DNA from: a virus
IMG/VR virus record: IMGVR_UViG_3300025000_000065
Coordinates: 1-64,000 of that record
Length of the DNA stretch: 64,000 nucleotides
Direction: 5' to 3' (one strand)
The notes under the pieces were generated by a model. The model saw only the letters and a program-made list of their open reading frames with translations, ran no database searches and was not told the DNA's origin. Position 1 is the stretch's first letter. The number at the start of each line of letters is the position of its first letter. The translations under genes were made by a program, and so were the position numbers. Of this stretch, positions 1 through 64,000 are shown one piece after another.

Positions 1-522
1 ACCGTTGGCTTCTGCGTAGGTTCTAAATTCGACGATGTTCTTGTTTATCAATGGATATTCGTTCGGCAAGCTGTTTAACTTCGTACCACCCGTCAGGGTT
101 GTGCCTGCAGGATATTTGCCAACATAGATAAAATCGTTATATGTTCCGGTTGTAAAATTGTAAAAACACCAGGGTTTATAACTGCCAGGCATTCTTGCCT
201 TACTAATCTGCCATGTTTTCTTGCTGGCTGTGTCAGTCTTACGGATGTAGAACGCTGGTATCTTTATAAACTCGTTACTGTCATCGTCTGTGAAAGTGTC
301 AAACTCTGAATAAATCGCGGCGGTATCGAAATCGTTTGTGGCAGCTCCGGCATCTACTCCGGCTTCTGCTGTAAATCCAACACTGCCATTGATACGGGTT
401 AGTGGTGTGTCTGTTTTATCCCATGATACACCATAAACCGCCTCGCCTGCATAGGTTGTTTGGACTTCGTTGATTCGATTACCGCCCAACAATAGTATCA
501 TTTTTTGTGCTGAACTTGGCAT
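1..522 (-). CDS. Tail-fibre-like virion protein, partial (C-terminus off the window)
   Basis: The frame is open from the ATG at 522 to the window edge (174 codons), with a GGAGAGGAG ribosome site. The segments YGVSWDKTDTPLTR and IPAFYIRKTD resemble a repeat-bearing phage tail/receptor-binding family in which a 'YGV-W' motif precedes an 'IPKFYY' motif; I recall this family by pattern only. Base composition is clearly more GC-rich than the rest of the window and codon use differs (CCG, GCG, CTG present), which suggests a recently exchanged host-range module. It follows two small genes on the same strand and is the last visible gene of that operon. Confidence 0.6.
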   Translation of the reverse strand, partial: MPSSAQKMILLLGGNRINEVQTTYAGEAVYGVSWDKTDTPLTRINGSVGFTAEAGVDAGAATNDFDTAAIYSEFDTFTDDDSNEFIKIPAFYIRKTDTASKKTWQISKARMPGSYKPWCFYNFTTGTYNDFIYVGKYPAGTTLTGGTKLNSLPNEYPLINKNIVEFRTYAEANG

Positions 523-523
523 G

Positions 524-670
524 CTACACTCCTCTCCCCTGCTTTATCGCTAATCGTTGTCGTAATCGCATTATTCTGTCAGTTTGGAGCAGATTGGTAA
601 AACGAATAGTAAAGATGTCAATACTATTCTGAATATTTAAACCATCTTGATAAAAAATTTTTTTATTCAT
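524..670 (-). CDS. Small protein (48 aa), unknown
   Basis: ATG at 670 follows an AAGGAGA site, and the stop TAG lies one base before the ATG of the tail-fibre-like gene, so the two are probably translationally coupled. The C-terminal third is basic (RLRQRLAIKQGRG). No family recognised. Confidence 0.5.
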   Translation of the reverse strand: MNKKIFYQDGLNIQNSIDIFTIRFTNLLQTDRIMRLRQRLAIKQGRGV

Positions 671-690
671 ATTTTCTCACAATCTTCTCC

Positions 691-1221
691 TTAAAGAGGT
701 CTTGTTACAAGAGTAATAATTCTACTTCCAGATTGAGCAACAGGAGAAGCACTTAATCCCGAAATAACTTGTAAATCAGTTACCCCATAAAAATTTTGAA
801 GAATTAACGGATACCATCTTCCAGCAGAAGCAGAAGTAATGTAATATTCTGTTCCTGTGTCATATCCTTGCAAGGAACGGAAAATACCATCTCCATGAGA
901 AACTTGAAAAGAAATGTTGTTTGTAGTCCAATTTGAAGGAGTAATTAAAGCTGCAAGATCCGTACTGCTAATTGTGGCAGAACCAGATATTCCAGAACCA
1001 GAATCCATAATTGTTATAACTTCATTCCTCAGTGCAGATTCAGACACAGAAGTTAAAGGATACAGAATTAAATCTTCGCCAACCCTATACCATTGTTGTG
1101 TATCTATAATATAAACATCAGCACCAATCCAAGAAGCATTATCAATTTTACCACCAACTATATCACTTGATAAAGCCTGATAACTTTTTTTACTATTTTC
1201 ACTTATTACTATTAAACTCAT
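691..1221 (-). CDS. Probable virion structural protein, unknown
   Basis: The start is placed at the ATG at 1221 (MSLIVISEN) because an AAGGAGA site sits 6-7 nt upstream; a longer frame to 1251 would begin inside that leader. The 176-aa product has a segment VYIIDTQQWYRVGED, typical of short virion proteins that describe a tail-fibre baseplate or neck domain, then a Ser/Gly/Thr-rich beta-type C-terminal half. No transmembrane segment or signal peptide. The operon position before a tail-fibre-like gene supports a structural role, but no exact family is recognised. Confidence 0.55.
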   Translation of the reverse strand: MSLIVISENSKKSYQALSSDIVGGKIDNASWIGADVYIIDTQQWYRVGEDLILYPLTSVSESALRNEVITIMDSGSGISGSATISSTDLAALITPSNWTTNNISFQVSHGDGIFRSLQGYDTGTEYYITSASAGRWYPLILQNFYGVTDLQVISGLSASPVAQSGSRIITLVTRPL

Positions 1222-1301
1222 ATCTAATCTCCTTTTCTTCCTCTTCCTCAAGAGAAAACTATGAAATAAATTCTATAAAAATAAATTTTATAATTTAATC
1301 C

Positions 1302-1321
1302 AATAAAATCACTATTTTATT
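1302..1321. repeat. 20-bp dyad element, centre TCACTA
   Basis: AATAAAA and TTTTATT arms separated by 6 nt. It lies between the glycosidase gene and the gene starting at 1221 on the minus strand. Confidence 0.75.
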
Positions 1322-1342
1322 TTTCAATATTGTTTCAATAAA

Positions 1343-2194
1343 TTATTTTGTTTTATAAACCTCTCCAATTGGAGTTAAAGAACCGTTATTGTTTACAAGG
1401 TTGAAATCATACCAACCATCAGGGATATATTCAGCCTCAGGATCATATCTATTGGTAAAATAGCCATATTTAGTTATATATTCTTTGCTATCAATTACAT
1501 CTAATAATGATGAAAAAGATTCTGTATTTCCTGTTGTGTCTGCAAATTCAGTAACCCATATCTCAGGATGAACATCAGAAAATCTATAAATCATATATTC
1601 CATATCAATCCACCATATGTCTAATTGTTCAACTGTAATCCAACTTTCTACATAACCATGAAATCCATAATATTGTGGTTTTTGAATATTGGGATAATTA
1701 TCACGTAATTCAATAAGAAAATCTATAAACCACCATGAAGCCCACGCTGAAACATTTCCAACTACTAATTTTGCATTAGGTCGTGCTTGTATGAAATCAG
1801 CGTATCTTTTTGCGCCTTCAATTGGTGATATTGCCGATCCATAGGGAGCAACGTTGTTTGGTTCATTCAAAAATAAAATAAAACCATTATAATCTATTGG
1901 CAAACATTCTGGAACTAATCCAGCATAAGACATAGGAATGTACCTATTATCATTCAATCTAGTACAATCACACGACCATACATAATACCAACCTGCACCA
2001 ACCATATCTAAATCTGATAACTGATTGGTAACTAGGGCTATTCCTTTATTTTCATCATAATGAGGAGATATATAGTTTTTGAGTACAAGAGGAATAAAAA
2101 CCCGATATTCTTCATTTCCATAAGCAGGAACACTACGAGATAAAAGACATGCTATTAAAATAAGAAGAATAATTAAAAATATTTTACGCTTCAT
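1343..2194 (-). CDS. Secreted glycoside hydrolase, GH128-like (Asl1/glycosyl hydrolase catalytic core)
   Basis: A 283-aa protein with an N-terminal signal peptide (basic MKRK, hydrophobic residues 5-18, AYG near 24-26). Residues 32-40 read VFIPLVLKN, a motif I associate with exported Chloroflexota proteins. The rest matches the GH128-type TIM barrel pattern: GWYYVWS (68-74), FLNEPN (108-113), WASWWF (151-156), GFHGY (177-181), WVTEFA (213-218) and a terminal GSLTPIGEVY. Glu111 and Glu216 are the probable acid/base and nucleophile. The family is known for beta-1,3-glucan cleavage. Export with a signal peptide is unusual for a phage depolymerase; it may act on the host envelope from outside, or be a lysogenic-conversion type gene. 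Possibly acquired from the host. Confidence 0.7.
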   Translation of the reverse strand: MKRKIFLIILLILIACLLSRSVPAYGNEEYRVFIPLVLKNYISPHYDENKGIALVTNQLSDLDMVGAGWYYVWSCDCTRLNDNRYIPMSYAGLVPECLPIDYNGFILFLNEPNNVAPYGSAISPIEGAKRYADFIQARPNAKLVVGNVSAWASWWFIDFLIELRDNYPNIQKPQYYGFHGYVESWITVEQLDIWWIDMEYMIYRFSDVHPEIWVTEFADTTGNTESFSSLLDVIDSKEYITKYGYFTNRYDPEAEYIPDGWYDFNLVNNNGSLTPIGEVYKTK

Positions 2195-2258
2195 TGAATT
2201 CCTCCCATTTCATTATTTTTTTGTTTAAATGCAATTTTATTTAAATTGTTTTTTATTA

Positions 2259-2663
2259 TTAAAATTCATCATCTTCTAAATCATCTAATTCAATATCTTC
2301 AAAATATTTTGCTGAATTTCTGCCTTCAGAATAAACATTATCATAAAGCAATTCTTTTAAGGTTTTAGAAAATTGAAAAACAATTCTTTTTGATTCGTCA
2401 ACCCATGCTTCTTTTTTCTTTAATCCAATCCACATTCTTCTTGCTGGAATTGTTTTTACATAAATTTTTCCAAGTCCATGAATCTTTAAGATTTTCTCTG
2501 CAATAATAGCACGAGCTATAATTCTAATTACAGATCTCCAAAATATTCTAGTATCTGATATTGTAAATCCAGCATCTTGCGATACTAAATGCAGAAATTT
2601 ATCAGTAGTTATTTCATTTATTTCTGGTCTATTTTGAAGATTGTATTTATTTTTTTTTAACAT
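2259..2663 (-). CDS. HU/IHF-like DNA-binding protein
   Basis: This 134-aa protein follows the HU/IHF layout: an N-terminal helical part (residues about 20-55), then IHGLGKIYVKTIPARRMW (about 62-79), matching the G-G/A-LGkF-v-xxpAR core of the beta-arm, and a C-terminal FQFSKTLKE helix like the HU end FkpSk-LK. A 20-residue acidic tail follows. HU-like proteins bend and compact DNA and assist replication or transcription. The RBS is weak (caggaaa). It sits downstream of the RNA polymerase operon. Confidence 0.65.
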   Translation of the reverse strand: MLKKNKYNLQNRPEINEITTDKFLHLVSQDAGFTISDTRIFWRSVIRIIARAIIAEKILKIHGLGKIYVKTIPARRMWIGLKKKEAWVDESKRIVFQFSKTLKELLYDNVYSEGRNSAKYFEDIELDDLEDDEF

Positions 2664-2725
2664 TTTGTTTTTCCTGTTGAAGTTTTGTTAATTTTAGTAT
2701 ATTCTATACCTATATAGCACAACCT

Positions 2726-3490
2726 TTAAACTGTATAAAAATTCTTTTTTTTATTACTATAATATTTTTTTGCATTTTCATTTATTTCTTTTTTTCTTTT
2801 TTCCTTAAAACATTTTTCACACATTTTTTTGTTCTTTCCTGTTTTTTCAATTTCAATTCCACAAATTTCACAATATGGTTTGTAATAATCAATAAAATTA
2901 TTAAAATTTTCAATAATTATTTTTGGATCGGAATTATCATTTTTATTAATATTAACAATGTAATATGCACCATCATTTCCAAAATTAGTATTAATTATAT
3001 TTTTTTCTAAAAGTTGGTTAAATATCCATTCTTTATTTTTTTCATTAGTTTTTGCAAATTTTAATATATGATAAGGAGTTGTTTTCAAAGTATAGTAATT
3101 AGTATTATTTTCATCAAAATTTTTACCAATAATAAAATAATACTTTGATAAAACAAGCATTATAAAAAGTATTTTTTCAAGGCGATAATTTTTTATGTTT
3201 CTAATTATATTAAATTCGTTCTCAGTAACTACTATGTTTTGAAATTTTTTTATTTTACTTTTCTTAGATGTTTTTATAATATTTAATAAAAATTCTTGAT
3301 ATAATATTTCATTATAGTTTTCTTGACGTTCTAATAGCCAGTTATTTATTTTATTGTATATTTCAGATTCTTCCACACCAATGTTTCTAAAATACATAAT
3401 TAATAATCTAATATCTTTTCCATTCATAAAAGAAGATAAACAATTATTGAACATATTTTTAGCATATGAAAACTCATCCAAAATAATCAT
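2726..3490 (-). CDS. Unknown protein with C-terminal zinc ribbon
   Basis: 254 aa. The first 190 residues are helical and Lys/Asn/Ile-rich. Near the C-terminus a CEIC-(12-14)-CEKC pair forms a zinc ribbon, followed by a Lys-rich tail. The start ATG at 3490 lies inside the 3' end of the RNA polymerase gene (17-nt overlap), so the two are translationally coupled. A role as an accessory factor of the polymerase is inferred from position only. Confidence 0.55.
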   Translation of the reverse strand: MIILDEFSYAKNMFNNCLSSFMNGKDIRLLIMYFRNIGVEESEIYNKINNWLLERQENYNEILYQEFLLNIIKTSKKSKIKKFQNIVVTENEFNIIRNIKNYRLEKILFIMLVLSKYYFIIGKNFDENNTNYYTLKTTPYHILKFAKTNEKNKEWIFNQLLEKNIINTNFGNDGAYYIVNINKNDNSDPKIIIENFNNFIDYYKPYCEICGIEIEKTGKNKKMCEKCFKEKRKKEINENAKKYYSNKKKNFYTV

Positions 3491-6251
3491 AAATTTCTCC
3501 AGTGTAATCAGTGATTTCTATTGTTTTCATTTCATATTTGTTACCCAAATAATTAATGCTTCCTTTTATATCTAAGAATGGAACTTTTACTTCGTCTTGC
3601 TTATTTTTTATAATATTGCTTATTAAATCTTCTCCAAAAACATTCCATAAAAAAGATTTATTGTCAGATGGATGAATAACGTAGCAAATATCAACTGCTA
3701 AATTTGCCAATTCAGATCCATTAGAAGAGATATCATTAGCCAAATTTCTAAAATGGGAATTAAATTGTTCTACGGTTTCATAATTATAATCATAATGTTG
3801 CTGATTTTTTTTATTTATATTTTTCTTTTCTTTTTTATATTGTTTATAAAGATCATATAATTTTTTTAATTTTTCTTTATCTGTATTAATTTCACTGTCT
3901 TTTAATATCAAGATATTTTCTTCACTTACTTTATTAAAATCTTCTGATTTCATTTCTTTTATAGAATTTATCATAAAATTTGAAACATTATTCATAACAC
4001 AATTGGTTTCTAAAAAAGGACTTAATGCATAATATTTATTTACAAAAGATAGTTCTTTTTCACTTAATTGAGTTTTATCTTTTTTATATTGATCAAGAAT
4101 ATCTTCTAATTTCTTCTTAAACTGTGTTCTTACATGAATTAAGTCTATGGACTTATAATAATTATTAAATTTTACATTATATTTTGGATATAGCCATCTC
4201 ATAAAATGAACACGTTGGTTTATACAAATGGCATTTAAAAATTCTTTTTCTTTTATTATTTCTTCGCTATCGGTTTCTTTTATCTTATTCCATTTTGTCC
4301 AATGCATAGGAAATGGTTTAATTTCTAATCCTTTAGTTGCATCAATTGTGCTTCCCTGTTCTTTTCTAAAACATTTCAATCTTTTTATGATTTCATTATA
4401 TTCTTTTGATTCTTCTTCAAATTTAGGCAGAAGAGCAGATGCTGTAGTACCGACATTTGTAACAAATCCAACAGAATTATTGAATCCTCGGATATCAGAT
4501 AAATATAATTCGTTTTTATTAATTATTTTTTTAGGTGCTTTTTTATTTTCATAATCCACAGGTAATCCACCGTACACACCATTTATTATTTCTTTATTAT
4601 TTGTGATACAAACTATGTCTCCATCAAAATCAGATCCACCATGAATTAAACAATCATTTCCAAAAATATTATATACAACACAGTTATCTAAATATTGAAA
4701 CCATTCTTTTATTTTTTCATTATATTTTAAATTAAGAATATTTACTTCACTTCTCCAGATAAGAGGAGCTCTCATTCCTGCTAGTATATATTCTCCTTTA
4801 TTCACCCAATATTTATTATAATGTTCTCCTCTTTGTAATAATCCTTTTATTGGAAGATCAAATATATATTCCAAAAAAGCATAAGGATCAGAAACCATCA
4901 TAGTGTAAGATCCATCAATTATTAACTTTCCTATATATGATTGTTTAATTTTTTTATTTAAACTATGAACAATGTTGTTTTGTACATATGGATCTTTTAA
5001 TAACTGATTATTTAAGATAATGGCTTTTACAACCTTATCATTAATCTTATTGAAAATATTTTTATCATATTCTCCATCAGACATTCTTCCAAGAAAATAT
5101 AATAAAGTTTTTGATATATCAGATTTAATAATACTTTTAAAATATTTTACAGTTGGGGAGCAAAGATTTTCAATAGATTGATTATCAAGATTTAATGCTT
5201 GAATAAACTGATAATTTAAAAAAGTATGCTTTTTCTCATGTTTTGGAGCAACCCTGGTAATAGACCATTGTAAATTATTCGACTTAGATTTTTTCTTATA
5301 TTCTGAAATTGAAGAAAAGGCATTCCATAATTTAAATTGAGATTGTGTTAAAATAACGTCCATGTCTCGAATATTAACATTATTTCCATAAATATCAGTA
5401 ATAAATCTTTTTCCTATTTTATCAGAAAATTTATGAAAATCAATTACGACAACCAGTCCTTTTATAAAATTTGATCGAACAATAAAAGAAGATGGAATAT
5501 AGTCTAGTTCTAATTCTTCAGCCCAATGTTTAGCCATTTTAGGAGATATGATTCCTTGACCGTCCCATAAATTAAAAGTAATATCTCTGTCCATTTCAAT
5601 TACTTCGTCATCGCCATTTTCTATTTCTTTTACAAAATCAACTCTTTCTGTTCTGACAACTTCTTTGTCTGGAACTACACAAAAATAAGGTTCAGAAACA
5701 GGAATAGATGCAGATGTAGATAAACTAAAATAAGCATTATATTTTTCAGGAGTTATCTCGATATCATTTCTATCATTATTTAAAATTGAATACATTTTTT
5801 CTTCATATTCCTGATCAATGTATAAAGCATTATTTCTTCTTGCTTGACCTGCTCCACAAGCAAATCTAATATATTTTTTGTTATTTAATATAAAACCATT
5901 TTTCCCAATATATTTATAATGTCTTATATCATCTACAAAAATTGAAATGATTTCAGGAACAAATAATAAATCTCTTAATTTTTGTTCTGTTTCCAATAAT
6001 TCTTTCAGGTTTTCTTTATTATGAGATCTTCTTTTTATTTTTCTTTTTTCTGATAATAATATATCAATTTCATCAGTATCAATATTTATACCTTTTATTT
6101 GTCTAAGAGTTCTCAACATTTGAGAATCACCTAAAGAAATAATTTTTGAAGATTTTTGCGCCTCTTCAAAAGACATTGTTATATTATAATTTGAATGATT
6201 TAATTGAGTTGTTGAAATTTTAAAAATGTAATACTGTTGAAGTTTTTTCAA
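3474..6251 (-). CDS. RdRp/YonO-like two-barrel RNA polymerase
   Basis: The protein (925 aa from the TTG at 6251) shows the ordered landmarks of QDE-1/YonO-type polymerases: FACGAGQARR (130-139), like the RdRp SxxQxR stretch; LWDGQGIIS (228-236), like the SDGxGxIS motif; PSSFIVR followed by KG (264-265); AGMRAPLIWRSEV; and the metal-binding DFDGD (541-545) in GGSDFDGDIVCI. The DxDGD triad is shared by cellular RNAP beta-prime, eukaryotic RdRp and SPbeta YonO, which is a DNA-dependent RNA polymerase. The probable role is transcription of phage genes. The frame extends to a TTG at 6314, but that start has no ribosome site; the TTG at 6251 is preceded by AAGGGA. A T15-16 run at about 6283-6298 lies in that extension and could also mark an assembly error. 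Confidence 0.8.
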   Translation of the reverse strand: MKKLQQYYIFKISTTQLNHSNYNITMSFEEAQKSSKIISLGDSQMLRTLRQIKGINIDTDEIDILLSEKRKIKRRSHNKENLKELLETEQKLRDLLFVPEIISIFVDDIRHYKYIGKNGFILNNKKYIRFACGAGQARRNNALYIDQEYEEKMYSILNNDRNDIEITPEKYNAYFSLSTSASIPVSEPYFCVVPDKEVVRTERVDFVKEIENGDDEVIEMDRDITFNLWDGQGIISPKMAKHWAEELELDYIPSSFIVRSNFIKGLVVVIDFHKFSDKIGKRFITDIYGNNVNIRDMDVILTQSQFKLWNAFSSISEYKKKSKSNNLQWSITRVAPKHEKKHTFLNYQFIQALNLDNQSIENLCSPTVKYFKSIIKSDISKTLLYFLGRMSDGEYDKNIFNKINDKVVKAIILNNQLLKDPYVQNNIVHSLNKKIKQSYIGKLIIDGSYTMMVSDPYAFLEYIFDLPIKGLLQRGEHYNKYWVNKGEYILAGMRAPLIWRSEVNILNLKYNEKIKEWFQYLDNCVVYNIFGNDCLIHGGSDFDGDIVCITNNKEIINGVYGGLPVDYENKKAPKKIINKNELYLSDIRGFNNSVGFVTNVGTTASALLPKFEEESKEYNEIIKRLKCFRKEQGSTIDATKGLEIKPFPMHWTKWNKIKETDSEEIIKEKEFLNAICINQRVHFMRWLYPKYNVKFNNYYKSIDLIHVRTQFKKKLEDILDQYKKDKTQLSEKELSFVNKYYALSPFLETNCVMNNVSNFMINSIKEMKSEDFNKVSEENILILKDSEINTDKEKLKKLYDLYKQYKKEKKNINKKNQQHYDYNYETVEQFNSHFRNLANDISSNGSELANLAVDICYVIHPSDNKSFLWNVFGEDLISNIIKNKQDEVKVPFLDIKGSINYLGNKYEMKTIEITDYTGEIYDYFG

Positions 6252-6329
6252 ATTGAAAATTTCCCTTGTTGTAATATTCTTTTTTTTTTTTTTTACCAAT
6301 AAAAAATAACTCAATAAATAGAAAGTAAT

Positions 6330-6476
6330 TTAAGTTATTATATACATTCCGGTTTTATTATCTTTTAATTTACGGTTCATACCTTTCCCTACAACTGTAT
6401 ATTCTCCAGATTTTACTTTCTCTTTATTCCCTGAATTAAAAATAGCTGCTAAAAGTAATCCTATAATGATATGCAT
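6330..6476 (-). CDS. Small protein (48 aa), unknown
   Basis: ATG at 6476 follows an AAAGGA site with 7-nt spacing. The product begins with a short hydrophobic stretch (MHIIIGLLLAAIF) and continues basic (GKGMNRKLK). It ends before the RNA polymerase and is probably co-transcribed with it. No family recognised. Confidence 0.5.
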   Translation of the reverse strand: MHIIIGLLLAAIFNSGNKEKVKSGEYTVVGKGMNRKLKDNKTGMYIIT

Positions 6477-6497
6477 AATATTATCCTTTCTTTTGTT

Positions 6498-6833
6498 TTA
6501 ATCTTTTAGTAAATCAATTAATGTTTTATTGATATCTTCATCCCAATTTCCACACGAATATTCATCATAATTATAATCTAAAATATTTTGACCATTTATT
6601 TCAAATCTGTAATAAGACATTTCTTCCCAATCAAATTCATTTCTACACATATAATTTTCATCTTTTTCTATGGCTTCATCCAATAGGATTTCATAAAATT
6701 CATTGTAGCATTTATTCTCATCAATATCTATATCTTCAAAACTTACATCAGAAAAAGTTTCTAAATAAACATCTTCTAAATCTTCTTCATCAAATATTAT
6801 TATTCTTTGTAGTAACCCTTTGTTGTGTGACAT
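6498..6833 (-). CDS. Acidic protein (111 aa), unknown; first gene of the polymerase operon
   Basis: Very acidic protein (many Asp/Glu, few Lys) with no membrane segment. It is the promoter-proximal gene of the minus-strand operon that includes the RNA polymerase. An acidic early protein could be a nucleic-acid mimic, but nothing in the sequence proves this. ATG at 6833; the nearest SD-like sequence (AAGGAG) lies about 20 nt upstream, so start spacing is unusual. Confidence 0.55.
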   Translation of the reverse strand: MSHNKGLLQRIIIFDEEDLEDVYLETFSDVSFEDIDIDENKCYNEFYEILLDEAIEKDENYMCRNEFDWEEMSYYRFEINGQNILDYNYDEYSCGNWDEDINKTLIDLLKD

Positions 6834-6919
6834 TTTTCTTTTTAATTTACTCCTTATTCCCTTGCTTATACCAATAATGTGATATATAATACGGATAATT
6901 ATAAATAATTATTTTTTTC

Positions 6920-6981
6920 AGTAAACCAGCATAGAGCAAATAATATTCCAATAATAAAAATAAAATCTATACTGGTTTACT
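6920..6981 (-). promoter_or_regulatory. Leader hairpin of the minus-strand polymerase operon
   Basis: Arms 6920-6935 and 6966-6981 are complementary at 15 of 16 positions around a 30-nt loop. The outer end, 6981, falls about 8 nt downstream of the minus-strand -10 box, so the predicted transcript would start with this stem. Confidence 0.55.
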
Positions 6982-6988
6982 AAAATAA

Positions 6989-7017
6989 ATAATATCATAG
7001 AACATATTTTTTGTCAA
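6989..7017 (-). promoter_or_regulatory. Sigma70-like promoter for the polymerase operon
   Basis: On the minus strand, TTGACA (7012-7017) and TATTAT (6989-6994) are 17 bp apart. The -35 box is part of the left arm of the inverted repeat at 7011-7059. Confidence 0.65.
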
Positions 7018-7059
7018 GAAGAAATAAGTTTTAGAAAAAAGTATCGTTCTTCTTGACAA
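7011..7059. promoter_or_regulatory. Operator-like inverted repeat between divergent promoters
   Basis: Perfect 13-bp arms (TTGTCAAGAAGAA at 7011-7023 and its complement at 7047-7059) with a 23-bp centre. Each arm carries the -35 hexamer of one of the two divergent promoters, so a protein bound here would control both. Confidence 0.6.
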
Positions 7060-7080
7060 CAATGGAATATCATGTTATAA
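7053..7080 (+). promoter_or_regulatory. Sigma70-like promoter for the winged-helix gene
   Basis: TTGACA (7053-7058), 16 bp, TTATAA (7075-7080). The -35 box lies in the right arm of the inverted repeat. It shows that the ATG at 7059 cannot be the normal start of the following gene. Confidence 0.6.
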
Positions 7081-7133
7081 ATTTGTTTGCTATGAAAAAT
7101 AGCATTATTAAAAAAAATATAAAAAGGAAAAAT

Positions 7134-7655
7134 ATGATTAATCAAGAAAATAAAGGTTATTTTGAAGATGGATCTGGTCTTGAATATTTTAAAGTGTATA
7201 AAGACATGTTGAACCATTATGGAGTAATTCCTTCAATGGTATTTTCAGTTATTGCCAATTATTCAAAATATGCAATGTCTGGAGATAAAAGATGCTGTAC
7301 TAAATCAGAAGTTGCTATAGGAAATGAACTTCAATTAAGTTGGTCAAGTGTAAGAAAAGCCATCAAACTTTTATTAAAAGACAAGTTAATTGAAAAAGTC
7401 AATAAATCTCAAATGACTTTAGAAGAGAAATTAAATAGTGCTAACTGGTACAGACCTGTTTCAAAAAATATTTATCAATTGAAAAATAAAGAAAAAAAGA
7501 CTTATCTAAAAACAAATTATCAAAGACAAAGATATCAGGAAACAGGTCGTGAAAAAATTAAAGAAAACATCAAAGAAAAGATAAATCAAAAAGAAAAGGA
7601 AAAGGAAAAAGAAAATAAAAAAGGTGAAGAAAATAATGATGAATATTCCTGGTAA
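7134..7655 (+). CDS. Winged-helix, replication-initiator-like protein
   Basis: 173 aa from the ATG at 7134, chosen for the AAAAAGGAAAAAT site; the frame is open further upstream, but that part is promoter DNA. Residues about 28-95 (GVIPSMVFSVIANYSKY...TKSEVAIGNELQLSWSSVRKAIKLLLKDKLIE) form a winged helix-turn-helix of the HTH_36/DnaD/replication-protein type. The C-terminal 45 residues are an extreme Lys/Glu repeat. Five iterons begin 25 nt after its stop, an arrangement typical of Rep proteins and their origins. The alternative is a repressor acting at the divergent promoter region just upstream. Confidence 0.6.
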   Translation: MINQENKGYFEDGSGLEYFKVYKDMLNHYGVIPSMVFSVIANYSKYAMSGDKRCCTKSEVAIGNELQLSWSSVRKAIKLLLKDKLIEKVNKSQMTLEEKLNSANWYRPVSKNIYQLKNKEKKTYLKTNYQRQRYQETGREKIKENIKEKINQKEKEKEKENKKGEENNDEYSW

Positions 7656-7680
7656 AAATTTAAAAAACTTAAAAACTATC

Positions 7681-7788
7681 GTTGTTAAAAAGAACAATTC
7701 ATTGTTGTTAAAAAGAACTATGTATTGTTGTTAAAAAGAACAATACATAGTTGTTAAAAAGAACAATACACCTGTTGTTAAAAAGAAC
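7681..7788. repeat. Five iterons: candidate replication origin
   Basis: GTTGTTAAAAAGAAC occurs five times without mismatch at 7681, 7704, 7727, 7750 and 7774, so periods are 23, 23, 23 and 24 bp (about two helical turns). Linkers of 8-9 bp vary; linkers two and three are reverse complements of each other. A degenerate TTAAAAGAA series follows to about 7850. Position directly after a winged-helix gene matches plasmid-type Rep/iteron origins. Confidence 0.7.
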
Positions 7789-7960
7789 CTATTAAAGAAT
7801 ATATAAAAGAATATTTAAAAGAAATATTAAAAGAACTCTTAAAGAGAGAAATAGTGTACACCAGTAAAATTCTTTACAAAAAATTTTTTACAAAGAATTA
7901 ATTAAATAGCCTACGGCGTTTACTGCAAAAGAATAAGAAAAATAAAAAGGAAATTAATTT

Positions 7961-8236
7961 ATGAGCGAGATAAATGTAAAAATAATTAAGTGTGATAGTT
8001 GTGGAGGAATCATTCCTGGTAAGTTTTATATAGATCAGGATAAGTTTATTAATCTTTCTGAAGTAAAAGCAAAAGATTCTATGGAAAATAACTTAGACTT
8101 TTGTTTTGAATGTTGGAAGTATTATGCCAGAAGAGCCAGAGGAAGGATTGATACAGTAGAATTGATCAATGCTGAATTAGGTTTCAATATTACTGAATAT
8201 AAGGTTATTGGTTGTAGTGAAGAAGAATTAATTTAG
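7961..8236 (+). CDS. Zinc-finger protein (91 aa), unknown
   Basis: AAAAAGGAAATT site before ATG 7961. Two cysteine pairs, CDSC (residues 11-14) and CFEC (about 48-51), frame a likely zinc ribbon; a basic RRARGR patch follows. It is the first gene after the iterons. Function unknown. Confidence 0.6.
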   Translation: MSEINVKIIKCDSCGGIIPGKFYIDQDKFINLSEVKAKDSMENNLDFCFECWKYYARRARGRIDTVELINAELGFNITEYKVIGCSEEELI

Positions 8237-8271
8237 AAATAGAATTAGTGTAGATATATGGGAGGTATAAT

Positions 8272-8586
8272 ATGAGTGTTAAAAATAATAGTGGTAAAAA
8301 TAATACTGGTAATAATAAAGAACAAATGTATCAACAATGTCTTCTGAGAAAAAGATCTGGAAATGTAAGTATTCTTGATGTTAGTTGGATTCCTGTAGAG
8401 TATGCTGTTGTTGGTAAGGTTTTGAAGTTAAAAAAAGAAGAAGGAAAATTAGATCAATCAGGTGAATGGAAAAGTGGTTGGGATGATGGTTGGATTGTTA
8501 TAAAAGTATATGGGGTGAGAAGTGAAAGTGATATTGTGAAGATGAATTGGGATTATAGAAAGTGGAGTGAAATTGGTTCTTCATGA
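8272..8586 (+). CDS. Hypothetical protein (104 aa)
   Basis: GGGAGGT site before ATG 8272. The N-terminal 20 residues are Asn/Lys/Gly-rich and probably disordered; the rest (SILDVSWIPVEYAVVGKVLKL...GWDDGWIVIKVYG) looks like a compact beta domain seen in other phage proteins of unknown role. Stop overlaps the next start (ATGA). Confidence 0.6.
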   Translation: MSVKNNSGKNNTGNNKEQMYQQCLLRKRSGNVSILDVSWIPVEYAVVGKVLKLKKEEGKLDQSGEWKSGWDDGWIVIKVYGVRSESDIVKMNWDYRKWSEIGSS

Positions 8587-8654
8587 TTGACCTAATTATT
8601 GTTATTGGTTTGTTTTTATTAATTTGGTTAATTTTTTTGTTATTGGGTTATTAG
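8583..8654 (+). CDS. Tiny membrane peptide (23 aa)
   Basis: ATG overlaps the stop of the previous gene. The product is a single hydrophobic helix (MIDLIIVIGLFLLIWL...). It enters the C-free region, so coding status is uncertain. Confidence 0.4.
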   Translation: MIDLIIVIGLFLLIWLIFLLLGY

Positions 8655-9668
8655 GGTTATTAAGGGGAAAGGTTTTATTTTAGTGTTTTATAATTTTAGG
8701 TGTAATTTTTGTTGTTAGTATATTTTTTATAGTTTTTTGGTTTATGTTTTTTTATGTGAAGGTTTTTGTTAGTGATTTTGTGTAGTTTTATTTGAGGTTT
8801 TTGTGTTTGTTTAGGGGGTTTTGGATTGTTTTTGTTGTGAAGTTTGGAGGGGGGTTTATTGAGGGGATTTTGGTGATGTTTTGGATGAGGAAGTTAAGGG
8901 GGTTTTGTAGGGTGTGTGAGTTGATGTGCCATACCTGGTTTTCGAATCTGTTTTCAATTAAATCACGTAAACATACGCCTATCAATCTCATGTTATGCCA
9001 TGCTATACGCTCATATAACTTGCCATAATATACACATTATGACAACTTTTAAGGCTATTTTAAAGGATTTTAAAGCGATTCTATTGGTTGTATGTATAGA
9101 ATGATCATTCAAGGCTGATTGATACCAGGATTGACTATTCTTAACTTGTTGATTGATATCCAATGTCATGCCATAGGTTGACTATATACCAGTATGCAAT
9201 GGTATAGCATCCTGTTTAAGCATGATTTAAAGGATTTTAAACGGTTTATATAGTGATATGATATATAATGACCTATTGACTATATAAACGCCTTAGAATG
9301 GCTTAAACGATGATTGATTAATGGTATTTTTGGAGATTAAAAGTATATCACAACGTGATATATCATGACGTGATACATCGTATAACATGCTGTTTTCTGG
9401 AGAAGCACTATATAACTACTATGTAATACATAATACTGATTGTTAAATAATTTACACTTGTAAAATAAAATACATTTATAAATCATTTAACAATTCATAC
9501 CAATACATCAATCAATACATCAATCCTTAACTATCAATCAATACCATCAATTAAAGTATAACCAGGGTTACACTATTCAATACATCAATCCAACAATACA
9601 ACCTTAACCAACAATCAATACAATCCAACAATCCAACAACTTAACCAACAATCCAATAAACAAATTAA
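8655..9668. other. Gene-free region with extreme strand asymmetry; origin or terminus candidate
   Basis: No supported gene. From 8593 to 8928 the plus strand contains no C and has several G4-G6 runs. From 9479 to 9668 it has almost no G. The 550-bp core between them has mixed composition, a 16-bp direct repeat (9059-9074 and 9226-9241), and palindromes. The right part carries three copies of CAATACATCAATC (9501, 9513, 9578) and two of TTAACCAACAATC (9604, 9641). It ends at a bidirectional terminator. Confidence 0.6.
9344..9380. promoter_or_regulatory. Palindromic sites in the gene-free region
   Basis: TATATCAC and GTGATATA form a palindrome with a 3-bp centre (9344-9362). A second related site (ATATCATGACGTGATA) overlaps its right end, giving two similar sites about 18 bp apart. 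Possible binding sites for an unknown protein. Confidence 0.45.
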
Positions 9669-9715
9669 AAAAAATAAAATCCTGATAATTTTTTTCTACC
9701 AGGATTTTATTTTTT
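9669..9715. terminator. Bidirectional intrinsic terminator
   Basis: Perfect 16-bp arms (9669-9684 and 9700-9715) around a 15-nt loop, with CCTG/CAGG at the top and A/T tracts on both outer sides. It closes the minus-strand gene array at 9766-11399 and would also stop plus-strand transcription. Confidence 0.75.
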
Positions 9716-9765
9716 ATTTTCTCCAGTAATTTATTTATTGTTTGATCAATTAATCAATTCTTTAA

Positions 9766-10020
9766 TTAATATTTTACATGAATTCTATTCCATCCATCAA
9801 TCATGATACTATCATCATATAAATCAATTTGATATAAATAATTATCATTATTTTTAATATTTTCTAAATTTTCAGAATATAAAGTTAAATATCCATCTTT
9901 TAAAATCCAATTATTTGATTTAAATTTATCAATTAAAATGTCTTCATTTTCTAACTTATCCCAAATTAAAATTTTTTGAACACTTTGATTTTTTATTTTT
10001 TCATAATTTTTTTGATTCAT
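9766..10020 (-). CDS. Hypothetical protein (84 aa)
   Basis: The leader AATTGGAGATTTTAAA precedes the ATG. This AATTGGAGA site recurs before the neighbouring minus-strand genes. Soluble Asn/Lys/Asp-rich product; no family recognised. Last gene of its array, before the bidirectional terminator. Confidence 0.55.
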   Translation of the reverse strand: MNQKNYEKIKNQSVQKILIWDKLENEDILIDKFKSNNWILKDGYLTLYSENLENIKNNDNYLYQIDLYDDSIMIDGWNRIHVKY

Positions 10021-10072
10021 TTTAAAATCTCCAATTATCCAATTTTTTATTTTTTATTTTCTGATTATTTAT

Positions 10073-10330
10073 TTATAAATTTTCTGGAATTCCATCATAA
10101 TAATAGTTAGTCATAATATTTGAAATACTATCATGATCAAATTTTGACATTAATTTAAAATTCCAATCTTTATTAAAATCCTGAAAACCAAAAAAATCAT
10201 TTTCAAAATTCATAAAATAAACTGAAAAATTATAATTATAGCCATCGTTAAGATTTACATATAATTTAATATTATTTTCCTTGTTTTCATAAATCAATTT
10301 TGAATTTTTATTATTTTTATTTGTTTTCAT
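10073..10330 (-). CDS. Hypothetical protein (85 aa)
   Basis: AATTGGAGA leader. Rich in Asn, Phe and Tyr (e.g. FENDFFGFQDFNKDW). No motif recognised. The gap to the next gene upstream (10331-10471) is AT-rich with no clear feature. Confidence 0.5.
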   Translation of the reverse strand: MKTNKNNKNSKLIYENKENNIKLYVNLNDGYNYNFSVYFMNFENDFFGFQDFNKDWNFKLMSKFDHDSISNIMTNYYYDGIPENL

Positions 10331-10471
10331 TTTATAATCTCCAATTTTTTATTTTTTATTTTTTTTATGATCCAATACTTATTTATGATTATAGGGATTA
10401 TTTTTTAAATGTCAATAGTCAATTTTCTATTTTCTGAAAATTGACTATTTTTTATTTTTTTTTAATTTTTA

Positions 10472-10720
10472 TTAATTATTTTTTTCTGTTTTTTTTGTTA
10501 CCGATAAAATTGTACCGATCCGATTCACTTCAAAAATTTTATCAATCCATTTATTATCATGATCAAAAAATCTTAATGTATAAATAACTATACCCGTTTT
10601 TTGATCAAAATTTATCGATGCATTAATAGGTTTTAAAATGAACCATAATTCGCTTAATTTGTTGTCTTGTTTTTTTGAAGTGGTTTTATACATCCCATTA
10701 TTATATTTTATAGTTGACAT
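10472..10720 (-). CDS. Hypothetical protein (82 aa)
   Basis: AATTGGAGAAAA leader. Predicted beta-rich small soluble protein (ASINFDQKTGIVIYTLRFFDHD). No family recognised. Confidence 0.5.
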   Translation of the reverse strand: MSTIKYNNGMYKTTSKKQDNKLSELWFILKPINASINFDQKTGIVIYTLRFFDHDNKWIDKIFEVNRIGTILSVTKKTEKNN

Positions 10721-10746
10721 TTTATTTTCTCCAATTCAATTTTTAA

Positions 10747-10935
10747 TTATTTATTATCCCATGAAAATTTAGAATTAATAAATAAATTATTATTTTTTTC
10801 AAATAAGAAAAAAGATTTTTTCCAAAAAAACTTATCTATACCATGACCATTTTTTGTCAAACAATAATTCCACTTATTAACTGGATTGTATTTTATAACA
10901 TGGTAACAATATTTTATTTTATCCATTGTAAGCAT
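10747..10935 (-). CDS. Hypothetical protein (62 aa)
   Basis: AATTGGAGATGG leader. Aromatic- and Lys-rich; no motif seen. Confidence 0.45.
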   Translation of the reverse strand: MLTMDKIKYCYHVIKYNPVNKWNYCLTKNGHGIDKFFWKKSFFLFEKNNNLFINSKFSWDNK

Positions 10936-10976
10936 TTTACCATCTCCAATTCTAATCTAATTTTTTTAATATCAAT

Positions 10977-11162
10977 CTAATATCTTTTATATGCTGATTT
11001 TTTGGTAATTACTGAATTATTAAACATAATAACCAAAAAAACCAAAAAAATCAATACAATCATAATAATTGGATTTTTATCAATTGTTTTAAGAATAAAT
11101 TCGATAAAATCTCCAATTAAGCCAAAATTATTAAAGCTTGCTAAAATCTTATTAATTGTCAT
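10977..11162 (-). CDS. Small membrane protein (61 aa)
   Basis: GAGGAGA site. One clear transmembrane helix at residues about 31-48 (NPIIMIVLIFLVFLVIMF), flanked by a helical N-terminus and a basic tail. Inner-membrane location likely, role unknown. Confidence 0.5.
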   Translation of the reverse strand: MTINKILASFNNFGLIGDFIEFILKTIDKNPIIMIVLIFLVFLVIMFNNSVITKKSAYKRY

Positions 11163-11201
11163 TTTTTAATCTCCTCATTATTCCATTAACCTATTGATCT
11201 A

Positions 11202-11399
11202 TTATTGACAATGAACAACGCGCACTGATTGATCAAATAATACTACGTCCCAATTGTGATTTAAACCAGTGTCAAAGCAGGTAATTTTTGTCTCAGAAAT
11301 TGCATACAATGGTTTCAAGTGAGAATTTACACTTAAAAATTCTACAATTTTTGGATCGATTGTGTATTTTCCGTTTCCCATCATATTTTCGATTTTCAT
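11202..11399 (-). CDS. Hypothetical protein (65 aa), first gene of the minus array
   Basis: GAGGAGA site before the ATG and a promoter 52 nt upstream. Small soluble protein; no family recognised. Confidence 0.5.
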   Translation of the reverse strand: MKIENMMGNGKYTIDPKIVEFLSVNSHLKPLYAISETKITCFDTGLNHNWDVVLFDQSVRVVHCQ

Positions 11400-11450
11400 T
11401 TTTTTTGTCTCCTCATTATTTATTTTTAATTATTAACTATCATCAATACC

Positions 11451-11478
11451 AGTATACACAACATTTTATTAAATACAA
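11451..11478 (-). promoter_or_regulatory. Promoter for the minus-strand small-gene array
   Basis: Minus strand TTGTAT (11473-11478), 16 bp, TATACT (11451-11456). It has the same TTGTA and 16-bp pattern as the plus-strand array promoters. Confidence 0.55.
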
Positions 11479-11914
11479 TACTTTTAAACAAATTAATACA
11501 ATTTTCAACTATTCGATTAACTTATACTAAAACCCAAAACCTATAAATTAAACTTATACTAAACTCATCCAGCATACTAAAAATACAGCCAAAATAAAGC
11601 ACTTTCAAGCGTTTTAAATCAATATAGGTCACTTTATATCTTAACTTTTAAAATCCATTTTAAAGCCAAAAATAACGATTTATAGCAATTTAAATTATTT
11701 TTTTTATGAGTTTTTTCTACCAAAAATTATTAAAAATTATTAAAAAATTTTATTTTTTACACGTGAAAATTAAAAATAAAATTATTTTTTTTATGGTCAA
11801 TTCCTAGAGATGATTATTTTTATTTTTTATTTATTTTTTTGATTATTTTAATGATCAAAATAATTTTAAAATAATTTTAATAAATTTTTAAAATTGATAA
11901 AAAAAAATTCATAC
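11479..11914. other. AT-rich gene-free spacer between divergent arrays
   Basis: No credible gene, tRNA or strong hairpin. Long A and T tracts suggest a curved or easily melted segment. Confidence 0.4.
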
Positions 11915-11942
11915 TTGTATTATATTTTTTTTCTGTTATGAT
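11915..11942 (+). promoter_or_regulatory. Promoter for the plus-strand small-gene array
   Basis: TTGTAT (11915-11920), 16 bp, TATGAT (11937-11942), about 58 nt before the first start codon at 12000. Confidence 0.5.
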
Positions 11943-11999
11943 TTTTATATCGTATTTAATCAAAAAAAATAAAAAATAAACAATTGGAGAAAAAACAAA

Positions 12000-12203
12000 A
12001 TGACATTAAAAAAATATACTAAAAAACAATTAATTAATTTGTCGCCTGAATCAATGCTATACCAACATATTGATAATTTAAATTTACCTGAATTTATTAA
12101 AATTGAATTGTTCGAACAAATGAATTTTTTTTCACGAACAAAAAAAATATTAATGAATTCCTGGTCAAAGTGGGAATTTGAAAACTGGTATTATTCGGAT
12201 TAA
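12000..12203 (+). CDS. Hypothetical protein (67 aa)
   Basis: AATTGGAGAAAA site, the same leader sequence as the minus-strand array. Helical, Lys-rich, ends in WSKWEFENWYYSD. First gene of the plus array. Confidence 0.5.
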   Translation: MTLKKYTKKQLINLSPESMLYQHIDNLNLPEFIKIELFEQMNFFSRTKKILMNSWSKWEFENWYYSD

Positions 12204-12229
12204 AAAAAAAAAAATAAGGATATTAAAAA

Positions 12230-12412
12230 ATGAATCAATATTATTATATCTATGGCTTAATGGGTTTAACGTCCTCAAGTACTTACACAAAAAATATTAA
12301 TAGATGGATTCGATTTTCTGAAGAGGAGAAAATTAAATTTGAAAAAAATAACATTTTACCATATGGCGTGACCAAAAAAGGAATTTTTATTAATGTTAAT
12401 AAATTTCATTAA
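12230..12412 (+). CDS. Hypothetical protein (60 aa)
   Basis: AAGGATATT site 8 nt before ATG. Tyr/Asn-rich, no motif. Confidence 0.45.
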   Translation: MNQYYYIYGLMGLTSSSTYTKNINRWIRFSEEEKIKFEKNNILPYGVTKKGIFINVNKFH

Positions 12413-12460
12413 TAACAGATCATTAATAACAGATTAGATTAAACAAATAACAAATTATCA

Positions 12461-12480
12461 AATAAAATTAGAATTTTATC
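12461..12480. repeat. 20-bp dyad element (one mismatch), centre TTAGAA
   Basis: AATAAAA and TTTTATC arms, immediately followed by AGGAG, the ribosome site of the gene at 12494. Confidence 0.65.
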
Positions 12481-12493
12481 AGGAGATTAAAAA

Positions 12494-12853
12494 ATGGAAA
12501 ATAAAAATATTAAATTAAAATTAGATAATAGTCACGAAAAAACATATAAAAATATTGAATATATTAATTCTATTATTTTTAAAAATAATGATCATGACAA
12601 TAATAAAATCGATAAAATATTAAATAATTATGATTGTATTTTAGCGTATTTTGAAGGACGTTTAAATTGTCAAAATGATGAAATTATTCTAACCAATTTA
12701 AAAATCGAAAATGAAAATTATATCATTGTTGGACAAAATTGTTTAAATAAACCTTATTTATCATCAATAGAATTATATAAAAAATCTGTAGACTATTCTT
12801 ATCCATTAACATATGATTTAATTGATAATTGGATTGATTCTAATAATTGGTAG
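12494..12853 (+). CDS. Hypothetical protein (119 aa)
   Basis: AGGAG site directly after a dyad element. Very Asn/Ile/Lys-rich. The central part (CILAYFEGRLNCQNDEIILTNLKI) is predicted beta. Not recognised. Confidence 0.5.
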   Translation: MENKNIKLKLDNSHEKTYKNIEYINSIIFKNNDHDNNKIDKILNNYDCILAYFEGRLNCQNDEIILTNLKIENENYIIVGQNCLNKPYLSSIELYKKSVDYSYPLTYDLIDNWIDSNNW

Positions 12854-12900
12854 AATGTCAACAGATTGTTAACAATTGTATCATTGTATCAAAATCTATT
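12853..12900 (+). promoter_or_regulatory. Conserved promoter-upstream element, copy 1
   Basis: About 48 bp nearly identical to 15633-15680, with two GT(T/C)AAC boxes around AGATT and a TCATTGTAT box. It abuts the -35 hexamer at 12899. Candidate binding site of an activator or repressor. Confidence 0.6.
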
Positions 12901-12926
12901 GACAATAATAAAAAAATGGCTATACT
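12899..12926 (+). promoter_or_regulatory. Sigma70-like promoter
   Basis: TTGACA (12899-12904), 16 bp, TATACT (12921-12926). Precedes the gene at 12991. Confidence 0.6.
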
Positions 12927-12990
12927 GGAATATATCAGAATAACAAAATAATAAAATCAAATAACAGAAAATTAAAAAAGGATGTAGAAA

Positions 12991-13290
12991 ATGGAAGAGA
13001 CAACAACAACAACAACAAATAAACCAAAAATTAAATACTGGGTAACGATGACTGATAAATTTATGTCAAACTGGGGATTATCAGAAAATAGAATTAATAA
13101 ACTTGTTTTCGAATGTGAAAATTTTAATGAGGCTCGAATCGTTGCGGAAAATGCAGAAAATAGGTCAGATCAAAAATATATTAATATTTGTTCAAATAAA
13201 CCGTATTATAATAATAAAAGATATTTTGTTCAGATCAAAAATAAAGAAATTTATCCCTCCTGGTATGAAAAAGATTATTTCAAAGCATAG
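12991..13290 (+). CDS. Conserved phage/plasmid small protein (99 aa), unknown
   Basis: AAAAAGGATG site. The segments YWVTMTDKFMSNWG, FNEARIVAENAENR and NKPYYNNKRYFVQ match a pattern I recall from small proteins of phages and mobile elements; no function is known to me. A (ACA) triplet run encodes six Thr near the N-terminus. Confidence 0.6.
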   Translation: MEETTTTTTNKPKIKYWVTMTDKFMSNWGLSENRINKLVFECENFNEARIVAENAENRSDQKYINICSNKPYYNNKRYFVQIKNKEIYPSWYEKDYFKA

Positions 13291-13326
13291 GAGCAAAAAT
13301 GAAAAAGTAAAAATTATTAAATTATA

Positions 13327-13373
13327 TTATACAGTATAAAAATAAAAAATTATAAAAGATTTATACTGTATAA
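13327..13373 (+). terminator. Hairpin after the 12991 gene
   Basis: Perfect 14-bp arms (13327-13340, 13360-13373) with a 19-nt loop. AT-rich and lacking a long U tract, so terminator or processing site. Confidence 0.5.
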
Positions 13374-13430
13374 AATTAATAGAATAATTTTAAAATTCTA
13401 TAAAATAAAAAAAATGGAGAAAATAAAAAA

Positions 13431-13826
13431 ATGAAAACCGTAACAAAATTAAACAAAAATGCTGAAAATAAATTAGAAAAATATATCGTAAAATACTTAA
13501 AAGATTATACTAATGATGAACAAGAATTAGAATCCCATATTTCAGATATTTTGCAATATGGCTGCCAATCCGGCGCAGTTAGTCCATTAATTTATTATTC
13601 TGATACTATACCATTTTTCAAAAAATATCAAAATGAAATTAATCAGTTATTATCAGAATTAATTAATGATACTGGTATGCCAATTTCAGAATTATTACAA
13701 TCTTTTGATGATACCGATCCTTTATGCCTGGATACTCAAAATCAGAATTTAATGGCGTGGTTTGGATTTGAAGAAACCTTAAGAAATTTGTGCTTAAAAT
13801 CTGAAGTATTGGAAGGTGAAATATAA
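13431..13826 (+). CDS. Conserved mobile-element protein (131 aa), unknown (DUF7222-like)
   Basis: TGGAGAAA site. The segments ISDILQYGCQSGAVSPLIYYSDTIPFFKKYQNEI and LMAWFGFEETLRNL resemble a family widespread on plasmids and phages, possibly DUF7222. Function unknown; usually found in runs of small accessory genes, as here. Confidence 0.6.
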   Translation: MKTVTKLNKNAENKLEKYIVKYLKDYTNDEQELESHISDILQYGCQSGAVSPLIYYSDTIPFFKKYQNEINQLLSELINDTGMPISELLQSFDDTDPLCLDTQNQNLMAWFGFEETLRNLCLKSEVLEGEI

Positions 13827-13829
13827 ACC

Positions 13830-13849
13830 AATAAAAATTATATTTTATT
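13830..13849. repeat. 20-bp dyad element, centre ATTATA
   Basis: Exact arms, preceded by ACC, directly after the stop at 13826. Confidence 0.75.
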
Positions 13850-13851
13850 AT

Positions 13852-13903
13852 CTGATTATTGCCATTATAAAAAATTATAAAATCCTATAATGGCAATGAT
13901 CAG
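13852..13903 (+). terminator. Long hairpin after the 13431 gene
   Basis: 18-bp arms (13852-13869, 13886-13903) with one mismatch and a 16-nt loop. No U tract; terminator or RNA-stability element. Confidence 0.5.
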
Positions 13904-13958
13904 GAAATAAAAAATAAAAATCAAATAACAGATCAAAAAAAAAAAAAGGAATGATATC

Positions 13959-14363
13959 ATGACAACAAATAGCAAAAATTTATTTAATATTTTACCTGAA
14001 GAAAACTTTAATCAATATGCTGAAAATAGAAAAGAATATGTAATCAATCAATATATCGATTATGCCATAAAAAGAGATTATGAAACACGAACAAGGGAAC
14101 AAATAGAAAAAAGCATAACAGATTATTTTTATTATATGGAAGTAGATTTTAAAAGATATCAGGAAGAAGTTTTTAAACATAATGAAGAATATAAAAGAAA
14201 ATACGGAAGAAGTTTAAATCCATTTTTAAATCAAACAATTCCTGATCATGATTATGCTAGTATGAAAACTGGTATTTCTACATTTTTTATTATGAATTTA
14301 TTTGGTATATTTGATTCTTTATGTCGTCAATATAAAAAAGAAAATGATCAAATAACAGAATAA
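13959..14363 (+). CDS. Hypothetical protein (134 aa)
   Basis: AAAAAGGAATGAT site. Mostly helical with many charged residues (TREQIEKSITDYFYYMEVDFKRYQEEV), ending in a hydrophobic stretch FFIMNLFGIFDSL. No family recognised. Confidence 0.5.
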   Translation: MTTNSKNLFNILPEENFNQYAENRKEYVINQYIDYAIKRDYETRTREQIEKSITDYFYYMEVDFKRYQEEVFKHNEEYKRKYGRSLNPFLNQTIPDHDYASMKTGISTFFIMNLFGIFDSLCRQYKKENDQITE

Positions 14364-14398
14364 AAAAATAGTATAATAACAAATAAGGAATTATAAAA

Positions 14399-14689
14399 AT
14401 GAATGATCGAAAATCCTATAAAATAACAAATTCAGAAAACAATGATTATATAAAAGATTTAATTATTCCTGATTATGTTATACAGGAATTAAATAAAAGT
14501 TTTCATAATCAAAAATCAGATTATTATAATAATTTTGGAAATTTTTTTCCTATTTGGAATGAAAAAATTAATGAATTTTTAATTAAAAATTTTCCAATTT
14601 TCACAAATGAAAACATGATTTATAATATAAATAATATTTATAAAATTGTTTTTAATTGGAATAATCAAATATTTTATATATCATCATAA
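14399..14689 (+). CDS. Hypothetical protein (96 aa)
   Basis: AAGGAATT site. Asn/Tyr/Ile/Phe-rich. No motif recognised. Confidence 0.45.
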   Translation: MNDRKSYKITNSENNDYIKDLIIPDYVIQELNKSFHNQKSDYYNNFGNFFPIWNEKINEFLIKNFPIFTNENMIYNINNIYKIVFNWNNQIFYISS

Positions 14690-14728
14690 AATAAAAAGGA
14701 ATAACAGATCATAAAAACCATTAAATTT

Positions 14729-15088
14729 ATGCTACGTGAAAATAGCAATGAAATAGACAACGAAGGAAAGGAATTTTTCCATAAATTCTATATACTACCA
14801 AAAAAATTAACATTATCCTGGAAATGGCTATTTTTTGACATGGTAATTATTGATAAGGATTTTATAACACAACGGATTAAAATTTTTAAACATGTAATTA
14901 CATTCTACTATAATTTTAATAAAAAGGATTTTAGAATTATTTTGTATGATGCAAGAGGATATATGTATATAGAAATTCAAAATTTAAATCCTGATCATAA
15001 AATAACATTCTGGAAAAATGAAAAAAGGAAATTAAATGGTAAAATGAAATTCCCAAAATATATTTTCACTTCAGATAAAATTAAATAA
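14729..15088 (+). CDS. Hypothetical protein (119 aa), start uncertain
   Basis: The first ATG (14729) has no ribosome site. The frame is open upstream to an ATA that stands at correct spacing after AAAAGGAATAACAGATC, the leader used by neighbours. Either a non-AUG start or a mutated start codon. Product is basic with several beta strands (FDMVIIDKDFITQRIKIFKHVITFYYNF). Confidence 0.45.
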   Translation: MLRENSNEIDNEGKEFFHKFYILPKKLTLSWKWLFFDMVIIDKDFITQRIKIFKHVITFYYNFNKKDFRIILYDARGYMYIEIQNLNPDHKITFWKNEKRKLNGKMKFPKYIFTSDKIK

Positions 15089-15155
15089 AAATAAAACAAT
15101 AAAATAATAAAACAATAAACCATAAAACAAAATAACAGAAAGGGAATAACAGATC

Positions 15156-15260
15156 ACGAAAACAAAAAAAGAAACGCAACAATTGAAAAAGAATCGCAAG
15201 GAAAAAGAAAATAAAAAATTATTGTATTTTGCTTTATTACGTGAAGATAAGGAAAATTAA
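15156..15260 (+). pseudogene. Short basic frame with ACG in the start position (34-35 aa)
   Basis: Directly after AAAGGGAATAACAGATC stands ACG instead of ATG, then 34 open codons ending just before the next gene. Product is Lys/Glu-rich. Probably a gene that lost its start, or a rare ACG start. Confidence 0.3.
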
Positions 15261-15262
15261 AA

Positions 15263-15421
15263 ATGGATAATTCAGGATTTTTTATAGCCATAATGGTATT
15301 TATTGGGATTTTTTATATTGTCATTTATGAAATTATTAAAGATAAAATGAAACAAAAAAGAATTGAAGATCAAAATAAATGGAGAAAAAATATATGTAAT
15401 TTTCCTAAGCATAACAGATAA
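15263..15421 (+). CDS. Small membrane protein (52 aa)
   Basis: AAGGAAAATT site. One N-terminal transmembrane helix (GFFIAIMVFIGIFYIVIY), then a basic cytoplasmic tail. Role unknown. Confidence 0.5.
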   Translation: MDNSGFFIAIMVFIGIFYIVIYEIIKDKMKQKRIEDQNKWRKNICNFPKHNR

Positions 15422-15450
15422 AAAAATAAAAAAATCCTTCCTCCTCCTCT

Positions 15451-15488
15451 GAATGTGATATCTAAAATTAAAAAAAGATATCACATTC
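15451..15488 (+). terminator. Strong hairpin
   Basis: Perfect 13-bp arms (15451-15463, 15476-15488), 12-nt A-rich loop, followed by TATTTT. Probably ends the preceding transcript. Confidence 0.6.
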
Positions 15489-15590
15489 TATTTTAAACAC
15501 ATTTTCCAGTATAATAAAATGATTTATATACTAATAGATATAAAATGATCAATGGTAATTTAAAAACGCTGAAAATGGCTAAAAATAACC

Positions 15591-15610
15591 AATAAAAACA
15601 GTATTTTATT
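15591..15610. repeat. 20-bp dyad element, centre ACAGTA
   Basis: Exact arms preceded by ACC; lies upstream of the conserved promoter element. Confidence 0.75.
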
Positions 15611-15632
15611 TAATAAATTGCTGGTTGAATTG

Positions 15633-15680
15633 GAATGTTAACAGATTGTTAACGATTGTATCATTGTATAAAAAACTATT
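15633..15680 (+). promoter_or_regulatory. Conserved promoter-upstream element, copy 2
   Basis: Same 48-bp sequence as 12853-12900 with few changes, including GTTAAC-AGATT-GTTAAC and TCATTGTAT. It abuts the -35 hexamer at 15679. Confidence 0.6.
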
Positions 15681-15706
15681 GCAATTTATTTATAACTTGC
15701 TATAAT
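15679..15706 (+). promoter_or_regulatory. Sigma70-like promoter
   Basis: TTGCAA (15679-15684), 16 bp, TATAAT (15701-15706), 44 nt before the start at 15750. Confidence 0.65.
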
Positions 15707-15749
15707 TAGTATAGAAATAAAAAATAAATAAAAAATAGGAGATAAAAAA

Positions 15750-16136
15750 ATGAACAACAAATTATATAAACACTTTTCGGGAACATTACAAGCTTATCAA
15801 AATTGTATTAAAACTGGTAATAAAATTTGGGAAGATAAACACGAAGAAAAATTAAATGAATTGGTTAAAAATGAAATGCCACATGGAAGTGGTATTGATG
15901 CTGGTATGGAATTAGATTTAATCAATTCCAAACCAAATAAATTGATTTTTACATTCGAATTTCATCATATGGATGAAAATGGTATGTATAATGGATGGAC
16001 TGATCATAAATTAGTTGTTACGCCTGATTTATACAATGATTTTTATACAAATATAACAGGAAGAAACAAGAATTATATTAAAGATTATTTATATGAAATT
16101 TTTGAATATGCTTTACGACAGGAAGTTGATTATTAA
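15750..16136 (+). CDS. Conserved mobile-element protein (128 aa), unknown
   Basis: TAGGAGAT site. The segments PHGSGIDAGMELDL and FEFHHMDENGMYNGWTDHKLVV are the signature of a family I recall from plasmids and large phages; no activity is known to me. Start chosen by the ribosome site and promoter. Confidence 0.6.
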   Translation: MNNKLYKHFSGTLQAYQNCIKTGNKIWEDKHEEKLNELVKNEMPHGSGIDAGMELDLINSKPNKLIFTFEFHHMDENGMYNGWTDHKLVVTPDLYNDFYTNITGRNKNYIKDYLYEIFEYALRQEVDY

Positions 16137-16162
16137 TAACAGAAAAAAATGGAGATTAAATC

Positions 16163-16300
16163 ATGTGGCAAACAAAAATTTTTAAAACAGAAAAATCAAG
16201 AAATAACTGGATTGAAAAAAATAAGAATAAGTATAGAATTGATATTATTTTTGTCAATAATGGCTATGGAATAGAATATAAAAAACTGGTGAAAATTTAA
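16163..16300 (+). CDS. Hypothetical protein (45 aa)
   Basis: TGGAGATT site before ATG 16163. Basic small protein (MWQTKIFKTEKSRNNWIEK...). Fills the gap between its neighbours with normal spacing. Confidence 0.45.
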   Translation: MWQTKIFKTEKSRNNWIEKNKNKYRIDIIFVNNGYGIEYKKLVKI

Positions 16301-16302
16301 AT

Positions 16303-16322
16303 AATAAAATCAAAATTTTATT
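16303..16322. repeat. 20-bp dyad element, centre TCAAAA
   Basis: Exact arms; starts 2 nt after the upstream stop codon and ends 20 nt before ATG 16342. Confidence 0.75.
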
Positions 16323-16341
16323 AGAAAAGGATAACAACAGA

Positions 16342-16662
16342 ATGAAAACATATAATATCAGAATTCATAAAAAAGATGATACTACAATTTTAGAAAAAAT
16401 TCCTGCTTATCTTTATGAATATATGGGATATAAATTTTTAGTACATAAAACCTGGTTATCGATAAAAAATAATGAAAAAAATCCTGCATGGCAAGTATCA
16501 GAATTTGATACTGGTATGGGATTTATTTCATTTTGTGATAGTAAAAAAGAATGTTATGAAAAAATTCATAATTGGTTTAATGTAGACAATATTGGATCAA
16601 GAATAGAATTTTTTGATCAAGCTGTAAAATCTCAAATAAACAGATACGGAAAAGCAAATTAA
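16342..16662 (+). CDS. Hypothetical protein (106 aa)
   Basis: AAAAGGATAAC leader. Mixed alpha/beta soluble protein (KTWLSIKNNEKNPAWQVSEFDTGMGF). 'AWQVSEFDTG' recalls small phage proteins that carry a 'W-VTE-TG' motif. Unknown role. Confidence 0.5.
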   Translation: MKTYNIRIHKKDDTTILEKIPAYLYEYMGYKFLVHKTWLSIKNNEKNPAWQVSEFDTGMGFISFCDSKKECYEKIHNWFNVDNIGSRIEFFDQAVKSQINRYGKAN

Positions 16663-16686
16663 ACAATAACAAAAGGATTGAATAAA

Positions 16687-16908
16687 ATGAGAACAAGAAA
16701 AACATTAAAAATTGGAAGTGAAGTATTATATCAATATTTTAATAAACCTGAAAAAAAGTTTTATGGTGATATCAGAAAAGGAATTGTAAGAGATATTTTT
16801 GATCATAATGGAGAAAAACTTTTTGAAATAGAACACGCAATAGAAGATACAAATATTCTTGTTTCGATAATTGTACATAGAAAAGAAATTAAATCAATCC
16901 TATCATAA
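16687..16908 (+). CDS. SH3-like small protein (73 aa), unknown
   Basis: ATG 16687 is preferred over TTG 16678 because AAAAGGA lies 9 nt before it. The pattern KIGSEVLYQYF...GIVRDIFDHNGEKLFEI suggests a small SH3-like barrel. No named family. Confidence 0.5.
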   Translation: MRTRKTLKIGSEVLYQYFNKPEKKFYGDIRKGIVRDIFDHNGEKLFEIEHAIEDTNILVSIIVHRKEIKSILS

Positions 16909-16922
16909 CAGAAATACAAACC

Positions 16923-16942
16923 AATAAAAGGTTAATTTTATT
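16923..16942. repeat. 20-bp dyad element, centre GGTTAA
   Basis: Exact arms preceded by ACC, between genes at 16687 and 16980. Confidence 0.75.
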
Positions 16943-16979
16943 AGAATAACAATAACAGAAAATAAAAGGAAAAAATAAA

Positions 16980-17354
16980 ATGAGTGCATTTATAGTAAAC
17001 AAAAAACATATTGATTACCTTGTATCAGCATTATATTATAATAATAAAGATTACAGTAATAAATATATGGATATTCAAGAATTAAACAAAATTGGTCAAA
17101 CCTTAGTTGATGCAAATTATAAAAGTGTTAATTATCGTTATAATGAATCTGAAAAACCATATAAATATATTTTTTCTCAAGTTTTTGCAATTGATTTTAT
17201 TCAAGTATTAAAAGGAATTAATTGTCTTGATTATCAATCCTGCGAATATCCTGCATGGGAAAGATCAAAAGCAAAAAAGATTTTAAATCAAATAAAAGAT
17301 CAATGTATTTATCATCTTACCGATTCTGAAAAATATAAATGGGAAATTAGATAA
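16980..17354 (+). CDS. Conserved accessory protein (124 aa), unknown
   Basis: AAAGGAAAAAAT site. MSAFIVNKKHIDYLVSALYY at the N-terminus and GINCLDYQSCEYPAW toward the end match a family I recall in plasmid and phage accessory regions. No known activity. Confidence 0.6.
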   Translation: MSAFIVNKKHIDYLVSALYYNNKDYSNKYMDIQELNKIGQTLVDANYKSVNYRYNESEKPYKYIFSQVFAIDFIQVLKGINCLDYQSCEYPAWERSKAKKILNQIKDQCIYHLTDSEKYKWEIR

Positions 17355-17388
17355 TAACAGAATATAAAAGATAATGGAGAATAACAAA

Positions 17389-17664
17389 ATGAAAATAAAA
17401 TCAAAAGATAACAGAACAATATATGAACCAGTTGAATTTCAATATATTATTCCCAATGGAGTATTTTATCTTGAAAATCCACTTGAAAATAAAAATGCTT
17501 TACCTCATTATACATGCGAAAATTTTGATCCTGAATTGATGGTATGGACAGTTTATTTTGAATGGCAAAATACTAATCCCTGGATTAAAAAAGAATTTCG
17601 ATCCTTCCAATATGGAAATAAATTAGCTGGATTAATCAATTCAATAGATTCAGATATGTTTTAA
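17389..17664 (+). CDS. Hypothetical protein (91 aa)
   Basis: ATG 17389 follows TGGAGAATAAC; the upstream in-frame ATG (17374) lies within the ribosome site. Acidic, Trp/Tyr-rich soluble product, not recognised. Confidence 0.5.
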   Translation: MKIKSKDNRTIYEPVEFQYIIPNGVFYLENPLENKNALPHYTCENFDPELMVWTVYFEWQNTNPWIKKEFRSFQYGNKLAGLINSIDSDMF

Positions 17665-17676
17665 GGGAATAACAAA

Positions 17677-17934
17677 ATGATCAAAGTATTTTTTTATGGC
17701 GAAGATGATAACAAAAGAAAAATAACAGTAAAAATGAGTAGCATTAAATCTTATGATAAGTTTATTGATGAATATAAATATATTGGAGGATTCAACAGGT
17801 TTTCAAGTGAAATATATGGTGATATGAATAAAAAAGAATCTGATCGATATATCTTTATTCCTGCGAACAACAGAGGATTTGAAGTAATTTATAAAATGTT
17901 ATATGGTCATTCTCCATATGTAGTAAGAAAATAA
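17677..17934 (+). CDS. Hypothetical protein (85 aa)
   Basis: AAGGGAATAAC site. Beta-rich N-terminus (IKVFFYGEDDNKRKITVKMSS). Unknown. Confidence 0.5.
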   Translation: MIKVFFYGEDDNKRKITVKMSSIKSYDKFIDEYKYIGGFNRFSSEIYGDMNKKESDRYIFIPANNRGFEVIYKMLYGHSPYVVRK

Positions 17935-17947
17935 AAAAAATTGGCTA

Positions 17948-17975
17948 TTGTAAATAATAAAAAACTTGTTATAAT
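17948..17975 (+). promoter_or_regulatory. Sigma70-like promoter
   Basis: TTGTAA (17948-17953), 16 bp, TATAAT (17970-17975); 48 nt before ATG 18023. Confidence 0.6.
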
Positions 17976-18022
17976 AAAATTAGAAATAAACAACAATAAC
18001 AGAAACGAAAGGGAAAAATAAA

Positions 18023-18313
18023 ATGACGACACCAGTAATTTTTAGAAAATTTAAAGAAGGCGATGTAATAGCGTTATTTCCTACAATTCCTTATTCCTGG
18101 AAATATGATTTTACATGCTATCAACATATTGGTCAACATTCTGGATGTGAAGGAATTATCACAGAATTAACAAAGTTATGTAAACCCGAAGAATATAAGG
18201 ATTTATTAGAAGAATTAATCTCAATGGGTTATGATGATTTAGTTGTAAGAAAAAAGATTACCTACAAACATTTTTTAGAACGAGAAAAAAGTATGAAGGA
18301 GATAACAGAATGA
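18023..18313 (+). CDS. Conserved mobile-element protein (96 aa), unknown
   Basis: The segments VIFRKFKEGDVIALFP, CYQHIGQHSGC and PEEYKDLLEELISMGYDD match a family I recall from plasmids and phages, with a VIALFP core and H-GQH motif. Function unknown. It overlaps the next gene by 4 nt (ATGA). Confidence 0.65.
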   Translation: MTTPVIFRKFKEGDVIALFPTIPYSWKYDFTCYQHIGQHSGCEGIITELTKLCKPEEYKDLLEELISMGYDDLVVRKKITYKHFLEREKSMKEITE

Positions 18314-18651
18314 AAATTAAATTAAATAAATCAGAATATTGGATTTTATTAGAAGCATTAAGACGATATTTAAAATTCAATGATCAAAATAAATCAACAA
18401 CAGAATGTTGGACAGGTTTAGAAACATTGACGACAGCAAAAAGTGTTATTGAAAAAGGATATATGAATTGGGTATATAAAAAACCTTATCGATCATTAGG
18501 ATGGTTGAAATTAACAGAAAAAGGATCAAAGATTATTGAACAATGGATAAACGATGGTTATACAGAATTAGAATTTATTGAAGGTTTCGATTGGGAATAT
18601 CCAACAAAAAATAAAAATTTACCTGGTCAATTAGTTGAAATAAATTTGTAA
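18310..18651 (+). CDS. Hypothetical protein (113 aa)
   Basis: AAGGAGAT site within the 3' end of the previous gene. Helical N-terminal half; the segment RSLGWLKLTEKGSKIIEQWI resembles the wing of a winged-helix fold. DNA binding is possible but unproven. Confidence 0.5.
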   Translation: MKIKLNKSEYWILLEALRRYLKFNDQNKSTTECWTGLETLTTAKSVIEKGYMNWVYKKPYRSLGWLKLTEKGSKIIEQWINDGYTELEFIEGFDWEYPTKNKNLPGQLVEINL

Positions 18652-18655
18652 AACC

Positions 18656-18675
18656 AATAAAAAGATTGTTTTATT
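18656..18675. repeat. 20-bp dyad element, centre AGATTG
   Basis: Exact arms preceded by ACC; 27 nt before ATG 18702. Confidence 0.75.
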
Positions 18676-18701
18676 AGATAATAACAGAAAGGAATTGTAA
18701 C

Positions 18702-18968
18702 ATGAATAATAATAAAAGAAAAACAATTATTTATGAATATGATAAAATTAATACGTTTATTGGAGAAAAATCTTTATCTCCATATGAAAAAAAATTACTT
18801 CATCAATGGAAAAAAGAATGTGGATTTATTGGTTATATTTCAGGATATCGTTATTGGAACAATGAAACAGAATCGGTATTAGTTTATTGTAAAAATTATC
18901 CTGGAATTACTGATATTGAAAACAGACGATCAAACGGATTACATAAAGCAAAATTTTATTATCTATAA
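18702..18968 (+). CDS. Hypothetical protein (88 aa)
   Basis: GAAAGGAATTG leader. Mixed alpha/beta; no motif. Confidence 0.5.
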   Translation: MNNNKRKTIIYEYDKINTFIGEKSLSPYEKKLLHQWKKECGFIGYISGYRYWNNETESVLVYCKNYPGITDIENRRSNGLHKAKFYYL

Positions 18969-18985
18969 CAGAAAGGATTTTATAA

Positions 18986-19159
18986 ATGTATATTCAATGG
19001 ATTTGTGGAAGTTGCAAAGAAATAAATTCAAATAACAATACAAAAAATAGTGTTTGTACATGTGGTGCATGTGGAAAAAAGAAAAATATTAATTATATTA
19101 AAAAATATTTTATATATATTATAACCAATAATTTATCAATTAATAATTTTAAAAGCTAA
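18986..19159 (+). CDS. Zinc-ribbon protein (57 aa)
   Basis: GAAAGGATTTT site. CGSC near residue 7-10 pairs with CTCGACG-type cysteines (residues about 27-32), forming a probable zinc ribbon; the C-terminal half is basic. Small unannotated gene fitted exactly between neighbours. Confidence 0.5.
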   Translation: MYIQWICGSCKEINSNNNTKNSVCTCGACGKKKNINYIKKYFIYIITNNLSINNFKS

Positions 19160-19179
19160 TAATAAAAAGGATTTTATAA

Positions 19180-19365
19180 ATGGATAAAACATTTTATATT
19201 CAAAAAAATATTGGAAGGTCAAAATATGTGCTGAATTATCACGATGGAATTCAAACACATAAAGATAACAGTCCGTTTTTTGGAATTGAGATTTTTTCAA
19301 ACATAAAAAAATTGAATAACAGAATTAAAGAATTAAGATTGTTGGGATATCAGGAAAAATATTAA
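19180..19365 (+). CDS. Hypothetical protein (61 aa)
   Basis: AAAAAGGATTTT site. Contains FGIEIFSNIKKLNNRIKELRLLG, a helix-rich basic end. Unknown. Confidence 0.45.
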   Translation: MDKTFYIQKNIGRSKYVLNYHDGIQTHKDNSPFFGIEIFSNIKKLNNRIKELRLLGYQEKY

Positions 19366-19381
19366 TAAAAAGGAAAAAATT

Positions 19382-19696
19382 ATGATTATTGAAGTTGAAA
19401 ATAAAACGTATGAATATAATAAAGAAAATCCAACCAATATTTTAGCCATACTCAACCATAGTCCATTTAGATTATACAAGGTTAACAAAAATTGGGTTTA
19501 TCATATAGTTGACAACGGTAACATTGATTCAATATTGATTGTCGATGGTGGATTTGTTATTCAGGATATAAAACAACAAAGAAGTGTTATGTTTATGGTT
19601 GATGATATAGATTGTATTGCTGTTTATACGGATGTTGTTGAAATTTATTATCATAAACATATTACTTATACTCAATTTGAAGGGATTATAAAATGA
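19382..19696 (+). CDS. Hypothetical protein (104 aa)
   Basis: AAAAGGAAAA site. Beta-rich with repeated V/I strands (FVIQDIKQQRSVMFMVDDIDCIAVYTDVVEI). Overlaps the next start by 4 nt. Confidence 0.5.
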   Translation: MIIEVENKTYEYNKENPTNILAILNHSPFRLYKVNKNWVYHIVDNGNIDSILIVDGGFVIQDIKQQRSVMFMVDDIDCIAVYTDVVEIYYHKHITYTQFEGIIK

Positions 19697-19938
19697 GAAA
19701 TAATAATGATGAAAGTAATCCAACATGCAAGGGAATTGAATTAGAAGATTTATATAACAAATTGTCAAATTTTTATGAGGATAATTATTTTGAATATTAT
19801 GATAATAATGAAATTCATACAAAATTAAGGGAAATTCAAGATTTATTACATGAAACCTTAAAATTAATGGAATGGCAAATGAAAAACAACAATCAAGTAA
19901 AGCTTGACAATTGGAAAAGAAATTCTAATAATCAATAA
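19693..19938 (+). CDS. Hypothetical protein (81 aa)
   Basis: Coupled to the previous gene (ATGA). Long amphipathic helix in the second half (REIQDLLHETLKLMEWQMKNN); possible coiled coil. Confidence 0.5.
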   Translation: MRNNNDESNPTCKGIELEDLYNKLSNFYEDNYFEYYDNNEIHTKLREIQDLLHETLKLMEWQMKNNNQVKLDNWKRNSNNQ

Positions 19939-19950
19939 AAGGAAAATAAA

Positions 19951-20514
19951 ATGTATATTTATAACTATCAATTAATCGATGCAATAAAAAAATTAGAAAA
20001 TGAGATTAAATCTCATGCTGGAAAAGATTCAATAAAAAATTATTTGTTATTTGAATATAATCCTTTAGGTGATGCTGATAAAAGAATTTGTTTATATAAA
20101 ACCGATGGATTATTCACTGATAATAAAGATAACAAAAATTTCAAAACCTGTTTTACGGCAAACTCAAAGGTATTTTCAAGCAATGATGAATTTTATGCCA
20201 TTGTACCAGTAAAACAACTGTTAGAATCCCTTAAATTCTACGATAAAAGCAGTATGGTTCAAATATCTATTGATGAAAATTATAAAATGATAAAAAAATA
20301 TTGTCAAATATTTGATACCACAAAATTAGAAAAACAAAAAACATTAAGAAATTTAGATTATAGTTATCTTTATAACAGAGGAAATTTTACCGTAAAAACA
20401 ATTTGTTTTGTTATTGATGGATGTAAAATAAATTTTATTTCTCAAGAAGGAAGAGATGAAATTCTTAAAAACATTTTCCAGGACGAAGAAAGAATTTATG
20501 AAATTATTGAGTAA
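19951..20514 (+). CDS. Hypothetical protein (187 aa)
   Basis: AAAAGGAAAAT site. The largest gene of this array. The stretch FYAIVPVKQLLESLKFYDKSSMVQISID faintly recalls a sliding-clamp strand-helix-strand unit, but length is half of a clamp and I do not assert it. Followed by a dyad element and promoter. Confidence 0.5.
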   Translation: MYIYNYQLIDAIKKLENEIKSHAGKDSIKNYLLFEYNPLGDADKRICLYKTDGLFTDNKDNKNFKTCFTANSKVFSSNDEFYAIVPVKQLLESLKFYDKSSMVQISIDENYKMIKKYCQIFDTTKLEKQKTLRNLDYSYLYNRGNFTVKTICFVIDGCKINFISQEGRDEILKNIFQDEERIYEIIE

Positions 20515-20526
20515 CAGTTAACAACC

Positions 20527-20546
20527 AATAAAAAATCTATTTTATT
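20527..20546. repeat. 20-bp dyad element, centre AATCTA
   Basis: Exact arms preceded by ACC; upstream of the promoter at 20560. Confidence 0.75.
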
Positions 20547-20559
20547 AGAAAATTGGTAC

Positions 20560-20587
20560 TTGTAATTTGAAAATAAGTTGCTATAAT
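20560..20587 (+). promoter_or_regulatory. Sigma70-like promoter
   Basis: TTGTAA (20560-20565), 16 bp, TATAAT (20582-20587); 23 nt before ATG 20610. Confidence 0.65.
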
Positions 20588-20609
20588 CAATAGTAAAGGA
20601 GATAACAAA

Positions 20610-20879
20610 ATGACAACTGTACTCAACCTAAGAAATACACCAGTAAAAATTATGAATGATAAATTGTCTACAATAAATTTTAGTGTTATTGAACCTATAA
20701 TTTATGATTATCACATTATGAATAATATACAAATGTATTTCAATATGGAATATTATCAATTTACTAATGAACTTGCGAATAGTGACCTTGAAATTGTTGG
20801 ATGGGAATATAAATCAGGAGATAAAACCTTGATTGTAAATTTTGATTATAAAAATTGTGCTGGTTATATCTATCTTTAG
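20610..20879 (+). CDS. Hypothetical protein (89 aa)
   Basis: AAAGGAGATAAC site right after the promoter. Predicted beta-rich, no motif. Confidence 0.5.
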   Translation: MTTVLNLRNTPVKIMNDKLSTINFSVIEPIIYDYHIMNNIQMYFNMEYYQFTNELANSDLEIVGWEYKSGDKTLIVNFDYKNCAGYIYL

Positions 20880-20902
20880 AATAAAAAAAGGAGAAAAATA
20901 AA

Positions 20903-21289
20903 ATGACAAATAATCCGAAAATTACAGTAAATAATTTATTGAAAGGTTTAATTGGATCGGGAATAATCATAACAGATTGGAATAAATTAAATAACAGAAT
21001 GGATGTTTTATTTGGATGTAATACCAATGTTGAAATAACAATCAATAGAAAAAAAGAACAGGTTTTAATTGATGTAAAAGGTGGTGTAGTACAAAATATT
21101 TTGACAACTTGTGAGAACACTGATTTTACACTTATTGATTGGGATAATATTGAAGGTGGTCAAGAAGATTTATTTGAATTAGGTGATTATGGCGCAGAAG
21201 TAAAAACAGAAGGTGATATCTTAAATGCAATCAATGAAGCTAATCAAGAAATCTTAGATAATAACAAATTTTATAATGAGGAAGAATAA
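20903..21289 (+). CDS. Hypothetical protein (128 aa)
   Basis: AAAAGGAGAAAAA site. Alternating alpha/beta with an acidic C-terminus ending NKFYNEEE. Not recognised. Confidence 0.5.
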   Translation: MTNNPKITVNNLLKGLIGSGIIITDWNKLNNRMDVLFGCNTNVEITINRKKEQVLIDVKGGVVQNILTTCENTDFTLIDWDNIEGGQEDLFELGDYGAEVKTEGDILNAINEANQEILDNNKFYNEEE

Positions 21290-21290
21290 A

Positions 21291-21719
21291 ATGACAGAAA
21301 AACATTTTTTTAAGCCTGGTGAATATTGGATTGGTGATCCTTGTTATGCAGTGAAAGATGAAAACTGGAATGAGTTATGTGATAACACAGGATGTTTTGG
21401 TTTAGAATTAGAGAAATTTCCCTCTAATTGGCAAAGCGGTTTATTTGAATATAATGATCAATTGTGCTTTACATATAAAACAAAATATGGAGATGGTACA
21501 TATTATGATAACAAAGGGAATGAATATGGTGTAGATGCTGGATTAATTGGAATTATGCCGATTGAATGTTGTGATGGTGATAGTATGCATGGTGGAAATA
21601 TTCATATTTTTGAACATTCTTTTCAAGTATGGGAAGAAAATGGAAAATTTTATTTTGGAGATATTGAAATAAATACTGATGATATTGATGATTTTTGGAA
21701 TGAAGATTTAGAATATTAA
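21291..21719 (+). CDS. Conserved phage protein with 'YWIGDPCY' motif (142 aa), unknown
   Basis: ATG 21291 follows GAGGAAG. The pattern PGEYWIGDPCYAV, TKYGDGTYYDNKGNEYGVDAGLIGIMP and FYFGDIEINTD defines a small beta-sandwich family common in phage accessory regions. Catalytic role unknown. Confidence 0.6.
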   Translation: MTEKHFFKPGEYWIGDPCYAVKDENWNELCDNTGCFGLELEKFPSNWQSGLFEYNDQLCFTYKTKYGDGTYYDNKGNEYGVDAGLIGIMPIECCDGDSMHGGNIHIFEHSFQVWEENGKFYFGDIEINTDDIDDFWNEDLEY

Positions 21720-21740
21720 TAAAAAATAAGGAAAATTAAA

Positions 21741-21983
21741 ATGAAAAAAACAGAAAATAATCAAATAAAAATATCTGAAAAAGAAATAATTGAACATTTA
21801 ACAACTTTTATTGAGGAATGCGATTCAGATGAATTAGCAAGAATAACAGGAGATATTTTTGGTGGAAAATGTTTTTGGTCAGGAGATATTGAATATATGG
21901 ATGAAATATATGATGCAATTTACACTTTTGAACCTGATGAAAATTATGCTGGCGAATTTGATAGCCTTGATTTAGACCAATAA
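21741..21983 (+). CDS. Acidic protein (80 aa), unknown
   Basis: AAGGAAAAT site. Very acidic in the second half (EYMDEIYDAIYTFEPDE). No motif. Confidence 0.5.
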   Translation: MKKTENNQIKISEKEIIEHLTTFIEECDSDELARITGDIFGGKCFWSGDIEYMDEIYDAIYTFEPDENYAGEFDSLDLDQ

Positions 21984-21998
21984 AAAGTTTATTTTATT
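21979..21998. repeat. 20-bp dyad element, centre AGTTTA
   Basis: Exact arms preceded by ACC; it overlaps the stop of the upstream gene. Confidence 0.75.
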
Positions 21999-22028
21999 AG
22001 AAATGATATAACAGAAAGGACAATAACA

Positions 22029-22442
22029 ATGAGCGAAAATAGAAAAAGACATCCTGGAAATTATAAAAAATTAGCACGAGCATTAGAACAACGTGGTTAT
22101 AAGGTAGAAAAAGAAATTATTTTTGACTATAAATATATTTTTTCCAACCTATCTAATAAGAAGAAACAATCACTTTTCACATTTTGGAAAATAACAGGAA
22201 AAGGAATTGATGGTGGTTTTTGTACACCTAACAAACAAAGTTATAAAAGTCTTCGAGGTCATCTTACAGCAGATAACACTGAATGCTTTGATAAATGGAG
22301 CAAGTGTCCGTTGAGAATGAAAATTCAAAATCTTGATTATGAAAAACTTTTCAAAGAATTGGAATTATTGGGAAGTCCAGAAGGATTAGAAATATCAGAT
22401 AATTTTGATGAAAATGGCGTTTTTACATACGAAGAAGCCTAA
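22029..22442 (+). CDS. Hypothetical protein (137 aa)
   Basis: GAAAGGACAAT site. Basic N-terminal half (RKRHPGNYKKLARALEQRGYKVEKE), three scattered Cys. Not recognised. Confidence 0.5.
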   Translation: MSENRKRHPGNYKKLARALEQRGYKVEKEIIFDYKYIFSNLSNKKKQSLFTFWKITGKGIDGGFCTPNKQSYKSLRGHLTADNTECFDKWSKCPLRMKIQNLDYEKLFKELELLGSPEGLEISDNFDENGVFTYEEA

Positions 22443-22460
22443 TAAAATAAAAGTTTTATT
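22441..22460. repeat. 20-bp dyad element, centre TAAAAG
   Basis: Exact arms, starting in the stop codon of the 22029 gene. Confidence 0.7.
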
Positions 22461-22505
22461 GTATAATAACAAACAATCAATAACAGATAAGAAAGGACAA
22501 ATAAC

Positions 22506-22811
22506 ATGTGGAATTTTATAGATGCTGAAATAAAATGGAAAACAGATGACAGTATTAAAGATGAATTACTTATTATGTATTGGAATAAAAAAACGAAAAT
22601 TGGAGCTGATTTTTCTATCAAGTGGTATTTTTTAGACACTCCCACACCTAGACTTGAAATTTTTGAAGATTCCTGGTTGGCTTTATATCAATGTGGTCAA
22701 GATTTTCTGAAAGTGCTTGCTGAAAATGATAATAAAAATTTAACTAAAAATGAAATGAAAGTTAAATTATTGGAAATTGGTTTTGTTGATAAAACCCATG
22801 AGAATTCATAA
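22506..22811 (+). CDS. Hypothetical protein (101 aa)
   Basis: GAAAGGACAAA site. Contains WFLDTPTPRLEIFEDSW then a helical end. Unknown. Confidence 0.5.
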   Translation: MWNFIDAEIKWKTDDSIKDELLIMYWNKKTKIGADFSIKWYFLDTPTPRLEIFEDSWLALYQCGQDFLKVLAENDNKNLTKNEMKVKLLEIGFVDKTHENS

Positions 22812-22814
22812 AAC

Positions 22815-22834
22815 AATAAAATGATATTTTTATC
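22815..22834. repeat. 20-bp dyad element (one mismatch), centre TGATAT
   Basis: Second arm TTTTATC; 17 nt before ATG 22851. Confidence 0.65.
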
Positions 22835-22850
22835 AGAAAGGAAATGAAAC

Positions 22851-23099
22851 ATGAATTTTATTATAGTTTTTAATCTTATTATAAATATATTAATTTTATT
22901 ATGTCTTTTATATTATTTTATTCTTTGGAGAATTAGTTTTACCTGGAATAAAACTTTTTGGACAGAAAAAAAATATGGATTTACTATGTGGTGGAAACCT
23001 TTTAATCATGATTATGAAAAAGGAATTATCAGTATCGATTTCATCAATATAAAAAAGATAGAAGAATTAGAAGAAAAAGAAAGGTTTGGTAAACGATGA
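22851..23099 (+). CDS. Membrane-anchored protein (82 aa)
   Basis: One N-terminal transmembrane helix (residues 2-26), then a charged cytoplasmic part ending in KKIEELEEKERFGKR. Stop overlaps the next start. Confidence 0.5.
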   Translation: MNFIIVFNLIINILILLCLLYYFILWRISFTWNKTFWTEKKYGFTMWWKPFNHDYEKGIISIDFINIKKIEELEEKERFGKR

Positions 23100-23344
23100 T
23101 TGATAACGATATTGCAAATTTACGTAAAGATTGGAATTACAAAAATAATGATGATACATTAATTCTTTTGGAAAGAATAGATCAATTGTGTATAGAATGT
23201 GGTAGAATTTTCCAGGCATTGAAAGAAGTCCAAGAGCATTTAAGAAATGGTAACAAGAATAAAGCTTTAACAATCGTGAATGAAGCCTTAGAGCCAAAAA
23301 GATATAATAACAGACCATATAAGGAAAACGGTAATGAATATTAA
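23096..23344 (+). CDS. Hypothetical helical protein (82 aa)
   Basis: Coupled by ATGA overlap. Predicted all-helical (ILLERIDQLCIECGRIFQALKEVQEHL). Unknown. Confidence 0.5.
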   Translation: MIDNDIANLRKDWNYKNNDDTLILLERIDQLCIECGRIFQALKEVQEHLRNGNKNKALTIVNEALEPKRYNNRPYKENGNEY

Positions 23345-23516
23345 ACAAATATTTTGTTTTCATAATTATGAATTAAAAAAAGAAGAATATCTTTATTCGA
23401 AAAAAAGATGGAAGGTATTTGATAATGAAATTTGGGAAGTTTTTTATGATTATTACTCAGAAGAATATAAATGTGACAAATGTAATAAAGTAAAGAAAAA
23501 ATTAAAGAAAAGATAA
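23334..23516 (+). CDS. Small zinc-binding protein (60 aa)
   Basis: Overlaps the preceding gene by 11 nt; AAGGAAAAC site. CFHNY at residues 8-12 and CDKC at about 49-52 match a small phage zinc-binding family of unknown role. Confidence 0.5.
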   Translation: MNIKQIFCFHNYELKKEEYLYSKKRWKVFDNEIWEVFYDYYSEEYKCDKCNKVKKKLKKR

Positions 23517-23549
23517 GTTTTATTAAGGAAACCAGGAGAAAATAAAAAT

Positions 23550-23753
23550 ATGAACATAACAGAATTATTTACAAGAGAAAACGAAAATGATCTTGACATT
23601 AGAATAACTTGCGGTTATCGCTGGATGGTTATGGATGACAGAACACATGAATTCATTGTATATGAAAGAAAACCATACCAAAAAAATACTTATATAATTG
23701 GTCAAACTAAAGATGAAGATTTAGCATATGAATTTTTGACTACTAATATATGA
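23550..23753 (+). CDS. Hypothetical protein (67 aa)
   Basis: CAGGAGAAAA site. Contains CGYRWMVMDDRTHEFIVYERKP, likely a small beta-sheet protein. Unknown. Confidence 0.5.
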   Translation: MNITELFTRENENDLDIRITCGYRWMVMDDRTHEFIVYERKPYQKNTYIIGQTKDEDLAYEFLTTNI

Positions 23754-23764
23754 AAGGAAAACGG

Positions 23765-24100
23765 ATGGGATTGTTTACTTATGTTATTATTCCCGATGTT
23801 CTTTTGCCAAAAAAATATCAAGGATTTAATGAATGGCAAACTTATCAAATTGTAAAAAGAGAAATGGGAAAGATAGAAGTTTTAAATGATGGAACAATGG
23901 TTTATAATAAGAATGAATTTTATTCTGGAAACAATGAGATTTTTAAATTGACAAATAATAATTCTAATGGAAATGAGATTGTAAATATTGTGGCAAGCAA
24001 CGGAATGGATGTTAATTCTAAAAAGCATAAATTTATATTTGCCAAAATGAAAATTGAAAATTCTAAAGTAATAGAAGTATTTGATTTTGTAAAAAAATAA
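23765..24100 (+). CDS. Hypothetical protein (111 aa)
   Basis: ATG 23765 is chosen because AAAGGAAAA precedes it; an earlier ATG at 23750 has no site. The N-terminal motif PDVLLPKKYQGFNEWQTY is distinctive but unnamed. Confidence 0.5.
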   Translation: MGLFTYVIIPDVLLPKKYQGFNEWQTYQIVKREMGKIEVLNDGTMVYNKNEFYSGNNEIFKLTNNNSNGNEIVNIVASNGMDVNSKKHKFIFAKMKIENSKVIEVFDFVKK

Positions 24101-24113
24101 AAAGGAGAATAGT

Positions 24114-24308
24114 ATGGTTAAAATATTTAATATAAAAAATTTTTCAATTATGTTATGGATCGATTTATTTTTTTATGATGATTTTAGTTTTTATTTTTAT
24201 TTACTTCCAACAATACAGTTATCGGGATCAAAATATGTTTCCAGGGCATCAATTCAATGGTTATTTTTTGAAATAGAAATAAGTTATTTTTTTGATAATA
24301 GAAATTAA
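24114..24308 (+). CDS. Hypothetical protein (64 aa)
   Basis: AAAGGAGAAT site. Rich in Phe and Tyr, possibly membrane-associated. No family. Confidence 0.4.
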   Translation: MVKIFNIKNFSIMLWIDLFFYDDFSFYFYLLPTIQLSGSKYVSRASIQWLFFEIEISYFFDNRN

Positions 24309-24327
24309 ATAAAACCGTTATTTTATT
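24308..24327. repeat. 20-bp dyad element, centre CCGTTA
   Basis: Exact arms; 20 nt before the tiny gene at 24347, followed by AGAAAAGGAG. Confidence 0.75.
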
Positions 24328-24346
24328 AGAAAAGGAGACTTAATTT

Positions 24347-24424
24347 ATGACAAGTATGCTTGGAGCGTTTTTATTGATGTTGTTTGGAATTATAATTAGT
24401 GGAATGAAAAAAAAAGTAAAATAA
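24347..24424 (+). CDS. Tiny membrane peptide (25 aa)
   Basis: AAAAGGAG site. One hydrophobic helix (MLGAFLLMLFGIIISG) and a KKKVK end. Last gene of the dense small-gene array. Confidence 0.45.
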   Translation: MTSMLGAFLLMLFGIIISGMKKKVK

Positions 24425-24445
24425 CAGAAAAGGAGAAATAAAAAC

Positions 24446-24742
24446 ATGAAATTAAACCCATTTGGTAATAACAAAAATAAACAGTTGGTCAAACAATTAC
24501 AAGAACTTAAAGCAGAAATTTTGAGAAATTCTTTGATCCCAAGAATTCGTTATCAGGGTTTTATTGTTAGAGATAGGAAAACCAAACAAGCTTTAGGTGG
24601 AAAAAATATTTCTGGATTTTTTGTTTATTTAGATAAAGAATTGGCTCAACAACAATTAGATAGTATAATGAAATCATCTAAAGAAAAATATGAAGTTTTT
24701 CCCGTAGATGTTGTTTATACCGAAGAAAGACAGGAACAATGA
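24446..24742 (+). CDS. Hypothetical protein (98 aa)
   Basis: AAAAGGAGAAA site. Helical N-terminus with Lys/Gln, then YQGFIVRDRKTKQALGGKNISGFFVY. Unknown. Confidence 0.5.
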   Translation: MKLNPFGNNKNKQLVKQLQELKAEILRNSLIPRIRYQGFIVRDRKTKQALGGKNISGFFVYLDKELAQQQLDSIMKSSKEKYEVFPVDVVYTEERQEQ

Positions 24743-24969
24743 GAATTATATTTTATGATCAAAAAGAAGACGATAACAGTGAAATGACAATTGATCAGCT
24801 AATCCAATATTTACAAGTGATCAAATTAGAATGGGGAGGCGAGTGCATTATGGGACTTCCTCAAGAATTTCAAGATGATGATGGAGAAACAGTAAGATGG
24901 AATGCTTCAATTAGCAACATTGAAATTGAAACTTCATTACCTGATAAAACGGAAATTTTATTATATTGA
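24739..24969 (+). CDS. Hypothetical protein (76 aa)
   Basis: Start overlaps the previous stop (ATGA). Acidic; probable beta-strand C-terminus (ASISNIEIETSLPDKTEILLY). Confidence 0.5.
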   Translation: MRIIFYDQKEDDNSEMTIDQLIQYLQVIKLEWGGECIMGLPQEFQDDDGETVRWNASISNIEIETSLPDKTEILLY

Positions 24970-24985
24970 AAGGAATATAAAAATA

Positions 24986-26056
24986 ATGGATAGAAAATTA
25001 GCCAGTGTTCAAAAAATTATTGATATTTCTCCAATAGAAGGAGCAGATAGAATTGAAGTTGCTACTGTTCTAGGTTGGAAATGTGTTGTTGCTAAAAAAG
25101 ATAATTTTAATGTTGGGGATCTTATAGTTTATTTTGAAATTGATTCCATTCTTCCAGATCTTCCCATGTTTGAATTTATGAAGGACAGAAAATATAAAGT
25201 AAAAACTATTAAATTACGAAAACAAATTAGTCAAGGATTAGTGATGCCGTTATCAATTCTTCCAGATAAAAATTGGAAAGAAGGAGATGATGTAACAAAC
25301 GTTTTAAGAGTTACAAAACATGATCCTCAAGCAGAACAGGAAGAACGAGAAACTAACATTAAAAAAAGTCAATTAGAAAGATGGCTTCGTAAACAGAAAT
25401 GGTATAGAAAATTATTTCCTAAAAAAAGAAGTGGTTTTCCTAATTGGATTAAGAAAACAGACGAAGATAGAATTCAATTATTTCCAAATTATTATTATCA
25501 TTGGAAAGATTTAAAATTTATTGTTACCGAAAAGGTTGATGGACAATCTTTAACTGTTTTTATTGTAAAAAATAAAAAACTTTTTTTCCGAAATAATATA
25601 GAATTTGGAGTTTGCAGTAGAAACTTAAAATTAAATAAACCGAATAACAGTTCCTGGTGGACAGTTGCCAAATATGCAAGATTAAAAGAAAAATTACTAC
25701 AAATTCCATTTAGTAAAACCATTGTTCTTCAAGGAGAAATTTTAGGACAGGGAATTCAGGGAAATAAATATAAGATCAGCGGATATAAGTTATATATTTT
25801 CAATTTAATTGTTGATGGGAAAATCATTGATAGCATTGCTGCAAAAGAAATTCTGGATAAATTAAATCTCAAATTTGTTCCCATTTTAGAAAAAGATTTT
25901 TCTTTATTTCCTACAATGCAGGAAATGGTTGATTACGCAAAAGGAAAGAGTGTATTATTCGATACTCTAAGAGAGGGATTGGTTCTTAGGAATTATGAAA
26001 ACAATATTAGTTTTAAGGTTATTAATCCTGAATTTCTTTTGAAAAACGATGTATAA
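24986..26056 (+). CDS. RNA ligase, Rnl5 (DraRnl)-like
   Basis: 356 aa from ATG 24986, chosen by AAAGGAATAT; the frame runs on upstream through the previous gene. Residues 1-110 form the N-terminal OB domain of this family (KLASVQKIIDISPIEGADRIEVATVLGWKCVV). Nucleotidyltransferase motifs follow: TEKVDG with Lys183 as AMP acceptor, QGEILGQGIQGN (249-260), REGLVLRN (329-336) and SFKVINPEFL (342-351). DraRnl seals nicks with RNA 3'-OH ends on a bridging strand. Phage copies often repair host tRNA or anticodon-nuclease damage; no polynucleotide kinase is visible nearby. Confidence 0.8.
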   Translation: MDRKLASVQKIIDISPIEGADRIEVATVLGWKCVVAKKDNFNVGDLIVYFEIDSILPDLPMFEFMKDRKYKVKTIKLRKQISQGLVMPLSILPDKNWKEGDDVTNVLRVTKHDPQAEQEERETNIKKSQLERWLRKQKWYRKLFPKKRSGFPNWIKKTDEDRIQLFPNYYYHWKDLKFIVTEKVDGQSLTVFIVKNKKLFFRNNIEFGVCSRNLKLNKPNNSSWWTVAKYARLKEKLLQIPFSKTIVLQGEILGQGIQGNKYKISGYKLYIFNLIVDGKIIDSIAAKEILDKLNLKFVPILEKDFSLFPTMQEMVDYAKGKSVLFDTLREGLVLRNYENNISFKVINPEFLLKNDV

Positions 26057-26074
26057 TAAAACGATGATTTTATT
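26055..26074. repeat. 20-bp dyad element, centre CGATGA
   Basis: Exact arms, starting in the stop codon of the RNA ligase gene, 22 nt before ATG 26096. Confidence 0.75.
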
Positions 26075-26095
26075 TGGAAAAAGTGTGAATTAAAA

Positions 26096-26311
26096 ATGAC
26101 AAAAATAAAAGATGTAACTAATAATGTAGTTTTTGGAAACAACGATGATGAAGCCTTACCAGTATTGAAATGTGTTTGTGGTCATAGATTTCAATCTTGG
26201 GATTTTATTATCAGTGTGTATGAAGAAGATCCATATCAATGTCCTAAATGTAGTGCTAAATTATTTTTTGGAAGTTCAATTACAGTTTATCAAATCGAAG
26301 AGGAAGAATGA
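26096..26311 (+). CDS. Zinc-ribbon protein (71 aa)
   Basis: CVCGH (residues about 27-31) and CPKC (about 50-53) make a C-x-C/C-x-x-C zinc ribbon. Acidic tail. Overlaps the next start by 4 nt. Confidence 0.55.
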   Translation: MTKIKDVTNNVVFGNNDDEALPVLKCVCGHRFQSWDFIISVYEEDPYQCPKCSAKLFFGSSITVYQIEEEE

Positions 26312-26481
26312 AAAAACTCGAAGATGAAGAATTATATAAAAAATTAAATACAATAAGAACTCATCTAATTGTTCTTTTATCACAATATCAACCATATCAA
26401 TATAGAAGATTGATAGAGTGTTTAGATATTCTTTGTGATATAATGGAATTAGATCCAAATAAGAATTATGAATCGGATTAA
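26308..26481 (+). CDS. Hypothetical helical protein (57 aa)
   Basis: Coupled ATGA start after GAGGAAG. All-helical (LYKKLNTIRTHLIVLLSQY...). Ends where a dyad element starts. Confidence 0.5.
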   Translation: MKKLEDEELYKKLNTIRTHLIVLLSQYQPYQYRRLIECLDILCDIMELDPNKNYESD

Positions 26482-26500
26482 ATAAAAGGATTATTTTATT
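26481..26500. repeat. 20-bp dyad element, centre GGATTA
   Basis: Exact arms. The ribosome site AAAAGGA of the next gene lies in the first arm and loop, and the second arm touches ATG 26501. Confidence 0.75.
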
Positions 26501-26791
26501 ATGATAAAAAAAGATGATGCAAAAAAAATAATTATAGAATATTATTATGTTTATGATTCTTGTTATAGGGGAAATGTTGGTAGTGAACATGATGGTTTTC
26601 CAAGAGGAAGTGGTATATATAATACTTTTAAAAAATCAAATGCACAAAGAATGGTTGATATAATGAATGTTGTTGCGGAAAAAGAAAATAAATTAAAATT
26701 ACAAATTGGAAAAGAAAGCATAATGTTAGACGCCTTGAACATTGAAAATATGTCTGATGAAGAAATTATAAAATGGGTAAAAAATAAATAA
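26501..26791 (+). CDS. Hypothetical protein (96 aa)
   Basis: Start abuts a dyad element. Contains GNVGSEHDGFPRGSGIYNTF and a helical C-terminus. Unknown. Confidence 0.5.
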   Translation: MIKKDDAKKIIIEYYYVYDSCYRGNVGSEHDGFPRGSGIYNTFKKSNAQRMVDIMNVVAEKENKLKLQIGKESIMLDALNIENMSDEEIIKWVKNK

Positions 26792-26824
26792 AAAAATTTT
26801 TATTATAAAAAGAGGATAAATAAA

Positions 26825-27175
26825 ATGGAAGAAACTATTGTAGAAACAAAAATTTATAAATCAAGATTGGCTTCTCACTCTGACACAGAAGAACATATTT
26901 TATTAACCACTAATTCTAACAATGTTGATAATGATTTTTTAATTGTATGTACATCTGAAACAATACCATCATTAATAGAACTTTCTGATAAATTAAGAAA
27001 TCATGATTGGACATTTGAAATGTCAGATGATCATCGATATTGGAGTGCTGGAAATGCCGAAATGAATACAATACGTGGTCAAATTCTTCAATATGGAACT
27101 GGTGGAAAAAAATTATTGGATTTCTTTTATCCAGAGAATAATAGCGGTTGCCATAGTAAAAATAGTTATCTTTAA
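26825..27175 (+). CDS. Hypothetical protein (116 aa)
   Basis: AAGAGGATAAA site. Contains MSDDHRYWSAGNAEMNTIRGQI, a polar segment with two His near a Trp. Unknown. Confidence 0.5.
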   Translation: MEETIVETKIYKSRLASHSDTEEHILLTTNSNNVDNDFLIVCTSETIPSLIELSDKLRNHDWTFEMSDDHRYWSAGNAEMNTIRGQILQYGTGGKKLLDFFYPENNSGCHSKNSYL

Positions 27176-27200
27176 AAGCAAAAAATATAGATAAGGAGAA

Positions 27201-27419
27201 ATGATGGATAGATCAACATTTTGGACTGGATATTTTGTTTATGCTGTAATTCAAGGAATGATAATTATGGCTAGATTAGTAAAATTGATTGAAATATCTT
27301 GGTGGTTAGTTTTTATTCCAACTATTTTAATATTTCTTAGTGCGTTTGTTTTTTTAGTTTATCTTAGTTTTGTTTATAATTTAAGAATCGAAAAAGACGA
27401 TAAAGAAAGTAGGGTATGA
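27201..27419 (+). CDS. Two-pass membrane protein (72 aa)
   Basis: AAGGAGAA site. Two hydrophobic helices at about 9-25 and 34-57, with a charged end (RIEKDDKESRV). Overlaps the next start. Could be a small holin-like or transport-associated protein, no specific evidence. Confidence 0.5.
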   Translation: MMDRSTFWTGYFVYAVIQGMIIMARLVKLIEISWWLVFIPTILIFLSAFVFLVYLSFVYNLRIEKDDKESRV

Positions 27420-27769
27420 TGAACGTAACCAATATTGTAGTGGATGAATTGCCGGAATATGGTTGTGATGATTGCCAAATTAGAAAACCATCTATATCTA
27501 GAAGCGGTTACGATATTTTTATGTGTTCTGCTGTTAATGAAGATGTAACAGAGCATACTGAGAATGCTACACGTCCCTCATGGTGTCCCCTGGTTGTTGA
27601 GGTTCCCGAAGTGTGCGAGTGGAAAAAGGAAGATAAAGCGACTAATGGGAATTATGATATTTATGTATCACCACATTATCCATACATTTATGTATCAAGT
27701 ATAGATCACAATATTCCAACTTTTTGTAGAGATTGTGGCAAGCGTATCAAGTATGTGGAGGAGGAGTGA
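27416..27769 (+). CDS. Cys-rich zinc-binding protein (117 aa)
   Basis: First gene of a coupled operon. CDDC (residues about 17-20), a later Cys and RPSWCPL, then CRDCGKR near the end (about 105-111): two likely zinc sites. The RPxWCPL arrangement recurs in phage proteins of unknown role. Confidence 0.55.
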   Translation: MMNVTNIVVDELPEYGCDDCQIRKPSISRSGYDIFMCSAVNEDVTEHTENATRPSWCPLVVEVPEVCEWKKEDKATNGNYDIYVSPHYPYIYVSSIDHNIPTFCRDCGKRIKYVEEE

Positions 27770-27993
27770 TGGATATAGAACAAATTGTATGGGACGAAAG
27801 AAAAATAAAACTTATTGAAAAGCAATTAGGAGAAGGATCTGTTTCATATGAAGTTGGAAGAGTTTATACAAAAATCGTTGCATATTGGGAAGTTGTTCCG
27901 TGGATTGCAGTTTATAAGGGTGATGAAATATTCGCTAGAATGGACGCTACAAACTGCGTGATCATTTACGCAGAAAAAGAAAGTGAGGAGTGA
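27769..27993 (+). CDS. Hypothetical protein (74 aa)
   Basis: GGAGGAG site with TGATG overlap to the previous gene, so ATG 27769 is chosen. Soluble beta-rich protein, not recognised. Confidence 0.5.
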   Translation: MDIEQIVWDERKIKLIEKQLGEGSVSYEVGRVYTKIVAYWEVVPWIAVYKGDEIFARMDATNCVIIYAEKESEE

Positions 27994-28271
27994 TGAGCAC
28001 AAATAGCGACCCGATGGTCAAATGTTCTATATGTGGTTTTCTTTATTATCACTATACAAATATAGTATGTCCTCGTTGTAACTTCGATAACCAAAATATT
28101 TCGCAAAACGAATCATTAGACGCTCTCACCGCTACCATAGCGCAACGTGATGCGGAGATTGAAAGGCTGAGGGGAGTGTTGAAAGAGATAGCAACACATG
28201 ACTTAGATGTGTGGGCATGTGAGATTTGTAGGATTGCACAACAAGCATTGGAGGATGTGAATGATGAATAA
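27993..28271 (+). CDS. Zinc ribbon plus coiled-coil protein (92 aa)
   Basis: GAGGAGTGATG coupling. CSIC and CPRC (residues about 12-34) form a zinc ribbon; residues 50-75 are coiled coil (IAQRDAEIERLRGVLKEIA). The C-terminal part is paralogous to the next gene. Confidence 0.55.
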   Translation: MSTNSDPMVKCSICGFLYYHYTNIVCPRCNFDNQNISQNESLDALTATIAQRDAEIERLRGVLKEIATHDLDVWACEICRIAQQALEDVNDE

Positions 28272-28506
28272 GTTTACAAAAGCATGGTTAGATGCAAACA
28301 AGAATAATTTCGGAGAGCAATTACCAAATGAAGCTGAATTACAAGAACAGATAAACAATAAGGATGCGGAGATTGAGAGGTTGAGGGAAGCGTTGAAGGA
28401 AATATGGGATCTAACTCACAATAAACAAAAAATTAGATTGATAGACGCTCTCATTGAGATTGATATTGTTATAAAACAAGCCATAGAAGAGGTGAACAAT
28501 GACTAA
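28261..28506 (+). CDS. Coiled-coil protein (81 aa), paralogue of its neighbour
   Basis: GGAGG site in the previous gene. Shares the DAEIERLR-LKEI segment and AxEEVN ending with 27993-28271, so a tandem duplication. Overlaps the next start. Unknown role. Confidence 0.5.
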   Translation: MMNKFTKAWLDANKNNFGEQLPNEAELQEQINNKDAEIERLREALKEIWDLTHNKQKIRLIDALIEIDIVIKQAIEEVNND

Positions 28507-28699
28507 CAAAATAATGTGTGTGCTTATGGAATGGAACGGAGGGGATACCCTTATTGTCAGAGTAGAGGATTGGAAAGATTTTGTTACAGAAATAGACTGC
28601 CTTCTTATTGATGGTGAAGCAGGCGATACGTTTTCTATTACATTAATGGAGAACAGTGAAAAAGAACTTGACAATTTACCAGAATTTGAAGGGTGGTGA
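28499..28699 (+). CDS. Hypothetical protein (66 aa)
   Basis: GAGGTGAACAATG start. Compact acidic protein (VLMEWNGGDTLIVRVEDWKDFV). Unknown. Confidence 0.5.
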   Translation: MTNKIMCVLMEWNGGDTLIVRVEDWKDFVTEIDCLLIDGEAGDTFSITLMENSEKELDNLPEFEGW

Positions 28700-28702
28700 A
28701 CA

Positions 28703-28789
28703 ATGACTGAATTTATTATGAAACATCAATTTGAAATTGGGTATCTTCTAGGTGTTGCAACAACTTTGATAATTACTTATTTAGTTTAG
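28703..28789 (+). CDS. Tiny membrane peptide (28 aa)
   Basis: GGTGGTGAACA leader. One hydrophobic helix (GYLLGVATTLIITYLV). Stop lies in the ribosome site of the next gene. Confidence 0.45.
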   Translation: MTEFIMKHQFEIGYLLGVATTLIITYLV

Positions 28790-28797
28790 GAGGAATA

Positions 28798-29295
28798 ATG
28801 ATTGAATTTACGAAAGAATGGATTGAGGAACAAAAAAAATTGCTAAACCGTATCTCTCCACTTCCGTGGAAAGCCTGTGATTGTGGAAAGTGTGGTCAAG
28901 TATCAAACAAAATTGATTGTGTTGCTAAAGCAACCATTGGTGATTGGGGTGATGATTACCCTTCCATAAGACGTATAGGAGGTTCAATCGAGGGGAGATT
29001 TGAAACGTACATGGAGCAAATAACTTATGGTTCTGTGTCAAAGGACGAAGGAATAGCGAACGCAAAATATATTGCCGAAGCCTGTAATAACTATCCGAAA
29101 GCCATTGACGAAATCCTACGTCTCCAATCACGTGTGCAGGAACTGGAAGAATCCTTGCATGACCAGATTAAAGAAGACGCTGATCGAATAGCCTACCGAG
29201 ATAAACGCATAGTAGAACTGGAAGCTGAGTTAATGTTCTATCAAATGGAATGCCCTGACCTTATTGGAAGATACCAACCACAAAAGGAGGAATGA
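28798..29295 (+). CDS. Ead/Ea22-like phage protein (165 aa)
   Basis: AGGAGGAATA site. The N-terminal half follows the phage Ead/Ea22-type pattern SPLPWKA...GIANAKYIAEACNNYPKAIDEIL; the rest (105-150) is coiled coil. Role unknown; such genes mark phage accessory operons. Codon use is less AT-biased than in the window at large. Confidence 0.6.
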   Translation: MIEFTKEWIEEQKKLLNRISPLPWKACDCGKCGQVSNKIDCVAKATIGDWGDDYPSIRRIGGSIEGRFETYMEQITYGSVSKDEGIANAKYIAEACNNYPKAIDEILRLQSRVQELEESLHDQIKEDADRIAYRDKRIVELEAELMFYQMECPDLIGRYQPQKEE

Positions 29296-29489
29296 TGTTA
29301 AGAAGATGGTTAATGAATATTAGATGGGCTATCATCAAATTAATTGCTGGTAATAACACAATAATAATAAATTGTACTTTTCAATGTGATGGGCTAAAAG
29401 AAGGATGGAGTATTAGTAATCCAAATAATCCAGAAAGAAGTCTTGTTTTATATGGCAGAAAATTACAGGAAAGTGAGGAATGCCGATGA
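29292..29489 (+). CDS. Hypothetical protein (65 aa)
   Basis: AAGGAGGAATG coupling. Possible N-terminal hydrophobic helix (NIRWAIIKLIAG), then a small beta part. Unknown. Confidence 0.5.
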   Translation: MMLRRWLMNIRWAIIKLIAGNNTIIINCTFQCDGLKEGWSISNPNNPERSLVLYGRKLQESEECR

Positions 29490-29704
29490 GTGAATTTCCA
29501 ATGAAATTAATTGGTAAAGAATTGCCTATCAGTATTGTGTATCAATATGAGGATGAAATACCAGAGAACATAAATGACATAATTTATAGCGCTATGTTTA
29601 AGTCAAGTTATGTTGATTTTTGTCGCATATTTCCAGTGTTAAAAATTAATGGTAGATACTTTTATCTTATTGAACAATGTGATGCAATCAATGACGGTGA
29701 ATAA
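29480..29704 (+). CDS. Hypothetical protein (74 aa)
   Basis: GTGAGGA site; ATG 29480 or 29486. Overlaps both neighbours. Mixed alpha/beta, not recognised. Confidence 0.5.
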   Translation: MPMSEFPMKLIGKELPISIVYQYEDEIPENINDIIYSAMFKSSYVDFCRIFPVLKINGRYFYLIEQCDAINDGE

Positions 29705-29802
29705 TGGTCATATTAACAAGAGTTGAATTTGTTATGATATTGTTTGGATTTTTCTTGGCTGGATATTGGTTAAAATATGTTTTGGAGAATAGGAGAAAAT
29801 AA
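29704..29802 (+). CDS. Small membrane peptide (32 aa)
   Basis: Start overlaps previous stop. One hydrophobic helix (VMILFGFFLAGYWLKY) and basic end. Confidence 0.45.
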   Translation: MVILTRVEFVMILFGFFLAGYWLKYVLENRRK

Positions 29803-29930
29803 TGACTCATTTCTGGATTGGATTCATTTGTTTTGTTGTTGGCGTGATTGTAGGTTGTGTTGTCATATTTAGTGTTTCATTATATGTTGCGACTAGAAAT
29901 GAAGATAAGATATTTATTGATAGAGAGTAA
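29802..29930 (+). CDS. Small membrane protein (42 aa)
   Basis: TAATG overlap with the previous gene, AGGAGAAAA site. One long hydrophobic helix (WIGFICFVVGVIVGCVVIFSV), charged tail. Confidence 0.45.
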   Translation: MTHFWIGFICFVVGVIVGCVVIFSVSLYVATRNEDKIFIDRE

Positions 29931-29932
29931 TG

Positions 29933-30100
29933 ATGAAAGTTATCAAATCGATTATTCATTTTTTGAAGTGCCACTATGGTTATCACGAATTTATGAACAA
30001 TGTTCCTGTTTGTACTTGGTGCAGATATAATGCTCATGCATTAAGTGGTGGAAAATTTAGAAAAAAACTATGGCTATCAGATTTCAGAAAGAGAAGGTGA
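29933..30100 (+). CDS. Small Cys/His protein (55 aa)
   Basis: Begins at the overlapping stop of its neighbour. CHYGYHEF and CTWCR give a probable zinc site; basic end (KKLWLSDFRKRR). Unknown. Confidence 0.45.
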   Translation: MKVIKSIIHFLKCHYGYHEFMNNVPVCTWCRYNAHALSGGKFRKKLWLSDFRKRR

Positions 30101-30373
30101 ATGATGTTTTGGATTGGATTGTATATTTTGCTTATAGTATTATTCGTGTTGTAGTGGAGAGCAACATATTATCGGACGCCAGACGAAGAAGCTCTTGATA
30201 TTAAGAAAGAAACCAAATATTGGAGAAAAGAAACAATACGAAAAAGGGAATTTGATAAAGATTGGAAAGAATATGTAAAGCGTATGAAAATTATATTGTA
30301 TGGCAATGGCAATTCACTTAAGTCAAAAAGTATAATAAACGCTAATTGTAAAATAGATAAGGAGATAAAATGA
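30101..30373 (+). pseudogene. Membrane-anchored protein frame broken by TAG
   Basis: ATG 30101 starts a 17-residue hydrophobic segment, then TAG at 30152-30154. The same frame continues for 72 codons as a charged domain (TYYRTPDEEALDIKKETKYWRKE...) and ends in an ATGA overlap with the next gene, the spacing of an intact gene. Either a recent nonsense mutation, a sequencing error, or readthrough. Confidence 0.5.
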
Positions 30374-30522
30374 AAAAAGTATTTGCACTGTTATTGACGT
30401 TAGTCATGTTGGTCAGCATCTTTTCAGATGTGTCAGCAGGTGGGGATAAGGTTCGTGGCGATAAGGGTACTGGTGATGTTAATCAGCACCAGGTAATGAA
30501 TCCTCCACCATTCCAACCATAA
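30370..30522 (+). CDS. Small secreted peptide precursor (50 aa)
   Basis: GGAGATAAA site. MKKVFALLLTLVMLVSIFSDVSA is a classical signal peptide (basic start, hydrophobic core, V-S-A cleavage site), leaving a mature peptide of about 27 residues, Gly/Asp/Lys-rich, ending MNPPPFQP. No cysteine, so not a lipoprotein. Codon use is richer in GC than its surroundings. It ends the coupled operon and is followed by a strong terminator. Role unknown; a signalling or envelope peptide is speculation. Confidence 0.55.
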   Translation: MKKVFALLLTLVMLVSIFSDVSAGGDKVRGDKGTGDVNQHQVMNPPPFQP

Positions 30523-30546
30523 ATTTTGTATTTCAAAAGGTAAAAT

Positions 30547-30581
30547 AAAAACCCTTGATGGGTCTGGCATTAAGGGTTTTT
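30547..30581 (+). terminator. Intrinsic terminator
   Basis: AAAAACCCTT and AAGGGTTTTT arms (30547-30556, 30572-30581), 15-nt loop, U tract. Ends the accessory operon. Confidence 0.8.
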
Positions 30582-30643
30582 AGGAAGTATATATAGTGTT
30601 TGTCTTGTATCTAAACATTGAGTCAGAACAATAAAAAAAAATG

Positions 30644-30663
30644 AATAAAATGATTATTTTATT
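30644..30663. repeat. 20-bp dyad element, centre TGATTA
   Basis: Exact arms, followed by AGGAGAAATA and ATG 30674. Confidence 0.75.
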
Positions 30664-30673
30664 AGGAGAAATA

Positions 30674-30982
30674 ATGCCAAATCAAGATGTTATTGATAGA
30701 TATTTTAAATATAAAACAGAAGGGTATGAGATTGATCAAGATTATATTCAATATAGAACATCAATAGATAATAATTCATTCGGATCAATTTGTATCGAAG
30801 TTCTTGAAAAAGATAAACCCATTCATACTTCATTGAAATTATGGTTTGATAGAAAAACAAGTCTTGATATAATAAATAAATTAATTAAATGTTTAGCTGA
30901 TTATCCAGAAGATCAAAAAGCTAGAATTCAAAATGGTTTTGATTGTTCTTGTAAAACACGAATCGAGCATGAAGCCAAATAA
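30674..30982 (+). CDS. Hypothetical protein (102 aa)
   Basis: ATG 30674 is chosen for its AGGAG site; the open frame to 30641 would translate the dyad element. Contains RYFKYKTEGYEIDQDYIQYRTS and a Cys pair in FDCSCKTR. Unknown. Confidence 0.5.
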   Translation: MPNQDVIDRYFKYKTEGYEIDQDYIQYRTSIDNNSFGSICIEVLEKDKPIHTSLKLWFDRKTSLDIINKLIKCLADYPEDQKARIQNGFDCSCKTRIEHEAK

Positions 30983-31025
30983 TAAAAAATAAACAACTAC
31001 ACGAAAAATAAACAAGGAGTAAAAA

Positions 31026-31217
31026 TTGGTTAAAAAAACTACCACCAGTATTGTCCTAAAAAAAGTACAGAAAAATCCAGAAATCTTAAAGCAAGCAATT
31101 GAAAATTTATCTTTGGCAGTCAATATTTTAGAGTTTATAGGATCAGAGAATATTGCGTATAGAAAAACAATTAAGAAAATCGTTGAAGATTGGGATGAAT
31201 GGATGGTAGAAAAATAA
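31026..31217 (+). CDS. Hypothetical helical protein (63 aa)
   Basis: TTG start after AAGGAGTAAA. All-helical, with Lys-rich N-terminus. Unknown. Confidence 0.5.
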   Translation: MVKKTTTSIVLKKVQKNPEILKQAIENLSLAVNILEFIGSENIAYRKTIKKIVEDWDEWMVEK

Positions 31218-31218
31218 A

Positions 31219-31413
31219 ATGTAGAATCAAATTATATTTATAGAAAAAAATAATTTAACTAATTTATTAGAAGAAAATATTAACACACTAAAGGGTTTGT
31301 TAAAATCTGAGATAATGTTTATAGATAATTTAAAAAATTTAAATAAATATTTATTGTGTAAAGGAAATTGTGGCACAATATTTTTTGGAATTGGTAAAAT
31401 TAATATTGAATAA
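31219..31413 (+). pseudogene. Small protein frame with TAG as codon 2
   Basis: ATG 31219 is followed at once by TAG, then 62 open codons (NQIIFIEKNNLTNLLEENINTLK in two stretches) to TAA 31411. Length and position fit a gene inactivated by one base change, or one with a different start. Confidence 0.35.
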
Positions 31414-31446
31414 AAAACGACTTTATTATTAAATAAAAATTGCCTA

Positions 31447-31475
31447 TTGACAAATCCAATAATATTTCGTATTAT
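31447..31475 (+). promoter_or_regulatory. Sigma70-like promoter
   Basis: TTGACA (31447-31452), 17 bp, TATTAT (31470-31475); 51 nt before the 31526 gene. Confidence 0.65.
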
Positions 31476-31525
31476 ATTAGAGTAAGTATAAAAAACATAT
31501 AAAATAAGAAAGGATAAAGTAAAAA

Positions 31526-33574
31526 ATGAAGTTTAAAGAATTTAAAGAAATTATGCAACAAAATTTCAAAAATCTAACAAAAAATACAAATCAATTATTT
31601 GAAGTGTCTTTAGATAAAGACGAGTTATGGAATTTATATTTAGATAGCTTTCTTCCTGGAACAAATGAAATTTATAGAGAAAGACGGGAATATGATTGTT
31701 CTTGTTGTAAACAATTCATTAGAGCAATTGGAAATGCTGTGTGCATTGACGAAAACAATAAAATTCAAACCATTTGGGATTTTGAAACAAATGATCTAGT
31801 GTTTCAAATTGTTATTGATGCCTTATCTAAACATATAAGATCAAAGCCTGTAACTGATATTTATTTTTCTCAATATGCAAAAATTGGAACAGATAAAAAT
31901 TACGAAGAATTAAAAAATGGAATAGTTCATGAATGGGATCATTTTTATTTGGAATTACCGAATAATTTTGTGAATCGATCTGGTAAAACCGAGGGAGACG
32001 TAAAGGGTTCATATCGAGATATCAAAAGTGTTTTTCAACGATCTCTTAATGAAATCAGTAAAGAAAGTGTTTTAACTGTATTGGAGTTGATTTCTCAGAA
32101 TTCCTTATATAAAGGAGAAGAGTGGAAGTCGGTTTTAGAAAAATTTTTAACATTGAAAAAAGAATATGAAAAATTAAATACTGATACAGAAAAAAATAAT
32201 TATGCTTGGACAAAATCTATTGATGTTGGAAGTGTCATTGGAAAAATTAGAAATCACAGCATTGGAACTCTTTTAGTTGATATTAGTGAAAATATGGATT
32301 TAGATCAAGCAGTTAGACGGTATGAACAAATTGTTGCTCCAACAAATTATAAAAGACCTAAAGCAATTTTTACCAAACAAATGTTAGAAGATGCAAAAAA
32401 AGAAATTGAGAAATTAGGTTATTTAGAATCTTTAAATCGCAGATATGCAAATTTAGATGACATTACTGTAAACAATATTTTATTTTCTAATAAAGATGCT
32501 TCTAAAAGAATCTCTGGAAATGTTTTTGATGACTTAGTTTCTGATGTGGTTATTAGTCCAAAAAAGTTTTCAAAAATAGAAGAAGTTCCCGTAAATGATT
32601 TTATTGAAAATGTTTTGCCAACAGCCAGAGAAATAGAAGTATTCTTTAAGAATAAGCATTCTCCTAATCTTGTGTCATTGATTGCTCCAGAAAATAAAAA
32701 ATCACCTTCAATGTTTAAATGGGATAATTCTTTTGGATGGGCATATTCTGGAAACATTACTGATAGTTCAATGAAAGAAAGAGTTAAATCTGCTGGTGGG
32801 AATGTAGAAGGAGTCCTGCGATTTTCAATTCAATGGAACGATACTCCGAATTCTCATGATAAAAATGATCTGGATGCTCATTGTCATGAACCACACGGCA
32901 ACGTCATATCTTTTAGAAACATGAGCAATTATCGTACAACTGGAGTTTTGGATGTAGACATTAGGTTTCCGAATGAGGGAAGTCCTGCTGTTGAGAATAT
33001 TACATGGTCTAATTTATCTAAAATGGAAAATGGAAAATATGAATTTTTAGTTCATAATTTTGCCAACCGAGGAGGAAAAAACGGATTTAAAGCAGAAATA
33101 GAGTTTGAAGGAAATATTTATTCTTTTGAATATAATAAAGAATTACGACAGGAAGAAAAAGTTTTAGTGGCATATGTGCATCTTGAAAATGGATTATTTA
33201 GAATTGAAGAAAAAATTCCATCTAATTTATCGTCAAAACAGGTATGGAACATAAAAACCAATCAGTTTATTCCAGTTTCCGTTATTATGTTTTCACCTAA
33301 CTATTGGGATCAACAAAATGGAATTGGTCATCGTCATTACTTTTTCATGCTTAAAGATTGTGTAAATTCTGAATCTCCTCATGGATTCTATAATGAATTT
33401 TTGAAAGAAGATTTGATGAAACATAAAAGAGTTTTTGAAGCTCTTGGTGGAAAAATGTCCGTAAGAGAAATTAATGATCAATTATCGGGATTAGGATTTT
33501 CATCAACAAAAAGAAACGAACTGATTGTAAAAATTAAAAATCAATCAGAGAGAATATTAAAAATTAAATTTTAA
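31526..33574 (+). CDS. Large conserved protein with DUF2135/YfaP-like domain (682 aa), unknown
   Basis: GAAAGGATAAA site. The N-terminus has a conserved Cys cluster in RERREYDCSCCKQFIRAIGN (about 52-71). Residues about 440-545 (VLRFSIQWND...DLDAHCHEPHGNVISF...TGVLDVDIRFPNEGSPAVENITW...YEFLVHNF) match the YfaP/DUF2135-like beta-sandwich with a D-L-D-A-H motif. I recall full-length relatives in large phages and some bacteria, next to a partner like the following gene. The middle segment is helical. Function unknown; not a known structural gene. Confidence 0.6.
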   Translation: MKFKEFKEIMQQNFKNLTKNTNQLFEVSLDKDELWNLYLDSFLPGTNEIYRERREYDCSCCKQFIRAIGNAVCIDENNKIQTIWDFETNDLVFQIVIDALSKHIRSKPVTDIYFSQYAKIGTDKNYEELKNGIVHEWDHFYLELPNNFVNRSGKTEGDVKGSYRDIKSVFQRSLNEISKESVLTVLELISQNSLYKGEEWKSVLEKFLTLKKEYEKLNTDTEKNNYAWTKSIDVGSVIGKIRNHSIGTLLVDISENMDLDQAVRRYEQIVAPTNYKRPKAIFTKQMLEDAKKEIEKLGYLESLNRRYANLDDITVNNILFSNKDASKRISGNVFDDLVSDVVISPKKFSKIEEVPVNDFIENVLPTAREIEVFFKNKHSPNLVSLIAPENKKSPSMFKWDNSFGWAYSGNITDSSMKERVKSAGGNVEGVLRFSIQWNDTPNSHDKNDLDAHCHEPHGNVISFRNMSNYRTTGVLDVDIRFPNEGSPAVENITWSNLSKMENGKYEFLVHNFANRGGKNGFKAEIEFEGNIYSFEYNKELRQEEKVLVAYVHLENGLFRIEEKIPSNLSSKQVWNIKTNQFIPVSVIMFSPNYWDQQNGIGHRHYFFMLKDCVNSESPHGFYNEFLKEDLMKHKRVFEALGGKMSVREINDQLSGLGFSSTKRNELIVKIKNQSERILKIKF

Positions 33575-33587
33575 AAGGAGATAAAAA

Positions 33588-33983
33588 ATGAGTACAAATA
33601 ATAATCAAATGTTTGAAGTAGCAAGTCGTATGAAATTTCGGTTTCAATTTATGGGAGTTTTATCAGTAGAAGATTTATGGGATTTGCCATTAACTTCTTT
33701 AGACAAAATTTTTAAAGAATTAAACTCTCAGGTAAAGCAATCACAAGAAGAAAGTTTGCTTGAAACAAGAACAAAGAGCGATGAAGAATTAGAACACAAA
33801 ATTGAAATTATAAAACATATTGTGTCAGTTCGATTAGAAGAAAACGAAAAGAAACGAAGAGCAAAAGAACGCAAACAACAAAAAGAAAAAATCATGGAAA
33901 TCATGGCAAATAAACAAGATGAAAGTTTGCAGAGTAAATCTTTGGAAGAATTGTCTTCTATGCTCAACGAATTAGAAGGATAA
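33588..33983 (+). CDS. Partner of the DUF2135-like protein (131 aa), unknown
   Basis: AAAGGAGATAAA site, 13 nt after the large gene. The N-terminal motif NQMFEVASRMKFRF...LSVEDLWDLPLTSLDKIFKELN is one I recall as a conserved neighbour of that gene. The rest is a long charged coiled coil (VRLEENEKKRRAKERKQQKEKI). Confidence 0.6.
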   Translation: MSTNNNQMFEVASRMKFRFQFMGVLSVEDLWDLPLTSLDKIFKELNSQVKQSQEESLLETRTKSDEELEHKIEIIKHIVSVRLEENEKKRRAKERKQQKEKIMEIMANKQDESLQSKSLEELSSMLNELEG

Positions 33984-34000
33984 GAAACAATATAATAAAA

Positions 34001-34038
34001 AATAAATAGAATCAGACTAATCTCTGATTCTATTTATT
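34001..34038 (+). terminator. Hairpin after the two-gene module
   Basis: Perfect 16-bp arms (34001-34016, 34023-34038), 6-nt loop, flanked by A and T tracts. Confidence 0.7.
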
Positions 34039-34039
34039 A

Positions 34040-34059
34040 AATAAAAGAACGATTTTATT
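34040..34059. repeat. 20-bp dyad element, centre GAACGA
   Basis: Exact arms, between the hairpin at 34001 and the promoter at 34072. Confidence 0.75.
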
Positions 34060-34071
34060 ATAAATTCCTTA

Positions 34072-34100
34072 TTGACTTTATTTTATATTAATGCTAAAAT
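34072..34100 (+). promoter_or_regulatory. Sigma70-like promoter
   Basis: TTGACT (34072-34077), 17 bp, TAAAAT (34095-34100). Confidence 0.6.
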
Positions 34101-34137
34101 CTTTATATAAAAATAATTAAATGAAAGGAAAAATATT

Positions 34138-34572
34138 ATGGATGATAAAGAAAAAATTGAGTTTTTAGAACGCATTGTACAATCAAAAGATCTTTATTCT
34201 GAGGGACTGAGAAAACAAATAGAATTACAAGAAAAAGACCTTATTGAATTACGTAAAGCTAAAGATCGGGATGCTTTAAAACTTTACGGAGAAGGCATAT
34301 TTAAAGGAACTGAAATAGGGGAAAAAGCTCTTGGAGAATCGTTGTATTTTCATCCTTCTTATCATCATAAAAATAATCTTGGACAAATAGGTTTTCATAC
34401 AATTACCGTTGCTCCAGTAGCAGGAATGGTTTATTTAGGAGGATATGAATCTTATGAAGAAAGAAAACTAACATCTAGTTGTACTAGCTTTTGGTTAACC
34501 AGGGAAGAAACAATGATCTTGATAAAAGGTTTGGCAGAAGCAGTAGAAATGATTGAAAAGGGTGAGGAATAA
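34138..34572 (+). CDS. Hypothetical protein (144 aa)
   Basis: GAAAGGAAAA site. N-terminal coiled coil (IEFLERIVQSKDLYSEGLRKQIELQEKDL), then a globular part with ITVAPVAGMVYLGGY. Unknown. Confidence 0.5.
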   Translation: MDDKEKIEFLERIVQSKDLYSEGLRKQIELQEKDLIELRKAKDRDALKLYGEGIFKGTEIGEKALGESLYFHPSYHHKNNLGQIGFHTITVAPVAGMVYLGGYESYEERKLTSSCTSFWLTREETMILIKGLAEAVEMIEKGEE

Positions 34573-34575
34573 ATT

Positions 34576-34932
34576 ATGAATGATAAATTTGAAAAAGATG
34601 AAATTGTAATAATTGATTATTCACAGTATGGAAGAATGAATTTCAGAAAAGGAAAAATTATTGAAGTTACAAAAGCTGGAAATTATAAGGTTTTAGAAGA
34701 CGGAAAAGAAAAATATGAAATTTTCACTCCGTTTGGAAAACTTCGTGGTGATAAAGATTGGAATTCAACATACATTAGGAAATTTTCTCAAGATTTATGG
34801 GATAAATTTTTAAGGCAACAAGAAAAATTAAATATTATTTATAAAATTCAAAAAGTAGTTTTTAAAAATTTTAATATTGAAGATTTAAGAGAAATAGAAA
34901 AAATTATTAAGAAATATGAAAGTCAAGAATAA
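34576..34932 (+). CDS. SH3-like barrel protein (118 aa), unknown
   Basis: GGTGAGGAATAA site. Residues 5-45 (FEKDEIVIIDYSQYGRMNFRKGKIIEVTKAGNYKV) look like a KOW/SH3-like barrel; the rest is helical and basic. Unknown. Confidence 0.5.
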   Translation: MNDKFEKDEIVIIDYSQYGRMNFRKGKIIEVTKAGNYKVLEDGKEKYEIFTPFGKLRGDKDWNSTYIRKFSQDLWDKFLRQQEKLNIIYKIQKVVFKNFNIEDLREIEKIIKKYESQE

Positions 34933-34963
34933 AATACAAATAAAAATCAAAAGGAGAATAGAA

Positions 34964-35071
34964 ATGCAAAAACTAAAAGATTTAGCTGACATGTATATGG
35001 AGACTATTATCTCAATCGTAATCATAATAATATTTTTTACTTTGATTATTCTTTTTGGAGGATTAAAATGA
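34964..35071 (+). CDS. Small membrane peptide (35 aa)
   Basis: AAGGAGAAT site. One hydrophobic helix (TIISIVIIIIFFTLIILFG). Stop overlaps the start of the next gene. Confidence 0.5.
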   Translation: MQKLKDLADMYMETIISIVIIIIFFTLIILFGGLK

Positions 35072-36072
35072 AAAAGATATTACTAACTGGTGGAGCTGGT
35101 TTTATTGGAAGTCATACAATTGAACATTTTTTACGTAATACAGATATGGAAATATATGTTATTGATAGATTGAGTTATGCAGGTAATCTTAATCGTTTAG
35201 TAGAAATGGATATTTGGGAAAAGGAAAAGACAAGAGTTCACTTTATATATCATGATTTTAGATCTGCCTTTCCGTTTTTTATTAAAAAACAATTGTCTGA
35301 AATAGAATATATTATTCACATGGGAGGCGAAACTCATGTTGCAAATTCTTTTAAATATCCAAAAATATTCCTTGAATCAAATGTTATTGGAACAATGAAC
35401 GTATTAGATTTGGCAAGAGAAATAAATCCGTCTTTATTTGTTTACGTAAGCACCGATGAAGTTTATGGTGCTGTTGTTGGTGATAAGTTACATGTAGAAG
35501 GTGAACCACACAGACCTAGTAATCCTTACTCTGCAAGTAAATCAGGTGGTGAAGCTATTGTTCATTCATATTGGAAATCGTTTGGAGTTCCAATGATTAT
35601 TACCAACACGATGAATAATTTTGGACAAAGACAAGATCCTGAAAAATTTGTACCAAAAACAATGTTGAATATTTTACAAAATAAAACAGTGGATATTCAT
35701 TGCGCCACAGATTCTAAAAATGGAAAAGTAATTGACATTTCTTCTCGATGTTGGTTACACGCTCGTAATCATGCAGATGCATTATTATTTTTATTAGAAC
35801 ATAGTACAATTGGAGAACGCTATAACATTGTAGGTGAACGAAGAAATGTATACGAACTTGCTCAAATGATTGCTACTGCATTAGGAAAAAATAATTTTAA
35901 TTATGATTATGTTCCTTTTCATTCTTATTCTCCAGGTCATGATATGCATTATGGTTTAGATGGTACAAAAATGAAAGAACTTGGTTGGATTCCTCCTGTT
36001 CCATTTGAGAATAGTCTTGAAAAAACCGTACAATGGACTAAAGATAATCCCAAATGGTTGGGATTAGATTAA
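35068..36072 (+). CDS. NAD-dependent sugar nucleotide dehydratase (RmlB-like)
   Basis: 334 aa, extended SDR fold. TGGAGFIGSH (6-15) binds NAD; STDEVYG (about 130-136) is the RmlB-type active-site motif with Asp and Glu; YSASK (about 154-158) supplies the catalytic Tyr and Lys. Typical reaction: dTDP- or another NDP-glucose to the 4-keto-6-deoxy sugar. A central insertion (about 210-230) departs from the cellular enzyme, so substrate is uncertain. Together with the epimerase at 38788 and the island from 39999 it suggests production of a modified sugar. Confidence 0.7.
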   Translation: MKKILLTGGAGFIGSHTIEHFLRNTDMEIYVIDRLSYAGNLNRLVEMDIWEKEKTRVHFIYHDFRSAFPFFIKKQLSEIEYIIHMGGETHVANSFKYPKIFLESNVIGTMNVLDLAREINPSLFVYVSTDEVYGAVVGDKLHVEGEPHRPSNPYSASKSGGEAIVHSYWKSFGVPMIITNTMNNFGQRQDPEKFVPKTMLNILQNKTVDIHCATDSKNGKVIDISSRCWLHARNHADALLFLLEHSTIGERYNIVGERRNVYELAQMIATALGKNNFNYDYVPFHSYSPGHDMHYGLDGTKMKELGWIPPVPFENSLEKTVQWTKDNPKWLGLD

Positions 36073-36096
36073 AAATAAATAAGCAAGGATGAAACC

Positions 36097-36345
36097 ATGA
36101 TCAATAAAAATAATAAAACAATATGTGATCGTCATACCAATATCTTAGAGATTGCGGAAGAGTGTGTTAGAATGAAATTTCATGAAGAATCTGCTGAAGA
36201 AGATTTTAATTATTTTATCAATAAAATGGATGATATTCATCGGTTAGCAAGACAAGCTTTAGATGATGGTCAAAATATGGAAGATAGGTTATATGAATAT
36301 AAAACCGCCATTGAGGAATTGGGATTTACAAGGAACAAAAAATAG
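36097..36345 (+). CDS. Hypothetical protein (82 aa)
   Basis: GCAAGGATG leader. Helical and acidic. Unknown. Confidence 0.5.
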   Translation: MINKNNKTICDRHTNILEIAEECVRMKFHEESAEEDFNYFINKMDDIHRLARQALDDGQNMEDRLYEYKTAIEELGFTRNKK

Positions 36346-36353
36346 TATATAAT
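36325..36353 (+). promoter_or_regulatory. Sigma70-like promoter
   Basis: TTTACA (36325-36330), 17 bp, TATAAT (36348-36353), inside the end of the previous gene. Confidence 0.5.
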
Positions 36354-36374
36354 ACCAATGAAAACAAATATGTC

Positions 36375-36401
36375 AATGATTTCACTGTGAATGAAATCAT
36401 T
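36375..36401 (+). promoter_or_regulatory. Leader hairpin
   Basis: 10-bp arms (36375-36384, 36392-36401) just before the AAAGGAG site of the next gene; may tune translation. Confidence 0.4.
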
Positions 36402-36423
36402 TCCAAAAAAAGGAGAATATGTT

Positions 36424-36810
36424 ATGAGATTATGGCATGAAAGTTTATTAGATAAATTACCAAGACAACAGGTGTTAGGACTTCACAGAGAAATTTGTGC
36501 CCTCAGGGGGAACGGATGGGGAAAGAAACATAGCGTAGTGGATTACGTTTTTGAAAATCCTTATTTGAAATTAGTTGCCTATCATATGCGAGTAATGGCA
36601 GAAATGGAACGAAGAGGATATATTGTTGATTCCGAATGGAAAGAATATACTTATCGAGGCAAGAATTTAAAACATGATAGTTATAATAGTGAGGATGTGG
36701 CTGTCCTACAAGTGTATCTAAAGCGTTTTCCAGTGTATTCTGAGCATAATGAGGCATATTTACAAGAATGCTTGGATAATCTGTCTAAAAAGGGCGCAAA
36801 ATTACTATAA
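36424..36810 (+). CDS. Pyrimidine dimer DNA glycosylase-like protein (TIGR02328/Pyr_excise)
   Basis: 128 aa from ATG 36424 (AAAGGAGAAT site; the frame to 36391 covers the leader hairpin). MRLWHESLLDKLPRQQVLGLHREICALRGNGW is almost the family consensus, followed by KKHSVVDYVF and VMAEMERRGY. The family is related to T4 endonuclease V (DenV), which removes UV dimers. A stand-alone UV repair gene fits a phage from a lit or near-surface habitat, but activity is inferred. Confidence 0.7.
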   Translation: MRLWHESLLDKLPRQQVLGLHREICALRGNGWGKKHSVVDYVFENPYLKLVAYHMRVMAEMERRGYIVDSEWKEYTYRGKNLKHDSYNSEDVAVLQVYLKRFPVYSEHNEAYLQECLDNLSKKGAKLL

Positions 36811-36825
36811 AAGCATGATTTTATT
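36806..36825. repeat. 20-bp dyad element (one mismatch), centre GCATGA
   Basis: First arm TATAAAA; spans the stop of the glycosylase gene, 18 nt before ATG 36843. Confidence 0.65.
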
Positions 36826-36842
36826 AGGAAAGAAGATAACGT

Positions 36843-37289
36843 ATGATCGTTGAATGGATTGAAAAATGCAAAGAATGTAAAGGAACTGGAATCTATGTTG
36901 GAGTAGCTGAAAATTATAGTGACTATGGAGTTATATGTTCTGTATGTAAAGGATCTGGAAAAAGACATAGAAAATTTGAATATGAAGAATTCACTAAAAA
37001 AGAATTTGCCAATGTAAATAAAGTTTTAGAAGTTAATCCAGGAATTATTATTGGAAAAACATGTTGGGATGCTGGTGGAATTCATTATATTGATTGGTAT
37101 AATGGCAAAGAATTTCCTATTGGATCAGAAATGAGAAATTATGTTTGTCCTTCCTGGTGGTTTCAATGTGCTGATTATAGCAAAAAACCAAAATGGAAAA
37201 AATGTGTTTCTGGTAGATTCTCCGATTGTAAACATTTTAAAAACAAAGATCATTGTTGGAAAAAATGGGATGAGGAAAATAAAAAATGA
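36843..37289 (+). CDS. DnaJ-type zinc-finger protein (148 aa)
   Basis: CKECKGTG (residues about 10-17) and CSVCKGSG (about 34-41) are DnaJ-like CxxCxGxG repeats forming a zinc site. The C-terminus has further Cys (CADYSKK...CVSGRFSDCKHF...HCWKKW). No J-domain. Substrate unknown. Confidence 0.6.
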   Translation: MIVEWIEKCKECKGTGIYVGVAENYSDYGVICSVCKGSGKRHRKFEYEEFTKKEFANVNKVLEVNPGIIIGKTCWDAGGIHYIDWYNGKEFPIGSEMRNYVCPSWWFQCADYSKKPKWKKCVSGRFSDCKHFKNKDHCWKKWDEENKK

Positions 37290-37492
37290 CATCAAAAGAA
37301 AAGCAAAAATTAATAAAAAAATCACTTAATTATGGTAAAAAAGAATCGGAAATGACTTTACAACAGATTAAAGATAAATATTTCCCCAATAGAAATTTAA
37401 ATGATTTGAGGGGAGTTATAAAAAAAGAAAATCCAATAATGGATAAAATTAATGAAATTATTAAGGAGAAGAAAAATGAAGACTTGTACTGA
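37286..37492 (+). CDS. Hypothetical protein (68 aa)
   Basis: ATGA overlap with the previous gene. Helical and Lys-rich (ESEMTLQQIKDKYFPNRNLNDL). Unknown. Confidence 0.45.
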   Translation: MTSKEKQKLIKKSLNYGKKESEMTLQQIKDKYFPNRNLNDLRGVIKKENPIMDKINEIIKEKKNEDLY

Positions 37493-37802
37493 TGAAAATA
37501 AAGGATGGACATACAATGATGGTCGCTGTGAAAAATGTGGAAAACCATTTGTTTATGTCGGAGACGTTCCTCTAGGTGGATTTACTAAAGGTTTAGAACC
37601 CTATTGTACCTGTAATCAAAATGCAATCAGTATAAATTCGGATTTCCTAAGCTTATTTAATAATCAAGGTTGGACTTGTCCTAAATGTGGAAAAGTATTT
37701 TCTCCTAGTATTATTGAATGTATATATTGTAATAGAATAACTGTTACAACTACGAAAACAGATACTTATAATCTTGAAATTCATACAAAAAATCATGACT
37801 GA
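37476..37802 (+). CDS. Double zinc-ribbon protein (108 aa)
   Basis: ATG 37476 follows AAGGAGAAG. CEKCGKPF (18-25), CTC and CPKCGKVF, CIYC give two zinc ribbons. The stop overlaps the next gene. Unknown role. Confidence 0.55.
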   Translation: MKTCTDENKGWTYNDGRCEKCGKPFVYVGDVPLGGFTKGLEPYCTCNQNAISINSDFLSLFNNQGWTCPKCGKVFSPSIIECIYCNRITVTTTKTDTYNLEIHTKNHD

Positions 37803-38076
37803 AAAAATAATAATTGAAAATTTTACTGATGTAATTTGTAAATCATGTGATTCTTGTGGAGTAACTGAGTGTTGCCCACCTTTCCAATGTTTGAAAAAGG
37901 CAGTTCAATTAAATAATAGATGTTCATTTGGGGAAACATATTTAAAAGAAGTTGAATTATATTATTTGTTAGGAAAGACATTGCATGATTTAATTTTGGA
38001 AAAAGGAAATATGAAAAATGTTCGTGTGGTAAAAAATATGTATGATGGTTTACACAAGAAAATATATAATGAATAA
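37795..38076 (+). CDS. Cys-rich protein (93 aa)
   Basis: ATG 37795 overlaps the previous stop. CKSCDSCGVTECCPPFQC packs seven cysteines in a short stretch, likely a metal site; the rest is helical. Unknown. Confidence 0.5.
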   Translation: MTEKIIIENFTDVICKSCDSCGVTECCPPFQCLKKAVQLNNRCSFGETYLKEVELYYLLGKTLHDLILEKGNMKNVRVVKNMYDGLHKKIYNE

Positions 38077-38230
38077 AATAAAAAATCCTTATTTAAAATA
38101 TTTTATTGAGCGATATTAAACCAGAAAAGATAAAGAAGAAAAATTTGTTAATTGGGATTATAATAGATTGATGAATAAAACAGTAATAAAAGAAGTGTTT
38201 TATTGGAAAAATTTAAAAGGAGATTCATGA
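38069..38230 (+). pseudogene. Small protein frame broken by TAA
   Basis: ATG 38069 opens a 16-codon frame ending at TAA 38117, but the frame stays open for another 36 codons (TRKDKEEKFVNWDYNRLMNK...) to a TGA overlapping the next start. Likely a decayed gene. Confidence 0.35.
38185..38204. repeat. 20-bp dyad element, centre GAAGTG
   Basis: Exact arms, 23 nt before ATG 38227. Confidence 0.7.
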
Positions 38231-38523
38231 ATCAAGATCTATGGTTTTTGAAAGAGCAATATGATTTGCTAGAAGAATCAGCAGATAGGAACTTAGATAT
38301 ATTGCGTAAAATGAATGACTATTTTGGAAAATTCATCATTATGCCACAATTTTTAGCTCTTCTTATTATGAAAAGTAAAAAATATAAAAGGTTAGATAAA
38401 GAATTTGACTTAATATCTGCTAGACATAATAATGAACGAGCAACCCTTAAAATATTACAGAAAATGATTCATGAAATTTTAAATTCATCTATGATAATTG
38501 AAATTAATAAAATAAAATTTTAG
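38227..38523 (+). CDS. Hypothetical helical protein (98 aa)
   Basis: ATG 38227 follows AAAGGAGATTC. Predicted all-helical with a hydrophobic segment (FIIMPQFLALLIM). Unknown. Confidence 0.5.
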   Translation: MNQDLWFLKEQYDLLEESADRNLDILRKMNDYFGKFIIMPQFLALLIMKSKKYKRLDKEFDLISARHNNERATLKILQKMIHEILNSSMIIEINKIKF

Positions 38524-38530
38524 TTTTATT
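38511..38530. repeat. 20-bp dyad element, centre TTTTAG
   Basis: Exact arms spanning the stop of the 38227 gene. Confidence 0.65.
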
Positions 38531-38543
38531 AGATTTAAAAACC

Positions 38544-38563
38544 AATAGAATGATGGTTTTATT
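38544..38563. repeat. 20-bp dyad element (one mismatch), centre TGATGG
   Basis: First arm AATAGAA, preceded by ACC; followed by AGGAG and ATG 38573. Second element in the same gap. Confidence 0.65.
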
Positions 38564-38572
38564 AGGAGTAAC

Positions 38573-38776
38573 ATGGGCGATTATATGAAAATGGAAGATT
38601 TTTTAAGATTTGTAGAAAAAGGATATTTAATTGATCATGATGGTTTAGGATATTTATGTTCTTCTGAAAACACGAAAACAGATCCCAAAATTTTAATTTA
38701 TCCTTCTGATGTGAATTATAAATTTGATAAAGAATATTTAAATACATTTCCTGGTGTTATATGGTACAATAGATAA
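38573..38776 (+). CDS. Hypothetical protein (67 aa)
   Basis: AGGAG site. Contains FVEKGYLIDHDGLGYLC. Unknown; precedes the epimerase by 11 nt. Confidence 0.5.
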   Translation: MGDYMKMEDFLRFVEKGYLIDHDGLGYLCSSENTKTDPKILIYPSDVNYKFDKEYLNTFPGVIWYNR

Positions 38777-38787
38777 AAGGAGAAAAT

Positions 38788-39735
38788 ATGGAAGTTAAAA
38801 AATCGCCAGATAAAGTTTTAGTTACCGGAGGAGCTGGATTTATTGGATCGCACATTGTAGATACATTAATCGAAAACTTTTATGATGTAATTATTGTAGA
38901 TGATTTGAGTAGTGGAAAATTAGAAAACATAAATAAAAAAGCAGATTTTTATCTTTGTGATATTTTTTCTAAAACAATATTACAAAATGTATTTGAAGAA
39001 ACTCATCCTGATTACGTTATTCATCATGCAGCACAATCCACAGTAGTAAAATCTATGAGTGATCCCGTTTCAGATGCTCAAACAAATATTATTGGAACTT
39101 TAAATTTATTAGAATTATCTAAAGAGTTTAAAATTAAAAAATTTATTTATGCTGGTTCTGGTGGAACAGCTTATGGAAATCCAAGCTATCTTCCATGTGA
39201 TGAAAACCATCCAGTAAATCCAATTTCCCCTTATGGTATTTCAAAACATACAGTGGAACATTATTTAAATTTTTATCATAATCAATATGGATTGGAATAT
39301 ATATCTTTTCGTTATCCTAATATTTATGGAGAGAGACAAGATCCATCAACTGAAGCAGGTGTAATATCCATTTTTGCAAAACAAATGTTACAAAATAAAG
39401 AAGTGATTATCTATGGAAATGGCTTACAAAGCAGAGATTTTGTTTATGTAAAAGATATTGCTAGAGCTAATTTATTGGCATTAGAAAACAACAATATTCC
39501 TTCGGGAATTTATAATATAGGATGGGGTCATGGAACTACAATTGATTTAGTTTATGAGACATTAAAAGTTATCACAAGATATAAAAAGAATCCTATCAAT
39601 AAACCAGAAAGAAAAGGCGAGGTTTACAGGACATTTTTAGATGGTGAAAAATTTAGAAAATATACCTGGTGGCAACCTGAAGTTAGTTTATCTCAGGGTT
39701 GTATGTGGGTTGTTGATTGGATGAAAAGAAATTAG
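38788..39735 (+). CDS. NAD-dependent sugar nucleotide epimerase (GalE-like)
   Basis: AAAGGAGAAAAT site. 315 aa extended SDR: TGGAGFIGSH (12-21), a second VDDLSSG NAD segment, GSGGTAYG in place of the usual SSA-VYG, and YGISK as catalytic Tyr and Lys. HAAQSTV is typical of UDP-glucose 4-epimerase relatives. The probable reaction is C4 epimerisation of an NDP-hexose. Confidence 0.75.
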   Translation: MEVKKSPDKVLVTGGAGFIGSHIVDTLIENFYDVIIVDDLSSGKLENINKKADFYLCDIFSKTILQNVFEETHPDYVIHHAAQSTVVKSMSDPVSDAQTNIIGTLNLLELSKEFKIKKFIYAGSGGTAYGNPSYLPCDENHPVNPISPYGISKHTVEHYLNFYHNQYGLEYISFRYPNIYGERQDPSTEAGVISIFAKQMLQNKEVIIYGNGLQSRDFVYVKDIARANLLALENNNIPSGIYNIGWGHGTTIDLVYETLKVITRYKKNPINKPERKGEVYRTFLDGEKFRKYTWWQPEVSLSQGCMWVVDWMKRN

Positions 39736-39737
39736 TA

Positions 39738-39757
39738 AATGAAATATTGGTTTTATT
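39738..39757. repeat. 20-bp dyad element (one mismatch), centre TATTGG
   Basis: First arm AATGAAA; 22 nt before ATG 39779. Confidence 0.6.
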
Positions 39758-39778
39758 ATAAAGAAAGGAATAATTTAA

Positions 39779-39958
39779 ATGACTGAAAATAAAGTTTTTA
39801 TAATTTTTTGTTACTATACTGTTCTTTATATAATTCTAGCATCTATTTTAAAGAGTGTACGTTCAGATATTTCAGACATAAGTTTTGTCATAGGATATTG
39901 TCTTTTTGTTGTATTGGGAATGCTAAAAGATATTATTAATTTTTCCAAAGATTTTTAA
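39779..39958 (+). CDS. Two-pass membrane protein (59 aa)
   Basis: GAAAGGAATAA site. Two hydrophobic helices (residues about 6-22 and 37-52) joined by a short polar loop. Holin-like size, but no other lysis gene is close. Confidence 0.5.
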   Translation: MTENKVFIIFCYYTVLYIILASILKSVRSDISDISFVIGYCLFVVLGMLKDIINFSKDF

Positions 39959-39962
39959 ATAT

Positions 39963-39982
39963 AATAAAAAATTGATTTTATT
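39963..39982. repeat. 20-bp dyad element, centre AATTGA
   Basis: Exact arms; 17 nt before the TTG start at 39999. Confidence 0.75.
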
Positions 39983-39998
39983 GGAAAGGAAATGAGAA

Positions 39999-40928
39999 TT
40001 GAACAATAACATCATTACATTAATTTTCTCAAAAAATAGATCATTACAATTATCATTACTTTTAGATAGTTTTTACAATCAATGTTTGCAACCAAACGCT
40101 ACTGATATCTATGTGGTTTATGCCTACGATCAAGAATACAGAAATTCATATCATCAATTGATCGAAGAACAAAAAGAAAAAGAAAGAAATAATATTCAGT
40201 TTATTGATGAAAATTGTTTTGTTTCTTTTAAATCATCTTTTGTTTATGAAACAAAAAATTATGAATATATAATGTTTTTAGTGGACGATAATATTTTTAC
40301 TAATAAATTTGATTTATCACAAATTAAAAGTTTATTGGAATATAATATTGATGCTGTTGGATTTAGTTTAAGGTTAGGAAAAAATACAAAAAATTGTTAT
40401 CCATTAAAAAAAGAGCAAGAAATTCCAAAAAGTATTGAACATCGTCATATTATAAATTTTTCTTCTTTGCATTTCATTGAAGAAAAGGGACTATTTAAAG
40501 AAGTTGATTTTGCTACTTTCGCTTTTGATTGGACTAAATCACAGTTGGATTTCAATTATGCTTTAGAGATTAGCTCAAGTATTTATAGAATAAAAGATGT
40601 TCGTGCCTTATTAGAAAATTTTAGATATAAAAATCCTAATGAATTAGAAGCACAGTTATATGCTAATTTGTGGCAATTCTATAATAAACCAAAACTATTG
40701 TCATATTATAGAAGTGTTGCTTTTTGTGCTCCAATGAATAAAGTACAAAATGTAGCCTTAAATAATAGATTTAGCAATATCAATATATACGATTCTAATA
40801 ACATGCTAAAAATGTATGAAAATGGCTTTAGAATTGATTGGAAAAAGTTTGATGGATTTACAAGCAATGGATGTCATCAAGAAGTAGAACTATATACTAT
40901 GGAGGAATTTGAAAAATATGGCATATAA
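39999..40928 (+). CDS. Glycosyltransferase-like protein (GT-A)
   Basis: TTG start after GGAAAGGAAATGAGA. 309 aa. N-terminus ITLIFSKNRSLQLSLLLDSF and MFLVDDNIF (about 91-99), with a DxD-like VDD, fit a GT-A fold; a C-terminal EDYE-type motif is not obvious. First gene of the glycosylation island. Donor and acceptor unknown. Confidence 0.6.
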   Translation: MNNNIITLIFSKNRSLQLSLLLDSFYNQCLQPNATDIYVVYAYDQEYRNSYHQLIEEQKEKERNNIQFIDENCFVSFKSSFVYETKNYEYIMFLVDDNIFTNKFDLSQIKSLLEYNIDAVGFSLRLGKNTKNCYPLKKEQEIPKSIEHRHIINFSSLHFIEEKGLFKEVDFATFAFDWTKSQLDFNYALEISSSIYRIKDVRALLENFRYKNPNELEAQLYANLWQFYNKPKLLSYYRSVAFCAPMNKVQNVALNNRFSNINIYDSNNMLKMYENGFRIDWKKFDGFTSNGCHQEVELYTMEEFEKYGI

Positions 40929-41751
40929 AAAGAATTTTGTTTCAATTATTATTCCTTACTATAATTACAGTCAATATATAGATCAATGTTTAGAGAGTAT
41001 TTCAAAACAAACATATAAAAAATTTGAAGTAATTATTGTTGATGATCATAGCAACTTAGAAGAACATCATAAACTTTTAGAAATTAAAGCAAAATATTGG
41101 AAAAAAATGGATGTATCTCTTTATTGGAATATAGAAAATTTAGGATTGACACTTACAAGAAATAAAGGGGTAGAAAACAGTAAGGGAGAATTTATTTTAT
41201 TTTTAGATCCCGATGATAATATTCATGAGGACTACTTATTAAAAACAACCAAAACTTTAAAACAAAATCCCGAAATTGGTTTTGCATATGTAAACACAAG
41301 ATACTTTGGAGGAGAAAATAAAGTATTCTCACAACCAGAATATAACTTTTATAGATTGATTAATGCTGGAAATTTTATTTCTTATTGTAGCTTGATTAGG
41401 AAAAAAGCATTTATAGAATCAGGTGGATTTAATTTAGAGAATTGGTCTTATTTGGAGGACTATGAGTTGATAATCAGGTTATCTCGAAAGGGATGGTATG
41501 GAAAATTAGTTCCAGAAGTTTTATTCAATTATTATGTACACGAAGATTCAGCTATTCATTCTGGTTTTACTGCTGAAGCACAAAAATTATTTTATGCCTA
41601 TTTTATAAAAAAATATCATGAGTTATATCCTGAACAGTTGCAAGCAGAAGCAGATAAAATTTTACAAGATGTTCCTAAAAACTTTATGTCTTTGCCAAAA
41701 TCTGAAAATGAAAGGTGGTGGAATGAGTGGAAAAAGAATCATATCCGTTAG
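40918..41751 (+). CDS. Family 2 glycosyltransferase
   Basis: ATG 40918 lies within the previous gene after GGAGG. Motifs: VSIIIPYYNYSQYI, EVIIVDDHS (metal-binding Asp), LTLTRNKGVENSKGEFILFLDPDDN (DxD), and a WSYLEDYELIIRLSRKGW acceptor/catalytic ED motif. Transfers an activated sugar to a growing glycan at the cytoplasmic membrane face. Confidence 0.8.
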   Translation: MAYKKNFVSIIIPYYNYSQYIDQCLESISKQTYKKFEVIIVDDHSNLEEHHKLLEIKAKYWKKMDVSLYWNIENLGLTLTRNKGVENSKGEFILFLDPDDNIHEDYLLKTTKTLKQNPEIGFAYVNTRYFGGENKVFSQPEYNFYRLINAGNFISYCSLIRKKAFIESGGFNLENWSYLEDYELIIRLSRKGWYGKLVPEVLFNYYVHEDSAIHSGFTAEAQKLFYAYFIKKYHELYPEQLQAEADKILQDVPKNFMSLPKSENERWWNEWKKNHIR

Positions 41752-42554
41752 TATCCGTAATAGTTCCTACTTATAATAGAAACAACTTTCTAAAAAAATG
41801 TATTCAATCAATATTAAATTCTACTTATGAAAATTTTGAGATAGTCATTATTCAAGATGGAGGCGAAGAAAGTGCAAAAGATGTTATTGATTTATTTAAT
41901 GATAAAAGAATTAAATTGTTTGTGAAAAAAAACGGTGGTCTTGCATCTGCTAGAAATCATGGAATAAAAAAAGCACAGGGAAAATATATTTCATTTATAG
42001 ATAGTGATGATGGTGTTTATCCAAGCTTTATTGAAACGATGGTTAATTTATTAGAAAACAAAAAATCGGAATTTAAAATCTCATATTGTGATTCTGTAAG
42101 AATACATCAAAGAAAAAATAATAATGGAGAATATGAAAATTTTTGGAGAGACATTCCTTATTCACATGATTTTAATAGAGATTTATTGTTAGTTATGAAT
42201 ATTTCTCCGGTAAATTGTTTTATGATAAATCGCGAATGTTTTAATAATGTTCCACTATTTGACGAAACTGTTTCCGTATATGAAGATTATTTGATGAATT
42301 TAGAATTATCTTTAAAATATGATTTTTATCATTATCCTGTTCCTTTGGTATGGCATACTTGGAGAGAAGATGGCTCTACCATGTCAAGTAGTAGAGATTT
42401 TACAACTCCAATTCCAGGAATATATAAAAAATATTTTCAACATGCAAAAGATCAAATTTGGGTTGCAACTGCTATGAATAATGTATTGGTACAACGAGGA
42501 CTTCAACCACTTTTCAATATTCAATATAAGGAGGAACAAAATGAAAAAAAATAG
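41727..42554 (+). CDS. Family 2 glycosyltransferase
   Basis: GTG start at 41727 after AAAGGTGG, overlapping the previous gene by 25 nt. 275 aa. VSVIVPTYNRNNFL, IVIIQDGGEES, GGLASARNHGIKKAQGKYISFIDSDDG (DSDD), and VYEDYLMNLELSLKY (ED motif). Paralogous in fold to the preceding gene, with which it is translationally coupled. Confidence 0.8.
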   Translation: MEKESYPLVSVIVPTYNRNNFLKKCIQSILNSTYENFEIVIIQDGGEESAKDVIDLFNDKRIKLFVKKNGGLASARNHGIKKAQGKYISFIDSDDGVYPSFIETMVNLLENKKSEFKISYCDSVRIHQRKNNNGEYENFWRDIPYSHDFNRDLLLVMNISPVNCFMINRECFNNVPLFDETVSVYEDYLMNLELSLKYDFYHYPVPLVWHTWREDGSTMSSSRDFTTPIPGIYKKYFQHAKDQIWVATAMNNVLVQRGLQPLFNIQYKEEQNEKK

Positions 42555-42768
42555 AACCAATATTAAAGAATTATTAAAAGATTTTGACGTTTCTACTGAA
42601 GATGAACTTCAAGAAAAACTAATGAATGAATCTACCATAGTAAAATGTACAACTGAAAATTGTTTTAATATGGTAGACTTATTGGATGGACAATTTATTA
42701 ATGGAGATCCTGTTTGTAAAAGATGTTATAGAGAATATTATAGCGAAAGAAAAGATTATGATTTATAG
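42541..42768 (+). CDS. Zinc-finger protein (75 aa)
   Basis: ATG 42541 follows AAGGAGGAAC. CTTENC and CKRC (about 40-66) form a zinc site; the N-terminus is helical. Unknown. Confidence 0.5.
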   Translation: MKKNRTNIKELLKDFDVSTEDELQEKLMNESTIVKCTTENCFNMVDLLDGQFINGDPVCKRCYREYYSERKDYDL

Positions 42769-42964
42769 TTTTGTTTGTGATGATTGTGGAAAATATTTTG
42801 AGATCAACTCTCAGCCATTTGTAATTAGCAACAATCAGATTTGTCCCAATTGTAGATCTAAAAATATTCATAGAAAATATAATTTAAATTCCATTCATTA
42901 TAAGGGAAAAGGTTTTACTAAAAAAATTAAAGGAGATGAGGAGAATTCCCCTTGGAAGAGTTAA
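42758..42964 (+). CDS. FmdB-type zinc-ribbon protein (68 aa)
   Basis: Overlaps the previous gene. MIYSFVCDDCGKYFEINSQP...CPNCRS is the FmdB/zinc-ribbon-regulator pattern (CxxC-CxxC). Basic C-terminus. Possibly regulatory. Confidence 0.55.
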   Translation: MIYSFVCDDCGKYFEINSQPFVISNNQICPNCRSKNIHRKYNLNSIHYKGKGFTKKIKGDEENSPWKS

Positions 42965-44172
42965 AAGATAACCAACACAACGAAAAACTCCCATTAAATA
43001 TTTCTTTTGTATATGCTGATAAACCAGGCGAATTAAATACTTCAATTTACAGATGTGTAATTCCATATTTAGCATTAAAAAATGCAGGTCATCATGTTTC
43101 ATTGATTCCGGTTCATTTATTTGAACAAAATACAATTGAGGCTAATAATGCTTTAGAGAAATCCGATATTATTGTAATAGAAAGAAATTTCTTTGGAGAT
43201 GTTTTAACTAGAATTGCATATTGGATTGTTAGAGGAAAAATCGTAATTGCTAATTATGATGATTATTATGAAGGAATTGAAGAAACAAATGCTTCTTATT
43301 CTTTTTGGAATAAGGGAGAAGTAGATATTGAAAAAACTGATTATATTAAAGAACCTAGATCTTATGTTTATTCAGATAAATATTATAAGATTAAAAACGA
43401 AACAATAAAAGAAGTTAAAGAAAGACTAAAAAGAATAGGTTATCCTCATCCATTATGGCAATTTAAAATGGGATTGAAAATGGTATATGCTCAAATTATG
43501 CCTAGTAAGTATATGATGAAAAAATATAAAAATCTATCTCCAACATACTATATTCCAAATTATTTTGTAACACAAAATTATATTCATATTCCAAAAACTC
43601 CAAGAGATTTTAAAATAATAGGTTGGGGAGGTAGTTTATCACATCTTCAATCTTTTAAGGATAGTGGTGTCATCCAGGCATTAGAAAATATTATCAATTC
43701 CAGAAACGATGTAAAACTTTTGATTTGTGGTGATCAGAGATTATTGCCATTAATAAAAATTTCAGATGATAAAAAATTGTTTCAACCCTATGTAAAAAAT
43801 GAAGATTGGGGAAAAGTGGTATCATCTTTATTTGATATTGGTATTGCTCCATTAGAAGGAGAATATGATAAATATCGTTCTATGATTAAACCGATAGAAT
43901 TTATGTTAACAAAAACTCCATTTGTTGCATCTTATGGAGAAGCATATAAAGAATTGTTTCAAATTGGAGGTCTTGGAAGTTTTATAAAAAATTCTGCCGT
44001 AAATTGGGAACAAAAACTTTTATATATTTTAGATAATTATGAATCAGAAAAAGAAATAATGAACGGTAAACCGTTTGAATATGCTTTGACTTGGGACTAT
44101 ATGAATGGTGTTGATTACATGGTTGAAACATATAGAAAAATTGCCAGAGAATTAGCAAACAGGGATTTATAA
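42952..44172 (+). CDS. GT-B glycosyltransferase
   Basis: TTG start 42952, GAGGAG upstream, overlapping the zinc-ribbon gene. 406 aa. The N-terminal half starts with NISFVYADKPGELNTSIYRCVIPYLALKNAGHHV, and the C-terminal half has IGWGGSLSHLQ, LLICGD and IAPLEGEYDKYRSMIKPIEFML, the nucleotide-sugar side of GT4-like enzymes (E-x7-E-like spacing KPIEFM). Cytoplasmic. Confidence 0.7.
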   Translation: MEELKDNQHNEKLPLNISFVYADKPGELNTSIYRCVIPYLALKNAGHHVSLIPVHLFEQNTIEANNALEKSDIIVIERNFFGDVLTRIAYWIVRGKIVIANYDDYYEGIEETNASYSFWNKGEVDIEKTDYIKEPRSYVYSDKYYKIKNETIKEVKERLKRIGYPHPLWQFKMGLKMVYAQIMPSKYMMKKYKNLSPTYYIPNYFVTQNYIHIPKTPRDFKIIGWGGSLSHLQSFKDSGVIQALENIINSRNDVKLLICGDQRLLPLIKISDDKKLFQPYVKNEDWGKVVSSLFDIGIAPLEGEYDKYRSMIKPIEFMLTKTPFVASYGEAYKELFQIGGLGSFIKNSAVNWEQKLLYILDNYESEKEIMNGKPFEYALTWDYMNGVDYMVETYRKIARELANRDL

Positions 44173-44189
44173 TTATAAAAAATTGGTAC

Positions 44190-44218
44190 TTGACAATGAG
44201 TATTCTTTTTGATAAAAT
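44190..44218 (+). promoter_or_regulatory. Sigma70-like promoter of the recombinase
   Basis: TTGACA (44190-44195), 17 bp, TAAAAT (44213-44218); 30 nt before ATG 44248. Confidence 0.65.
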
Positions 44219-44247
44219 AAGAACAGATAAATAAAAAAGGAGAAAAA

Positions 44248-45138
44248 ATGTACATATCAAAATATAATAATTTAGATTTCGTAAAAGAATATTCATTAGT
44301 TCTGTCTTTAGATAAAGATGAAAAAACAATTCAAAGTTATTTAAGTTCTATTGATCGATTTTTTGATTTTTTAAAAATTCAATCTAATGAAGACATTTTT
44401 AAAATTTCACCATTAGAGGGAAGAGAATATCAACAACATTTAAAAGATCATGCCCTTTCTAATAATTCAATAAACACTTACCTTCTGTTCTTAAAAGTGT
44501 TTTTTAATTGGTTAGTCAATGAAGAAAAAATTGAAAAATCCCCTTTGACAAAAGTAAAAAACTTAAAAGCAAATGAAATCAATAGGGCTTTCTTCAGTGA
44601 AGAAGAAGTAAAAAAGTTTTTTGAACACTGTAAAACAAATGAAGAATTTGCCATGTTTGGAATTTATTTTACAACTGGATTACGAAGATCAGAATTAATT
44701 AACATAAAATTAAATCAATTAGATGGATATACTATTCATAATGTAATTGTAAAACGAGGTAAAACCAGGGATATTTATATTCCAGATGATGTTTTAGTAT
44801 ATTTGGCAAAATATCTTCGAGAAAGAAACAGAAAATATCCCAATAATGAATATCTGTTTGTTTCCAATTGGGGTAAAAAGTTTTCTGGTGAAGGAATTAG
44901 ATATAAGTTTAATTCTATTTTAGAACGTGCTGGATTTCCAATAGAAAGAATTAACGAACTCCATGTACATTCTACGAGACATACTTTCGCAACAAATTTA
45001 TTGAGTAATGGAGAAAATATGAAAACCACTCAGGAAAGTTTAGGTCATTCAGATATTCAAACAACTCAGAAAATTTATGCTCATATACATAAAAATCGTG
45101 TATCAGAAGCAATGAGAAATCAATCTATTTTATCTTAA
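44248..45138 (+). CDS. Tyrosine recombinase (Xer/integrase family)
   Basis: AAAAAGGAGAAAA site. 296 aa: N-terminal SAM-like core-binding domain (1-105) and catalytic domain. The full active site is present: Arg146 (TTGLRRSEL), Lys172 (RGKTR), His241 and Arg244 (HSTRH), His267 (LGHSDIQTT) and nucleophile Tyr277. Size and lack of an extra arm-binding domain resemble XerC/XerD more than lambda Int. It may resolve genome dimers, integrate the phage, or be the mark of a mobile segment in the glycosylation island. No att core was identified. Confidence 0.8.
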   Translation: MYISKYNNLDFVKEYSLVLSLDKDEKTIQSYLSSIDRFFDFLKIQSNEDIFKISPLEGREYQQHLKDHALSNNSINTYLLFLKVFFNWLVNEEKIEKSPLTKVKNLKANEINRAFFSEEEVKKFFEHCKTNEEFAMFGIYFTTGLRRSELINIKLNQLDGYTIHNVIVKRGKTRDIYIPDDVLVYLAKYLRERNRKYPNNEYLFVSNWGKKFSGEGIRYKFNSILERAGFPIERINELHVHSTRHTFATNLLSNGENMKTTQESLGHSDIQTTQKIYAHIHKNRVSEAMRNQSILS

Positions 45139-45154
45139 CGGAATAGGATTCAAT

Positions 45155-45385
45155 ATGTGCAGAAAATGTTTTTTAAGAGGTAAAAAGGCAAAACTTTCAA
45201 AAGGTAAAATAAATTTTTTTGCTCATGAATTATTAAAAGGTCATGGAATTCCAATGTTTTCATATTCGCCAAATAATTATGCAATCGAAGGTAGAGTATG
45301 GCAAATTGAAAGAGAAAAAACAAAGAAAAATAAATATTATAATAAAGCAAGAAGAAAAATTAATAAAGAATTTGAAACTTATTGA
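45155..45385 (+). CDS. Hypothetical basic protein (76 aa)
   Basis: Starts 16 nt after the recombinase. Lys-rich (KCFLRGKKAKLSKGKINFF). Unknown; candidate accessory factor by position only. Confidence 0.45.
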   Translation: MCRKCFLRGKKAKLSKGKINFFAHELLKGHGIPMFSYSPNNYAIEGRVWQIEREKTKKNKYYNKARRKINKEFETY

Positions 45386-45401
45386 AAGGAGAAAATAAAT
45401 T

Positions 45402-45692
45402 ATGAAAATGCAAGAAATGATCAAAGAAATGCGAAGCGTTATGGGTGAAGATAAAGATATATCGATTAAACTATATGATAATGAAATATCTTTTTATTTA
45501 TTTGAAAAAGAAATTGGAATTTATTTAAATAAATATAATTATAATTATCATCCATATATTGACCTTGAGGGATGTGATGGTGTACATGCTCGTTTAGGAT
45601 TTAAAGAAATACGGGTTATTCTTATTGTAATGGCAATAATTGAAAATAACTTAAAGGAAATTTTAAGTTGGATCAATGTTGATTCTCAATAA
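45402..45692 (+). CDS. Hypothetical protein (96 aa)
   Basis: GAAAGGAGAAAA site. Alpha/beta; unknown. Confidence 0.5.
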   Translation: MKMQEMIKEMRSVMGEDKDISIKLYDNEISFYLFEKEIGIYLNKYNYNYHPYIDLEGCDGVHARLGFKEIRVILIVMAIIENNLKEILSWINVDSQ

Positions 45693-45718
45693 TTTTATAA
45701 AAAGAAAGGACTGATAAA

Positions 45719-46033
45719 ATGCAATATCATTATATTCTTCAAATAGATTTAGGCAATGGAGCATATTCTGTAACCGATGGATATTTAGATGTGAATGATT
45801 ATCTTGATTTGAGTTTTGCAAACCAACAATTAAAACCAGAAAAAATTATATTTCAAAGTAATCATGCTACAATTGTTTATTGGAATGATGGTACAAAAAC
45901 AGTTGTAAAGAGAGCCGATGAAGATGATAAATTTATTCCCGAAGTAGGATTTGCTATGGCTTTAGTAAAAAGAATATATGGAAATAGATCAGAAGTTTTA
46001 AGATGGATTGAAAATGCTGAGATAAGGGAGTAA
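45719..46033 (+). CDS. Conserved phage protein with 'ATIVYWNDGTKTVV' motif (104 aa)
   Basis: GAAAGGACTG site. ATIVYWNDGTKTVVKRADEDDKFIPEVGFAMALVKRIYGN is a signature I recall from small phage and Firmicutes prophage proteins; function unknown. Confidence 0.6.
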   Translation: MQYHYILQIDLGNGAYSVTDGYLDVNDYLDLSFANQQLKPEKIIFQSNHATIVYWNDGTKTVVKRADEDDKFIPEVGFAMALVKRIYGNRSEVLRWIENAEIRE

Positions 46034-46038
46034 TAAAA

Positions 46039-46338
46039 ATGTCTGATAATAAAAATAAGGAAATCTTAAATAAATCTTTACCAGAATATCTTCCAGAATT
46101 TTTTGAAGAATTAACAAAACGAATTATTGAAAAAAACGAACAATACGGAGACGCATGGATAGAACGTGGATTAATTTATAATGGTCTTACTCAAGAACTA
46201 AGATTTAGTAATTGGAGTGATGATAAGTTTTTTAATCATTTTTGGTTAGATGAAAAATTACCCTGGTTAGACTTTGCTGGAGAAGCATTTATTGGATTCA
46301 TTCGTGAAAAGTATTTGAAAAACGATGATAAAATCTAG
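46039..46338 (+). CDS. Hypothetical protein (99 aa)
   Basis: AAGGGAGTAAT site. Contains RIIEKNEQYGDAWIERGLIYN and LPWLDFAGEAFIGFIREKY, a helical pattern vaguely like phage nucleotide-metabolism small proteins (K-x-QYGDxW). Not assigned. Confidence 0.5.
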   Translation: MSDNKNKEILNKSLPEYLPEFFEELTKRIIEKNEQYGDAWIERGLIYNGLTQELRFSNWSDDKFFNHFWLDEKLPWLDFAGEAFIGFIREKYLKNDDKI

Positions 46339-46346
46339 GTTTTATT
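46327..46346. repeat. 20-bp dyad element (one mismatch), centre TCTAGG
   Basis: First arm GATAAAA within the 3' end of the previous gene; 15 nt before ATG 46361. Confidence 0.6.
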
Positions 46347-46360
46347 TGAAAGGAAAATAT

Positions 46361-46663
46361 ATGAAACTAATTTCACACGAAGAAGTAATCAAGGAATCTT
46401 TAAAAGATCCAGAATTTAATATTGCATATAAAAAGATTTATTATCAAAGTGATATTGCAATTGCTGTTTATAGAATTCGAAAAAATAAAAAATTAACACA
46501 AAAACAATTTTCTAAAAAATATAAAATTAAGTTAAAGAAATTAAAAGATGTAGAAAATGGAATGATTGGAGATATGACATTAGATCAGTTAGAAAACATA
46601 TTGGAAAAATTAGGATTATATATATCAATTAAATTAAAAAATTTTAGTGAAGATTTAGATTAG
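46361..46663 (+). CDS. XRE-family HTH protein (100 aa), antitoxin-like
   Basis: ATG 46361 follows GAAAGGAAAA. Residues about 42-95 (IAVYRIRKNKKLTQKQFSKKYKIKLKKLKDVENGM...LDQLENILEKLGL) are a Cro/C1-type helix-turn-helix. The N-terminal extension resembles HigA-like antitoxins. No toxin partner is evident beside it, so a solitary regulator is equally likely. Confidence 0.65.
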   Translation: MKLISHEEVIKESLKDPEFNIAYKKIYYQSDIAIAVYRIRKNKKLTQKQFSKKYKIKLKKLKDVENGMIGDMTLDQLENILEKLGLYISIKLKNFSEDLD

Positions 46664-46676
46664 GAGGATTAATTAA

Positions 46677-47417
46677 TTGGATAAATATTTATGTTTATTT
46701 GCTGAAGGAACGCAATATGAAGCGGTAATGATTCATCAAAATGAATTAATGGAAAAGCATTTCAAGACTATTTTTAATTACAATGGAAGATGGTTGAACG
46801 ATGCTGGCTTTTATGATTTACCTAATGCTAAATATATTCTTGAACACTCAAATACTGGACACGGTTTTGCCAGTTGGAAGCCATTTATAATGTTACAAAC
46901 AATGCCACACATTAAAGATGGTGATTTATTGTTTTATTTAGACGTAACAGATTATGTTTATAATGATGGATTTTACAATTGGGTTGAGCATTTAGTAAAA
47001 ACTGAATTAGATGGATCTTTCTTTAATATTAATTATTATAGACATGGTGATTGGACTACCAAAAAGTGTCAAGAAATAATGGGTTGTGATAATAAGTTTT
47101 ATTATGAACAGAGGCAATTAGAATGTGGAACAATTGCTCTAGTAAAAAATAAAAAGAATATTGCCTTACTTGAAGAATGGTTGCAGTGGTGTCTTACTCC
47201 TGATGCTATTCTAAAAGATAGAAATCCAAAAGAAGAAAACGATCCTGGTTTTATTGATCATCGTACGGATCAATCGATTCTTACTAACCTGTTTTATAAG
47301 TATGGTTTAAAGGGAGTTGGTATGGAATATGTTAGTCCTGCTCCACATGGTTATATTGTTTATAATTATTTTGAACGTGGAATGACTGGTTTAGAGAATA
47401 AACATAAATACGATTAA
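46677..47417 (+). CDS. Glycosyltransferase-like protein (246 aa)
   Basis: TTG start after AGGAGGATT. HGFASWKPFIMLQTMPHIKDGDLLFYLDVTDYVYND has the K-P/GD/DxxD pattern of small GT-A-type enzymes that act on surface glycans (YLDVTD as DxD-like motif). Near the end, TDQSILTNLF is like the D-Q-S/G motif of GT32/GT6-like folds. Substrate unknown. Confidence 0.6.
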   Translation: MDKYLCLFAEGTQYEAVMIHQNELMEKHFKTIFNYNGRWLNDAGFYDLPNAKYILEHSNTGHGFASWKPFIMLQTMPHIKDGDLLFYLDVTDYVYNDGFYNWVEHLVKTELDGSFFNINYYRHGDWTTKKCQEIMGCDNKFYYEQRQLECGTIALVKNKKNIALLEEWLQWCLTPDAILKDRNPKEENDPGFIDHRTDQSILTNLFYKYGLKGVGMEYVSPAPHGYIVYNYFERGMTGLENKHKYD

Positions 47418-47428
47418 TTGGAGGATTA

Positions 47429-48055
47429 TTGAAAACATTATATGATTTAGCAAATAAGTATGGAACAGATAAAAGAGAACAAGATCATAATTATGTAAGA
47501 ATGTATGAGGAATTATTGTCTAATAGAAAAATTGATAACCTCTTGGAAATTGGTTTAGGCTCTGGTGCTTCAGCTTTAATGTGGTCAGAAGCACTTCCTA
47601 ATTCCAATATTCATATTATGGAATATTTTGATAAAGAACACGTTGAAGTTTGGAACAGTCCTCAAATTTCTGCTCCAAATTTAATGATTCATCCTGGAGA
47701 TTCTACCAAACATGAATCATGGGCTAATATTCCTTATGGATTTGATGTTATTATTGATGATGGAAGTCACTATCCGAAAGATCAAATTGAAACATTTAAT
47801 TTGGCGTTTTCACATTTAATAAGAGGAGGTTTGTATTTTATTGAAGATACTCATTGTAATTTTGAACAAAAATATACTGAGGGGAAAGATATTATATATA
47901 ATTGGGCTTTAAACTTAGTTTTTAATCAGCAACTTCCACTTTTAGGAAACACAAATGGAAATTTTTATCAGCTAAGAAATCTAATGCCTATTCCAATTCG
48001 AGATATTTATTCTTATCATTTTTATAAATCTGTAATTGTGTTCGAGAAAGCATAA
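47429..48055 (+). CDS. Class I SAM-dependent methyltransferase, sugar type
   Basis: TTG start after TGGAGGATTA. LANKYGTDKREQDHNYVRMYEELL is the N-terminal motif of the family that includes macrolide-sugar O-methyltransferases; LLEIGLGSGASALMW is the SAM-binding loop, FDVIIDDGSHYPKDQI follows, with DD probably binding metal. Probably methylates a glycan sugar. Next to glycosyltransferases on both sides. Confidence 0.7.
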   Translation: MKTLYDLANKYGTDKREQDHNYVRMYEELLSNRKIDNLLEIGLGSGASALMWSEALPNSNIHIMEYFDKEHVEVWNSPQISAPNLMIHPGDSTKHESWANIPYGFDVIIDDGSHYPKDQIETFNLAFSHLIRGGLYFIEDTHCNFEQKYTEGKDIIYNWALNLVFNQQLPLLGNTNGNFYQLRNLMPIPIRDIYSYHFYKSVIVFEKA

Positions 48056-48056
48056 T

Positions 48057-48857
48057 ATGAATAATGATATATCTATTGTAATGCCAATTCATAATCAAGA
48101 ATCAATTATCTTTAAAATTTTAATGGGAATTTATAAAAATTCTTCGGAGTATGTCAAAGAATTAATTTTAATTTTGGATGGATGCACTGATCATACTCAA
48201 GAAATTGTGGAAAAATTTTTAAATACTTATAATAAAGATAATAGATTTGATGCAAAAATTTTTATAACCCCAAATATTTTCGAAGTACAATCTTGTAATA
48301 TTGGATTTAAAAACGCTACTTGTTCCTGGATTATCAACATGCAAGACGATATAGAAATTACAGAAAGACATTTTGATAAAAGATTAATGAAGCCATTTTT
48401 AAGAATACATAATCTTTTGGGTGTTACAGGTAGAGATGCTGCAAATGTTTACCTGAATACAAAATATGAAATTGAGTTTCTTGATTTAGCAGGAAGGGAT
48501 GCAAAATTTCCTTTTTTAAAGGAAAGAAACAAATTTTATATCCGTGATATAATTAATCGTGCTCCAATTTTATTCAATCATGAAAAGTTAAAAGAATTAA
48601 ATTATTTAGATGAAGATTTTGCTCCAATTTGCCAGGATGATACAGATTTATTTTTAAGAGCGTATAAAAAATTTGGTTACACTTGCGGATCTTATTTAAT
48701 AGAGTATAATTCTCCCCTAGAGTGGGGAGGAACTAGAAAGAGTGTTGAAGTTAGTAATTTTGTTCATTGGTCTGAGCAAAAAAACATGCAATTATTGAAA
48801 GAAAGACATTTACACTTGATCTTAGGAGAAAAACATAATTTTGAAATCAATATATAA
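48057..48857 (+). CDS. Family 2 glycosyltransferase
   Basis: ATG 48057 immediately follows the previous stop. 266 aa. SIVMPIHNQES, LILILDGCTDHT, NMQDDIEI (metal site) and APICQDDTDLFLRAYKKFGY (ED-like motif). Another member of the glycan assembly set. Confidence 0.75.
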   Translation: MNNDISIVMPIHNQESIIFKILMGIYKNSSEYVKELILILDGCTDHTQEIVEKFLNTYNKDNRFDAKIFITPNIFEVQSCNIGFKNATCSWIINMQDDIEITERHFDKRLMKPFLRIHNLLGVTGRDAANVYLNTKYEIEFLDLAGRDAKFPFLKERNKFYIRDIINRAPILFNHEKLKELNYLDEDFAPICQDDTDLFLRAYKKFGYTCGSYLIEYNSPLEWGGTRKSVEVSNFVHWSEQKNMQLLKERHLHLILGEKHNFEINI

Positions 48858-48866
48858 AGGAGAAAA

Positions 48867-49406
48867 ATGAATTTTCAAGAATATTCACAAAAATATTTTA
48901 CACTACCAATTGACTGTGATCCCATAGATAGAGCACTCAAAGGATTGAAGTATTGTATAAAAAATAATATTTTAATTATTGTTGCTGGAAATGGTGGATC
49001 TGGCTATACCGGAAGTCATTTTGTACAGGATTTAATAAAAGCCTGTCATGCTAATGCCAAATCTTTAAATGATAATACAGGATTATACTCTGCTTTATCT
49101 AATGATGTTAGACATGATGATGTTTTTATTGAACAATTATTTAGAATAAATGGAAAGTATCTGTTTGTTCCCATTAGTTTTTCTGGCAATTCCAATAATA
49201 TAATTAAAGCATCAGATTATGTTAGGAATGTTCAAAAATTACCAGTTTTAAGTTTTACTGGCAATGATGGTGGAAAACTAAAAAAAATATCTAGTTTGAA
49301 TATTAATATTGAAACAAGCAACATTTATGTTGGTGAGGGTTTTCATTCTTTGATCTTACATTATTTAGTTGATGAGTTAGCAAAGTCAATTTCTCAATTA
49401 GATTAA
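48867..49406 (+). CDS. gmhA: Phosphoheptose isomerase-like SIS protein
   Basis: AAAGGAGAAAA site. 179 aa SIS domain: VAGNGGSGYTGSHFVQDL (38-55) and PISFSGNSNNIIKASDYVR (sugar-phosphate loops). Closest to GmhA (sedoheptulose 7-phosphate to D-glycero-D-manno-heptose 7-phosphate). Its neighbour is a heptose kinase, which supports the assignment. HddC/GmhB were not found in the window. Confidence 0.7.
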   Translation: MNFQEYSQKYFTLPIDCDPIDRALKGLKYCIKNNILIIVAGNGGSGYTGSHFVQDLIKACHANAKSLNDNTGLYSALSNDVRHDDVFIEQLFRINGKYLFVPISFSGNSNNIIKASDYVRNVQKLPVLSFTGNDGGKLKKISSLNINIETSNIYVGEGFHSLILHYLVDELAKSISQLD

Positions 49407-49410
49407 ATCC

Positions 49411-49439
49411 TTGACTTTTTTATTGAAATATAGTAAACT
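49411..49439 (+). promoter_or_regulatory. Sigma70-like promoter
   Basis: TTGACT (49411-49416), 17 bp, TAAACT (49434-49439); 36 nt before the kinase start. Confidence 0.5.
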
Positions 49440-49474
49440 ATTGTTTAATATAGAATTGAAATAAGGAGAATAAA

Positions 49475-50464
49475 TTGATTATAGCAAAAACTCCACTTAG
49501 AATAAGCCTTTTTGGTGGTGGCACTGATTTTCCAGATTATTTTAAAGATAACCCTGGTCAAGTTTTATCAACCGCTATTGATAAATATACATATGTCATT
49601 TTAAATAAAAGACCCTTTGATGAAAAAATAAGATTGGGATATTCTAAAACCGAACTTGTAAATTATGTTTTTGAGTTAGATCATGAATTAGCAAGGGAAG
49701 CCATTAAGTTATTTAGTGCTTCTGGAATAGAAATGTCAACAATCTCAGATGTTCCAGGAGGGGTCGGTTTAGCAACAAGCAGTTCTATTCTTGTAGGAAT
49801 GTTGAATGCCTTAGCAACATATTCTAATGTGGAGTTTGATGTTTCTCATTTGATTGATTGGGCTATAAACATTGAGGTAAATAAATTAAATAAGCCTATT
49901 GGATATCAAGATCAAATTATTGTTGCTAAAGGTGGCTTTCAAAATATACATTTTAGTTCTTTATATCAGAAGCCATATAATTTTGTATACAATTTCAAAC
50001 AAACCACAATAGATCAATTGGAAAGTTGTTTAAATTTATTTTATTTTGGAGGTCAAAGAAATTCTTCAGACATATTATTAGAACAAACTAAAAACATTGA
50101 AAAAAATAATGATACCCTAAGACAAATGTATAATATTTGTGATAATGCTTATGATGAACTATCTAAGGGAAATGTTTATGAAATCGGAAACATGTTGGAT
50201 GAATCATGGAAATTAAAAAAGACTCTTGCATCAAATATCAGTAATACTGAAATTGATTATGTTTATGAAAAAGCCTTGCAAAATGGATCAAATGGTGGTA
50301 AACTTTTAGGTGCTGGAGGAAATGGATTTTTATTATTTTTTACAAAGGATTATGAAAGTAAAGAAAACTTGCTTAGATTTATGAAATATCATATGCTACG
50401 AATTAAACATGTTCCATTCAAGTTTGATAAACACGGTTCGAGAATAATTTTCAATAATGAATAA
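49475..50464 (+). CDS. hddA: D-glycero-D-manno-heptose 7-phosphate kinase (GHMP family)
   Basis: TTG start after AAGGAGAATAA. 329 aa. IAKTPLRISLFGGGTDFPDYF is the GHMP N-terminal motif; DVPGGVGLATSSSILVG is the ATP-binding loop; GAGGNGFLLFF is the third motif. Together this is the HddA type, which phosphorylates heptose 7-phosphate at C1. With GmhA it gives two steps of the GDP-heptose pathway used for S-layer or capsule glycans. Confidence 0.8.
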   Translation: MIIAKTPLRISLFGGGTDFPDYFKDNPGQVLSTAIDKYTYVILNKRPFDEKIRLGYSKTELVNYVFELDHELAREAIKLFSASGIEMSTISDVPGGVGLATSSSILVGMLNALATYSNVEFDVSHLIDWAINIEVNKLNKPIGYQDQIIVAKGGFQNIHFSSLYQKPYNFVYNFKQTTIDQLESCLNLFYFGGQRNSSDILLEQTKNIEKNNDTLRQMYNICDNAYDELSKGNVYEIGNMLDESWKLKKTLASNISNTEIDYVYEKALQNGSNGGKLLGAGGNGFLLFFTKDYESKENLLRFMKYHMLRIKHVPFKFDKHGSRIIFNNE

Positions 50465-50473
50465 GGAGATAGT

Positions 50474-51067
50474 TTGAACATAAATATAATTTATACACCT
50501 ACTGAAGAAGATTGGCTGAGAGTTAGAAATAATGCTCTTACAACTCAGCGAAAACAATCTGATAAAGTACCATCTCCTGAATTAAAAAAGAAAATGATTA
50601 TTTCAGAGCATTCTCCAATTAGAGATTTAAAAGCTGTTTGGGAGTGGATTGATTTACCTTATTATGTTAGCGTACATTTTACCAGACATAAAATTGGAAT
50701 TGAGCATTATGTATCGTCTCAAAGGAACGATATTCAAAAAGAATTTGATAGAAAAAATGCACCTCAATCAAATCCCGTTACACATCGTTGCTCTGCTAAT
50801 TTTCAAGCAATATTAAATATAAGTCGTGCTAGATTATGTTTAAACGCATCTCCAGAAACAACAAAAGCCTGGAAATTATTTCTATCAAGACTTTATAATT
50901 ATGAACCAGAGTTGGTACAATTGTGTGTAAAGCCTTGTATTTATAGAAATGGAATTTGTCCAGAAGTTTTTAAACAATGTGGTTATAATAAGACAAATCA
51001 TTATCATATAGTTCAAAAAGGTTATAATTATTATATTGGTTTTACGAAGGAGGATGATTTGACATAA
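50474..51067 (+). CDS. thyX: FAD-dependent thymidylate synthase, ThyX-like
   Basis: TTG start after AAGGAGATAG. 197 aa. SEHSPIRDLKAVWEW, VHFTRHKIGIEHYVSSQRND and ARLCLNASPETTKAW follow the divergent ThyX branch in which the classical RHRxxSxNExSxR motif is replaced by RHK-G-EHYVSSQRND. It converts dUMP to dTMP with flavin and methylene-tetrahydrofolate. Several Cys near the C-terminus are unusual. Confidence 0.65.
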   Translation: MNINIIYTPTEEDWLRVRNNALTTQRKQSDKVPSPELKKKMIISEHSPIRDLKAVWEWIDLPYYVSVHFTRHKIGIEHYVSSQRNDIQKEFDRKNAPQSNPVTHRCSANFQAILNISRARLCLNASPETTKAWKLFLSRLYNYEPELVQLCVKPCIYRNGICPEVFKQCGYNKTNHYHIVQKGYNYYIGFTKEDDLT

Positions 51068-51069
51068 TA

Positions 51070-51089
51070 AATAAAATTATTGTTTTATT
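51070..51089. repeat. 20-bp dyad element, centre TTATTG
   Basis: Exact arms, just after the ThyX stop, 48 nt before ATG 51137. Confidence 0.7.
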
Positions 51090-51136
51090 GAGTTTATTTA
51101 TTGTTTAAAATTTTATTAAATTAAAGGAGAAATTGT

Positions 51137-52189
51137 ATGGCAAAAACGCATGAAAGTTTTGGTGATTTAGAACAAACCGATGGATCATTCGCCTTAAAAG
51201 GCGTGATTACTGGAGTGGCAAAACCAACATTTTACCAGGAAAAAAATGATAAAAATGGTAAACCATTTCGAATGATTAATTTCGGTGTTCAGGTTTCAAA
51301 GGATTGGGTTCATTATTTATCAATCAATGGAATGACTCAGGAAAAAGTATATTTCTATTCAAAAGACGATAAGAAAACACTTAGCCAGGATTGGAAATCT
51401 CGTAATTCTTTCCGCAAAGAAGGATATCGACTAATTGGAATGAACTTGGGTCTTGAAAAAACCAAAGATGAAAAAGGAAATGATGTAAACGATAAGAAAA
51501 ATCTTGTTCCTTTTGATGCTTGTGGATATATTTATGAAAATTTAAAAGATGGAATGTCAGTGTTTGTTCGTGGAAAGCTAGAATATTCTAGTTTCAACAA
51601 TAATAGCGGTGAACTGCAACGAAGTGTCAAACTTGTTCCTAACCAAATTTCTTTATGTAAAGACGTTGATTTTGATGAAAAAGATTTTGATGTTCAATCA
51701 GATTTTACTCAAACATTTGTCTTTATGGATATGGAAATGGTCAAGGATGGCGAAGAAATTCTTGGGGCAAATGTTCATGGAAGCATTATAAATTACAATA
51801 GCATTGAACAAGCTGAATTCTTTATTCGAGATTCCGCATTAGGAAAGAATTTCAAAACATTAAAACCCTATACTTTCATTAAAACATGGGGCAACCTAGA
51901 AACCGAACGCAATAAAGAAGAAGTTGCATCCGAAGATGTTTGGGGTTCAAGTAACACTATGGAATCTGTTCGTTCACCTTATAAGAAATTGTTTGTTATT
52001 ACGGGTGCAGATCCAAAATCAATGAACCGTGAAGATTATAGTGAATTAAAAATGGATAAAGCATTGCAAGCAATGAAAAAATCACAATCAGAAAAAGAAG
52101 AATTTAAAACACAGAATACTTCTACTGCTGGAATTACCGAATGGGGAAATACTACACCCGTTGAAGATGAAGAAGAAACTGGTTGGTAA
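51137..52189 (+). CDS. Candidate single-stranded DNA-binding protein (350 aa)
   Basis: AAAGGAGAAATT site. Predicted OB-rich protein (ALKGVITGVAKPTFYQEKNDKNGKPFRMINFGVQV; DGMSVFVRGKLEYSSF). The C-terminus is acidic and ends EDEEETGW, like the acidic tip of SSBs. Beside a Sak4-like ATPase, which is known to work with SSB. Direct family identity not certain. Confidence 0.55.
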   Translation: MAKTHESFGDLEQTDGSFALKGVITGVAKPTFYQEKNDKNGKPFRMINFGVQVSKDWVHYLSINGMTQEKVYFYSKDDKKTLSQDWKSRNSFRKEGYRLIGMNLGLEKTKDEKGNDVNDKKNLVPFDACGYIYENLKDGMSVFVRGKLEYSSFNNNSGELQRSVKLVPNQISLCKDVDFDEKDFDVQSDFTQTFVFMDMEMVKDGEEILGANVHGSIINYNSIEQAEFFIRDSALGKNFKTLKPYTFIKTWGNLETERNKEEVASEDVWGSSNTMESVRSPYKKLFVITGADPKSMNREDYSELKMDKALQAMKKSQSEKEEFKTQNTSTAGITEWGNTTPVEDEEETGW

Positions 52190-52202
52190 TTATTATTAAA
52201 AA

Positions 52203-52230
52203 TAGGTGGAATTGAAATATATTCCACCTA
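52203..52230 (+). terminator. Hairpin after the SSB-like gene
   Basis: Perfect 10-bp arms (TAGGTGGAAT, 52203-52212, and 52221-52230), 8-nt loop, no U tract. Attenuator or processing site. Confidence 0.55.
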
Positions 52231-52248
52231 AATAAAATAGGAGATTTT

Positions 52249-52464
52249 ATGAGAGAATTAAAAACCGTAAAAATGAGCGCAGTTGACGAACTCAGTAATG
52301 TAACAGTAAAACTTGATAGGAAAAATTTACCTGATGAGGAAACCGAAGATATTCAAATGATCACAGAAAATTTCGTTGAACTTCTACGAAAATTACATTA
52401 TAATCCTTCGGATATTCGTAATGCTGTACGTGATGTTTTAGAAAACTATGATTTTGAAGATTAA
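52249..52464 (+). CDS. Hypothetical protein (71 aa)
   Basis: AGGAGATTT site. Helical acidic protein between the SSB-like gene and the ATPase; likely part of the same complex but unrecognised. Confidence 0.5.
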   Translation: MRELKTVKMSAVDELSNVTVKLDRKNLPDEETEDIQMITENFVELLRKLHYNPSDIRNAVRDVLENYDFED

Positions 52465-52474
52465 GGAGTAATTA

Positions 52475-54568
52475 ATGAAATATGTTTTAAATGAGCCAAA
52501 GGTTGCGTTAGAAAGTTTTCGACATTATTTACGTGGAACTAAAAAGGTTGGTAAAGCACAACCACTATATTCAAAAATTCAAACTCCTTATGGCGAAAAA
52601 ACAATGGGAGAAATGAATGTTGGAGATGAAATTTTTACTATTGATGGAACTGTAACAAAAATCACTGATGTTTTTCCCCAAGGTGTTAAAGATATTTATG
52701 AAGTTACCTTTTCTGATGGAAGCAAAACAAGATGTTCGGAAGATCATTTGTGGTCTGTTAGAACTAAAAAAATGAAGATCCTCGGAAAGGGATTTAATCG
52801 AATTATGACTTTAGGAGAAATTAAAAAAGATTATTTTTCTTTGGAGAAAGACGGCTATAGACATCCTAAATTTGAAATTCCCATTGCAAGTGCCGTAGAA
52901 TTTGAAAAAAGAGAAATTCCATTAGATCCCTATTTGCTAGGATTATTGTTGGGAGATGGATATATCTGTGGAAGAGTTGTTGGATTTTCCAATACAGAAG
53001 AAGATGTTTTAGAGAAAATTGAAAAAATATCTTTTGAAAAATATGGATGTGGTTTTGTTAAAAATTCAGAGCATAATTGCACGCATCATATAAAAAAACC
53101 AGATGGAGAATACAGAAATCCAATTCGAACAAAATTATCAGAATTGGGATTATTGGGATTAAAATCAAAAGATAAATTTATTCCCCAAGAATATTTATAC
53201 AATGATTATTCAACAAGATTATCTATATTACAAGGATTAATGGATACAGATGGACACATTAGTCAAGAGGGACAAGTTAATTTTTCTTCAACATCTTTAC
53301 AATTAATTGAAAATGTAAAGTGGTTAGTTCATTCCTTGGGAGGTCTTGCCACAATTCATGAAGATGCTAGAATTGGAAAAGAATCTTATTACTTAATTAT
53401 TAGAGCAAATGGATTTGTACCCGTCACATCAGAAAAACATTCTCCAAAATTTGAAAAACATAATCCAAATTTAACTAGATTTATTTCCAATATTGAATAC
53501 ATTGGTAAAGAAGAATGTCAATGTATTAAAGTTGAAGATGATTCAGAATTATATTTAACAGATGAGTTTATTGTTACCCATAATAGCACGTTGTTCCGAG
53601 ATTTAATTGTCGAATATTATGGAGATCCAAAATATGGATTAATGATTGCTCCAGGCAATGAAACAGGTTTTAAAGCCTTAGATAATCTGTATGCTATGGA
53701 AGCTCAAACATGGGAAGATTTCTGCGAAATTGTTAATGATTTAGTATTGAATAAGGCAGACAATGAATTTAAGATTATAGCAATTGATACCGTGGATGAA
53801 CTAATTGCAATTGCAGAAGAAAAAGTATTGAAAATTCATTATCAACGAAAAGGCGAAAAGGCAACTTCTATCAATGCTGCTTTAGGTGGATATGGAGCAG
53901 GAAAGAAAATGCTTCGTAAACTCATCAATGATAAAATCAAAGAAGTTGAAAATGCAGGTTATACCTGGTTTTTCGTTGGACATACGAAAGTTCGTGATAT
54001 TAAAGAAAAGGGACAAGAGGAATCATATCAACAATTAACTTCCAATCTTGAGTTTGATTATGATGCATTATTTACAGATAAAGCAGACATTATTGCCTCT
54101 TGTTACATAGAAAGAAACGTAAAAGATAATTCTTTAGAATCAACTACACGATACATTTATTTTCGCCCTAATGGTTTTGTTGATGCAGGAAGTCGTTTCA
54201 AAGATATGCCAGAGCGTGTTCCTATGACTGCACGTGATTACATTAGTGCTTTTGAACAAGGTGCAAAAGGAACTTATACAAAACCATTGACGAAAAAAGA
54301 ATTGGATAAACGAAAGAAACAAGAAGAAACAGAACGTCAAGAACAAGCTCAAAAATTTACTGAAGCCAAAAAATCTAATTTTGAAGGATTAGAAACAGTT
54401 GAAGATTATCACAAAAAGATTCAGGAAATGAAAGAAGCATTGGACTCTGAGACTGCACGTGAAAAAGGTGAGCAATTAAAAGAAGCTGGATTGCCTCTAA
54501 GATTTAAAGAAATTGAAGATCTCGAACAACTAAAATTATTCTTAAAAATCGTTTCTTCAGACGATTAA
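52475..54568 (+). CDS. Sak4-like RecA-fold ATPase with intein
   Basis: 697 aa precursor. After removal of residues 28-370 the host protein is 354 aa and restores the Walker A motif GTKKVGKS (G21-K27 joined to Ser371). Walker B-like IIAIDTVDELI and WFFVGHTKVRDI follow. The fold and neighbours (SSB-like gene upstream, helicase/primase downstream) fit the Sak4/AAA_24 recombinases that promote single-strand annealing with SSB. The C-terminal 120 residues are charged and coiled-coil-like. Without splicing the ATP site would be destroyed. Confidence 0.7.
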   Translation: MKYVLNEPKVALESFRHYLRGTKKVGKAQPLYSKIQTPYGEKTMGEMNVGDEIFTIDGTVTKITDVFPQGVKDIYEVTFSDGSKTRCSEDHLWSVRTKKMKILGKGFNRIMTLGEIKKDYFSLEKDGYRHPKFEIPIASAVEFEKREIPLDPYLLGLLLGDGYICGRVVGFSNTEEDVLEKIEKISFEKYGCGFVKNSEHNCTHHIKKPDGEYRNPIRTKLSELGLLGLKSKDKFIPQEYLYNDYSTRLSILQGLMDTDGHISQEGQVNFSSTSLQLIENVKWLVHSLGGLATIHEDARIGKESYYLIIRANGFVPVTSEKHSPKFEKHNPNLTRFISNIEYIGKEECQCIKVEDDSELYLTDEFIVTHNSTLFRDLIVEYYGDPKYGLMIAPGNETGFKALDNLYAMEAQTWEDFCEIVNDLVLNKADNEFKIIAIDTVDELIAIAEEKVLKIHYQRKGEKATSINAALGGYGAGKKMLRKLINDKIKEVENAGYTWFFVGHTKVRDIKEKGQEESYQQLTSNLEFDYDALFTDKADIIASCYIERNVKDNSLESTTRYIYFRPNGFVDAGSRFKDMPERVPMTARDYISAFEQGAKGTYTKPLTKKELDKRKKQEETERQEQAQKFTEAKKSNFEGLETVEDYHKKIQEMKEALDSETAREKGEQLKEAGLPLRFKEIEDLEQLKLFLKIVSSDD
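52556..53584 (+). mobile_element. Intein with LAGLIDADG homing endonuclease (343 aa)
   Basis: Inserted exactly in the Walker A codons. Block A is AQPLYSKIQTPYG, so the first residue is Ala28, not Cys or Ser; block B has SEDHLW; two LAGLIDADG motifs are LLGLLLGDGYI (154-164) and LQGLMDTDGHI (252-262); the end is TDEFIVTHN followed by Ser371. An N-terminal Ala indicates direct attack by the +1 Ser (class 2 or 3 type) rather than the classic N-S shift. The endonuclease appears intact. Confidence 0.8.
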
Positions 54569-54579
54569 TTCGAATAAAA

Positions 54580-54599
54580 AATAAAATGTTCATTTTATT
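54580..54599. repeat. 20-bp dyad element, centre TGTTCA
   Basis: Exact arms, 12 nt after the ATPase stop. Confidence 0.7.
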
Positions 54600-54652
54600 G
54601 GTTTTAGAAGGCTATTAGAGGCATGTTTTAGGCGATTTGGAACGTTTTTAAT

Positions 54653-54696
54653 GGTATATTATCAGTAGACAGCTTTATAGGTATATTATCGGTAGA
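54653..54696. repeat. Pair of 17-bp direct repeats
   Basis: GGTATATTATC(A/G)GTAGA at 54653-54669 and 54680-54696, period 27 bp, one mismatch. Operator-like or a remnant. Confidence 0.5.
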
Positions 54697-54703
54697 ATTC
54701 AAT

Positions 54704-54739
54704 AAAATAGGGAAGAAAAATAAAATTCTTCCCTATTTT
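54704..54739 (+). terminator. Intrinsic terminator
   Basis: Perfect 14-bp arms (54704-54717, 54726-54739), 8-nt loop, 3' arm ends in TTTT. Confidence 0.7.
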
Positions 54740-54779
54740 AAAACAATAATACAAAATAAAAATTACTTCGGGAGGTACA

Positions 54780-55424
54780 ATGATTATCACCACTCGGAAG
54801 TGTGGATTGTGTAAAGAAAACATAGAATTAGAAAAAGAGAAAAAAACAGTTCTTCAAAGTAAAAAATATTATCATTATGATTGTTTTATAGAAAAAGAGA
54901 TAAATAAAAAACGCAATGTTTTAACTAAAGAAAAAATAGAAAATTTAGCAAATCAACTTATAGAAGAAAATAAAGATTTTATAAATGAAATAATTAATAA
55001 AAATCATTTATATTTATGGTTACAAAAAAAATATAATTTAATAATTATTCCAACTTATGTATATCAGAAATTAGCAGATATATATAATGGAACTTGGAAA
55101 GACATTAATATAAAAATTCCTCCAGAAGATATTCTGGATATGTTTAAAAGACAATGGCATAATCTAGAGCAAATCAATATTAGCAATATTAATAAAGGAA
55201 AAAAATTAAGTCCAGAAAATAGGTTGAATTATGACTTAAGTGTTATAATAAATAAATCAAGTAGTTATTATGAATGGAGGAAAAAACAGGAAGAGCAACA
55301 AATAGAAATGATGCAATCCATAGAATCTTCACAAGCAACTAATAATTTTAGAAGCTCTATGGGGATTGAACAAAATATTACAAGCAATGAAAACGACTTA
55401 TCTCAATATTTAGAGGAGATTTAA
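54780..55424 (+). CDS. Zinc-finger protein (214 aa), unknown, replication-linked
   Basis: CGGGAGGTAC site. CGLC (about 8-11) and HYDC (about 32-35) make a zinc finger; the middle (60-160) is helical and basic; the C-terminus is Gln/Ser/Asn-rich. It precedes the helicase by 4 nt. A primase- or loader-like role is possible from position only. Confidence 0.55.
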   Translation: MIITTRKCGLCKENIELEKEKKTVLQSKKYYHYDCFIEKEINKKRNVLTKEKIENLANQLIEENKDFINEIINKNHLYLWLQKKYNLIIIPTYVYQKLADIYNGTWKDINIKIPPEDILDMFKRQWHNLEQINISNINKGKKLSPENRLNYDLSVIINKSSSYYEWRKKQEEQQIEMMQSIESSQATNNFRSSMGIEQNITSNENDLSQYLEEI

Positions 55425-55427
55425 AAA

Positions 55428-56954
55428 TTGATAGAACAAAAAGACTTAGAAAACATTCCAAATGAAATAGCGTTAGTTGGAGCATTTTATAAAAATCCAG
55501 AATTATATATTTCATATGGATCATCAATTAAATCAAAGTATGATTTTTCAGGAGAGGTATCAAAATTTTTATACGATTGTTTTGAGCTAATATATCAAAC
55601 CATATCTCAAAAAATAAATGAAACAAAAGTCAATTCGTTTATGATCATGGATGATAAAAGATTACAATTATATAAAAAATATGGGGGATATAAAACAATA
55701 GATGATTGGATGAATTTATCTGATCCAGAAGATTTTGATAATTATTTTGGAATATTAAAAAAATATTCTTTGCTAAGAGAATTTTATAGAAGTGGATATA
55801 ATGTTGAAAAACTTATCACTCATAAAAAATTTGATGTTTGGAGCGCACAAGATATTTTCAAAATGTTGCGATCTAAAGTTGATAAGATTCACACTGTTAT
55901 TCTTTCCAATCAAGAAAGTGTTATCTTAAATGAAAACGCAGAGAAAGACATTAAATCGTATGTAATAAAACCACAAGCAGGATTATCTTATCCCTGGATT
56001 GTTATTGATGAAATGTTTAAAGGAATGAGATTAGGAAAAGCTGTATTAACTGGATTCCTTAGCAATGAAGGAAAAACCAGAAATCTTATTATGCTCATGA
56101 GTTATATAGCATTAGTAAAAAATAAACCCGTTTTAATTATGTCAAATGAAATGGATGATGAAGATTTAAAATCCTGCTTGATTACTACAATTGTAAACAA
56201 TGAATGCTTCCAAGAATTACATGGTGTCAAAATGAAGAAAATGGAAGGGGAAATTGTTTTAGGAAAATATAGAGATCAAAGAGGAGCAATTATTCAAAGA
56301 GAAAAAGATGAAAATGATATCTATACCGAAAGGGAAGAAGACTTCATTAACAGACTAGAAAGAGACTCCGAAGAATACAGAAACATAATAAAAATTGGTC
56401 AATGGATTGATAGCAGAAAAGAAAAACTTATATTTTTCAAAAATGTTGGAACAGATTATTCCGATCAAACACTAGAATTTGAAATTCGAAAACATAAACT
56501 TTTATATGGTGTTGATTATGTTGCCTATGACACTATGAAGGGCTATCGAACAGATGATTGGATGACGGTAAAACAATCATTTACTAAGTTAAAAGAATTG
56601 ATGAGTGAATTGAATATTTGGGGATGGTTTGTATTTCAATTAGCTGACCAGGCAGTTCACATGGATATTTTCGATATGAGTAGTAATGAAATTGCCAATG
56701 CCAAACAGATTAAACATCCTGTAGACCACATGCTATTAGGAAAAAGAATTTATCCCTCAGAATATCATAAATATAAATATATTCCAAACTATCAATGGGG
56801 AGATCCTAGACCAATTCCATTAGACCTTTCTAAAAAATATATGGCTTTAAAAGTTGAAAAAAATAGAAGTGGTAACAAAGCAAATTATCCATTATTTGAA
56901 TATGATTTAGATTATAATACTTGGGACAATGTTGGAAGTTTAGTTAGAGCATAA
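55428..56954 (+). CDS. dnaB: DnaB-family replicative helicase
   Basis: TTG start after GAGGAGAT. 508 aa. The N-terminal DnaB-N-like helical domain (10-130) is followed by GLSYPWIVIDEMFKGMRLGKAVLTGFLSNEGKTRNL in two steps: the RecA-like core with Walker A ending NEGKT (Gly215-Thr217), preceded by Phe where Gly/Ala is usual. LIMSNEMDDEDL and YVAYDTMKGYR (Walker B) follow, then GWFVFQLADQ. Loads on ssDNA and unwinds the fork; sits with primase and polymerase. Confidence 0.75.
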   Translation: MIEQKDLENIPNEIALVGAFYKNPELYISYGSSIKSKYDFSGEVSKFLYDCFELIYQTISQKINETKVNSFMIMDDKRLQLYKKYGGYKTIDDWMNLSDPEDFDNYFGILKKYSLLREFYRSGYNVEKLITHKKFDVWSAQDIFKMLRSKVDKIHTVILSNQESVILNENAEKDIKSYVIKPQAGLSYPWIVIDEMFKGMRLGKAVLTGFLSNEGKTRNLIMLMSYIALVKNKPVLIMSNEMDDEDLKSCLITTIVNNECFQELHGVKMKKMEGEIVLGKYRDQRGAIIQREKDENDIYTEREEDFINRLERDSEEYRNIIKIGQWIDSRKEKLIFFKNVGTDYSDQTLEFEIRKHKLLYGVDYVAYDTMKGYRTDDWMTVKQSFTKLKELMSELNIWGWFVFQLADQAVHMDIFDMSSNEIANAKQIKHPVDHMLLGKRIYPSEYHKYKYIPNYQWGDPRPIPLDLSKKYMALKVEKNRSGNKANYPLFEYDLDYNTWDNVGSLVRA

Positions 56955-56955
56955 T

Positions 56956-57975
56956 ATGGATATCAAGGAATTGAAAAAATATATTATCGAAAACGATAAA
57001 GTAGAATATATTTTAGAAAATTTAGATTGCCAAAAAATAAAATTTCATAATTCTGGTTATTGGACTTGTGGTAATCCTCCTCCATCAGATAATCCTAATG
57101 CTGTTACAATATATAAAGATAATTTAAAAGTAATTAATTACACAAAAGATATGTCAGAACCATCAGACATATTTACATTGATTGAATATTATAAGAACAT
57201 AAATTTCTTTGAATCTTTAAAATGGATTTGTGATTTATTAGAAATTGATTTCTATAAAGATTCCAATGAAGAACTACCAAAAGAGTTATTGATCACAAAA
57301 CAATTAATTAGTATGCGAACTGGATCAAAGAGAGAGGATGATGATGATACTCCAATAAAACCACTATCAGAAGAAATAATAAAATATTATCCAGCAATTG
57401 GGAATACAATGTTTTTTGATGATGGAATAGATTATCAGACTCAATATGAATTTGGCTTATCATATGATAATGAAAGTAATCGAATATTAATTCCCGTACA
57501 TTCTGAAATAGGAGATTTGGTATCTTATAAAGGAAGATTGTTTAAATATAAATTAAATAAGGACGAACAAAAATATATTTATTTATATCCTTGTCCTAGA
57601 AATAAACTCTTATTCGGATATAATAAAACACATTTGTATATTAAAAAAGAAAATTGGGTTTGGGTTGGAGAAGCTGAGAAATTTGTGTTACAATTATGGT
57701 CTTACGGTTATTATAATTCTATCGCTACAGGTGGTACAAAAATAGGACAGACACAAATAGATAAAATAAGTAGATTGGGAGTTCCAATTTGTTTTTGTTT
57801 TGATAAAGATATAAAAAAAGAAACTATAGAAAAAATATCTGAAAGGTTTACTGATGGAATTGATATTTATGCTATTTTCGATGAAGATAATTTGTTGAAA
57901 GAAAAAGAATCGCCTAGTGATCAAAAAGAAATTTGGGAATTATTGGTTAAAAATAATGTTTACAAAATAAAATAA
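56956..57975 (+). CDS. dnaG: Toprim DNA primase
   Basis: Start ATG one base after the helicase stop. 339 aa. The N-terminal CHC2-like part (20-95) has FHNSGYWTCGNPPPSDNPNAV but only two Cys, so the zinc site looks reduced. WVGEAEKFVLQLWSYGYYNSIATGG (235-260) with Glu239 and CFDKD (Asp283, Asp285) is the Toprim core. Makes RNA primers for the fork. Shorter than cellular DnaG, no separate helicase domain. Confidence 0.75.
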   Translation: MDIKELKKYIIENDKVEYILENLDCQKIKFHNSGYWTCGNPPPSDNPNAVTIYKDNLKVINYTKDMSEPSDIFTLIEYYKNINFFESLKWICDLLEIDFYKDSNEELPKELLITKQLISMRTGSKREDDDDTPIKPLSEEIIKYYPAIGNTMFFDDGIDYQTQYEFGLSYDNESNRILIPVHSEIGDLVSYKGRLFKYKLNKDEQKYIYLYPCPRNKLLFGYNKTHLYIKKENWVWVGEAEKFVLQLWSYGYYNSIATGGTKIGQTQIDKISRLGVPICFCFDKDIKKETIEKISERFTDGIDIYAIFDEDNLLKEKESPSDQKEIWELLVKNNVYKIK

Positions 57976-58018
57976 ATATGATAGAATAGAAAAATAAATT
58001 ATTAAAGGAGAAAATTAA

Positions 58019-58717
58019 TTGAAAAAAGAATTCAATAAAGTTTATAACATTGATTTCTTTGAAGGAATGTCTTCTATAAAAAATGATTTTATAGATTTAT
58101 TACTTACAGATCCTCCATATGGAATAAACTTAACTCCTCAAAGACGAAATAGTAAATTTAAAAATACCAAAATAAAAAATGATAATAATTTAGATTGGTT
58201 AGAATCTTTTGTCAATGAATCTTATAGGATTATGAAAAATGCTGGATTTATTTTTTGTAATTGGCAAAAATATGATATTTTCAAACAAGCATTTGAAAAA
58301 AAATTTATTATCAAAAACCTTATAGTTTGGGATAAGATGTGGTTTGGAATGGGAAATAACTTTAGACCCAATCATGAATTTATTATGCTTATATGTAAAA
58401 CAAATATTACAATAAAATCAAATAATTTATCTAATATTTTATCTTTTAGAAGACTTCATCCATCTAAAATGATTCATTCCTGCGAAAAGCCAGTTCCATT
58501 ATTGCAATTATTAATTAATGAAACAACTAACGAAGAAGATATTATTTTAGATCCCTTTGCTGGAAGTGGAAGTTGTCTAGAGGCAAGCTTAAAAACAAAA
58601 AGAAAATTTATTGGATTTGATAATGGCAAAAATGAAAAAACCAATGAACATTGGGCTGATATAGCAAATCAAAGATGTCTTAATGTAAAAATAAAAGGAG
58701 AAACAAATGAATTATAA
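58019..58717 (+). CDS. Solitary beta-class DNA methyltransferase (N6A or N4C)
   Basis: TTG start after AAAGGAGAAAATT. 232 aa. DPPYGI (31-36, motif IV) comes before HSCEKPVPLLQLLI and DPFAGSGS (178-185, motif I), the beta-class order. No restriction endonuclease adjacent, so self-protection against host restriction or regulation. Target base and site unknown. Confidence 0.8.
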   Translation: MKKEFNKVYNIDFFEGMSSIKNDFIDLLLTDPPYGINLTPQRRNSKFKNTKIKNDNNLDWLESFVNESYRIMKNAGFIFCNWQKYDIFKQAFEKKFIIKNLIVWDKMWFGMGNNFRPNHEFIMLICKTNITIKSNNLSNILSFRRLHPSKMIHSCEKPVPLLQLLINETTNEEDIILDPFAGSGSCLEASLKTKRKFIGFDNGKNEKTNEHWADIANQRCLNVKIKGETNEL

Positions 58718-60428
58718 ATTGCTAAATAAAAATTATAAAGAAGAGTTAGAAAATAAAACAATTAAGGAATTTATTTTATCTAACAGAAATATTGAAAATC
58801 CAAGTATCTATTTATCTCTTACAAAAGACAATGTTCATCATTATTCTTTATTAGAAAATATTGATAAAGCAAAAAATGTCTTGTTAGAAACAATAAAGAA
58901 TAAAGGAAAAATCGGAATTATTGTGGATGTAGATGTAGACGGATTCTCTTCGGCATCTATTCTATATCAATATCTTGCAAGAAATTATGATCAATCAAAA
59001 TTGTCTTATTTTATTCATACTAAAAAACAACATGGTATTTCAGATTTGTTATCTCAAATATTAAAATCAAAAATTAATCTTTTAATTGTTCCAGATGCAG
59101 GAACAAACGACACTAAGGAATGTAAAATTCTTCAAGAAAAAAATATTCAAGTAATTGTATTAGACCATCACCAGGTAGAAGAAGAAAATCCATATGCTAT
59201 TGTTGTAAATAATCAACTTGGAAATTATCCCAATAAATATCTCAGTGGAGCAGGCGTAACTAAAAAATTCCTAGAAAGTTTAGATGATGAATTATGGGAT
59301 GATTCAAGTGACTTTGATGATCTAGTTGCTATATCAATTATTGCAGATTCCATGTCCATATTAGAATATGAAAACCGTTATCTGGTTACAAAGGGTTTAA
59401 AAAATATTAGAAATAAATTTATTCAAGCAATTATAGAAAAACAATCTTATTCAATTGGCAACACAGATAATATCAATGTTAATATAGTTGCATTTTATAT
59501 TTCTCCATTAATCAATGCTTTAATTAGATCGGGTTCTTTAGAAGAAAAAGAATTAATGTTCAGAGCTTTTATTAATGATCCAGAAACTTTTCCATATAAA
59601 AAACGAAGCGGAGAAGAAATTCAGGAAACAATGCAAGAAATGGTTGCCAGATTAGCAACTAATTTAAAAGCCAAACAGAATAGAGAAATTGATAAGTCTT
59701 TAGAATATTTACGTGGATTAATTGATAAGAACGAATGGAATAAAAACAAGATTTTATTTGTTGATGCTGATGGAGTGGATTATAGTTTCACAGGATTAAC
59801 AGCAATGAAACTTGCTTCAGAATATCAAAAGCCTTGTCTATTAATTAGAAAAAATAGGGACAATGTTTTTGCTGGATCTGCGAGAAATTATGGAAATCAA
59901 ATTGAAAACCTTAAAGATTATTTATTGGAAACAGGGTATTTTGAATATGCTCAAGGGCATCCATCGAGTTTCGGATTAGGAATAAAAATTGAAAATATAA
60001 AACCTGCACTAGAAAAATTAAATGAACAATTGAAAGACATTAACTTTGGAGAATTTATTCATTATATTGATTTTGAAATTAGCATAGAAAATTTAAGCGT
60101 TGAAATAATTAAAGATATGAATGAACTTTATGACTATTATGGAAATGGAATTGAAGAAAGTTTAGTGTTAGTAAAAAATATTCCAGTAAATACAACTAAT
60201 ATTGAACTTATGGGAAAAACAGAAGACACATGGAAATTCCTGTATAATAATGAAATTCAATTTATCAAATTTAAAAACAATAAAGATGATGCTATTATGA
60301 AAGCAAGACAAAACGATTGGTCTGGAGCAAATTTAAAAATTAATGCTATCTGTAAATTAAGCATGAACGAATATGGTGGAGTTAGAATTCCTCAATGTAT
60401 TGTTGTTGATTATGAAAGTATAGAATAG
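58707..60428 (+). CDS. recJ: RecJ-like single-strand exonuclease
   Basis: AAAAGGAGAAAC site, overlaps the methyltransferase by 11 nt. 573 aa. DHH-superfamily motifs: VDVDVDGFSSA (Asp74, 76, 78), VPDAGTND (Asp130), LDHHQVEEEN (Asp153, His154, His155) and LSGAGVTKKF; a C-terminal DHHA1-like GSARN segment follows. Degrades ssDNA 5'-3' with manganese; in phages it may prepare ends for recombination. Confidence 0.8.
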   Translation: MNYKLLNKNYKEELENKTIKEFILSNRNIENPSIYLSLTKDNVHHYSLLENIDKAKNVLLETIKNKGKIGIIVDVDVDGFSSASILYQYLARNYDQSKLSYFIHTKKQHGISDLLSQILKSKINLLIVPDAGTNDTKECKILQEKNIQVIVLDHHQVEEENPYAIVVNNQLGNYPNKYLSGAGVTKKFLESLDDELWDDSSDFDDLVAISIIADSMSILEYENRYLVTKGLKNIRNKFIQAIIEKQSYSIGNTDNINVNIVAFYISPLINALIRSGSLEEKELMFRAFINDPETFPYKKRSGEEIQETMQEMVARLATNLKAKQNREIDKSLEYLRGLIDKNEWNKNKILFVDADGVDYSFTGLTAMKLASEYQKPCLLIRKNRDNVFAGSARNYGNQIENLKDYLLETGYFEYAQGHPSSFGLGIKIENIKPALEKLNEQLKDINFGEFIHYIDFEISIENLSVEIIKDMNELYDYYGNGIEESLVLVKNIPVNTTNIELMGKTEDTWKFLYNNEIQFIKFKNNKDDAIMKARQNDWSGANLKINAICKLSMNEYGGVRIPQCIVVDYESIE

Positions 60429-60435
60429 AATAAAT

Positions 60436-63039
60436 ATGATTACTAATTTTGAAAAAAAATATGTTTATGATATTGAAGTATTTCCTAATTTTTTTTCTTC
60501 CATATTTTTAGATATAGATACTCAAGAAAAAGAAACTTTTATTATATTTCAAAAGAGAAATGATACTAAAGAATTATTCAATTTTTTAAACAGAAATATT
60601 CAAATAATAGGTTATAATAATATTTATTATGATGGTGCTATTTTATATTATATTCTTGAAAACATGGAATTATCAATAGAAGATTTACTAACTAATATAT
60701 TTAGAATATCTAGCAAATTAGTTTCTGATGATTTTAGATTTGATAAAGAGATTAGAGAATTACAATTTCCAGGAAAAGAGTTACCTTATTATCAATTGGA
60801 TTTGATGAAGATACTCGCTTTTGATAAGTTAGGTATAAGTTTAAAGCAAACATCCATTAACTTAAAATGGCATAAGGTACAAGATCTTCCTTTAGAATAT
60901 GATACCCTGATAAAAAAAGAACAAATTAACATTATACTAGATTATAACTTCAATGATGTTTTAATTACTTTCGAGTTATATAAAAAAATATTACCCTTAA
61001 TCAATTTAAGAAAAGATTTAGGAGAAATATTTAAGGTTGATTTAAATAACGCTAGCGATAGCAAAATGGCTAATGTTTTATTAGAAGAGATTTATTCTAA
61101 AGAATTAAATTTAGATATAAATACCATTAAAAATTTACGAACAAAGAGAGATCAATTCATGTTATCTGAATGTATATCAGATAAAATAGAGTTTAAGACA
61201 AATAAATTAAAGAAAATAAAACTAGAAATAGAGAATACTCTTGTTCGTAAAGACACTAATTATAGATATAAAAAGCAAATAGAATTCGCAGGATGTAAAT
61301 ACGAATTAGGTATTGGAGGATTGCATAGTGTAGATGATGCTAGATTGTTTGAAACAGATGATAACTATCTAATACAAGACTGTGATGTTTCTAGTTATTA
61401 TCCTAATATTATATTGAATGAAAAAATTATTCCTGAGCATTTAGATGAAGGATTTCTAAAGGTATTAGACAAAATAACTAAGGAAAGATTAGAAGCTAAA
61501 CACACAGGAGATAAAGTTAAAGCTGATGGTTTAAAAATCACAATCAATTCTATTTTTGGAAAATTAGGAAGTAATACTTTCTGGTTGGAAGATGCTAAAG
61601 CTATGATCAGTGTTACTTTATCTGGTCAATTATATTTATTAAGTTTAATAGAATCTCTAGTTTTAGAAGGAATACCTACCATATCTGCTAATACAGATGG
61701 TATAATTTGTAAAATACCAAAAAATCTAGAAAAAAAATATTATGAAGTATGTAAGCAATGGGAAAAAAGAACAAATTTTGAATTAGAGTACACTCCATAT
61801 TCTTTATATATTAGGTCGGATGTTAATAATTATATTAGCAAAAAGACAGATAATGAAACAAAAGAAAAAGGAAGATATACAAAAGAGATAAGTATTAAAA
61901 AGGGCTATAAATATCCTATTGTTGCTGTAGCAATGTATGAATATTTTATTAATAAAAAACCAATTTTAGAAACGTATAAGGAATCTACTGATATTTTAGA
62001 TTTTTGTATATCTCAAAAAGCTGGGGGAGATTTTCAAGTAGAATTTCATAAAAATGATAATATTGAATTTTTACAAAAAAATAATAGATTTTTTATTAGT
62101 AAAGATGGTGGAAAATTAATAAAAAGAAGAAAGTCAGATAATACTACAATTGGATTATTTGTAGATCAGCTAACTACAGTCATAAATGATTACGATAAAA
62201 ATATATCAATTGATACTTATAATATAGATTATGACTTTTACGTAGAAGAAGCTTACAAATATATTAACGATATTGAACTTAATAAAGATACAAAAATAGA
62301 TTTTTCTATTAATGATATTAGTGAAGACGAAATTAAAATAGAAAAACCTGATCCCGAAATAGAAAAAATATTAAATAAACTAAACAAAATAAAAGGTTTG
62401 AGTACTGGAGTAGTTCAAAATTTGCTAATCATTCATAATAAGTTTAAATCTGGAAGTTTTTTAGACTTATTAGTATTCGCAGAAGACAACTCTTATCTAT
62501 CTACCAAATTTGAAGATCTAATAAAAATAAGATATTTTGAAGAATTTGGAAAAAACAAAAAACTATATGAATTTTATCAAGAATTTACTTCTGGTAAAAA
62601 CAGATATTCCAAAACACACACAGATAAAACAAAAGAAAAAAGGATTTCTGAACTACAAAAAATATGGAATGACATTCCCAATAAAAATTATTCAATTCAA
62701 GAACAAATAAAAAACGAATTAGAAATCTTAAACGAAATTCAAACTAACTTTCCAGTAAACAAAAACTATGCAGTAGCAATAGAATTAGATTTAAAATATT
62801 CTCCAAAAATAGAATTTCAAAATCTCTTGACAGGAGAAAGAAAAACGTTTAAAATAAAGAGTAAGATTTATAATGAATTTTCTATAAATAAAGGTGACAT
62901 TTTATTGTTTAAAAAGGTTATAAAAAAGAATTCTATGACTAAAAACGAAGAAGGTAAATGGGTTCAAATAGAAGATAAATTTGATTTATGGCTAGATGTA
63001 TATTATATTATTAAAGAAAATGATAAATTATCGAAGTAA
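60436..63039 (+). CDS. Family B DNA polymerase with 3'-5' exonuclease
   Basis: 867 aa. Exo I YDIEVFPN (11-18), exo II YNNIYYDG (60-67) and exo III DYNFND (169-174). Polymerase motif A DVSSYYPNII (317-326), motif B KITINSIFGKLGS (367-379), motif C SANTDGII (417-424), where Asn419 replaces the first Asp of DTD. The C-terminal 300 residues are basic and unassigned; they carry helical hairpins. Replicates the genome; the start at 60436 is the first ATG with plausible coupling to RecJ. Confidence 0.8.
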   Translation: MITNFEKKYVYDIEVFPNFFSSIFLDIDTQEKETFIIFQKRNDTKELFNFLNRNIQIIGYNNIYYDGAILYYILENMELSIEDLLTNIFRISSKLVSDDFRFDKEIRELQFPGKELPYYQLDLMKILAFDKLGISLKQTSINLKWHKVQDLPLEYDTLIKKEQINIILDYNFNDVLITFELYKKILPLINLRKDLGEIFKVDLNNASDSKMANVLLEEIYSKELNLDINTIKNLRTKRDQFMLSECISDKIEFKTNKLKKIKLEIENTLVRKDTNYRYKKQIEFAGCKYELGIGGLHSVDDARLFETDDNYLIQDCDVSSYYPNIILNEKIIPEHLDEGFLKVLDKITKERLEAKHTGDKVKADGLKITINSIFGKLGSNTFWLEDAKAMISVTLSGQLYLLSLIESLVLEGIPTISANTDGIICKIPKNLEKKYYEVCKQWEKRTNFELEYTPYSLYIRSDVNNYISKKTDNETKEKGRYTKEISIKKGYKYPIVAVAMYEYFINKKPILETYKESTDILDFCISQKAGGDFQVEFHKNDNIEFLQKNNRFFISKDGGKLIKRRKSDNTTIGLFVDQLTTVINDYDKNISIDTYNIDYDFYVEEAYKYINDIELNKDTKIDFSINDISEDEIKIEKPDPEIEKILNKLNKIKGLSTGVVQNLLIIHNKFKSGSFLDLLVFAEDNSYLSTKFEDLIKIRYFEEFGKNKKLYEFYQEFTSGKNRYSKTHTDKTKEKRISELQKIWNDIPNKNYSIQEQIKNELEILNEIQTNFPVNKNYAVAIELDLKYSPKIEFQNLLTGERKTFKIKSKIYNEFSINKGDILLFKKVIKKNSMTKNEEGKWVQIEDKFDLWLDVYYIIKENDKLSK

Positions 63040-63065
63040 GACTGATATAGAAACGGAGATAATTC

Positions 63066-64000
63066 TTGAAAGAATTCAAAATAAAACACTACAAGGAAGA
63101 AGAGGATTTATTGTCTGTGATTTACAATAATAAAAAATCGGATTTACCAATAGATTTTGATCAAGTATATGAATTTACAGGATTTTCAACTCATGAAAGA
63201 TTTTATTCTGATGATTCATCATGGGGTGTTTATACTTTTAATTCAGAAATAGAACTGCCTACTTCCATTATTATTAATGATATAAATATTTTTTCTACAA
63301 AAGAAGATGACAAAATTCTATATCAGGTAACTCTACGTGGAAAAATGCAACAATTAGATCCTTTTTCTAATGTTCCATATAAAGTAAAAGCTAAGTTATC
63401 CAATCATTCAAAATGGGGATATGGATTTGAAGTTATCAGTATTTCTCAAGATACTCCAAAAACCGTTGAAGATACTGGACTATTTTTAAAATCAATTTTA
63501 ACAGAAAATCAAACCAATATACTTTTAGAGATTTATCCTGATATTGTAGATATGGTTATAAATAATCCTAATGTTGATTCAGAAATTGATTTGAATAAAC
63601 TCAATGGAATTAAAGAATTTACCTGGAAAATTATAAAAAATAAAATTTTAGATAATTATTTAATGGCAGATGTATTATCACTTTTATCACCATATGGTAT
63701 TTCACAAAAAAGAATTAAACAACTTTTCAATGAAGAGGCAAACCCATATTTATTAAAAGAAAAATTATTGAACGATCCATATATAATTACTGAAATAGAT
63801 GGTATTGGATTTAAAACTGCTGATGCAATTTCATTAAAAATAAATCCAAGTTTATTGATTTCCGAACAAAGAACAAGAGGATTTGTTAAAGATTATTTAA
63901 AAAATATTGGAGAAGAAAGAGGCGATACCTGGATTTATTTAAGTGAATTAGATTCCGCTATTAAAGAAAATGTTCTTGAGACAGAAATATTGTATAACGA
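63066..64000 (+). CDS. RecD2-like helicase, N-terminal part (runs off the window)
   Basis: TTG start at 63066 after ACGGAGATAA; open to the window end (311 codons). The first 110 residues form an OB-like domain (VLRGKMQQLDPFSN-like stretch YQVTLRGKMQQLDPF), and residues 195-265 contain the helix-hairpin-helix unit NPYLLKEKLLNDPYIITEIDGIGFKTADAISLKI typical of RecD2/TraA helicases, upstream of the ATPase. SF1 5'-3' helicase role is inferred since the motor lies beyond the edge. Confidence 0.75.
   Translation, partial: MKEFKIKHYKEEEDLLSVIYNNKKSDLPIDFDQVYEFTGFSTHERFYSDDSSWGVYTFNSEIELPTSIIINDINIFSTKEDDKILYQVTLRGKMQQLDPFSNVPYKVKAKLSNHSKWGYGFEVISISQDTPKTVEDTGLFLKSILTENQTNILLEIYPDIVDMVINNPNVDSEIDLNKLNGIKEFTWKIIKNKILDNYLMADVLSLLSPYGISQKRIKQLFNEEANPYLLKEKLLNDPYIITEIDGIGFKTADAISLKINPSLLISEQRTRGFVKDYLKNIGEERGDTWIYLSELDSAIKENVLETEILYN

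What the first reader, a model, noticed from the sequence alone, without database searches (positions are those of the whole stretch)
8593..8928. 336-nt stretch of the plus strand without a single C
The run is G+T+A only, includes G4-G6 runs, and is not coding. At normal local C content such a run is essentially impossible by chance. Possible causes: strand-specific cytosine deamination during long single-strand exposure (an origin, D-loop or R-loop), or selection for G-quadruplex/ssDNA-binding function.
Basis: seen in the sequence. Interest (0 to 1): 0.75.

Follow-up and report, generated by a model that had tools for sequence, protein, structure and literature searches.

The report
C-free flank of phage genome end
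A 336-base stretch with no C lies directly beside what is probably the point where this bacterial virus's DNA is cut to start and finish packaging, and relatives including the classic phage SPβ show the same one-sided base composition there, which gives a testable sequence for a packaging site that had only been mapped roughly.

Summary
It is not an artefact: a diverged relative (89% identical here) keeps a 277-nt C-free run at the same place, and none of 24 substitutions introduces C, against 47 of 103 involving C next door.

The run ends in a conserved box, GGGTGTG..TGATGTGC (8910-8929), followed by a C-run box, an inverted repeat and a G-free stretch. Ten phage types carry this box (SPβ, BUCT082, E3, metagenomic relatives). 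Two more phages have it diverged (Perkons) or shortened (Sundance), and there the annotated start of the genome's direct terminal repeat falls inside it. In SPβ it lies in the yonP-yonR interval to which the pac site was mapped. The strongest GC-skew switch of the whole Perkons and SPβ genomes sits at this point (+17 and +8 nt); in Sundance it ranks fourth.

Best reading: the late-side flank of the genome end/packaging site, probably kept C-free because this strand becomes the single-stranded 3' end. Location is well supported; mechanism is inferred. Simple C-to-T deamination and G-quadruplexes are not supported. A rep-iteron origin lies 1.1 kb upstream.

The parts
8593..8928 (+). C-free G/T-rich arm (late-gene side of the putative genome end)
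   Evidence: homologous 277-nt C-free run in L009 8624-8900
8194..8592 (+). C-poor extension of the arm, including the C-free runs 8194-8305 and 8460-8578 and the small gene 8272-8586 with no C in third codon positions
8910..8929 (+). box 1, GGGTGTGTGAGTTGATGTGC: putative terminase cut site; GGGTGTG occurs once in 111,969 nt
   Evidence: direct terminal repeat starts of Perkons and Sundance fall in their counterparts
8965..8979 (+). box 2, ACGTAAACATACGCC (counterpart of ATGTAAATATACCCCC in SPβ)
   Evidence: multiple alignment
9020..9045 (.). box 3, inverted repeat TTGCCATAATATACACATTATGACAA
   Evidence: sequence; conserved in L009 and L015 and nearly so in L014
8930..9460 (.). core with no GC skew (possible terminal-repeat segment; not shown for this phage)
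9461..9683 (-). G-poor A/C arm (C-poor on the minus strand), early-gene side
   Evidence: G-free run of 124 nt in L009 9462-9585
9669..9715 (.). intrinsic-terminator-like hairpin separating the element from leftward genes
   Evidence: I14; conserved in L009
7681..7788 (+). iteron-like array, 4.7 copies of a 23-nt repeat
   Evidence: arrays of period 21-23 nt in L006, L007, L014, L015
7053..7655 (+). replication-initiation-like protein gene
   Evidence: PHROG 428, E 6e-5
3474..6314 (-). YonO-like single-chain RNA polymerase gene
   Evidence: followed by an HU-like gene, as in SPβ
58707..60428 (+). RecJ-like ssDNA exonuclease gene (candidate end-resection enzyme)
   Evidence: PHROG 2484, E 1e-153
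52475..54568 (+). ATPase gene with a Sak4-like ssDNA-annealing domain
   Evidence: PHROG 124, E 4e-20 over residues 395-663

Best explanation
The C-free stretch is the late-gene-side flank of the phage's genome end, the site where terminase cuts concatemeric DNA for packaging (pac, or the start of a direct terminal repeat). The site is built as: C-free, G-rich strand; cut box GGGTGTG..TGATGTGC; skew-neutral core; G-free stretch (that is, the other strand becomes C-poor). Shown: this anatomy, its conservation, and that the genome ends annotated in two relatives fall in the box. Inferred: that terminase cuts here in this phage. More weakly inferred: the C-poor strands are those that end 3' on either side of the cut. 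When ends are resected 5' to 3' (the phage encodes a RecJ-like exonuclease) or left unreplicated, these strands become single-stranded; lacking C they cannot fold, and they stay available for annealing or strand exchange (Sak4-like or RecA-like proteins) when ends join into circles or concatemers. A terminal repeat would carry both roles at once, which would explain the neutral core. The composition is therefore most likely kept by selection.
For: Box 1 at the edge of a C-poor, G-rich arm in W, L009, L006, L014, L015, SPβ, BUCT082, Goe14, E3 and SPβ-type prophages. Direct terminal repeat starts inside the counterpart box in Perkons (GATAGATGA|GCTTAGGG) and Sundance (CTGGGTGT|GTTCGTGCC); Sundance ends rest on read pileups. 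The SPβ copy lies between yonP and yonR, where restriction mapping placed pac (PMC8270828). Genome-wide scans for a GC-skew switch: best peak of all at +17 nt from the Perkons terminal repeat and at +8 nt from the SPβ box. Mean G-C per 100 nt: +26 before the box, about 0 for 300 nt, -12 after. No substitution involving C in the arm, 0/24 against 47/103. The arm is unstructured as ssDNA: -0.8 kcal/mol, against -21 for the next 291 nt. RecJ-like and Sak4-like genes are present.
Against: No reads or physical ends are available for this phage, and its contig lacks most late genes. Sundance's arm is only weakly C-poor (12%) and ranks fourth in its genome. Perkons has a diverged box (CTGTGTGG), found by looking at its known end, and the two cut positions differ by several nt relative to the box. 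Lactococcus 949 and L47, KKP_3916 and vB_BcoS-136 show no such box in the stretches examined. How Perkons's repeat was determined is not documented in the held literature. The ssDNA role is not tested, and the near-absence of structure follows directly from the absence of C. Part of the plus-strand skew matches ordinary coding-strand bias upstream.
Confidence: 0.68

Rival explanations
1. Mutational origin: the plus strand is repeatedly single-stranded (R-loop, D-loop or resected end) and its cytosines are lost by deamination, without selection for composition.
For: C depletion ramps up over hundreds of nt towards the box and reaches synonymous sites of the gene upstream; T is in great excess in W and L009.
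Against: Arm G+C is close to genome G+C in ten phages, and T does not exceed A in SPβ, BUCT082 or Sundance, so C is replaced by G as much as by T. No back-mutation to C is seen in 24 changes although T is over half of the sites.
Confidence: 0.15
2. The stretch belongs to the replication origin: rep gene plus iterons upstream, with the C-free strand as a strand-specific opening or priming zone.
For: A replication-initiation-like gene and iteron-like arrays lie 0.7-2 kb upstream in all five metagenomic members.
Against: SPβ and Perkons have the skew switch as genome-wide maximum without an iteron array there. The skew changes from G-rich to C-rich along the plus strand, the opposite of the usual origin pattern.
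Confidence: 0.12
3. Transcription-related element: an R-loop-forming or untranslated RNA read rightwards through the arm, for instance by the phage's YonO-like polymerase, priming replication or marking the concatemer junction.
For: A G-rich non-template strand favours R-loops (general knowledge). A YonO-like polymerase gene lies nearby; the YonO promoter is unknown and YonO lacks most msRNAP domains (PMC5467207). A terminator hairpin follows.
Against: No Rfam match; the plus strand of the core folds no better than shuffles (z -0.67). The mirror-image G-poor arm would need a second, opposite transcript. No promoter was identified.
Confidence: 0.12
4. G-quadruplex element selected for its fold.
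For: G runs of 4-6 in the window and several G3+ runs in each member.
Against: No motif of four G3+ tracts with loops of 1-7 in any of 11 members; two-tetrad types in only four.
Confidence: 0.03
5. Assembly or sequencing artefact.
For: None beyond the extreme composition.
Against: An identical 28-kb contig in another record, and a diverged relative from another metagenome with its own 277-nt C-free run.
Confidence: 0.01

Closest known systems
pac region of Bacillus phage SPβ (yonP-yonR interval)
   Same: Same box 1, box 2 and a C-poor arm; genome-wide maximum of the skew switch; next to the YonO polymerase/HU late operon
   Different: SPβ arm keeps 7% C and is A/G-rich; no rep-iteron module there; presumed headful packaging; the pac sequence itself had not been identified (PMC8270828)
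Short direct terminal repeat ends of Psychrobacillus phage Perkons (264 bp) and Brevibacillus phage Sundance (323 bp)
   Same: Repeat start falls in the counterpart of box 1; G-rich arm on the late side; box-2-like C-run about 50 nt inside the repeat
   Different: Arms have 5% and 12% C; Perkons box 1 is diverged; whether our phage has a terminal repeat is unknown
T7-type concatemer junctions
   Same: Terminal redundancy flanked by special sequence; 3' strands exposed at both ends (general knowledge)
   Different: No sequence relation tested; T7 flanks are not known to me to be C-free
R-loop origins (phage T4 oriF, lactococcal phage c2)
   Same: Strand-asymmetric non-coding DNA next to replication functions (recalled, not tested)
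   Different: No promoter or transcript shown here; mirror-image second arm

Membership tests
SPβ-type genome end / pac site | Shared boxes GGGTGTG..GTGC, ATGTAAA..C-run and inverted repeat in order | tested here: met
   alignment; in W box 2 is degenerate (ACGTAAACATACGCC) and the inverted repeat is only loosely matched in the SPβ group
SPβ-type genome end / pac site | Position between YonO/HU late operon and early genes | tested here: met
SPβ-type genome end / pac site | Known relatives' physical ends fall at the box | tested here: met
   Perkons and Sundance repeat starts; SPβ only by published coarse mapping
SPβ-type genome end / pac site | Terminase cuts at the site in this phage | not testable with these tools
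   no reads or virion DNA
Short direct terminal repeat (T7-like) packaging | Duplicated terminal sequence at both genome ends | not testable with these tools
   contig is a linear fragment without most late genes; no end repeat recorded
Iteron-type replication origin | Rep gene next to direct repeats of about 22 nt | tested here: met
   but 1.1 kb upstream of the finding, not at it
G-quadruplex element | Four G3+ tracts with loops of 1-7 nt, conserved | tested here: not met
Structured non-coding RNA (Rfam) | Match to a family or unusually stable fold of the plus strand | tested here: not met
Deamination signature (D-loop-like) | C loss balanced by T gain, lowering G+C | tested here: not met
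   arm G+C close to genome G+C; T excess only in some members

The most novel reading that the evidence does not exclude
A large group of Gram-positive siphophages, most with YonO-like polymerases, keeps a strand code at its genome ends: on each side of the terminase site the strand that ends 3' is G-rich and depleted of C, to complete absence in the extreme case. This would keep the exposed end unfolded and recombination-ready, a compositional rather than sequence-specific 'telomere' in linear phage DNA.
Probability: 0.3. Interest if true: 0.8.

Novelty: new variant of a known kind. Interest (0 to 1): 0.57.

Why it matters
The SPβ packaging site has been known only by coarse restriction mapping and was reported to show no similarity to the SPP1 pac (PMC8270828). 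This work gives a precise candidate cut box and shows that base composition alone marks it in whole-genome scans of Perkons and SPβ. It would allow end prediction in metagenomic relatives and makes it testable whether strand composition near phage ends is selected.

Tried and rejected
Rfam search: no match. RNA folding of the core: plus strand no better than shuffles, minus strand z -3.8, probably from DNA inverted repeats. G4 motifs: none conserved. Repeated oligonucleotide sites in the arm as terminase small-subunit binding sites: not above dinucleotide shuffles. Window DNA against known phages: only 69% over 177 nt of Sundance. Lactococcus 949/L47 and Alicyclobacillus KKP_3916 record ends and the vB_BcoS-136 stretches: no box. 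Tyrovirus Tsamsa, with known ends, was not found under the accessions tried. Enterocloster PMBT24: AT-only tracts near its polymerase, no comparable skew. Thomasclavelia TR-TP2: a C-poor G/T non-coding zone but on the opposite strand relative to its polymerase, left aside. BUCT082 record ends do not repeat.

Full report
Observation. The plus strand has no C from 8593 to 8928, 336 nt, the longest such run in the 64-kb window and in the whole 111,969-nt virus record. Given the window's own base contexts, about 1e-11 such runs are expected. The run is A 17, G 29, T 54%. It contains no ORF of 80 aa or more, and its complement has no G and so no usual start codon. Two more C-free runs, 8194-8305 and 8460-8578, precede it, and the gene 8272-8586 has no C in 105 third codon positions. 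On the other side, 9461-9683 has 1.8% G.

Reality. The record 3300025010_000200 is identical over 16.3 kb. A diverged relative from another metagenome (L007/L009, 70-88% identical in aligned blocks) has a 277-nt C-free run at the homologous place and a 124-nt G-free run downstream. In the aligned arms, 24 substitutions involve only A, G and T; in the adjoining core 47 of 103 involve C. C is thus actively excluded, by selection or by a very strong strand bias.

Setting. Leftwards of the element lies a gene for a 946-aa YonO-like single-chain RNA polymerase (27-34% identical to SPβ YonO and a BUCT082 protein), followed by an HU-like gene, as in the SPβ late operon. Rightwards, after a terminator hairpin (9669-9715) and a few leftward genes, lie the early and replication genes, including a DnaB-like helicase, primase, RecJ-like exonuclease and DNA polymerase. 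Upstream of the arm are a replication-initiation-like gene (7053-7655) and a 23-nt repeat array (7681-7788). A similar gene with arrays of period 21-23 nt is found in all five metagenomic members, not in SPβ or Perkons at this place.

The box. At the right edge of the arm stands GGGTGTGTGAGTTGATGTGC; GGGTGTG occurs once in the contig. An exact-pattern scan of IMG/VR found only the three close relatives. Looser inspection found the box at the edge of a C-poor arm in L014, L015, SPβ, BUCT082, Goe14 and Geobacillus virus E3. A second pattern in IMG/VR gave 56 hits. Those in SPβ-like prophages and E3 have upstream skew of 0.5-0.7, apart from one cluster of four at 0.20; chance-like hits in other genomes have skew near 0. 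An alignment shows three boxes in order: aGGGTGTG..A.T.GA.GTGCTa, ATGTAAA followed by a C- or G-run, and a looser inverted repeat.

The genome end. In Psychrobacillus phage Perkons the annotated 264-bp direct terminal repeat begins at GATAGATGA|GCTTAGGG, and in Brevibacillus phage Sundance the 323-bp repeat begins at CTGGGTGT|GTTCGTGCC; both lie in the counterpart of box 1. Sundance's ends come from read pileups (PMC4616168); the method for Perkons is not documented in the papers held. In SPβ the box lies between yonP and yonR, where restriction mapping put the pac site, whose sequence was not identified and does not resemble the SPP1 pac (PMC8270828). As a test that does not use the box, I scanned both strands of whole genomes for the strongest change from G-rich to C-rich: the top position is 17 nt from the Perkons repeat start and 8 nt from the SPβ box, among some 51,000 positions each (5,700 bp of Perkons and 5,900 bp of SPβ were not held). 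In Sundance the site is fourth, 102 nt away.

Profile. Averaged over ten phages, G minus C per 100 nt climbs from about +6 at -1000 to +26 just before the box, falls to near 0 for 200-300 nt, the length of the known terminal repeats, goes to -12 and returns to about 0 by +1100. This mirror symmetry is what would be seen if the 3'-ending strand on each side of the cut is the C-poor one and the repeat, which ends both ways, is neutral. The correspondence between the neutral zone and the repeat's end is only approximate in Perkons, and in our phage the neutral zone is about 500 nt.

Mechanism. The arm G+C is close to the genome's (for example 28.3 against 28.4% in W, 33.0 against 34.3% in SPβ), so C is exchanged for G rather than simply converted to T, and the A/T balance differs between phages. 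Plain deamination is therefore unlikely as the general cause, though it may contribute in W and L009. As single-stranded DNA the arm is unstructured (-0.8 kcal/mol, against -21 for the adjoining 291 nt). RecA-type proteins favour TG-rich strands (PMC3763553), but G/T richness is strong only in W, L009 and L006. I commit to: terminase site, with the flanking 3' strands kept C-poor for use as single strands after resection or incomplete replication. The location is about 0.68 likely; the single-strand rationale, taken alone, about 0.3.

Comparison with the known. It works like, and by shared boxes and position probably belongs with, the SPβ pac/genome-end region and the ends of Perkons and Sundance. 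The direct test, end mapping in this phage, could not be made. The complete absence of C over 336 nt is the most extreme form seen among the members examined. I found no report of such composition at phage ends in a limited literature search.

Noticed in passing
window 7053-7788: Replication-initiation-like gene followed by a 23-nt iteron-like array, a plasmid-type origin conserved next to the genome end in five related viral contigs.
   Followed up: partly
window 3474-6314 (-): YonO-like single-chain RNA polymerase, 34% identical to a protein of BUCT082 and 27% to SPβ YonO.
   Followed up: partly
L007 6298-7395: In the relative, the polymerase gene is interrupted by about 1.1 kb containing a 254-aa ORF, like an intron or intein insertion.
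   Followed up: no
L046, L050, L074, L086: 41-44 kb Bacillus viral contigs carry a copy of the SPβ genome-end cassette (box 1 plus 119 nt, 82-83% identical) with only weak skew; in L046, L050 and L074 it lies beside a tape-measure gene homolog, in L050 also beside GIY-YIG and integrase genes; a second packaging site, satellite or remnant.
   Followed up: partly
window 9344-9379: Overlapping palindromic repeats ATATCACAACGTGATATATCATGACGTGATA, conserved in L009; possible regulator binding sites.
   Followed up: no
L023 3401-4200: Thomasclavelia phage TR-TP2 has a C-poor (3-4%) G/T-rich non-coding zone upstream of its polymerase, in the opposite orientation relative to it.
   Followed up: partly
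L020 9308-9425: 118 nt of only A and T just upstream of the RNA polymerase gene in Enterocloster phage PMBT24.
   Followed up: no
L017 (DIUG01000037.1): A contig binned as a Patescibacteria genome encodes a 67% identical YonO-like polymerase; probably phage DNA mis-binned, or a hint at a host.
   Followed up: no
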